34,915 bases of DNA from Alphaproteobacteria bacterium (GTDB lineage: Bacteria > Pseudomonadota > Alphaproteobacteria > Micropepsales > Micropepsaceae), in contig PKWC01000072.1 in assembly GCA_003131925.1 (NCBI GenBank), positions 36,938-71,852 of the forward strand, written 5' to 3'. The first letter of the stretch is position 1, and each line of letters opens with the position of its first letter. The notes under the pieces are model-generated. The model saw only the letters and a list, made by a program, of their open reading frames with translations, searched no databases and was not told the DNA's origin. The position numbers and the translations under genes were made by a program. Below, piece by piece: positions 1 to 34,915 of the stretch.

Positions 1-1658
1 AATTCGCCGTAACTGCGGTAACTCACGCCCGCTTCCTGGCAGCGATCCCAAATATATCCGACGGCGGGAAATGCCATCGGATAGGAACCTTCGCCGGGAT
101 AGCCGATTTTTTCGACCGGCTCGCCGCGATAGGTGAGCGCGCAGTTGAACATGTGCGAGCCGAAGCTGGTTTCGGCCGAATGGCCGCTCCTCCGGTTGCG
201 GTAGCGGAAAAGCGCATGCAACCAGCCGTCCGCATCGTCTCCCGCGTCGAAATCGTAAACCAGCTCCACATGGCCGAACTTCGTCTTGAGCGAACTTCCT
301 GCAAGCGAGGACACGTCGAGCGCCGAGCTATGATCGCGCGCCAGCGCGCCGAAGCGATGCTCCGCCACGCGCACACCTTCCGCATCATAGACGAGCGCCT
401 TGACGGGAAGGCTGCGTTGCACGGTCGACATGGGCGTGGGAAGCGCGATGGTGGTGTAGTCGTCGGGCGGCAGCAGTGCGGCTGGAAGCACGTGGCCTTT
501 GCCGAAGAGAGGACCAAGTCGTGCAAGTTCGGGATCCGTTTTCAGGTCGCTGCGCTCGACGTTTGGATGGGCGATGCGCGAGCGGCCGTTCCGGGCCGTG
601 ACTTCGTAGCGCGGCCGCACGACGTGTTTGCCGGCGTGAATCTCGATCTGTGCGGGCCACGGCAGATCCGGCAGCAGATTTCTTACGCTCAAAGCATGCG
701 TGGCAAAGGGCGCGATCGGCTCGTTCAGCCACGCGACCCCGTTGGCGCCCATGCGCGCAAGGCCGATATCGCCGGCCGGGATGGCGAGAGGATGGCTGTT
801 CTGGATCCAGAGAACGACGTCCTCGTCTGCGGCAGGCGCAGGCAGCCCGGCGTAGAGATCGGCCGGCCAGGAATTTGCATCATGCGTGGCGGACAGCGTT
901 TTCCCGTCGTCGCCATAAAGATCGAGGGCGTATTTGACGTTGTCGTGGCCGGCGGCGCCCACGACATGCACGAAGAGCTGGCCGGCGAACGCGGGCAGAT
1001 TGAAGCGCGCACGCACCGTACGGCTGTCGATGACGAGGGAGGATTCGGGGCCTCCGCATTTTTCGGTCCATGTCGCGAGCGCTCGGCCGTCCTGGCCAAA
1101 GAGACGGCACCACAGACGGACATCGGTGGCGCCATAGCGCGTCCAGTAATTCGCCGTGAAAAGTCGCGTGTGGCGGTCCGCTTCATCGCGAAAGAAAACG
1201 AAATTGGTCGCAAAATTGAGTGGCACGAGATAGCGCGCGCGATCGGTCTGCATGTCGACCGGAAGCTTGAGCGGTTCGAAGCTCAATATCTCTGTCTGCT
1301 CAGGGAGAATGTGGCGGATGGGTGCGAGCGTTTTTGCGGGATCGAAACTCGCGACGAGAATTGCCTGCGGACGGTGCGCCGCAATCGCCGTCACCGGTTC
1401 GGCCGGCACGCCGCGAAAGTTTCTCGTGAGATGGTCGACGTTCTGGACGAAGTAATGTGCAATCCCGGCGCCGGCGAGCGGATAGAAAGTATCGAACGCC
1501 GCGGCAATTCCATCCGGATCGTAGATCGCAACGGAGCTACCCGCGCAGAGCCTTTCAATCAATGCGTGCGCAGCCGGCGCGGCCAGGGGATGCGAGAGGG
1601 CCTTGTAGACCGCGCTGCCGCCAACATCGTTGCGAAACGTCTCAATGCGCAGCGGCAC
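1..1658 (-). CDS. Hypothetical protein, 3' end beyond window; last ~30 residues resemble the C-terminal half of phosphoesterase-family (PF04185-like) proteins
   Basis: Manual translation of the minus frame open from ~1658 (GTG, overlapping the stop of the upstream gene) to base 1 without a stop, so absent from the ORF track. Reads ...MQTDRARYLVPLNFATNFVFFRDEADRHTRLFTANYWTRYGATDVRLWCRLFGQDG...FGHVELVYDFDAGDDADGWLHALFRYRNRRSGHSAETSFGSHMFNCALTYRGEPVEKIGYPGEGSYPMAFPAVGYIWDRCQEAGVSYRSYGE. Listed ORFs here (153..1685 + etc.) have shadow-frame composition. Confidence 0.75.
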   Translation of the reverse strand, partial: MPLRIETFRNDVGGSAVYKALSHPLAAPAAHALIERLCAGSSVAIYDPDGIAAAFDTFYPLAGAGIAHYFVQNVDHLTRNFRGVPAEPVTAIAAHRPQAILVASFDPAKTLAPIRHILPEQTEILSFEPLKLPVDMQTDRARYLVPLNFATNFVFFRDEADRHTRLFTANYWTRYGATDVRLWCRLFGQDGRALATWTEKCGGPESSLVIDSRTVRARFNLPAFAGQLFVHVVGAAGHDNVKYALDLYGDDGKTLSATHDANSWPADLYAGLPAPAADEDVVLWIQNSHPLAIPAGDIGLARMGANGVAWLNEPIAPFATHALSVRNLLPDLPWPAQIEIHAGKHVVRPRYEVTARNGRSRIAHPNVERSDLKTDPELARLGPLFGKGHVLPAALLPPDDYTTIALPTPMSTVQRSLPVKALVYDAEGVRVAEHRFGALARDHSSALDVSSLAGSSLKTKFGHVELVYDFDAGDDADGWLHALFRYRNRRSGHSAETSFGSHMFNCALTYRGEPVEKIGYPGEGSYPMAFPAVGYIWDRCQEAGVSYRSYGE

Positions 1659-2295
1659 TGGCGCGCTCCGGCACGAGACGTTTGAAAAATGCACTGAAGC
1701 GGTGACGTGCCTCCTCGCGCGCCACGACGCTCGGATCGGACACCCAATTCACCTGGATGACGCGCCGTTGGCCGTGGAAAGGCGCAAATCCATGCCAGGC
1801 GTTCGGTGCGTTGCGGAAGATCACCAATGTGCTTTCCGCGGCAGGCACTTCGGCTGCGTAATCGTCGAGCCGCTTCGTGGAGCGCAAAAGCCTCAACCGC
1901 GCACTCGCGCATTCCCAGCTGCGATTTGTGTAAAGCAGCATGGTGACGAGCTTCGTGTCGCTGTCCGTGTGGATGTGTCCGTCCCGTGCCGTGCACTGGC
2001 CGCGAACCGTCGCCATGACCGGCCTTCCTTCGAGATCGATGCCGAATTTTCCGGCAACGAGCGCGCGCATCCTCTCGCCGGTAAGTTCGCCGATCAGCTG
2101 CGCAAATGCCGGACCGTAGGACAACGTCGACAGTGGAAAGCTCCCCGAGCGCGTGATTTTGGGGTAGTCGGCGTCGATCGCGTCGCGCGCGTCGGCGCCG
2201 ACAAAACCCGGGACGATCGCGTAGGGGAAGGGTTCGGTGGCGATCTCGGTTGTGTTCAGGCGTTCGTAATCCAACATCTGCCGCTGTTCGTCCAT
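1642..2295 (-). CDS. 2OG-Fe(II) oxygenase-like protein
   Basis: ORF of 217 aa with H-x-D (GHIHTDSDTKLVTMLLYTN) and downstream WHGFAPFHGQRRVIQVNW pattern typical of prolyl-hydroxylase-like 2OG dioxygenases. Confidence 0.75.
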   Translation of the reverse strand: MDEQRQMLDYERLNTTEIATEPFPYAIVPGFVGADARDAIDADYPKITRSGSFPLSTLSYGPAFAQLIGELTGERMRALVAGKFGIDLEGRPVMATVRGQCTARDGHIHTDSDTKLVTMLLYTNRSWECASARLRLLRSTKRLDDYAAEVPAAESTLVIFRNAPNAWHGFAPFHGQRRVIQVNWVSDPSVVAREEARHRFSAFFKRLVPERASAAAH

Positions 2296-2354
2296 GAAGA
2301 TATCGTCTGGCCGCGAAGCCCCGATTTCCGGCGGCCAGCGTGGCCCCAGACCTA

Positions 2355-3128
2355 TCAGCGGCGGACCGGAAAGTGTAGGGCTTTTTTCCTGCTTTCCCCT
2401 TCAGCCGACGATCTGAGCCGTTTGCGATTCTTCATCGTGTCGACAATGTAGAAGGGCAAATAAAGTATCAACACCAGCACGACGCCGAGTCCCGCGACCT
2501 CTGCGATGTAGATGGGCCAGGGCCCCATCAGGTCGAGAAGCGAGGGTCTAGCGGGCTTGGTGCCGAGATAGCCGAAATTCGTGTGGAAAATCCGGTTCGT
2601 TGCAGGCGTCACGACGAGATAGACGAGAGATGCTGCGAGCACGCGCGGAATCGACGCGGGGTAGGGCCGCATTCCGGCGCCGAGCACGAGAAACAGAACC
2701 GATGCGATCGCGCCGCCGTGGAAGGCGAAAAATACGATGAAGCGGAGATCGGGAAAGTCGTAGAACAATTCGGGCGTGACGAGCGCCTGCAATGTTCCGG
2801 TCAACGCCCAGAAATACGCGAGCTCGAAGCTGCGCTGGCTGGGCCGGATCAGCGTGACGATTGCAGCGATCGATGCCCAGCTGCACAAATCCATCGGCAA
2901 TAGCGTGCCGGCAGATACCCAGCCGCGCGCCACGATCAGCCAGTACCAGAGAATCCAGGTCGCGATCAGCTCTCCCGCAAGGAACAGGCGGATTGCGCGC
3001 GTCAAGCGCGGGTTCACGCGCGCGAACGCCGCAAGCACAAGGGGCACGCAGAAGCTGAGGGCGATTGCGGCGATGTGCGCCGGGCCAAACCAGACGAACG
3101 TCCTGTCCATGGTCCAATCGTAATCCAT
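2355..3128 (-). CDS. TIGR02206/YwaF-like integral membrane protein
   Basis: 257 aa with multiple hydrophobic segments; FGPAHIAAI... and PMDLCSWASIAAIVTLI...FELAYFWALTGTLQALVTPEL motifs characteristic of the YwaF family. Confidence 0.8.
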   Translation of the reverse strand: MDYDWTMDRTFVWFGPAHIAAIALSFCVPLVLAAFARVNPRLTRAIRLFLAGELIATWILWYWLIVARGWVSAGTLLPMDLCSWASIAAIVTLIRPSQRSFELAYFWALTGTLQALVTPELFYDFPDLRFIVFFAFHGGAIASVLFLVLGAGMRPYPASIPRVLAASLVYLVVTPATNRIFHTNFGYLGTKPARPSLLDLMGPWPIYIAEVAGLGVVLVLILYLPFYIVDTMKNRKRLRSSAEGESRKKALHFPVRR

Positions 3129-3234
3129 GGCCGGGCGGCCCGAGAACTGGATGTTTTGCGGGCAAAATCTGCCGCAAAACTATATTGACTACATCGAATC
3201 AGTAGTGTTTAATCGTTCAATGCGAAGGGACATG

Positions 3235-3375
3235 CCGTGACAAGCGAGGCGCTGACGGTGAAATCATCCGCTGGCTCATTCTCCAACCCCCGGAAAGAGC
3301 CGGCAGATTACCGGACGACAAGATCCCCCATGCTCGTCCCCTCCAACTTTGCCGCCAGCGCCTCGCTTGTCACGG
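3235..3375. repeat. Inverted repeat, exact 19-bp arms (3235-3253 and 3357-3375)
   Basis: ccgtgacaagcgaggcgct ... agcgcctcgcttgtcacgg; reverse complements, ~103 nt between arms; pairing partly continues inward after one mismatch. Confidence 0.85.
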
Positions 3376-3503
3376 AAGACGATTTCGAACTCGGCGGAGA
3401 GTTTCTGGAAGTCTGGGCCTGCGCCTGCGAGCGCGTAGTCGGATTTCTTCTCGGCGCGGCGGTCGTCGCGGCGGCCTGGGTCATCTGCACGTCCCTCACT
3501 TGA
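3237..3503 (+). CDS. Small putative membrane protein (88 aa)
   Basis: GTG-start ORF with C-terminal hydrophobic segment VVGFLLGAAVVAAAWVICTSL; competes with antisense ORF 3308..3514. Weak support. Confidence 0.3.
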   Translation: MTSEALTVKSSAGSFSNPRKEPADYRTTRSPMLVPSNFAASASLVTEDDFELGGEFLEVWACACERVVGFLLGAAVVAAAWVICTSLT

Positions 3504-3561
3504 GAAGGGAGCACTCCGGCCTCATGCTGGATCGCGCGAAACGCAGCGGCATGGGGCAGCG

Positions 3562-4278
3562 ATGCGGCGGAAACCTGCCGCGACGGGAAAGGCCGGACGT
3601 TCGGCGGACGACCTGCCGTCGCTGATCGCAGGTCTGTCGCGGCATTATTCCTTCCAGGCTCCGCTTTCGGATCCGCTCAGCCTCATCCTGTGGGAAAACA
3701 TCGGCTATCTGATCGACGACGCGCGACGGCAGGCCCTGTTCGACGAATTCCGCGCGCGCATCGGCATCCACGCCGAGAAAATCGCGCGCGCCCCACATGC
3801 GCTACTCCTGGACATTGCGAAACGTGGCGGAATGCGGCCCGAGTTACGCGTGGAACGCTGGCGGCGCATCGCCGAAATTGTTCTCGACACATGTGGCGGA
3901 GATCTTTCGGCGGCGCTGCGCGCGATGCCGGCGTCAAAAGCGCGGACCCTCCTCAAGCGATTTCCCTCCATCGGCGACCCCGGGGCCGACCGGATTCTTT
4001 TGTTCTGCGGCATCGACGTGCGGCCGTCGCTCGACTCCAACGGGTTGCGCACTCTGGTGCGCCTCGGATTTGTCGTTCCCGGGGCATCCTACGCCGCGAC
4101 CTACAGGGCTGCGATTGCCTGTCTCGATCGCATGGGTCCTCGCAAAGCGGACTGGCTGATCTCCGCGCACATGCTCCTCCGCGAGCACGGCCGAAATCTC
4201 TGCAAGCGCGCCGTTCCTCTGTGCCTGGCGTGTCCGCTGGACAAAGCTTGCGCGCATGCGCCGGCAGCAGGGCTTTAG
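3562..4278 (+). CDS. Endonuclease III-like HhH-GPD protein with C-terminal Fe-S cysteines
   Basis: 238 aa; HhH-like segment FPSIGDPGADRILLFCGID and Cys-rich C-terminus CKRAVPLCLACPLDKAC. Confidence 0.8.
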   Translation: MRRKPAATGKAGRSADDLPSLIAGLSRHYSFQAPLSDPLSLILWENIGYLIDDARRQALFDEFRARIGIHAEKIARAPHALLLDIAKRGGMRPELRVERWRRIAEIVLDTCGGDLSAALRAMPASKARTLLKRFPSIGDPGADRILLFCGIDVRPSLDSNGLRTLVRLGFVVPGASYAATYRAAIACLDRMGPRKADWLISAHMLLREHGRNLCKRAVPLCLACPLDKACAHAPAAGL

Positions 4279-4365
4279 CACCATGGCACGGGATTTCGAC
4301 TTGGCCGCGTTGCAGCGCGGCGGTATCTTCGCATAGTCACCGCGGCATGCTACACAGCATGCACC

Positions 4366-4437
4366 GCGGGCGTAGTTCAGTGGTAGAACGACAGCTTCCC
4401 AAGCTGTATGTCGAGGGTTCGATTCCCTTCGCCCGCT
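4366..4437 (+). tRNA. tRNA-Gly (CCC)
   Basis: Cloverleaf folded by eye: acceptor GCGGGCG/CGCCCGC, anticodon arm ACAGC-TTCCCAA-GCTGT, T arm GAGGG-TTCGATT-CCCTT. No encoded CCA. Confidence 0.95.
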
Positions 4438-4618
4438 CTCGACTTAGCTGGTTTCGCCGCTCAGTTTTGCACTAAGTTTTGCAGAATTCGTTCTCTGCTC
4501 GTACTCATCGACGAGTCGGATCAGTTCTGCCTTGCGCTCGTCTTTTTTTACATACGCTCGACGCGCATGATCTCGCCAATCGCCGCAAGTCTTGGTAGTG
4601 TTGCCGAGGGAGGACCGA

Positions 4619-5617
4619 ATGAGAAATTGGGATGCCGTGAATCTACTTCTTCAATTGGCTTTCGGAATGTGGATTCTCGGTCCTCCAGCCGCAGCAAATG
4701 AAACCTACACGGTATTCGACCCCCAGGGCTCCACGGCAACTTATGCGACCGCGATCAACAACGATGGCGCTGCCGTGGGCTACTGCGATTGTGGTGGCTT
4801 AAATGGGTTCTTGAGAGGGGCGGACGGAACAATCACCATATTCGCGGTTCCAAACTCACAAGAAACATTCGCACTCGCGATCAACGACGGCGGAACGGCT
4901 GTGGGGTATTATGAGGATTTCAGTAACAACATAGCCGGCTTTCTGCGAACCGCGGATGGAAACATATCCATATTTTCGGTACCAAAATCGACGAGAACGA
5001 TTCCGCTTAGCATCAACTCGAAAGGTGCCGTTGCGGGGTGGTATTACGACAGCAAGTTTGAGAGCCACGGCTTTGTACGGGAGGCCAGCGGCAAGTTTGT
5101 CAAGTTTGATCCTTCTGGATCAATTCTGACGCAGGCCACAGGAATCAACGGTTCAAAAATCGTCACGGGATGGTATCAGCCAAGCATTGGTCCAATTCAC
5201 GGTTTTATGCGAACCTCTGACGGATCAATAACATCGTTCGATCCAACTGGCTCAGCGAATACCTATGCTTGGGGCATAAATCACGATGGCGCAGTTGTGG
5301 GTTATTTCTATGATGATTTGAACATCCGCCACGGATTTGTACGTGCATCTGATGATTCTATTGTTGAATTTGATCCCAAAGATGCGACCGATACGGCTCC
5401 TTACGCCCTGAATCGCGAGGGAGCAATCACCGGCGCTTACGTAGATAAACAAGCGGTGCGGCACGGATTTGTTCGAAAACCCGATGGCACAATCAAAAAA
5501 CTCGATCCGCCGAATTCCATTAGTACTGTTTCCTCCGGCATCAACGACCGTTCCGTGGTAACAGGGTTTTTCTCTGACAGCTTAGAAATATTGCATGGCT
5601 TCATTGGAAGCCCATAA
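4619..5617 (+). CDS. HAF-repeat extracellular protein (TIGR02913-like tandem repeats)
   Basis: Signal-like N-terminus (LLLQLAFGMWILGPPAAANE), then about seven repeats of pattern AINxxGxVVGxYxD...HGFxRxxDGxIxxFDPxGS. ATG 4619 preceded by gagggagga. Confidence 0.85.
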   Translation: MRNWDAVNLLLQLAFGMWILGPPAAANETYTVFDPQGSTATYATAINNDGAAVGYCDCGGLNGFLRGADGTITIFAVPNSQETFALAINDGGTAVGYYEDFSNNIAGFLRTADGNISIFSVPKSTRTIPLSINSKGAVAGWYYDSKFESHGFVREASGKFVKFDPSGSILTQATGINGSKIVTGWYQPSIGPIHGFMRTSDGSITSFDPTGSANTYAWGINHDGAVVGYFYDDLNIRHGFVRASDDSIVEFDPKDATDTAPYALNREGAITGAYVDKQAVRHGFVRKPDGTIKKLDPPNSISTVSSGINDRSVVTGFFSDSLEILHGFIGSP

Positions 5618-5652
5618 GGAACCCGCGGCTATCCGCGCGGTAGGAGTCCCGC

Positions 5653-6624
5653 ATGGGCAGAGCTCGCCGGGCTATCAATAACTTTATGGCGACATTCAGA
5701 AACCGATTGGCTGATTTGGCCAGCCGCGCGCGAAGCGTGATCGAACGCACTTTGTTCCTGTTCGTGCTCAGCATCGCCGTCCCGCTCTGGTTTTCCGATG
5801 GTGACGCCATGATTGTCATCGGCGGCGTCATTCTAGGAGCGCTTCTTACAGTTCTGGCCCTTGTTACTACCACCAATCTTTCTACTGGCAGCCGTTTTGT
5901 ATGGGGCGCGATTGTTATAGTGGCCATCGCTGCCGACGGAGCATTTGTGAATTGGCACAAGCACCCAGAGGCATGGCCGTTTAGAACAGAATTGACGCTG
6001 CCGGCAACGCCGTTTGCTTCTCCTCCCGACACCAAACTAGTGTCGGTTAAGATCATCAGCCATCTTATGCAGGTGTCACCAGTACAGCCGCACGCCATGA
6101 CAATCTTCGCGGCGATGGGGTATCTTCCAAACCAAAAATACGTTCTGCATCCAATCTCGAATTTGATTTATGTCGAACTAACGGGGGAAAACCCCAAACC
6201 TGTCTCTGCTGCTGGCTATACGATTCAAGGTTACAATGGTGATTGGAAAGATGTTTGCACGGTTCATTTCGTAGAGTTAAACCTTGTCAACGTACAAAAC
6301 GACCGAAATCCGAAGTCATTGTTGGTATTCGAGTTACCATCCCAAAATATGGATGCGGCACTAAGTAGTACTGCTATCGAGTATGGTCATAGCATCAAAG
6401 CGTTTGTTGCGATCTGGTGCCCCGAAACGCGCGGCGTATGTTCTTATGGCAAACTTCGCATGCATATACGCGATACGCTCGGAGGAGATTTATATGCTGA
6501 ATTGCACAATGTTGCTTCATCGAACATGACGCAACTGGAACGCGGTGCCCTCATCGTCGGAAGGAAACATCACATCCCAGCCACGGCGACGACGTTCGAC
6601 TATACATGCCCGGAAGTACACTAG
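5653..6624 (+). CDS. Hypothetical protein with two predicted N-terminal TM helices
   Basis: 323 aa ORF; TLFLFVLSIAVPLWF and AMIVIGGVILGALLTVLALVTTT, then soluble domain; no family recognised. Confidence 0.75.
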   Translation: MGRARRAINNFMATFRNRLADLASRARSVIERTLFLFVLSIAVPLWFSDGDAMIVIGGVILGALLTVLALVTTTNLSTGSRFVWGAIVIVAIAADGAFVNWHKHPEAWPFRTELTLPATPFASPPDTKLVSVKIISHLMQVSPVQPHAMTIFAAMGYLPNQKYVLHPISNLIYVELTGENPKPVSAAGYTIQGYNGDWKDVCTVHFVELNLVNVQNDRNPKSLLVFELPSQNMDAALSSTAIEYGHSIKAFVAIWCPETRGVCSYGKLRMHIRDTLGGDLYAELHNVASSNMTQLERGALIVGRKHHIPATATTFDYTCPEVH

Positions 6625-6844
6625 ATATCCTCCAACCGCAGCCCATCCATTTCCAATGCCGCCAGACAGGCAAGGAAGAACGTAGCCGCAATCGTCCCAC
6701 GCGCGAGCGTGGCCGTGATGCGGCATCAGGAGTTTCGAATTTCACACGCGCGAGTTTTGCATCCGATTCACAAGTTATTGAAATGTAAGGGAAGGCAGGG
6801 GCGTTTTTTTGCGGCTAAGCCGTTGACGATCAAGGCGAAACATG

Positions 6845-6888
6845 AGCTTCCCAAGCTGTATGTCGAGGGTTCGATTCCTTTCGCCGCT
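6845..6888 (+). repeat. Partial copy of tRNA-Gly 3' half (putative displaced att site)
   Basis: 34-bp exact match to 4393-4426, then one substitution and a 1-nt deletion relative to the tRNA 3' end; lacks the 5' half, so not a functional tRNA. Confidence 0.85.
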
Positions 6889-6910
6889 CCAATCAATTCA
6901 AGTTGGTGTT

Positions 6911-7951
6911 TCAGGTTTTGACGAACCGCGCCTTCACAAAGTTCCACGCGAGGCCGGCTGTCACAAATCCTGCGATTTCGAGTGCAGCAAGAGATCCAAT
7001 GTCGTTCTTTGGCAGCGTGTCGGATGGCCCGGCGAGAAGCGGCGGCGAAAAGAGGGGGTGAAAGCGTGACTCGAAATACGCGTTGGAGACCAGTTCGTTC
7101 GAATCCTGGAATGCTTCCTCGATCTGCCTGGCAACGGCGCTGGAGATGATGAATCTGCTGCCGCCGCGGCGCCGCTGAAGCACTCTCACGATACGTCCTC
7201 GGAAGGGAGCGATGCGCCTGGCGATTCCTGGCGACAGGCGGCGGTTCATCGCGCGCAGGAAGGCGAGCGATTCGGCGTCGAGCGATTCGTTGAAACGGTG
7301 AACCGGCTGAAGCCTCGCGTGATCGAAACCGGTCGCGCTGGCGAAATCGGCGAGAAGATCGCCACCGGGGAAATCCGTCGGCTCGAACCGCCGGGCGAAG
7401 ATGTTCTCGCGTCCGAACGCCTGCGCCCATCGGCCGAGCAGCCGCGAATAGTCGGCGAGCCCGGGCGGACCCCGAAAGTGAAATTCCTTCGTGCCGCCTT
7501 CCCACACGATGTTCGTGTACCGGCTGACCAGAAAATCGGTTTGGTTTCGGAGATAAACGACAATCTTCGTCTCTCGCGCAATGCCGTCGCACAACGCCTT
7601 GATGCGCGCGAGTTCGGCAGGCGAGCGAAGCCGGGAGCTCAAAAGCTCATTCGAGAATACGAGTGTACTTGCGCCGCTGGCAGCGGTTTCCTTCTCGAGA
7701 GAATCCGCGAATTCCGCGCGGAAACGGCTCACGCTTTCCTGGTCGCCGATGCCGAGCGTGCGCCGCGCCCCTTCGATCCGCGCATCGTCGAGAGCGAAGG
7801 CGGTCAGCCCATAGTGATTGGTCGCGCCTGGCGTCTGTGGATACAGATAGCCCTGCGACAGGAGCGCGGCCCTGTTCAGTGCAAGATAGTTCCGGATCGA
7901 GGTGCTGCCGGTTTTTTCAGTCCCGATATGCAGCCAGCACTGCGCAATCAT
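6911..7951 (-). CDS. Sulfotransferase-like protein
   Basis: 346 aa; N-terminal P-loop-like HIGTEKTGSTSIRNYLALNRAAL typical of PAPS-dependent sulfotransferase folds. Confidence 0.65.
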   Translation of the reverse strand: MIAQCWLHIGTEKTGSTSIRNYLALNRAALLSQGYLYPQTPGATNHYGLTAFALDDARIEGARRTLGIGDQESVSRFRAEFADSLEKETAASGASTLVFSNELLSSRLRSPAELARIKALCDGIARETKIVVYLRNQTDFLVSRYTNIVWEGGTKEFHFRGPPGLADYSRLLGRWAQAFGRENIFARRFEPTDFPGGDLLADFASATGFDHARLQPVHRFNESLDAESLAFLRAMNRRLSPGIARRIAPFRGRIVRVLQRRRGGSRFIISSAVARQIEEAFQDSNELVSNAYFESRFHPLFSPPLLAGPSDTLPKNDIGSLAALEIAGFVTAGLAWNFVKARFVKT

Positions 7952-8090
7952 TCATGCCCCTACATCGCACCGTCAGGCGACTTCCATCCCGGGATACACA
8001 CGACCCGGACGGGCGCATTGACGCCCGGGACGCCCCCAATCGGGACATGCTACATTGGATCGTCGAGGCGAGGTAACGCGGGGCGCTGGC

Positions 8091-9389
8091 GTGGCTGTAG
8101 CGACGTTGGACGACGTGGAGGCGCCTGCCCGGGCTGGCTTGCCGCTGCGTCACGTCGCGGCCGTGGCGGCAGGCAATGCGCTCGGGTTCTACGATTTTCT
8201 TACCTACGCGTTCTTTGCGGTCCAGATCGGACATACTTTCTTCCCCTCGCGCGATCCCGCGTCCAGTCTTCTTCTCTCGCTTGCGACGTTCGGCGCGGGC
8301 TTTTTCACGCGCCCCCTGGGCGGGATCGTCATCGGCATTCTGGGCGATCGAAAGGGGCGCAAGCCCGCGATGTTCGTCTCCTTTTCGCTCATGGGCGCGG
8401 CGATCGTCGGGCTGGCGCTGACGCCGTCCTACCGCGCCATCGGCGTTGCCGCGCCCATTCTGGCGATCTCGTTCCGGCTGCTGCAGGGTTTCGCACTCGG
8501 CGGGGAAGTCGGTCCGACCACGGCTTATCTGATTGAAGCCGCGCATGAGAGAAATCGCGGCCTCTTCGGCTCGCTGCAATACGCGACGCAGGATCTTGCC
8601 ATACTGTGCGCGGGACTGGTCGGTGTCGCGCTCGCCAACATTCTCGATGCATCGGCGCTCGACGCCTGGGGCTGGCGCATCGCATTTCTGATCGGCACCG
8701 CGATCGTGCCCTTCGCCCTGCTGATCCGGCGCCAGCTTCCGGAAACGCTCGATGCGCGGCCGCCCGTCCGCAAGGCACGTGAGCCGTGGCGGCCACATTT
8801 GCGTGTCGCCCTCTTTGGGCTCCTGCTGCTCGGCAGCGGTACGATCGCAAGCTATGTGCTCATTTACATGACCACCTATGCCACGACGACGCTGCACATC
8901 GCCTCAAATTACGCGTTTGGCGCGACGGTGGTCGGAGGGTTCTGCGGAGTCTGTTTTGATCCAGTCAGTGGCTGGCTGTCCGACCGTTTCGGACGAAAGC
9001 CGGTGATGATGGTGCCATGGGCGCTGCTTTTCTTTGCGGTGCTGCCGGTATTCATGCTCATGGCGCATTTCCGCTCCGCCGGGGCGCTTTATGCAGCCAC
9101 AGCCGCGATGCAAATCCTCGTGTCGCTGGGCTCGCCTGCGGTTGTCACAGCAATCACCGAAGCGCTCCCACCGCACATCCGGTCCGCAGCGCTGTCAACG
9201 ATCTATGCCGTCGCCATTTCCACTTTCGGCGGAACGACGCAGTTCGTGATCACCTGGCTCATCGCGCGAACGGGTAATCCGCTCGCCCCGGCCTGGTATC
9301 TGATGGGCGCGATCGTGGTGGGATTGGTGACCATGTTCGCATTCGAAGAAACCGCTCCCGCCGCGGTGTTGTCGCGGCGAGGGCGATAA
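8091..9389 (+). CDS. MFS transporter, MHS (metabolite:H+ symporter) family
   Basis: 12-TM-like ORF; GNALGFYDFLTYAFFAVQIGHTFFPS, RPLGGIVIGILGDRKGRKPAM, RLLQGFALGGEVG, SDRFGRKPVM. GTG 8091 favoured, TTG 8055 possible. Confidence 0.88.
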   Translation: MAVATLDDVEAPARAGLPLRHVAAVAAGNALGFYDFLTYAFFAVQIGHTFFPSRDPASSLLLSLATFGAGFFTRPLGGIVIGILGDRKGRKPAMFVSFSLMGAAIVGLALTPSYRAIGVAAPILAISFRLLQGFALGGEVGPTTAYLIEAAHERNRGLFGSLQYATQDLAILCAGLVGVALANILDASALDAWGWRIAFLIGTAIVPFALLIRRQLPETLDARPPVRKAREPWRPHLRVALFGLLLLGSGTIASYVLIYMTTYATTTLHIASNYAFGATVVGGFCGVCFDPVSGWLSDRFGRKPVMMVPWALLFFAVLPVFMLMAHFRSAGALYAATAAMQILVSLGSPAVVTAITEALPPHIRSAALSTIYAVAISTFGGTTQFVITWLIARTGNPLAPAWYLMGAIVVGLVTMFAFEETAPAAVLSRRGR

Positions 9390-9390
9390 C

Positions 9391-9422
9391 GCGGGCGAAG
9401 GGACCGAAGCCCGCTCGCCCGC
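9391..9422. terminator. Candidate hairpin between convergent genes
   Basis: gcgggcga (9391-9398) / tcgcccgc (9415-9422), 2 nt after the MFS stop; no U-tract, so tentative. Confidence 0.35.
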
Positions 9423-9433
9423 ATCACGCAATC

Positions 9434-9673
9434 CTATCGGTAGCACCAGCGCCGGCCGCACATCCAGCGATCACGCCAATAACGGCCGTGCCAATAGTAG
9501 TTGTAGTAGCCGCCATGCCAGCGATAGCCCCAGCAGCGGTGACGCCAGCCGCAGTAATGGCCAGGCCCCGGAACGCCGACGCTTACCCCAACCACGACAG
9601 CCGAAGCCGGCATTGCGGCGGCGAGAGGCGCGACGACCAATGCCGCGGCCAGAAGCGCATGTTTCAATTGCAT
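9434..9673 (-). CDS. Small secreted W/Y/H/R-rich protein
   Basis: MQLKHALLAAALVVAPLAAAMPASA signal peptide, then VVVGVSVGVPGPGHYCGWRHRCWGYRWHGGYYNYYWHGRYWRDRWMCGRRWCYR. Confidence 0.75.
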   Translation of the reverse strand: MQLKHALLAAALVVAPLAAAMPASAVVVGVSVGVPGPGHYCGWRHRCWGYRWHGGYYNYYWHGRYWRDRWMCGRRWCYR

Positions 9674-9790
9674 CAGATACTCCTCATCTTTGTGCCGCCT
9701 GCACCCACAGAACGCACCTCCGCGAGCGAGTCGGCTTCGAGTTAGCAAATGTTTATCACACTATCCGCTCCGCCTGCAAAAAATCCTGCC

Positions 9791-11284
9791 TCATTGGCCG
9801 CCGTCCGCCTCCTCCAGGACAACTTCGTGCCCCCAAAGGCGCTCCAGATGCGTGCAGACGAGATCCCGCGTCTTTGCGTGCAGCGGGATTCCCCGATGCA
9901 TGAGATGCACGAGACGAAGTTTGCGGTTCCCTTTCAGATCTGCGTCGGCGACCTGAATGTTCGGATCTGTGAGGCCCACATCATACTGCCGCGCCAACGA
10001 ACTGCGGATGCGGCGATAGCCGCTTTCGTCGTGGATGGCTGAAACCCTGCAGGACTCATCACCTGCCTTGTCGTGGAGCTCGAACAGCCGGAACTCGCGC
10101 ATGAGTCTCGGGCTCAGAAACTGCTCGATGAAGCTCTCGTCGCGATAGTTCGCCCACGCATCGCTCAGCGCGCCCATCCAGTCTTGCGAGCCGGCAATTT
10201 GCGGAAACCAGTCGCGATCCTCCGCGCTCGGCGTTTCGCAGATTCGCCTGATGTCGGCCATCATTCCGAATCCGAGCGCGTAGGGATTGAATCCGTTCCA
10301 GCGCGGATCGTTGAAGTCGGGCTGGTAGATGACGCCCGTGTGGCTGTGGAGGAATTCGAGAAGCGATCCCTCAGTAATAAGGCCGCGGTCGTAAAGCATG
10401 TGCATGATCGTATGGTGCACAAAGGTCGCGCAGCCTTCATTCATCACTTTGGTTTGACGCTGCGGATAGAAATACTGCGCGAGGCTGCGCACGATTCTAA
10501 TGAGCTCGCGCTGCCAGGGGCGCAGCCCGGGCGAATATTTCTCGAGGAGGTAAAGAATGTTTTCCTCTGGCAGTTTCATTTCGCTGCCGAAATCCTCTTC
10601 CGGATCGATGGTGGGCGGCGCGGCCGGAGGGTCGATGCCGGCGGGCAGCGTCCGCCACAATTCGTTGCGCGATTCCTCCTCGTGTTCCATGCGGCGCCGT
10701 CGCTTTTCCAGCACCCGTTCCTTTGAGGGCTTCGGCGGCCGCCGATAACGGAAGACGCCATGCTCCATGAGCGCATGCGCAGAATCGAGAACCGCCTCTA
10801 CCTCGGCGCGCCCGTGGCGATCCTCGCAGGCCGAGATATAGCGCTTGGCGAAGGCGAGATAATCGAGAATGCCTTCGGCATTGGTCCACTGCCGGAACAG
10901 GTAGTTGTTCTTGAAAAAGTGATTGTGACCGAAGGCGGCGTGCGCGATGACCAGCGCCTGCATGGTCATCGTGTTCTCCTCGAGCAGATAGGAGATACAG
11001 GGACTGGAGTTGATCACGATCTCGTAGGCAAGGGCCGAATATCCGTGGCGGTAGAGCTGTTCCTCCCGCGCGAAAAGCTTTCCGAACGACCAGTGGCTGT
11101 ACATCAGCGGCATGCCCAGCGAGGAATAGGCATCCAGCATCTGCTCGGACGAGATGATCTCGATCTGGCTGGGATAGACGTCGAGCTTGAGGTCTTCGAC
11201 CGCGATCTTCTCGATTTCGCGGTAGACGCGATCGAGCGAGGGAAAATCCCATTCCTGTTCGGTGAAAAGCGGCGAGCCACCCAT
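9791..11284 (-). CDS. SpoVR family protein
   Basis: WDFPSLDRVYREIEKIAVEDLKLDVYPSQIEIISSEQMLDAYSSLGMPLMYSHWSFGK, NEGCATFVHHTIM, FNPYALGFGMMADIRRICE: classic SpoVR/YcgB motifs. Start reassigned to ATG 11284. Confidence 0.95.
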   Translation of the reverse strand: MGGSPLFTEQEWDFPSLDRVYREIEKIAVEDLKLDVYPSQIEIISSEQMLDAYSSLGMPLMYSHWSFGKLFAREEQLYRHGYSALAYEIVINSSPCISYLLEENTMTMQALVIAHAAFGHNHFFKNNYLFRQWTNAEGILDYLAFAKRYISACEDRHGRAEVEAVLDSAHALMEHGVFRYRRPPKPSKERVLEKRRRRMEHEEESRNELWRTLPAGIDPPAAPPTIDPEEDFGSEMKLPEENILYLLEKYSPGLRPWQRELIRIVRSLAQYFYPQRQTKVMNEGCATFVHHTIMHMLYDRGLITEGSLLEFLHSHTGVIYQPDFNDPRWNGFNPYALGFGMMADIRRICETPSAEDRDWFPQIAGSQDWMGALSDAWANYRDESFIEQFLSPRLMREFRLFELHDKAGDESCRVSAIHDESGYRRIRSSLARQYDVGLTDPNIQVADADLKGNRKLRLVHLMHRGIPLHAKTRDLVCTHLERLWGHEVVLEEADGGQ

Positions 11285-12597
11285 CACGCGATCTCGCTCT
11301 TCTTGAACAGCTCGTGAAAGACCGGGAAGATGTCGGACGGCCGCGCGATCCTCTTGGTCGCGAAATTCGGCCACAGCGCCGACACCGTGCGGTAGGCGCG
11401 CCAAAGCTCGGCGCCGGAATCCTCGTTGGCGAACACCTCCATTTCGCGCTCGTCCAGAATCTCGATATAGGCGTAATACTGGCAGAGCGGCATGATCTCG
11501 CCGTTCAGCATCTCCGCGCAATGGCGCGCGTCGCCGGACTGTGTGTAACCGTCGGATGCCTGCGCCGCATAGATGTTCCAGTCGGCGGTCGTATAGCGCT
11601 CTTTCTGGATCTCCAGCATCTTCTCGAGGGCGGACGAGACGATCGTCCCGCCGGACTGCCGCGAATAGAAGAATTCGTGCTCGTCAACCTCCTGCGCGTC
11701 ATGGGTGTGGCGGACGAACACGATGTCGACGCGGTCATAACGCCGCTTCAGGAACAGATGGAGAAGCATGTAGAAGCGCTTGGCGAGATCCTTCTCCCGC
11801 TCCCCCATCGAACCCGACACGTCCATCAGGCAGAACATGACCGCGCGACTGGCCGGCACAGGCTGTTCGGCGAATGCATTGAAGCGGACGTCGACCGGAT
11901 CGATGAAGGCGATCCACTTGCGGCGCGCGATGGCGCGGGCAAGCTCCTCCTTCAGCGCGAGAATTTCCGAACGGGTCTCCTCTGTCTGCAGGGTCACGCG
12001 CTCGAGCGCATCAAGACGTGCCTGCAGAATCTCGATGTCGGCGGCCCGCGGACGTTTGAGGGCGAGTCTCCGTCCGAAGGCATTGCGCATCGTGCGGACG
12101 AGATTGATCTGGGTCGGCGGGCCCGAGGTTGTGAGGCCCGCACGCCTCCAGCTCTTTCTGGGCGTTTCCTTGAGGCTCGTGCGCACCAGATTGGGAAGCT
12201 CGAGATCCTCGAAGAAGATTTGGAGAATCTCGTCCTGCGTCATCGTGAACTCGAAATCATCTTCGCCGTCGCCGGAGTCGGCGGCTTCCTTTCCGCGGCC
12301 GCCATCCTCGCCCCAGCGAGGCTTCCTGATTTCGTCCCCCGGAACGAACTCCTTGTTGCCCGGGAGCACGAAATCGCGTTCGCCGCCGGCCTTTGGATCG
12401 AGGCGGAACCGCGGTTCCTTTGTACCCTTGGTCGAAATCCTGACCTTGCGGTCCTTGCCGATGTCGGCGACGCCCGCCTCCTTCAGCGATTTCTGCACTG
12501 ACTCGCGAATCTGCGCCCGCGCGCGGCGCAGGAAGCGCTGGCGGTTGGCGAGACTCTTGCCCTTGGGATTGAGGCGCCGGTCGATGAAATAGCTCAT
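11284..12597 (-). CDS. yeaH: DUF444 / YeaH family protein (VWA-like)
   Basis: MSYFIDRRLNPKGKSLANRQRFLRRAR...; CLMDVSGSMGEREKDLAKRFYMLLHLFLKRRYDRVDIVFVRHTHDAQEVDE. Start reassigned to ATG 12597; stop overlaps spoVR start. Confidence 0.95.
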   Translation of the reverse strand: MSYFIDRRLNPKGKSLANRQRFLRRARAQIRESVQKSLKEAGVADIGKDRKVRISTKGTKEPRFRLDPKAGGERDFVLPGNKEFVPGDEIRKPRWGEDGGRGKEAADSGDGEDDFEFTMTQDEILQIFFEDLELPNLVRTSLKETPRKSWRRAGLTTSGPPTQINLVRTMRNAFGRRLALKRPRAADIEILQARLDALERVTLQTEETRSEILALKEELARAIARRKWIAFIDPVDVRFNAFAEQPVPASRAVMFCLMDVSGSMGEREKDLAKRFYMLLHLFLKRRYDRVDIVFVRHTHDAQEVDEHEFFYSRQSGGTIVSSALEKMLEIQKERYTTADWNIYAAQASDGYTQSGDARHCAEMLNGEIMPLCQYYAYIEILDEREMEVFANEDSGAELWRAYRTVSALWPNFATKRIARPSDIFPVFHELFKKSEIA

Positions 12598-12697
12598 GAC
12601 GGGCAGCCGCATGTTTCGCAGATGCAGGCGACGGATGTCATTAGGATTTCGATGTCCTGCGCCATGAATTCTGCTTTCCCGGCGCAGCGACGCGCAA

Positions 12698-14641
12698 TCA
12701 CCCCGCCTTGTTGACCCGCATGTACCATTCGACAAGCCGGCGCACCTGCCTCGATGTGTAGCCGCGCGCGAGCATGCGCTTGACGAACTCGTTGTGCTTG
12801 GTTTCGGTGTCGGAATCCTTCTTCGATTCGAAGCTGATGACGGGCAGAAGGTCTTCCACCTGGCTGAACATCCGCTTTTCGATGACGTTGCGGATTTTCT
12901 CGTAAGCCGTCCAGGCCGGATTTTTGCCGTCGTTGGCGGCGCGATAGCGCAGGGCGAATTTTACGACCTCGTTGCGGAAGTCCTTGGGGTTGGCGATGCC
13001 GGCCGGCTTCTCGATCTTGGAGAGTTCGCCGTCAAGCGCCGCGCGATCCAGCAGCTGGCCGGTGTCGGCATCCTTGTAGTCCTGATCCTCGATCCACGCA
13101 TCGGCATAGGCGATGTAGCGGTCGAAGACGTTTTGGCCGTATTCACCGTAGGATTCCAGATAGGCCTTCTGGATTTCCTTGCCGATGAATTCCGCGTATC
13201 GCGGCGCCAGGTCCGCCTTGATGAATTCGAGGTATTTTCTCTCCAATTCATCAGGGAACTGCTCGCGCCGGATGGACTGCTCGACCACGTACATGAGATG
13301 CACCGGATCGGCGGCGACTTCCGTGACGTCGTAATTGAACGTTTCGGACAGGGTCTTGTAGGCGAAGCGCGTCGAAATTCCCGTCATGCCCTCATCGATG
13401 CCCGCGGCGTCGCGATACTCCTGCAGGGTCTTCGCCTTGGGATCGGTGTCCTTGAGCTTCTCTCCGTCGTAGACGCGCATCTTGGAGATGCGATTGGAGT
13501 TTTCGTGCTCCTTGAGCCTCGTCATGACGCAGAATTTGGCGAGCAACTCCAAAGTCTCGGGCGAGCAGGGCGCGGGCTGAAGCTCGCTGCTGCGAAGCAG
13601 CTTGCGATAGATTTCCGTCTCTTCGGTCACGCGCAGCACGTAGGGCACCGTGACGACGCAGATGCGGTCGAGGAATGCCTCGTTGTTGCGGTTGGCCTTG
13701 AACACCAGCCATTCCGCTTCATTCGAATGCGCAAGAATAATGCCGTTGAAGGGGATCGGTCCCAATGTCTCGGTGCCGATGTAGTTTCCTTCCTGAGTCG
13801 CGGTCAGCAGGGGATGCAGTACCTTGATCGGCGCCTTGAACATCTCCACGAATTCCATCAGGCCCTGATTGGAACGGCACAATCCGCCGGAGAAGGAATA
13901 GGCATCCGAATCGTTCTGGCTGAAATGCTCGAGCTTGCGGATGTCCACCTTGCCGACAAGTGAGGAAATGTCCTGGTTGTTTTCGTCGCCGGGCTCCGTC
14001 TTGGAGATCGCGATCTGGCGCAGCTTCGAAGGAAAAACGCGCGCGACTTCGAAGCGCGAAATGTCGCCGCCGAACTGATCCAGGCGCTTCACCGCCCACG
14101 GGCTGATCACTCCGGTGAGGCGGTGGCGGTCGATCCCGTAACGGTCTGCGAGGAGCGAACCCAGTTCCTCGGAACGGAACAGCCCAAGCGGCGACTCGAA
14201 GACGGGGCTGATCTCCTCGCCGGCCTTGAGGACATAGATGGGGTTTTTCTCCATCAGATCCTTGAGCCGCTCGGCGAGTGAGGACTTGCCGCCCCCCACA
14301 GGGCCCAGCAGATATAGAATCTGCCGCTTTTCCTCGAGGCCCTGGGCAGCGTGGCGGAAATAGCCGACGATCCGCTCGATCGTATCCTCCATGCCGAAGA
14401 AGCCGTCGAAGGCGCGATAGATCTTGATCGTCCGATTGAAGAAGATGCGGCCGAGGCGCGAATTTTGTGCCGTGTCGACGAGGTCCGGCTCACCGATCGC
14501 CGCGACCAGCCGTTCAGCAGGGGCGGCGTACAACATCTTGTCGTCGCGGGCGGCCAAGAGCCAATCCCGAAGGCTCATCGTCTCCAGGCGTTCCCGGGCG
14601 TAGTCCCGGGAAAAAACATCGAAGACATCCAGCGTGCTCAT
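12698..14641 (-). CDS. prkA: PrkA family serine protein kinase (YeaG)
   Basis: P-loop YLLGPVGGGKSSLAERLK; FNGIILAHSNEAEW; STRFAYKTLSETFNYD. Start reassigned to ATG 14641. Confidence 0.95.
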   Translation of the reverse strand: MSTLDVFDVFSRDYARERLETMSLRDWLLAARDDKMLYAAPAERLVAAIGEPDLVDTAQNSRLGRIFFNRTIKIYRAFDGFFGMEDTIERIVGYFRHAAQGLEEKRQILYLLGPVGGGKSSLAERLKDLMEKNPIYVLKAGEEISPVFESPLGLFRSEELGSLLADRYGIDRHRLTGVISPWAVKRLDQFGGDISRFEVARVFPSKLRQIAISKTEPGDENNQDISSLVGKVDIRKLEHFSQNDSDAYSFSGGLCRSNQGLMEFVEMFKAPIKVLHPLLTATQEGNYIGTETLGPIPFNGIILAHSNEAEWLVFKANRNNEAFLDRICVVTVPYVLRVTEETEIYRKLLRSSELQPAPCSPETLELLAKFCVMTRLKEHENSNRISKMRVYDGEKLKDTDPKAKTLQEYRDAAGIDEGMTGISTRFAYKTLSETFNYDVTEVAADPVHLMYVVEQSIRREQFPDELERKYLEFIKADLAPRYAEFIGKEIQKAYLESYGEYGQNVFDRYIAYADAWIEDQDYKDADTGQLLDRAALDGELSKIEKPAGIANPKDFRNEVVKFALRYRAANDGKNPAWTAYEKIRNVIEKRMFSQVEDLLPVISFESKKDSDTETKHNEFVKRMLARGYTSRQVRRLVEWYMRVNKAG

Positions 14642-15114
14642 CACTGTCACTCCTTGTACGTCACGCACGCCTTCCACGATTGATATCGTGGCCCTCCGCG
14701 GACATGACAAGTCAGGTGAACATTGCGCCTTCCACTTACCCTCTCAGTGCCTGCTGAAGTAATCCTTAAGGATCTGCGTTCGTTCCACATTTGTTAGCCG
14801 CTGGCGCGCCGCTTCCCGTTCGCACGAATCTCGTGCGGCGCGCTCCTACAAACACGGTTTTATCCGACACCGTTTCGACGGTCCTGAACTCGAGCCCGGC
14901 ACAAGCAAATCAGCGACGATCGATAAGCCATTGTAACTCCTTTTCCTTCGGATGCCATAGCGGCACCACGAAATTCCTGTGGGTGCCGCGTTCCCAGCAA
15001 GATTCTGCCTGTCGCGGAATTTCGGCCCTCCGCGGCAGCCGGAACTGTGCCGTGCTGCGCCCGCACAATTCAGCGTGAAGTGCTTGCCGACGTCACCGTT
15101 CTTCGGTCAATCTC

Positions 15115-15666
15115 GTGCGGATGGACGAGCTTGTTACCGCGGTACGAATCGCGCGGCCTGAAGATGCCGCCGCGGTGGCCCGAATTTACATCGAGTCCTG
15201 GCATGACACCTACGCCGCGATATTGCCGGTGCGCATGCTCTGCGCGATGACGCCGAAAGGGCAGGCGGCGCGATGGCGAGCGGCGATTCGCGCGCGTGGC
15301 CGCGAACAGGTCTTGGTGGCCGAGAGCGACAGGCACGGCATCGTCGGCATGTCGAGTATCGGCCCCTCGCGTGATGGTGGTCTGGGCTACGACGGAGAGG
15401 TCTATACGCTGTACGTCGATCCGGCCTTCTTCGGCCGCGGAGCCGGGCGTGCATTGTTGCGGGCGGGATTCGCGACGCTGCGCACGCGCGGCTTTTCGTC
15501 CTGCATGATCTGGGCGCACGCCCGCAATCCGGTGCGATTTTTTTACGAGGCAATGGGCGGACGCCTTGTTGCCGAACGTGTCCAGCGCCTGATGGGGGAT
15601 CCGGTTCCCGAAGCGGCGTTCGCCTGGCGAAGGCTGGCTCTCGCAGAGCGCAGCCCTGCGAGGTAG
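15115..15666 (+). CDS. GNAT family N-acetyltransferase
   Basis: VRIARPEDAAAVARIYIESWHDTYA ... LYVDPAFFGRGAGRALLRAG ... NPVRFFYEAMGGR. GTG 15115 or ATG 15121 start. Confidence 0.88.
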   Translation: MRMDELVTAVRIARPEDAAAVARIYIESWHDTYAAILPVRMLCAMTPKGQAARWRAAIRARGREQVLVAESDRHGIVGMSSIGPSRDGGLGYDGEVYTLYVDPAFFGRGAGRALLRAGFATLRTRGFSSCMIWAHARNPVRFFYEAMGGRLVAERVQRLMGDPVPEAAFAWRRLALAERSPAR

Positions 15667-15683
15667 TACAGGGGTTAGAGCTC

Positions 15684-16214
15684 TTATCGCGCTTTCAAAC
15701 CGGCCGGCGTAATATAATCGATCAGAGCGCCCGTTCCCGGTGCGACCTTTGCCCAATCGTCGACGTCGAAATCAAGCACCACGAGCGCGCAGGTCGGGAA
15801 TTTCGCAGCGAGGGCCGCCGCGCGGCTGCGCTCTTCCGCATCGGCCGGCTTGCGCACGAGTTTGCGCGCGAAATCCTCCAGGCCCGGATTGTGGCCGATG
15901 ACGACTACCGCACGCGCGTCTCCACTCTCTGTCCGGATGCATTTCAGGATTGCTGCGGCGGTGGCGTCGTACAGCGAATCGAGGAATCGCGTCTTGGGGT
16001 GAGCGCCGATCTCCGGCGCCGCATATTCCCAGGTCTGCGTCGTGCGGCGCGCATCCGAGCAAAGCACAAGGTCGGGGAGATAACCCTTCTTGCGCATCTC
16101 CGCGCCCATGAAGACGGAATCGCTGCGGCCACGCTCGATGAGCGCGCGCTCCTTGTCATGTTTCTCATCGTGAGGCCCGGCTTTGGCGTGGCGCAATACG
16201 AACAAGCGTTTCAT
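15684..16214 (-). CDS. Histidine phosphatase family protein (SixA-like)
   Basis: MKRLFVLRHAKAGPHDEKHDKERALIERGR (RHA/RHG motif), LCSDARRTTQTWE, VVVIGHNPGLEDFARKL. Confidence 0.9.
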   Translation of the reverse strand: MKRLFVLRHAKAGPHDEKHDKERALIERGRSDSVFMGAEMRKKGYLPDLVLCSDARRTTQTWEYAAPEIGAHPKTRFLDSLYDATAAAILKCIRTESGDARAVVVIGHNPGLEDFARKLVRKPADAEERSRAAALAAKFPTCALVVLDFDVDDWAKVAPGTGALIDYITPAGLKAR

Positions 16215-16245
16215 GACAGTGCGCTGTTGCTTCGTTCGATACGCC

Positions 16246-16656
16246 TTAGGGGGTCCGGTAGCGCGCCTCGGCCGCGTGGTCGAGCGCGGCAGCGGAGAGT
16301 CTGTCGATTTCGAGACTGCGGCGCAAGAGTTCGATGATGCGGACTTCCTCCAGCATCACGCGCGGTTCGGTGAGAGCGACTTCGAGCGCGAGCCAGTAGG
16401 CCGTCTCGCGCAACGGTTCCGGCAAGGCATCCTTGATCAGGCCCAGCACGGCGTCGAGCCCGTCCTGCTCCTGCAGGATCGCGGCGCATTCCTGCGAGAC
16501 AGCAAGCAGGCGTCGCTCGTCAAACTCACGGAACACCGGCAAGGTGCGGACGATGTCTCCGATCGTGCGCAGTTCTCGCTCGCTCATATTGCCATCGGAG
16601 GCCGAGACGACAACCATCACATAGATCAGTGCCGCGTGGTGGCTTATGGCGTTCAT
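16246..16656 (-). CDS. TerB-like family protein
   Basis: 136 aa, helical; VMVVVSASDGNMSERELRTIGDIV resembles TerB/TerB-like N-terminal pattern. Confidence 0.65.
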   Translation of the reverse strand: MNAISHHAALIYVMVVVSASDGNMSERELRTIGDIVRTLPVFREFDERRLLAVSQECAAILQEQDGLDAVLGLIKDALPEPLRETAYWLALEVALTEPRVMLEEVRIIELLRRSLEIDRLSAAALDHAAEARYRTP

Positions 16657-16748
16657 AAAGGCCCTCGAATTTGGCGCGACCTTAATGCGCCTTGACCGCG
16701 TGGGGCAAGGCGCGTCACCAAACGGCCCGAGAACAGGTGCACAGCATC

Positions 16749-17939
16749 ATGACGACGCACAAGAAACCGGATGGATGGCGGCCGCGCACACTTGCGGTGC
16801 GCGGTGGCCAGATGCGCACGTCGTTCCAGGAAACCGCGGAGCCGCTTTTTCTGACCTCCGGCTACGCCTATGAGTCGGCCGAAGAAGCCGAGGCGCGGTT
16901 CAAGGGTGCGCCCGGCTTCATGTACACGCGCTACGGCAATCCGACGACCGCGATTCTCGAAGCGCGAATCGCAGCGCTGGAGGGAGCGCCCGCCGCGCGC
17001 GCGACTGCAAGCGGAATGGCGGCAGTGACTGCGGCCTTTCTCTGTTGCCTTCGCCATGGCGATCACGTGATTGCCGCCAAGGCCATGTTCGGCGCCTGCC
17101 GCTACGTGATCGAGGACGTACTGGCGCGCTTTGGCATCACTCACACGCTTGTGGACGGTGAGGATCCAGCCCAATGGGCAGACGCGCTGCGGCCCCAGAC
17201 CCGCATGTTCTTCCTGGAGACGCCTGCGAATCCCACTCTTTCTCTTGTCGACCTTCGCGCCGTCTGTGCGATCGCCACGCGCGCGAAGGCGAGAGTGATT
17301 GTCGACAATGCGTTCGCGACTCCCGTTCTGCAGCGACCGATGGAGTTTGGCGCCGATATTGTCGTCCACTCCTCGACGAAATACATCGATGGCCAGGGGC
17401 GCTGTCTCGGCGGCGTGATCCTCTGCGGTGAGGATTTCCTGAAAGAACATCTGCAGATTTTTCTGCGCAACACGGGACCTTCGATAAGTCCCTTCAACGC
17501 CTGGGTGCATCTGAAAAGCCTTGAGACGCTTGGACCGCGCATGGCCGCGCATTGCGCAAATGCAGCCGCGGTCGCGGATTTCCTGTCCGCGCAGAAAATG
17601 ATCTCGCGGGTGCTCTACCCGTTTCGCCAGGACCACCCCCAGCACGAACTCGCGCGCGCGCAGATGGAGGGAGGCGGCGGCGTCGTTGCCTTCGAGATCG
17701 AAGGCGGCAAGCCGGCTGCCTTTCGCTTCGCCAATTCGCTGCAGCTGATCGACATCTCCAACAATCTCGGCGACACAAAAAGCCTGATCACGCATCCCGC
17801 GACGACGACGCATCAGCGCCTGGCGGCAGAGGCCCGCGCCGAGCTCGGAATCACCGACGGAATGTTGCGCCTCTCGGTCGGTCTGGAAGACGAGGCAGAC
17901 CTGTGCGACGACATTGCCAGGGCCCTGCGAACCGTTTGA
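16749..17939 (+). CDS. metZ: O-succinylhomoserine sulfhydrylase
   Basis: Cys/Met metabolism PLP enzyme motifs: TSGYAYESAEEAEARF, MYTRYGNPTT, VVHSSTKYIDGQGRCLGG, LITHPATTTHQRL. ATG 16749 chosen. Confidence 0.9.
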   Translation: MTTHKKPDGWRPRTLAVRGGQMRTSFQETAEPLFLTSGYAYESAEEAEARFKGAPGFMYTRYGNPTTAILEARIAALEGAPAARATASGMAAVTAAFLCCLRHGDHVIAAKAMFGACRYVIEDVLARFGITHTLVDGEDPAQWADALRPQTRMFFLETPANPTLSLVDLRAVCAIATRAKARVIVDNAFATPVLQRPMEFGADIVVHSSTKYIDGQGRCLGGVILCGEDFLKEHLQIFLRNTGPSISPFNAWVHLKSLETLGPRMAAHCANAAAVADFLSAQKMISRVLYPFRQDHPQHELARAQMEGGGGVVAFEIEGGKPAAFRFANSLQLIDISNNLGDTKSLITHPATTTHQRLAAEARAELGITDGMLRLSVGLEDEADLCDDIARALRTV

Positions 17940-17952
17940 AGGAGGCTTGCCC

Positions 17953-18408
17953 ATGTCGGAACATCGCGCACAACTCCGCTGGAAGCGCACAAGCCACGAC
18001 TTCACCTATGAAAGCTATAATCGCGCCCACGAGATCCTGTTCAAGGATGGCGACATCGTGCTGCCCTCGTCGTCGGCGCCGGAATTTCGTGGCGATCCGG
18101 AGCGCGTCGATCCCGAAGAAGCGTTTGTCGCCTCGCTGTCGGGGTGCCACATGCTGACGTTTCTTGCGATTTGCGCCCGCGAGCGCCTCACGCTCGACGC
18201 TTATGATGACGATGCGAGCGGTCGTCTGGAAAAGGCGGATGGCGGTCGGCTCTGGATGGCGCGCGTGACGCTCCGGCCGCTTGTGCGCTTCGCTCTGGGA
18301 ATCGCTGTAGACGCCGAATTGCTGGCGGCGATTCACCATCACGCCCATGCGGATTGCTTCATCGCCAACTCCGTCAAGACAGAAGTTCTGGTATTGCCGC
18401 GAGCCTGA
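17953..18408 (+). CDS. OsmC family protein
   Basis: RVDPEEAFVASLSGCHMLTFLAICARE and ADCFIANSVKTEV match OsmC/Ohr fold signatures; ATG 17953 close behind metZ. Confidence 0.88.
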   Translation: MSEHRAQLRWKRTSHDFTYESYNRAHEILFKDGDIVLPSSSAPEFRGDPERVDPEEAFVASLSGCHMLTFLAICARERLTLDAYDDDASGRLEKADGGRLWMARVTLRPLVRFALGIAVDAELLAAIHHHAHADCFIANSVKTEVLVLPRA

Positions 18409-18476
18409 AGCCGTGCGTTAACGTCTCGATCGGGAAGTCCTTGCGCGGGATGCCTGCATGGGACGATAGTGATTCG

Positions 18477-18917
18477 ATGGACCAGCATCCCTCAAGCCGG
18501 CCCTCTGCGCCGCGACAGCAACATACTTATGAGCGCACGACGCGCAGCATTCGCGTCGCCGTGAAGCCCGCCTATCTCGACGATCAGTCCGATCCGTCGG
18601 AAGGGCGCTACGTCTGGACTTATGCAATCACGATCGAGAACCGGGGCTCGGAGACCGTTCAGCTTCTTTCGCGTTATTGGCACATCACGGACGCGCGGGG
18701 ACACGTCCAGGAAGTCCGCGGGCCGGGCGTGGTGGGTGCGCAACCGGTGCTCGAACCGGGGCAGGTGTTTGAATATGCGAGCGGTTGCCCATTGCCGACA
18801 CCTTCGGGCGCCATGGTGGGCCGCTATGAATTGCGCGCCGCCTCGGGCGAAACGTTCGAAGCCGACATCCCCATGTTCCTCCTTGAAAGTCCCTACGAGC
18901 GCCGCCAAATCCACTAA
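18477..18917 (+). CDS. apaG: Co2+/Mg2+ efflux protein ApaG
   Basis: [74 protein letters not shown]: diagnostic ApaG motifs. Confidence 0.96.
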
Positions 18918-18978
18918 AGGTCCGTCATCGAGTTTTTCGCGGACTCGCTGGATCCGAATTTCCGTAAGCGAGAGAACC

Positions 18979-19620
18979 ATGTCCGAATTGCCAAAGTTGT
19001 CTACGCGATCTCTCGCTCCGCCGGCGCTTGGCGCCCGGCCATCGCGCGGGGAAACCGAGCAGGCCGTCCGCACGCTCCTTTTGTGGGCAGGAGATGACCC
19101 TACGCGCGAAGGCCTGCGGGAAACGCCCGCGCGCGTGGCGCGCGCTTTCGAGGACTGGTTTGCCGGCTACGCGATGGACCCCGAAGAATATCTCTCGCGC
19201 ACATTCGAAGAAGTGGAGGGGTACGACGACATGGTCGTGCTGCGCGACATCCGCTTCGAATCTCATTGCGAACATCATCTGGCGCCGATCATCGGCCGCG
19301 TTCATGTGGGTTATTTGCCGACCAACAGGGTCGTTGGCATCTCGAAACTGGCGCGCGTAGTCGAGGCCTATGCAAAGCGGCTGCAGGTGCAAGAGAAGAT
19401 GAACGCCCAGATCGCGCGCTGCATCCAGAAAGTGCTCGAGCCCAAAGGCGTCGCGGTCGTCATCCAGGCCGAGCACCAATGCATGACGACGCGCGGCGTG
19501 CACAAGCCCGGCGTGAGCATGGTGACGTCGACCATGCTCGGTGATTTCCGCAAGAATCCCCTCACGCGGCGGGAGTTCCTGAGCGTGATCGGCAATCCGG
19601 CATCGAGCGCCGGCGATTGA
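18979..19620 (+). CDS. folE: GTP cyclohydrolase I
   Basis: [87 protein letters not shown]-type motif. Start reassigned to ATG 18979. Confidence 0.96.
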
Positions 19621-19635
19621 CGGTGGGGAGAATCC

Positions 19636-20394
19636 CTAGCGAATCGCGAAGGTCACGCTGACGCTCGCGCTCAAAGTGTCTTCGCCGGCGGCCATGGGCG
19701 GCGCGACGGCAGGCGCGGCCGCCATGCGCGCGGCGCGATACACGGGTTGTGGCATCTCGACGCCGGCTTCGGCTGCCGACAGGATGGGCCCGAGCGCGAA
19801 TCCTCCCGCCTTCGCATAGGTTTGCGCGCGCGAGATTGCGTCCTTCATCGCGTCGGCGCGGGCTTGGGCCAGTAGCGGCTTCGGATCGCGGATCGTGAAC
19901 TCAATGCTGCCGATCGAGTTGGACCCTGAAGAGACGAGGGCATCGAGAGCGGGCCCCAAATTGTCCAGATCGTCCACCGCGACTCGGACTTCGTTCGAAG
20001 TCTGGTAACCAACGATTTTCGCACTCGTGCTGCCGTTGCGGTCGGCCTGATATTGGGGCGTGATCGAGAAGTCCGACGTCTGGATCGATTTGTCGGGAAT
20101 CCCGAGACGCCTGAGCGCCGCGAAAACGCCGTTCATCGCGCGCGTGTTGGCGGAAAGCGCATCTGCCGCCTTGCGGCCCTGACTCACCACGCCTGCCGAG
20201 AGATGCGCCTGATTTGGCACCGCCTTCGCTTGGCCCTCGCCCGAAACCGTGATGGTGCGCTCGAAGGGCACATTTGCAGGTTCGGCGGCATGACCAACGC
20301 AAACGGGCAGCGTCGCGCCCGCACCCAGTGCAATGGTTGTGACGGCAAGTCGCGAGAGGAGATTGGCAAAGCCCATCGGTGACACGCGCTCCAC
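19636..20394 (-). CDS. SIMPL domain-containing (DUF541) periplasmic protein
   Basis: Signal peptide; RTITVSGEGQAKAVPNQAHLSAGVVSQG, GIPDKSIQTSDFSITPQY, ARADAMKDAISRAQTYAKAGG. Confidence 0.9.
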   Translation of the reverse strand: MERVSPMGFANLLSRLAVTTIALGAGATLPVCVGHAAEPANVPFERTITVSGEGQAKAVPNQAHLSAGVVSQGRKAADALSANTRAMNGVFAALRRLGIPDKSIQTSDFSITPQYQADRNGSTSAKIVGYQTSNEVRVAVDDLDNLGPALDALVSSGSNSIGSIEFTIRDPKPLLAQARADAMKDAISRAQTYAKAGGFALGPILSAAEAGVEMPQPVYRAARMAAAPAVAPPMAAGEDTLSASVSVTFAIR

Positions 20395-20534
20395 TGTCCA
20401 ACATTATCTGGCGCGCGACTCGCGGCGAAACTGCGGCGGCGGCGCGGCAAGACATGTCCTGCGGCCGCGCTTCGCGGATCGGGGGGCGAGCACCTTCCGA
20501 ACCGGCAGCCATTTCTGATAGGAGAACATCCTTG

Positions 20535-20608
20535 GGGCCTGTAGCTCAGCTGGTTAGAGCTGACCGCTCATAACGGTCTGGTCGGGGGTTCGAATCCCTC
20601 CGGGCCCA
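20535..20608 (+). tRNA. tRNA with CAT anticodon (elongator Met or Ile2)
   Basis: Acceptor GGGCCTG/CGGGCCC with one G-U, anticodon arm GACCG-CTCATAA-CGGTC, T loop TTCGAAT. Met versus lysidine-modified Ile2 cannot be decided by eye. Confidence 0.92.
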
Positions 20609-20627
20609 CGCTTCGCCCCTACCCACT

Positions 20628-21149
20628 TCATGTGGCGTGTATCGCGTTGACAACCTGGTCGGCGTTAATCGCCGCCATATAGATTGCCGTCAGACTTTCC
20701 ACGCCCGCCCGATCCTCTGCATCGAAACGCGACGGCAGCGGGCTATCGAGATCGAGAACGCCGATCAGCCGATCTCCTGCGATCAAGGGCACGACAAGCT
20801 CTGAGCGGGATGCCGTGTCACAGGCGATATGGCCGGGGAAGACCTCGACGTCGGCGACAACGATCGACTCCCGGCGCGCGGCTGCCGTGCCGCACACGCC
20901 CTGGCCCACGGGGATGCGGACGCAGGCGGGTCTGCCCTGAAAGGGTCCGAGAACGAGCTGGTTCCCGTCGCGCAGAAAATAGAATCCGGTCCAGTTCAAA
21001 TCCGGAAGCGTCTGGAACACCAAGGCGGCGGTGTTGGCGGCATTGGCAACGAGATCGCGTTCTCCTTCCAGCAGCGCTTCGAGCTGTTGGGCGATTTCCC
21101 GGTACAATTCCGGTTTGGGTATATTTCCGATCGCGCGTGCTTCGAACAT
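20628..21149 (-). CDS. GAF-domain free methionine-(R)-sulfoxide reductase
   Basis: LNWTGFYFLRDGNQLVLGPFQGRPACVRIPVGQGVCGTAA...GHIACDTASRSELVVPL with the conserved cysteines of fRMsr. Confidence 0.92.
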   Translation of the reverse strand: MFEARAIGNIPKPELYREIAQQLEALLEGERDLVANAANTAALVFQTLPDLNWTGFYFLRDGNQLVLGPFQGRPACVRIPVGQGVCGTAAARRESIVVADVEVFPGHIACDTASRSELVVPLIAGDRLIGVLDLDSPLPSRFDAEDRAGVESLTAIYMAAINADQVVNAIHAT

Positions 21150-21247
21150 TGTCTTCTTCCCGGATTGTGATTTCGGCAGAGTCGCGCCGAGACATTCATA
21201 TTGGGTGCAAGCCGCAATGGCCGCAACGCTGAGCGATCGCGCCGCAA

Positions 21248-22782
21248 ATGGATGAAGGCCTCTTCGCGCAAATGCGGGCGGCCATGCCGGAAGGCAACCA
21301 GCCGTTTCTCCGCACCCCCGACGGGCGGCTCCTCTCCTATGCCGACATGCTCGCCTGCTCGGGCCAATTCGCCAATTGTCTCGATGCGGCAGGCCTTCGG
21401 CCTGGCGACAGGCTTGCCGTTCAGGTGGAAAAGAGCGTCGCGTCGCTTCTTCTCTATCTGGCTTGCCTGAGAACGGGTGCGATCTATGTGCCGCTCAATC
21501 CCGCCTACACGCCGGCCGAAATGTCTTATTTCCTCGCGGACGCGGAACCCGCCTGCGTCGTCGCGGCGCCCGGAAAGGCGGCGGCGACTCGATCTCTGAT
21601 TCGCGACAACTCGGTGTTGCTGACACTCGGCGACGATGGACGCGCCGGCTCCTTCGTGGAACGCGCGCGATCAATGTGGAGCGACTTCCGCGACGCAGTG
21701 CGTGCGGGCGACGATGTGGCGGCGATTCTCTATACGTCCGGCACAACGGGGCGCCCGAAGGGTGCGATGCTGACGCAACGAAACCTTGCTTCGAATGCGC
21801 TCGCGCTCCGTGATCTTTGGCGATTCTCGCCGCGCGACGTCCTTCTGCACGCTTTGCCCCTTTTCCACACCCATGGGCTCTTCACGGCCACCAACACCAG
21901 CATGATGGCCGGCGCATCGATGATCCTGCTGCCGAGATTCGATGTCGATGAGGTGTTCGCCCACTTGCCCGAAGCAACAACGATGATGGGCGTTCCGACA
22001 TTCTACACCAGACTTCTTGCCGACTCCCGGCTTGCCCGCGCCCGCGTCGCGCATATGCGACTGTTCATCTCAGGCTCCGCGCCTCTCTTGCCGGAAACCC
22101 ATCGGGCGTGGCTCGATCGCACCGGCCACGCCATTCTCGAGCGCTACGGGATGACCGAGACCAACATGATCGCGTCAAATCCCTATGAAGGGCAGCGAAT
22201 CGCGGGCACGGTCGGGCTTCCGCTCCCCGGAGTCGACCTGCGCATTGCCGATCCGCAAGACGGTTCGCCGCTTCCGTCAAGGCAGGTCGGAATGATCGAA
22301 TTGCGCGGCCCGAACATCTTTAAAGGCTATTGGCGCAAGCCGGAACAGACCGCAGCGGCGTTGCGCGAAGACGGGTTCTTCGTCACCGGCGATCTCGGAA
22401 CGATCGATTCGTCGGGCTACGTACGGATCGCAGGCCGCGTAACGGACCTCGTGATCAGCGGCGGCTTCAATGTCTATCCCAGGGAGATCGAGACGGCGAT
22501 CGATGCGCTTACAGGAGTTGCCGAATCGGCAGTAATCGGTCTGCTCATCCAGATTTTGGTGAAGGCGTGACCGCAATCGTCGTCTTGAGGGATGGCGCCG
22601 TGCTTGGAGAAGCAGACCTGCTCTCTGCGCTTGGCGAGCGCATTGCCAGATACAAATTGCCAAGGCGCGTGTTGTTCGCTCATAAGCTCCCGCGCAATGC
22701 CATGGGCAAAGTCATGAAGAACGTTCTGCGCGAAGTGCATCGCTCGCTGTACGCCCGCGCGGCAAGCGGAAGGCCGTCCTAG
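21248..22782 (+). pseudogene. matB: Malonyl-CoA synthetase-like AMP-dependent ligase, frameshifted
   Basis: ILYTSGTTGRPKGAMLTQRNL, FISGSAPLLPETH, YGMTETNM, VTGDLGTID in frame 21248..22570; C-terminal GEGVTAIVVLRDG...ARYKLPRRVLFAHKLPRNAMGKVMKNVLR in another frame (22330..22782). One-base loss near 22541-22548. Confidence 0.85.
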
Positions 22783-22932
22783 ATTGCGGAGAAAAGGGGC
22801 AAGAGGGCGTCATGAATGTGTCACAAGAGTTTCGTACACATGATGCGTCGCTGACGTTTGCGGAGAGCAGTTTGCGTCGACAGGGCGGGGGACCTGTGGA
22901 TGAACCGCCGGGGTTGTTGTCCATAATACCCA

Positions 22933-22962
22933 TTGACTTGATTGTGTAAGTCGTGTTTTAGG
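22933..22962 (+). promoter_or_regulatory. Candidate promoter upstream of the porin gene
   Basis: TTGACT followed by ~17 nt and a weak ttttag -10-like hexamer, ~35 nt before the ATG. By-eye only. Confidence 0.3.
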
Positions 22963-22993
22963 TGTTTACAGCGTACTGCGAGCGGGGAAAATC

Positions 22994-24643
22994 ATGAAAC
23001 TGAAAACCATTCTGTTGGGTGCGGCAGCGTTTGCATGGCTCGTTGGGCCGGCTTTTGCACAGGATGCGGCAAGCGCCGCCGCTCCTGCCGATTCGCCCAA
23101 GAAGCACCACCACCACGCCAATACGCTTGAAGAGCGGCTCGACCGCATGGAGCGGATCATCCAGGAGCAGCAAGCCGAGATTCGCGACCTGAAGGTGCAG
23201 ACCGGACAGGCCAGCGGCGGCGCGTCCGCCACGGCGGCAGCCGCGCCTCCGCAGCCCCAGCCCGAGGTGAGTGCCGCGCAATTCGAGGCGCTGCAGAACC
23301 AGATTTATGAACAGGCGGCGGAGAACAAGAGCCACGCCGTGGTCACCCTCAAGAAGGGCAGGCCGACGATCGCGACGCCCGACGGGAAATATTCGCTGTC
23401 GATCATTTCCCTCGTGCAGGCGGACGCAGCGACGTTTGACGATGCCGCCGTCACCGGCCCGAAAGGCACCCCCGTCCTCAGCCGCAGCGGCTTCAACTTC
23501 CGCCGCGCGCAGATCGGAGTCCAGGGCGTGCTGGGCAGCGATTTCGACTACAAGTTCAACTATGATTTCGGTGGCGCGGGCGGCCAGGAGAGCGGCGCGG
23601 AAAATATCATCACCGGAACTACGCCGCCAACCGTCGCGGTCAATCCAAGCGGCGCGAGGATTCAGTCGGCCTTTGTCACATACAAGGGGATTCTCGATCC
23701 GTTCACCTTCAAGATCGGCGCATTTCCGACGCCTGCCAATCTTGCCGATGCGACCGGAGCCGACGACCTGTTGCTCAATGAACGGCCCTCGCCCGCGCAA
23801 CTGTCGCGAGGGCTGGATGCCGATGACGGGCGCACCGGTGTCGGATTCCAGGGCAACGGAAGCATCTGGTACACCTCGGCCTATCTGACGTCCGACACTG
23901 TTGGCAAAGGCCAGATCGAAGGCCAGGAGGCTTTTGTCGGCCGCGTGGCGATCGCCCCCATTCAGGATCCCGACAGTAATTTCAACATCCATCTCGGCGG
24001 CAATGTCGGCGATGTGTTCCATCCCGAAGGCGTGAATCCGGCGTCTTGCACGACGACTGCGCCGGCTTGCTATCTCGTGTCGTTCTCGGATCGCCCCGAG
24101 CTGCGCGAATGGAACGTCTCCTGGATCAACAGCGGCAACATCAACGCAAAATCCGCCTACAGCGCCGGCGCCGAAGCCGCAGTCAGCTACGGCCCGTTCC
24201 TGCTCGAGGGTGAAAATTTCTGGTACGGCATCAGCCGCCGCGACGCGAGCACCGGCCAGACCAATCCCACCTTCTCGGGTTGGTATATCGAAGGCAGCTG
24301 GGTGCTCACCGGCGAACCGCGCACCTACAGCATGGCGAACGCAGCCTTCCTGCGGCCTGTGCCCGCCAGCGATTTCGACCCCGCCCACGATTCGTGGGGC
24401 GCCTGGGAATTTGCGGCGCGCTACAGCGACGCGGATCTGAACTACGACGTCAACTCGCTTGTCGCGGCGGATCAAGTGCATGGCGGCGATCAGAAGATCT
24501 GGTCGGCAGGGTTCAACTTCTATCCGAACTACAACCTGAAATTCATGCTCGACTGGCAGAACATCGATATCAGCCGGCCGTGGTCGGGCGCGTTCGGCAC
24601 CCGATACGATGCATTTTCGCTGCGGGCCCAAGTCTCGCTTTGA
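22994..24643 (+). CDS. OprO/OprP-like porin with N-terminal coiled coil
   Basis: Signal peptide; LEERLDRMERIIQEQQAEIRDLK; RRAQIGVQGVLGSDFDYKFNYDFG; ends ...FSLRAQVSL, a beta-barrel-type C-terminus. Confidence 0.88.
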   Translation: MKLKTILLGAAAFAWLVGPAFAQDAASAAAPADSPKKHHHHANTLEERLDRMERIIQEQQAEIRDLKVQTGQASGGASATAAAAPPQPQPEVSAAQFEALQNQIYEQAAENKSHAVVTLKKGRPTIATPDGKYSLSIISLVQADAATFDDAAVTGPKGTPVLSRSGFNFRRAQIGVQGVLGSDFDYKFNYDFGGAGGQESGAENIITGTTPPTVAVNPSGARIQSAFVTYKGILDPFTFKIGAFPTPANLADATGADDLLLNERPSPAQLSRGLDADDGRTGVGFQGNGSIWYTSAYLTSDTVGKGQIEGQEAFVGRVAIAPIQDPDSNFNIHLGGNVGDVFHPEGVNPASCTTTAPACYLVSFSDRPELREWNVSWINSGNINAKSAYSAGAEAAVSYGPFLLEGENFWYGISRRDASTGQTNPTFSGWYIEGSWVLTGEPRTYSMANAAFLRPVPASDFDPAHDSWGAWEFAARYSDADLNYDVNSLVAADQVHGGDQKIWSAGFNFYPNYNLKFMLDWQNIDISRPWSGAFGTRYDAFSLRAQVSL

Positions 24644-24660
24644 GGACAGTTTAGGGAGCG

Positions 24661-24756
24661 ATGGGCGACGAGAACGCGAAGCTGAAAAGGCTTCTCGCCG
24701 AGACCGTGCAAGGCAATGCGACGCCGACGGATCGAGCGCGAAAAATGCTAGCGCCC
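24661..24756 (+). pseudogene. Possible remnant of IS3-family transposase OrfA C-terminus
   Basis: MGDENAKLKRLLAETVQGNATPTDRARKML resembles the leucine-zipper-like DENAKLKKLLAE... segment of IS3 OrfA; rest of the element absent. Confidence 0.35.
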
Positions 24757-24773
24757 GCTCTCTCGCGGGGTGA

Positions 24774-25178
24774 TCAGCGGCGCAGGAAGTCGCGCAACGC
24801 GCCGCGCAATTTCGGACTGAAGCCGAGGGCGAATCCGGCGAACAGGGCCGCAGCAATCGAGCGCGTGGGATAGCGGTCCGCCAGATCCAGGATATCGGTC
24901 CCGAAGGTCTCGCCGAGGGTCTGCCCAATACGGAAGAACAGCGTCTTTCGTGCCTTGGCCCGCATTCGGGCGAGCGCGAATTGGCCGAAGAAAACGGCAA
25001 GGGCGCAGAATAGCAGAGCGGTTCCCGCCGCGGCCAGGGCCGCCAGAGGCGGCGAGAGAAACATCGCGAAAGCGAAATAATCCGCAGCGACACAGAGCGC
25101 GAAGGCCGCCGTCAACCCTATGGCGCAAGCCAGGATGACAGCGACGATGATGATTGCGCGGAACAGAAGGCCGCTCAT
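24774..25178 (-). CDS. Phage holin-like (DUF1469-type) membrane protein
   Basis: 134 aa with two strong hydrophobic hairpins, paired with a DUF883-like gene; composition typical of this small membrane protein group. Confidence 0.55.
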   Translation of the reverse strand: MSGLLFRAIIIVAVILACAIGLTAAFALCVAADYFAFAMFLSPPLAALAAAGTALLFCALAVFFGQFALARMRAKARKTLFFRIGQTLGETFGTDILDLADRYPTRSIAAALFAGFALGFSPKLRGALRDFLRR

Positions 25179-25198
25179 CGGACCGGCCGCGGGATCGG

Positions 25199-25477
25199 TT
25201 AGCGGCGGGCGCCGAACAGAATGCCCAACACCACTCCGATGCCAAAGGCGGTCGCTGCCGAGGTCACCGGGCGGGCTTCGATCCGTTGGGTCAGGTCATC
25301 CGCGCTCTTCTTGACTTCGCTCCATGCGCGCTCGCCGGTCGCGCGTGCCGCCTGCGCGGCTTCGCTGCCTGCGTTACGGGCGGCGGATTCCAGAAGCTGG
25401 CCCAGTTTCGTGAATTCGGCGCGCAGCTGCTTCAGTTCGTCGGAAAGAGCCTGAACATCCGATTCGGTCGCAGACAT
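25199..25477 (-). CDS. DUF883/ElaB/YqjD-like membrane-anchored protein
   Basis: Long amphipathic helix then RPVTSAATAFGIGVVLGILFGARR C-terminal anchor, diagnostic of the family. Confidence 0.85.
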   Translation of the reverse strand: MSATESDVQALSDELKQLRAEFTKLGQLLESAARNAGSEAAQAARATGERAWSEVKKSADDLTQRIEARPVTSAATAFGIGVVLGILFGARR

Positions 25478-25693
25478 GATTTATCTCCTCTGGCGAGCGG
25501 CTGTATATCACGGGAAAATACGCGGGCTCCACCCGGCTTTTCGCGCGGAACCCGGGAATGAATCTAATCCCGTTTCGTTTCCCAAGGGTTGCGACGACGG
25601 GTTCGCCCCCCGCTGGTAGCATTGTCCCTCGGGCAACGCTAACCTCGCCCGATCTGCCGGACCTCCCTTTCGTCGAGTTTTCTGGAACTGCGC

Positions 25694-25834
25694 ATGGCGT
25701 CTCAGAGTCCCCAGGCTTCGTTGGCAGAACCCGCAAGGCGTCACTGGGCCATCCCTCATGTCGCGGCCGGCCGCGCGATGATCTGGCTCGGGCTGTGGGT
25801 CGAGCTGTGGTTCCGAAAGAGGAAAGCGACCTAG
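25694..25834 (+). CDS. Possible small membrane protein (46 aa)
   Basis: MASQSPQASLAEPARRHWAIPHVAAGRAMIWLGLWVELWFRKRKAT; short ORF below the track's size cutoff, in an otherwise empty ~490-nt gap. Confidence 0.35.
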   Translation: MASQSPQASLAEPARRHWAIPHVAAGRAMIWLGLWVELWFRKRKAT

Positions 25835-25966
25835 ATCCGGACCAATCAGCTTGCTCTGGGGCGCGAAGCCGTTGCATCTTGGCCCGAGCGTGCCCTCGCA
25901 CCATATGTTAACCCGGTACGGATTTTCGCCCAGATCGTTATGAGATGGGATCAGAGAGGGATTTGC

Positions 25967-26695
25967 ATGGCTCCGCTCCTTCGGAACCTCGCCGCCGCGC
26001 TTTTGGCTCTCACCGCGGCGGGATGCGCGACCGCGCCCAACGGCCCCGGCGTAGATCAGAACGATCCTTATGAAGTGCAGAACCGCAAGATTTTCGAGCT
26101 CAACCAGTCGCTCGACAGGAATTTCATGCTTCCGGTGGCCAAAGGCTATGTCGCGGTGGTTCCGGAACCAGCCCGTGATGGCATTCATAATTTTCTGGCC
26201 AATCTCCATGTGCCGGTGATTTTCGCGAACGATGTGCTGCAGGGTGAAGTCAACCGGGCGGGCGACACGTTCGGTCGCTTTGCCGTCAATTCGACCGTGG
26301 GCGTCGGCGGACTGATCGATGTCGCGGCAAAGATCGGGATTCCGGAACATCACTCGGATTTTGGCGAAACACTAGCCGTGTACGGCGTCGATGAGGGACC
26401 GTACCTTGTCTTGCCGCTGATCGGTCCCAGCAACCCGCGCGACGCCGCCGGATACGTCGTAGACGCAGCGCTCGATCCATCGACCTGGATCAGCTGGCGC
26501 AGCAGCACGTTTTTCAAGCTCGGCCGCGGCGCGCTTGACATCGTCGATGAACGCTCCCGCAACATCGAGACGCTGGACGAACTCGAACGCACCTCAGTCG
26601 ATCTCTATGCCACGCTGCGCAGCCTCTATCGGCAGCACCGGGAGGCCGAGATCAATCACGGCAAGGCGAATATCGAAAACTTGCCGAATTTCTAG
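25967..26695 (+). CDS. mlaA: MlaA/VacJ family lipoprotein
   Basis: Lipobox LTAAGC; DPYEVQNRKIFELNQSLDRNFMLPVAKGY; ILVLPLIGPSNPRD-like YLVLPLIGPSNPRDAAG. ATG 25967 favoured. Confidence 0.93.
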   Translation: MAPLLRNLAAALLALTAAGCATAPNGPGVDQNDPYEVQNRKIFELNQSLDRNFMLPVAKGYVAVVPEPARDGIHNFLANLHVPVIFANDVLQGEVNRAGDTFGRFAVNSTVGVGGLIDVAAKIGIPEHHSDFGETLAVYGVDEGPYLVLPLIGPSNPRDAAGYVVDAALDPSTWISWRSSTFFKLGRGALDIVDERSRNIETLDELERTSVDLYATLRSLYRQHREAEINHGKANIENLPNF

Positions 26696-26735
26696 TCGCC
26701 GGCTTGCTCCACCGGAGCCGCAGAGGGGCGGTCGC

Positions 26736-29342
26736 ATGCCAGCACCGATCGTAGAGCGGATCGTCGGGTTCTGCGCCAAGCATGCGGGCCTGCTCGTCAT
26801 TGCTGCGCTTGTCGGGTCCATTCTTGCCTGCTTCTACAGCGCCACGCATTTCGCCATGAACACCGACGCGGAGTCGCTGATCTCGCCCCAGACGACGTGG
26901 CGCAAGCGTGTCGCCGCGTTCGATTCCGAATTCCCCCAGCTGGGCAACAGTATCGCGATCGTCGTAGACGGCGCCACGCCGGAGCTGGCGGAACGGGGCG
27001 CGGCGGAACTCTCCGCTGCGCTCGAAGGTCGCCGTGACCTTTTTCACGATGTGCGCCGGCCCGATGGCGGCCCGTTCTTCGCCCATGAAGGATTGCTTTT
27101 CTTCCCGCTCGCGCAGGTGAGATCCACCACGCAACAACTGATTGCCGCCCAGCCTTTTCTGGGAGCGCTGGCCGTCGATCCGAGCTTGCGCGGCATCATG
27201 GACAGCCTGTCGACTGCTCTTCAGGGCGTGCAGCGCGGCCAGGCGTCGCTTGACTCGCTGGCCCGCCCGATCGGCGCTTTCTCGTCCACCCTCGATGCGG
27301 TGGCCGCGCGCAAACCCGCATTCCTCGCCTGGGGGTCGCTGATCACAGGTGCGCCGCCAAATTCACTCGAGATGCGCCGGTTCGTCCAAGTGCAGCCGAA
27401 GCTCGATTATCGCGCGCTCATGCCGGGCAAGCGCGCGACCACTTCGATCCGCACCGTCGCGCGCAGGCTGAACCTCACGCCCGATGCGGGCATACGCGTC
27501 CGGCTCACCGGACCGGTACCGATGGCCGACGAGGAATTCAGCACCATCAAGGACCGTGCGCGACTGATGGTCGCGCTGATGACGTCGGGCGTTCTCGTCA
27601 TGCTCTGGCTGGCCGTGCGCTCCGTTCGGATCATCCTCGCCATCCTGCTCACCATCCTTGTGGGTCTCGCCGCAACCACGGCCATCGGACTTCTGGTCGT
27701 CGGCTCCTTCAACATCATCTCGGTCGCGTTCATTGCTCTCTTTGTCGGCCTGGGAGTCGATTTCGGCATCCAGTTTTGCGTCCGCTATCGCGCGGAACGG
27801 CATAAGGAAGACGATCTCGACCTGGCATTGCGCAATGCGGGCAGCGGCGTGGGCAATGCACTGACCCTTGCCGCCGGCGCCACCGCGGCCGGATTCTATT
27901 CGTTTCTGCCGACAAGCTATTCCGGCGTCGCGGAGCTTGGACTGATTGCGGGCACTGGCATGCTCGTGACCTTCGGCCTCAGCATCACGCTCCTGCCGGC
28001 GTTGTTGAAGCTGATGCGTCCCGGCGGCGAGCCGGATACGATCGGCTATCGTGTATTGGCGCCGCTTGATCGCATGCTCGGCGAGGGCAGGGTGATCGTG
28101 CTGGCGGTCGCTGTCCTGCTCGGCATTGTGTGCATTGCTGCGCTGCCGAGATTGACCTTCGACTTCAATCCTCTCGATCTGCGCAGCCCCAAGGGCGAAG
28201 CCGTCGGCACGGCGCTCGATCTGATGCGAGATCCCGCAACGTCTCCCAACACGATCGATGTCGTCGTTCCGTCGAACCAAGCAGCTCAGCACGTGTCCGC
28301 GGCCCTTTCCGCGCTGCCGGCCGTATCCAACGTGGTGAGCATCGACAGCTTTATTCCCGACGATCAGAAGCCGAAGCTCGTTCTTATCCGCGACGCCGAC
28401 AGTCTGTTGGACACCACGCTCAACCCCTTCCTGACAAAACCGCCGCCATCCGATCGGGATGTTGTCGCGAGTTTGCGCACTGCTGCACAGGCGCTCGAGT
28501 CCGCCGCGACGGGTGCGGACGGGCAGGCAGCGCAGCGCGCCAAGCATCTCGCGGGTGTGATCGACACGATCGCTCGCGGTGCACCGGATCTGCGCCGCCG
28601 CGCGCAGGTCGCTCTTGTTCCCGGTCTCCAGACGATGCTCGACCAGGTCCGCGCCGCGCTCACTGCCACGCCGGTCTCGCGCGCGTCATTGACGAAGTCC
28701 TTCGCGCGGGACTGGGTCACCGCCGACGGGAAATATCGCCTCCAGGTTTTCCCCCGGGGCAATGCCAACAACAATGCCGTGCTGACCGAGTTCACCCGCG
28801 AGGTTCGCATCCTCGCGCCCGAATCGGTCGGCACGCCGATTTCGATTCAGGAATCGGGGCGCACGATCGTGCGCGCGTTCATCCAGGCGGGCGTTTTGTC
28901 TTTCCTGTCGATCACGATTCTGCTGCTGTTTGCGCTCAGGAGCATTGCCGACGTGGCGATCGCGCTCGGACCGCTCGTACTGGCCGGCGTTCTCACGCTT
29001 GGCACCTGCGTCATCATCGGTCTGCCGCTGAACTTCGCGAACATCATCGCGCTGCCGCTTCTGTTCGGCATCGGCGTCGCCTTCGACATCTATTTCGTGA
29101 TGGCCTGGCGCTCGGGGATGCGCCGGCTTCTGAGATCGCCGTTGACGCGTGCGGTGATCCTGAGCGCAGGCACGACGGCCTCGGCGTTCGGCACGCTCTG
29201 GCTCTCAAGCCACCCGGGACTCGCGAGCATGGGCGAGCTCCTGGCGATTTCGCTCATCTGGATTCTCGCGAGCGTGCTCTTTCTGCTGCCCGCGCTGCTC
29301 GCGCAGGCGACATTCCGCGGCGGCATGCCCGAATGGGTATAG
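26736..29342 (+). CDS. hpnN: Hopanoid-associated RND transporter (HpnN-like, MMPL family)
   Basis: MMPL/RND architecture with two TM blocks; FIALFVGLGVDFGIQFCVRYRAERH; adjacent to mlaA and an hpnM-like gene. Start reassigned to ATG 26736. Confidence 0.88.
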   Translation: MPAPIVERIVGFCAKHAGLLVIAALVGSILACFYSATHFAMNTDAESLISPQTTWRKRVAAFDSEFPQLGNSIAIVVDGATPELAERGAAELSAALEGRRDLFHDVRRPDGGPFFAHEGLLFFPLAQVRSTTQQLIAAQPFLGALAVDPSLRGIMDSLSTALQGVQRGQASLDSLARPIGAFSSTLDAVAARKPAFLAWGSLITGAPPNSLEMRRFVQVQPKLDYRALMPGKRATTSIRTVARRLNLTPDAGIRVRLTGPVPMADEEFSTIKDRARLMVALMTSGVLVMLWLAVRSVRIILAILLTILVGLAATTAIGLLVVGSFNIISVAFIALFVGLGVDFGIQFCVRYRAERHKEDDLDLALRNAGSGVGNALTLAAGATAAGFYSFLPTSYSGVAELGLIAGTGMLVTFGLSITLLPALLKLMRPGGEPDTIGYRVLAPLDRMLGEGRVIVLAVAVLLGIVCIAALPRLTFDFNPLDLRSPKGEAVGTALDLMRDPATSPNTIDVVVPSNQAAQHVSAALSALPAVSNVVSIDSFIPDDQKPKLVLIRDADSLLDTTLNPFLTKPPPSDRDVVASLRTAAQALESAATGADGQAAQRAKHLAGVIDTIARGAPDLRRRAQVALVPGLQTMLDQVRAALTATPVSRASLTKSFARDWVTADGKYRLQVFPRGNANNNAVLTEFTREVRILAPESVGTPISIQESGRTIVRAFIQAGVLSFLSITILLLFALRSIADVAIALGPLVLAGVLTLGTCVIIGLPLNFANIIALPLLFGIGVAFDIYFVMAWRSGMRRLLRSPLTRAVILSAGTTASAFGTLWLSSHPGLASMGELLAISLIWILASVLFLLPALLAQATFRGGMPEWV

Positions 29343-29358
29343 AGGCGACGGACCGCTC

Positions 29359-29973
29359 TTACTTCGCGCCGCCGTTCAGGAGATTGTTCGAGAGCTGATC
29401 CATCCGCGCGACCAGCGCCGGCGCGCCGCCACTTGCAAGCGTCGCAGCAAAATCGGAGCGGCGCATGGCCAACTCGCTGACATAGCCTTCGAGGAAAACG
29501 TCGATCACCTTCCAGCTTCCGCCGGATTCGCGCATGCGATAGGTGAGCGGCACCGGCTTGTCGCCGACAGGTACCAGAGTCGTCAGCACGACTTTGTCGG
29601 GTCCTCTCTGCTGCACTGTGGGATTGACGGTGAACTGTTCGCCGCCAAACTTCTGGAAATTGGCCGCGTAGTTGGCGACCGTCATGCGCCGGAACGCAGC
29701 AACGAGGTTCGTCCTGTCGCGCTCGGCGAGTGAGGACCAGCTCGGACCGACGATGAATTGTATCATCGCGGGCAGGTCGTAGGCCGCGTCCACCGCCGGC
29801 TCCATCGCACGGAAGCGGCCCTGCATGCCGAGTTGCGGCCCCTTTTTCATCGTGTCGAGGAGTGCGTTGTAGAAGGTTTGGATCCGGTCCGCCGCCGGGT
29901 CTGCCGCACTGGCCGGAGCGGAAAGCCCCAGCGCGAGGGCAACGGCAACAACGCAGGCCTTCCAGACATGCAT
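29359..29973 (-). CDS. hpnM: MlaC/Ttg2D-like periplasmic protein (HpnM-like)
   Basis: Signal peptide MHVWKACVVAVALALGLSAPASA; IQTFYNALLDTMKKG...FRAMEPAVDAAYDLPAMIQFIVGPSWSSL; YRMRESGGSWKVIDVFLEGVS-like YVSELAMRRSDF. Start at 29973. Confidence 0.88.
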   Translation of the reverse strand: MHVWKACVVAVALALGLSAPASAADPAADRIQTFYNALLDTMKKGPQLGMQGRFRAMEPAVDAAYDLPAMIQFIVGPSWSSLAERDRTNLVAAFRRMTVANYAANFQKFGGEQFTVNPTVQQRGPDKVVLTTLVPVGDKPVPLTYRMRESGGSWKVIDVFLEGYVSELAMRRSDFAATLASGGAPALVARMDQLSNNLLNGGAK

Positions 29974-30049
29974 GGTGGGGCGTCTCCTCGAATCTCCAGC
30001 CGGGCATGCCGGCTGACCACCTTGAAAACGCATGGGCCGCGTTTCGGGC

Positions 30050-30409
30050 CTAATTGAGGCGAGTCAGGAGGAGATGTTCCTCGCAGCGCCAATCGGTCGA
30101 GTCACCTACGGAACTGCACCAGACCGGGCGGAGCTGAGGCCAGGTCGGAATATAGCGGAAGGAGAGCGACCCGTCGCCCGCGCGGTAATGAAGAGGCGGC
30201 GAGTCGGGCAGGCGCGGGATATAGGCGGGCACGAGTTCGGCGAGCGCTGGCGGAAACCGTCCCTTGTCCCGATGATAGGCCTGCAACGCCATCAGTACCT
30301 CGTTGGCGTTGCGCCGCAGCGCCAAACCGTCCGGATCCTGCGCCACGGGATAGACCGAACATGACGCGGTGAATGCAGCCGCGAAAAAGACGGCGATGAT
30401 CGCGCGCAT
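30050..30409 (-). CDS. Hypothetical lipoprotein, pseudopilin-like C-terminal domain
   Basis: MRAIIAVFFAAAFTASCSVYPV lipobox; NANEVLMALQAYHRDKGRFPPALAELVPAYIPRLP resembles T2SS pseudopilin-type segment. Start reassigned to 30409. Confidence 0.7.
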   Translation of the reverse strand: MRAIIAVFFAAAFTASCSVYPVAQDPDGLALRRNANEVLMALQAYHRDKGRFPPALAELVPAYIPRLPDSPPLHYRAGDGSLSFRYIPTWPQLRPVWCSSVGDSTDWRCEEHLLLTRLN

Positions 30410-31416
30410 CAGCTCAGCGCCTTTGCAAGGATCGGCAGGCTCTTGTCCATCCGGTAGTCGACGGCGGTGTGGTCGTCGGGAAATTCCTCGTAGACATGTG
30501 CGACGCCAAGCCGCTCGAGCACGCGGTGCAGGCGCCGCGCGCCGTAGACGAGATCGTACTGGTCGACATGGCCGCAATCGATGTACAGCGCCTTCAGTTT
30601 CGCGAGGCCGCGCCCGCGCGATTCCGCGAGTAGCACGGGATCCCATGCTGTCCAGTTTTTCCACCGCTCGGCAATGAGCTCGCAGGTCTGCATGTCAACC
30701 GGCAGGCGGATGCCGAAGGGTGCCTCGGGGTCGGGATCGTAGGTCGCGCACATGGCGAGCGTCATCAGGTCGTGAAGATCGCCGTCTTTCATCTTGGGCG
30801 CTGCCACGACATCGCTCACCCATTTCTCGATCGAGCCGCCGGCCTTGGCAATCGCGCGCAGCAGGCGCGGAAATTCCGGCAGGTAACAAAGCTCGAACGC
30901 CATGTCGCCGGAATGACACGCGACCGCGCTCCAGAAATCGGGATAGAGGAGGGCGTGCGTGATCGAACCATAGCCGCCCGAGCTTTTGCCGAAGACACCG
31001 CGCCGTCCTGCGCCGCCGCAGCGGAAGCGATCCTCGACGAAAGGCACTCCTTCCTCGAGCAGGAAATCCGCCCAGCGGCCCGTGCCCGCGCTGTTGATGT
31101 ACTGGTTGCCGCCGAGCTTGGTGAAACAGTCCGGAAAAGCCACAACAACCGGCCGCATGGCGCCCGAGCCGATCAGCCGGTCGAGCCGCTCGGGGACATT
31201 CTCGGCGAAGTTCTTCCAGTTCGTATGCGCGGGTCCTCCGGCAGTGAAGCCCACGAGATCGACGAGCAACGGTAGCCCGTCGGGCTTTGTACCAGCGGGA
31301 ATGTAGACATCGATGATGCGCGTTGTGGGATCGCGCAGGAGATTGTCGCGCAGGACGCGGCTGTCGATCGTCAATCGATGGACCGTGCCCGCCGGGGTGG
31401 AAGCGTCGCGTCTCAT
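30409..31416 (-). CDS. Alpha/beta hydrolase-fold esterase (enterochelin esterase-like)
   Basis: FGKSSGGYGSITHALLYPDFWSAVACHSGDMAFE (G-x-S-x-G nucleophile elbow), IDCGHVDQYDLVYGARRLHRVLE, PDDHTAVDYRMD. Start reassigned to 31416. Confidence 0.85.
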   Translation of the reverse strand: MRRDASTPAGTVHRLTIDSRVLRDNLLRDPTTRIIDVYIPAGTKPDGLPLLVDLVGFTAGGPAHTNWKNFAENVPERLDRLIGSGAMRPVVVAFPDCFTKLGGNQYINSAGTGRWADFLLEEGVPFVEDRFRCGGAGRRGVFGKSSGGYGSITHALLYPDFWSAVACHSGDMAFELCYLPEFPRLLRAIAKAGGSIEKWVSDVVAAPKMKDGDLHDLMTLAMCATYDPDPEAPFGIRLPVDMQTCELIAERWKNWTAWDPVLLAESRGRGLAKLKALYIDCGHVDQYDLVYGARRLHRVLERLGVAHVYEEFPDDHTAVDYRMDKSLPILAKALS

Positions 31417-33239
31417 ATCGCGCGGGTGGCGTTCACGAGCCACGCCCGCGTTTCGCTGTCGACGACGGGTGCGAGCGTTTCGCGCACGCGTGCATGATAG
31501 GCGTTGAGCCAATTGCGCTCGTCGCTCGTCAGCAGCAACGGTTCGACAAGTTCGAGATCGATCGGCGCCAGCGTGATCGTCTCGAAACGCATCATGCCGC
31601 GCTCGCCCCCATCGATCTTTTCCGGCTCGGTAACGACGATGAGATTCTCGATACGGATGCCGTATTCGCCGGCTTTGTAATAGCCGGGTTCGTTGGAGCA
31701 GATCATGCCGGGCTTCAGCACCTGTGTGATCGGCTTCTTGGAAATGTTCTGCGGCCCTTCATGGACGGAGAGATAGGAGCCGACGCCGTGCCCCGTTCCA
31801 TGGTCGTAGTCGAGCCCCGCGTCCCAGAGCGGCTTTCTCGCAAACGCATCGAGCGCGGCGCCGGTCGTGCCTTCAGGAAAGCGCACGGTTGCCAGCGCGA
31901 TATGGCCTTTCAGCACGCGGGTGAAGCGGTCGCGCATCTCCGTGCTGGGCCGGCCCACGATCATGGTTCGCGTCACGTCGGTGGTGCCGTCGGGATATTG
32001 GCCGCCCGAATCGATGAGGAATATTTCGTCGCGTTTGATCGTGCGATTGCTCGAGCGCGTGACGCGATAATGCGGAATGGCCGCGTGCGGCGCCGCGCCC
32101 GAGATCGAATCGAAGCTCAGATCGACGAGCTGGTCGGTGGCGCGGCGATAGCCTTCCAGCGCTTCCGCCGCTCCGATCTCGGTCAGATGTCCATTGGGCG
32201 CTTCCCGTGACACCCAGGCGAGGAAGCGCGTCAGCGCCGCGCCGTCGCGCACATGCGCCTTGCGCATGCCCTCGATCTCGACAGGGTTCTTGCACGCTTT
32301 CGGCAATTGGCACGGGTCGAGCCCGCGCTGGATTTGCGCGCCCGCTTTCCCGAGCCGGTCGAACACCGCCGCCGCGCAATTGTTCGGATCGGCGAGCACC
32401 ATCTTGCCCTTGAGCGAGTCCAGCGCGCGCGGAAATTCCTTCGGATCGTTAAGCCGCACCGCATTGCCGAAATGCTGGACCAGTTCCGGCGAGCTCTTGC
32501 GTTCATCCATGAACAGATCGGTCGAACCGTCGGCGTTGAGGATGGCAAAGGAGAGCACGAAAGGCGTGTGCGGGATGTCGCCGCCGCGCATGTTGAGCAG
32601 CCAGCAGATGGAATCGGGGAGCGTGATCACGCCCGCATCGGCGCCCTGTTTCTTCAGATCCTCGGCGATGCGCATGCGCTTGGCTTCGGCGGGTTCGCCC
32701 GCGCGTTCGAGCGCGTGCGGCACGGCCCTGACGAGCGGCGGATCGGGCTGATCGCTCCACACTGCATCGATTGGATTGGATTCGCAGGCGACAAGTTCGG
32801 CACCCGCATGCGCGGCCGCGACGCGCAGCCCTTCCACGCCGCTTGCCGTATGCAGCCACGGATCGTACCCGACGCGCGCGCCCTTGGGCGCATTCGAGCC
32901 GAGCCAGACGGCCGGCCCTTCGGCCATCAAATCGCGCGGTTCGAACAGTCGCGTATCGGTCTGCGCGCGGACCTGCAGCGTGTAGCGGCCGTCGACGAAG
33001 ATCGCGGCCCTGTCCTTCAGCACCACCGCCGCGCCGGCGGAGCCGGTGAAGGCCGTCAGCCAGGCGAGGCGCTCGGCGCGTTTGGACACGTACTCGCCCT
33101 GATGCTCGTCGGAGCGCGGCACGAGAAATCCGTCGAGGCCGCCTCTGGCGAGTTCTGCACGAAGGGCGGCCAGTCTCGGCGCGCAGGTTGCGGCGTCGGA
33201 CTGGTCATCGAAGCTTTGGAAGGGGGGGATCTTGTCCAT
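31413..33239 (-). CDS. Xaa-Pro aminopeptidase (M24B, PepP-like)
   Basis: GFLVPRSDEHQGEYVSKRAERLAWLTAFTGSAG; FLIDSGGQYPDGTTDVTRT; YDHGTGHGVGSYLSVHEGPQ; 608 aa. Confidence 0.95.
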   Translation of the reverse strand: MDKIPPFQSFDDQSDAATCAPRLAALRAELARGGLDGFLVPRSDEHQGEYVSKRAERLAWLTAFTGSAGAAVVLKDRAAIFVDGRYTLQVRAQTDTRLFEPRDLMAEGPAVWLGSNAPKGARVGYDPWLHTASGVEGLRVAAAHAGAELVACESNPIDAVWSDQPDPPLVRAVPHALERAGEPAEAKRMRIAEDLKKQGADAGVITLPDSICWLLNMRGGDIPHTPFVLSFAILNADGSTDLFMDERKSSPELVQHFGNAVRLNDPKEFPRALDSLKGKMVLADPNNCAAAVFDRLGKAGAQIQRGLDPCQLPKACKNPVEIEGMRKAHVRDGAALTRFLAWVSREAPNGHLTEIGAAEALEGYRRATDQLVDLSFDSISGAAPHAAIPHYRVTRSSNRTIKRDEIFLIDSGGQYPDGTTDVTRTMIVGRPSTEMRDRFTRVLKGHIALATVRFPEGTTGAALDAFARKPLWDAGLDYDHGTGHGVGSYLSVHEGPQNISKKPITQVLKPGMICSNEPGYYKAGEYGIRIENLIVVTEPEKIDGGERGMMRFETITLAPIDLELVEPLLLTSDERNWLNAYHARVRETLAPVVDSETRAWLVNATRAI

Positions 33240-33248
33240 GCCGCGACG

Positions 33249-34118
33249 TTAGCCCGCCCGCTCCGGCCTCTCAAGCAGCAGCGCGGACCAGTTTCCATCG
33301 CGCCGCCGCTCGCGCAGGACGAGCCCGTGCGGGCGATAGAAACCGAGCACGAGATTCTCCTGCCAGCGCAGGATGCCCGAAAGAATCAGCACGCCGCGCG
33401 GGCCGAGCGCGCGGGCGATCTGCGGCGCAAGCCGCGTCAGCGGACCGGCGAGGATATTGGCGGCGATGAGATCGAAACGGCGCCCACGAGCTGCGTTCGG
33501 CACGCCGTCCGCAACACGCGTGCGCACGAGCGGGCCGGTGTCGTTGAGCGACGCGTTCTCGCGCGCAACGGCGACCGCTACCCGATCGATGTCCGCGGCT
33601 ACGACGCGCCGCTTCCACAGTCGCGCCATGCCGATCGCGAGCACACCGGTGCCGCAGCCGAGGTCGAGCGCGCGCCAGACGCGACGCCGTTTGGCAATGT
33701 CGGTCAGCAATGCCAGACACAGCGCCGTGGATTCATGATGCCCGGTGCCGAAGGCGAGCCCTGCTTCGATGCGCAGCGGAATGACTCCGCTGGGCACTGC
33801 GCCTTTGTCATGTGCGCCATAGACGAAGAAGCGGCCCGCGCGAACGGGCGGAAGACCTTCCTGCGAGAGCCGGATCCAGTCCTGGTCGGGAACGAGCCCG
33901 ACATGGATGGGCAATTCCGCAAGCCGCGAGAGCAGATCGCCGTCTGGCATCTGCGCGTACAGCGCTTCGACCGTCGCGCTTCTGCCGAACGGCTCCTCGT
34001 CGATCAGCACCGCCTGCGGCCTGGGTGGCGTAATTTCGAACAGCGCGGCCACGTCGCCCGCCCGGTCCTTCGCCACCACGACGCTCGCCTTCCATATCGG
34101 CGCGTTGAGCACGTTCAC
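33249..34118 (-). CDS. prmA: Ribosomal protein L11 methyltransferase
   Basis: FGTGHHESTALCL...RALDLGCGTGVLAIGMARL...IAANILAGPLTRLAPQIARAL...LILSGIL. Confidence 0.95.
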   Translation of the reverse strand: MNVLNAPIWKASVVVAKDRAGDVAALFEITPPRPQAVLIDEEPFGRSATVEALYAQMPDGDLLSRLAELPIHVGLVPDQDWIRLSQEGLPPVRAGRFFVYGAHDKGAVPSGVIPLRIEAGLAFGTGHHESTALCLALLTDIAKRRRVWRALDLGCGTGVLAIGMARLWKRRVVAADIDRVAVAVARENASLNDTGPLVRTRVADGVPNAARGRRFDLIAANILAGPLTRLAPQIARALGPRGVLILSGILRWQENLVLGFYRPHGLVLRERRRDGNWSALLLERPERAG

Positions 34119-34182
34119 GCGATTGCCTTCAATTGAGTTACACGCACCATCACACGCAAAATATCATGTCCCCGTAATAGAA

Positions 34183-34270
34183 GCGTGTCATCCCCGCGAA
34201 AGCGGGGACCCAGAGAGAACGGCGTTGGCGCTTTACGCACTGGATTCCCGCTTTCGCGGGAATGACACGC
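34183..34270. repeat. Dispersed palindromic element, 31-nt near-perfect inverted arms
   Basis: gcgtgtcatccccgcgaaagcggggacccag (34183-34213) / ctggattcccgctttcgcgggaatgacacgc (34240-34270); matches the common 'CATTCCCGCGAAAGCGGGAATCC' repeat style. Confidence 0.9.
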
Positions 34271-34388
34271 CAGGGTAGGCGGTTCAACCTCCTCCCCACG
34301 CGCAGATGGGGGTCGCGCGGCGGCCTCTTGATCCGGCGGACGTTTGGCCTTCCTGTGCGGCCTCGCAATCCGCCAACCGGTGAGACCA

Positions 34389-34895
34389 ATGTCGTTCTCC
34401 ATCTATGACGCGTCCATTCCGCCCACATTGCGCACGCTCGACAGCCTTTCGAAGATTCTCGACAAGGCGGTCAAGCACGCCGAAGAAAGCAAGATCCCGC
34501 TTTCCGATCTGCTCGAAGCCCGCTTCGCGGCCGACATGTTTCCGTTCACCCGCCAGGTCCAGGTCGTCAGCGACACCGCCAAGGGCCTCGCGGCGCGGCT
34601 CGCCGGCATCGACCCGCCGAGCTTTCCCGACACGGAGACCACCTTTCCCGATCTTCAGGCGCGCCTTGCGAAGACCATCGCCTTCGTGAAGGGCGTAGCG
34701 CCGGAGAAGATTCAGGGCGCCGAGACCCGCTCGATCACCATCAAATTTCCCCAAGGCGAGATGAGCTTCACCGGCAAGGACTTCGTCACCTTCTTCGCGC
34801 TGCCCAATCTCTATTTCCACGCCGCCACCGCTTACGACCTCCTGCGCCACAAAGGCGTGCCCATCGGCAAGCGGGACTTCCTCGGCGCGGAGTGA
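34389..34895 (+). CDS. DUF1993 family protein
   Basis: MSFSIYDASIPPTLRTLDSLSKILDKAVKHAE...LPNLYFHAATAYDLLRHKGVPIGKRDFLG, diagnostic of DUF1993. ATG 34389. Confidence 0.92.
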   Translation: MSFSIYDASIPPTLRTLDSLSKILDKAVKHAEESKIPLSDLLEARFAADMFPFTRQVQVVSDTAKGLAARLAGIDPPSFPDTETTFPDLQARLAKTIAFVKGVAPEKIQGAETRSITIKFPQGEMSFTGKDFVTFFALPNLYFHAATAYDLLRHKGVPIGKRDFLGAE

Positions 34896-34915
34896 CCCCG
34901 CGCTGAACCTTGCCC

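Follow-up and report, generated by a model that had tools for sequence, protein, structure and literature searches.

The segment from 4439 to 6889 of the window, by which we mean the whole 34,915-nucleotide stretch analyzed here, is very probably what remains of an integrative element belonging to one family of tyrosine integrases with tRNA-Gly as its target. It is best read as a decayed, CIME-like (cis-mobilizable element) unit, movable only by a helper integrase. Its host is a Rhizomicrobium-type soil bacterium.

Boundaries, composition, and gene content

The island lies between an intact tRNA-Gly(CCC) gene and a displaced copy of the 3' half of this gene (Table 1). The exact 34-nucleotide repeat announced in the preliminary description is real (4393-4426 = 6845-6878), and the match extends to 40 of 41 nucleotides over 4393-4433 and 6845-6885. 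If a 1-nucleotide deletion is allowed for, the right copy reaches the 3' end of the tRNA (positions 28 to 73 of the 73-nucleotide query, 96%). Besides this deletion, it carries one C-to-T exchange, and the mutations previously ascribed to it are thus present. It is a half tRNA, covering positions 28 to 73, and not a decayed duplicate of the full gene. With the same 73-nucleotide query, the 3' half was matched just twice in the 3.79-Mb assembly, the tRNA itself aside; a third match is a separate tRNA-Gly gene (TCC).

As had been noted, the DNA between the two cores is AT richer and holds two genes. Its GC content (4439-6844) is 50.8%, compared to 62.5% in the remaining window, and its tetranucleotide distance of 0.434 places it outside all 103 size-matched control windows (0.199 ± 0.032; maximum, 0.313), a strong deviation by both measures. 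The island measures about 2.4 to 2.45 kb and contains two open reading frames (ORFs) of at least 300 amino acids (323 to 341), both intact. No integrase family was matched within 4439-6844, and a search of the host's own genome for PF00589 gave no match at this locus.

The product of ORF1 scored above the cutoff of NCBIfam TIGR02913. HAF-repeat matches of this type were found in just 5 of the 61 genomes searched, and these proteins are strongly expanded in the host genome (27 matches) and in one relative, G034 (24 matches). ORF2 has only remote homologues in relatives and none in GTDB genomes; a sequence search of a structure database returned nothing, and an AlphaFold model computed without an alignment was set aside (pLDDT of 39). 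Neither ORF matched a transfer family or a phage family (Pfam, NCBIfam), and no phage-interfering or packaging family of the PICI/P4 satellite type was recognized in the unit (Pfam, NCBIfam, PADLOC).

Table 1. Features of the island at tRNA-Gly(CCC) and of its flanks, in window coordinates
Feature	Position	Strand	Remark
Left flank, DNA glycosylase-like gene	3562-4278	+	weak NCBIfam match; syntenic with G003
tRNA-Gly(CCC), intact	4366-4438	+	ARAGORN, Rfam
Left attachment core (tRNA 3' half)	4393-4438	+	part of tRNA-Gly(CCC)
Paired P' arm-type sites, left end, GTTTTGCA CTAA GTTTTGCA	4464-4483	+	just downstream of tRNA; reads GTTTTGCACTAAGTTTTGCA, paired GTTTTRCA sites
Integrase C-terminus remnant, RAYVKKDERKAELIRLVDEYEQRT	4489-4560	-	motif of presumed catalytic Tyr
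ORF1, HAF-repeat protein	4592-5617	+	341 aa from TTG 4592 or 332 aa from ATG 4619
ORF2	5653-6624	+	323 aa; hydrophobic N-terminal part; no family match
P arm-type site, GTTTTGCA	6754-6761	+	at -91 from right core
Second P site, degenerate, GTTTTTTTGC	6803-6812	+	near -42 to -33 (~-39)
Right attachment core (displaced tRNA 3' half)	6845-6889	+	tRNA positions 28-73
Right flank, sulfotransferase-like gene	6911-7951	-	Sulfotransfer_3 below cutoff

Attachment sites and integrase remnant

Both attL and attR are retained, with core copies and arm sites at each end of the island. The paired P' sites and the site at -91 are intact, and the second P site, near -39, is degenerate. When 41 genomes were searched for the paired-site motif, all four matches to the pattern GTTTTRCANNNNNTTTTRCA within the genus adjoined copies of the tRNA-Gly 3' half (two in the host genome and two in G018); the flanks of two further matches, in other genera, give no sign of att sites. 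Among 84,980 GTDB genomes, a tRNA-Gly 3' end followed by paired sites was found at 11 loci, in Rhizomicrobium relatives, Bradyrhizobium, Hyphomicrobiales, Pseudolabrys, and Zavarzinia, and the same combination was present on one viral contig in IMG/VR. Arm sites lie at equivalent positions in G032, G026, G018, G030 (as a variant), G025, and G061. The -91 site, as GTTTTRCA or with one mismatch, recurs in the window, on a second contig of the host (C144, described below), in G025, in G032, and on contig C8 of G061, and it stands at -93 in the viral contig. Two isolated phages, Mesorhizobium vB_MseS-P1 and Rhizobium RHEph27, also have the paired sites next to their integrase genes, together with a core resembling tRNA-Gly. 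Because this layout is common to congeners, other Alphaproteobacteria, and a viral contig, and its paired sites also to isolated phages, the window ends keep the att architecture of one identifiable tyrosine integrase family.

The preliminary description had stated that no integrase is present. This is true of an integrase gene, but a C-terminal remnant of one persists beside the left arm sites. The minus strand is open from stop to stop over 4447-4650, and the remnant reads tail to tail into the tRNA, as in intact relatives. We scored a 24-column profile of the family tail against 149,474 translated 24-mers from six loci. The window tail, a match of only 24 residues, ranked second with a score of 30.2 (next, 18.5), behind a genuine integrase on contig C260 of the host genome (42.1), which is itself included in the profile. 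A frameshift-tolerant alignment of the window tail scored 17.2 against a shuffle maximum of 15.7. Since the full 190-position profile by itself gives just E = 0.56, the assignment depends on the tail profile in combination with position and frame. Over the stretch shared by the window and C144 tails, six codons differ, all six by synonymous third-position changes, and both tails therefore descend from genes under selection.

Members of this integrase family occur in phages, plasmid records, and islands. They lie tail to tail with tRNA-Gly or an att core at L125, L126, and L132 and in the viral contig (L136/L156). At the Bradyrhizobium locus L129, the C-terminal part of a family integrase occupies the equivalent place, and the integrase frame runs through the arm sites (TVKPAVKL; SAKLSAKL in the window). 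No closer intact homologue of the window tail was found in 69 congeners; the tail peptide gave matches no better than chance in congeners outside the host genome and no match among plasmids.

The genome was also searched, as had been proposed, for an integrase serving tRNA-Gly(CCC), and none was recognized (assembly 91.6% complete). Because such a cognate helper was not recognized, present mobility of the island is doubtful. The only sibling recognized in the host genome is the distantly related C260 integrase, which stands at tRNA-Pro, not tRNA-Gly. This gene (L118, 5806-7043), of the same broad family, lies 7 bp from tRNA-Pro(TGG) in tail-to-tail orientation and is accompanied by an GTTTTGTC/GTTTTGCA site pair; its contig has two more recombinase matches. 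In G003, an integrase C-terminal fragment (C105, 21682-21957; L083, L119) lies tail to tail with tRNA-Gly(TCC), a further decayed insertion left by this family at a second glycine tRNA.

The tRNA-Gly site in relatives and a second locus in the host

The tRNA-Gly(CCC) site is an insertion hotspot. A search for alternative cargo, suggested in the preliminary description, found different islands at tRNA-Gly in congeners: the 21-kb island of G032 (JAHFQC010000011.1) encodes type I restriction-modification as well as a tyrosine integrase, and the 3.7-kb island of G030, which holds a LysR gene and molybdenum-hydroxylase genes, yielded neither an integrase nor a recognizable integrase tail. The two window genes were absent from this site in the relatives examined, and the right copy is a half tRNA; neither of the observations named in the preliminary description as refuting it was thus made. 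Many congeners have a single tRNA-Gly(CCC) without arm sites, but no empty site with both flanks syntenic was found among the relatives. G003, the sole relative syntenic on both sides, is occupied by a different AT-richer stretch downstream of the tRNA. A candidate decayed right core in G003 (TTTGATTCCCGTCGCCTCCAAATGT) was suggestive only (E = 0.065) and was not retained. In Rhizomicrobium electricum (G061), the element ends are spread over four contigs: a left end at a tRNA, a single right end, and two sites resembling joints. Its several core-plus-left-arm joints, which lie away from the tRNA, suggest that tandem insertion occurs.

Other arrangements were also observed. In G009 (L034/L035), G011 (L036), and G014 (L042), the 5' half of the tRNA (positions 1 to 37) is duplicated instead, which suggests elements that replace this half. 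An integrase adjoins the 5'-half copy in G009, where a TIR gene and a TPR-S gene lie deeper inside, and G011 has a gene matching PADLOC PDC-S31. In G018, intact paired arm sites follow a degenerate tRNA-Gly core (contig C491; L038, 1030-1127) at a place away from the tRNA-Gly gene, about 310 bp downstream of a tRNA-Ser.

The third half-tRNA copy of the host genome is on contig C144, where sequence of the right end borders it on one side and sequence of the left end on the opposite side. This order, right end-core-left end, is that of an excised circle or a tandem joint, which suggests past circularization of an element with these ends. The insertion, about 2.4 kb long (G000:C144 12344-14761; L009), separates an MFS gene from an Lrp-family gene; in G027 and G028, about 20 bp lie between these two genes. 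It has a 55-nucleotide, 80% repeat with a palindromic core near both edges and also holds a GIY-YIG-like gene and another gene whose similarity to PD-T7-4 is weak. The simplest reading is that a circular form may have been captured at a non-tRNA site via the edge repeats. A chimeric assembly at the 46-nucleotide core is an unlikely source of the joint: the order glycosylase-tRNA-SpoVR is common to the window contig and G003, and the order MFS-Lrp-trxB is common to C144 and relatives, both of which a swap would disrupt.

Origin of the island and comparison with known systems

The intact ancestor would have carried an integrase gene reading toward the tRNA, with arm sites in or beside the 3' end of that gene, and its attP would have recombined with the tRNA-Gly(CCC) gene. 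The element's own copy would thereby have replaced the 3' half of the tRNA, displacing the original half to the right end. We infer that the integrase gene was then deleted save for its last codons, so that attL and attR would have come to enclose 2.4 kb with two cargo genes, and that the displaced half-tRNA, free of selection, began to decay. The island would now be immobile by itself; because most arm sites are kept, a related integrase might still excise it in trans, and the insertion of a new element into attR might allow excision in cis. The preliminary description had recognized the geometry of tRNA-targeting tyrosine integrases, in good agreement with the arm sites and the integrase tail, and had proposed a decayed or trans-mobilized unit. 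Decay is directly supported, because the integrase tail has the frame, strand, and position expected of it, beside intact arm sites, and the trans-mobilized branch is disfavored.

That branch would make the island an integrase-less satellite, for which the lack of an integrase is the normal state and which borrows the integrase of a phage or island using the same tRNA. The mostly well preserved arm sites and the two intact ORFs would fit such a unit, as would the integrase-less G030 island with similar ends at the same tRNA and the C144 joint, which suggests past circularization of such ends. However, the window and C144 integrase tails diverged under coding selection, implying autonomous ancestors, the integrase-less units have no cargo genes in common, and decay has affected the right core and one of the P sites. 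We therefore consider a satellite improbable. It is just as hard to credit that this bacterial group harbors a pool of small integrase-less cargo units at tRNA-Gly with conserved att arms common to all; if it did, integrases from phages or islands, all of one family, would move the units in trans, and integrase loss would be a stable lifestyle. That the half-tRNA repeat is the product of a chance duplication or rearrangement, with ordinary chromosome in between, is extremely unlikely: nothing but the missing syntenic empty site speaks for it, whereas the fixed-distance arm sites common to phage attP sites, the integrase tail, the alternative islands at the same tRNA, and the strong composition shift all argue against it.

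If the island is the remnant of an integrative element, its parent could have been a temperate prophage and not a conjugative or other island with the same ends. Among described integrases with this att layout, those of the isolated Rhizobium and Mesorhizobium phages are nearest, but no phage family was recognized in either ORF (Pfam, NCBIfam), and G032 has a nonphage cargo, type I restriction-modification, at a site of this type. A prophage parent is conceivable but less likely than not.

The unit is a decayed mobile island of an already known general kind. CIMEs have been defined for derivatives of ICEs and IMEs, mostly streptococcal (PMC5704250, PMC7563491), and the classical ones range from 1.2 to 13 kb (PMC7563491). 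Like them, the window unit has lost its integrase and transfer genes, has kept attL and attR, has cargo, and, at about 2.4 kb, falls within this size range. Unlike them, it may derive from a phage or other island instead of an ICE or IME, and its arm sites and integrase tail are recognizable. It also differs from phage satellites of the PICI/P4 type, as it has no integrase gene and no phage-interfering or packaging family recognized by Pfam, NCBIfam, or PADLOC. The 21-kb island of G032 shares the tRNA and the arm sites with it and differs by its integrase and large cargo; the G030 island shares the tRNA, a similar arm layout, and the lack of a detected integrase, and differs in cargo. Phages vB_MseS-P1 (PP232116.1) and RHEph27 (MW980074.1) resemble the unit in their tRNA-Gly-like core with paired arm sites, their attP core with paired GTTTTACA sites adjoining the 3' end of the integrase gene; unlike the unit, they are complete phages with an intact integrase. 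Single, unpaired decayed islands are missed by the signature-gene method of PMC7563491, as stated in that paper, and are detected by the att signature used here, a half tRNA-Gly with GTTTTRCA at set distances. Overall, one integrase family links phages, defense-type islands, and gene-poor remnants in Alphaproteobacteria.
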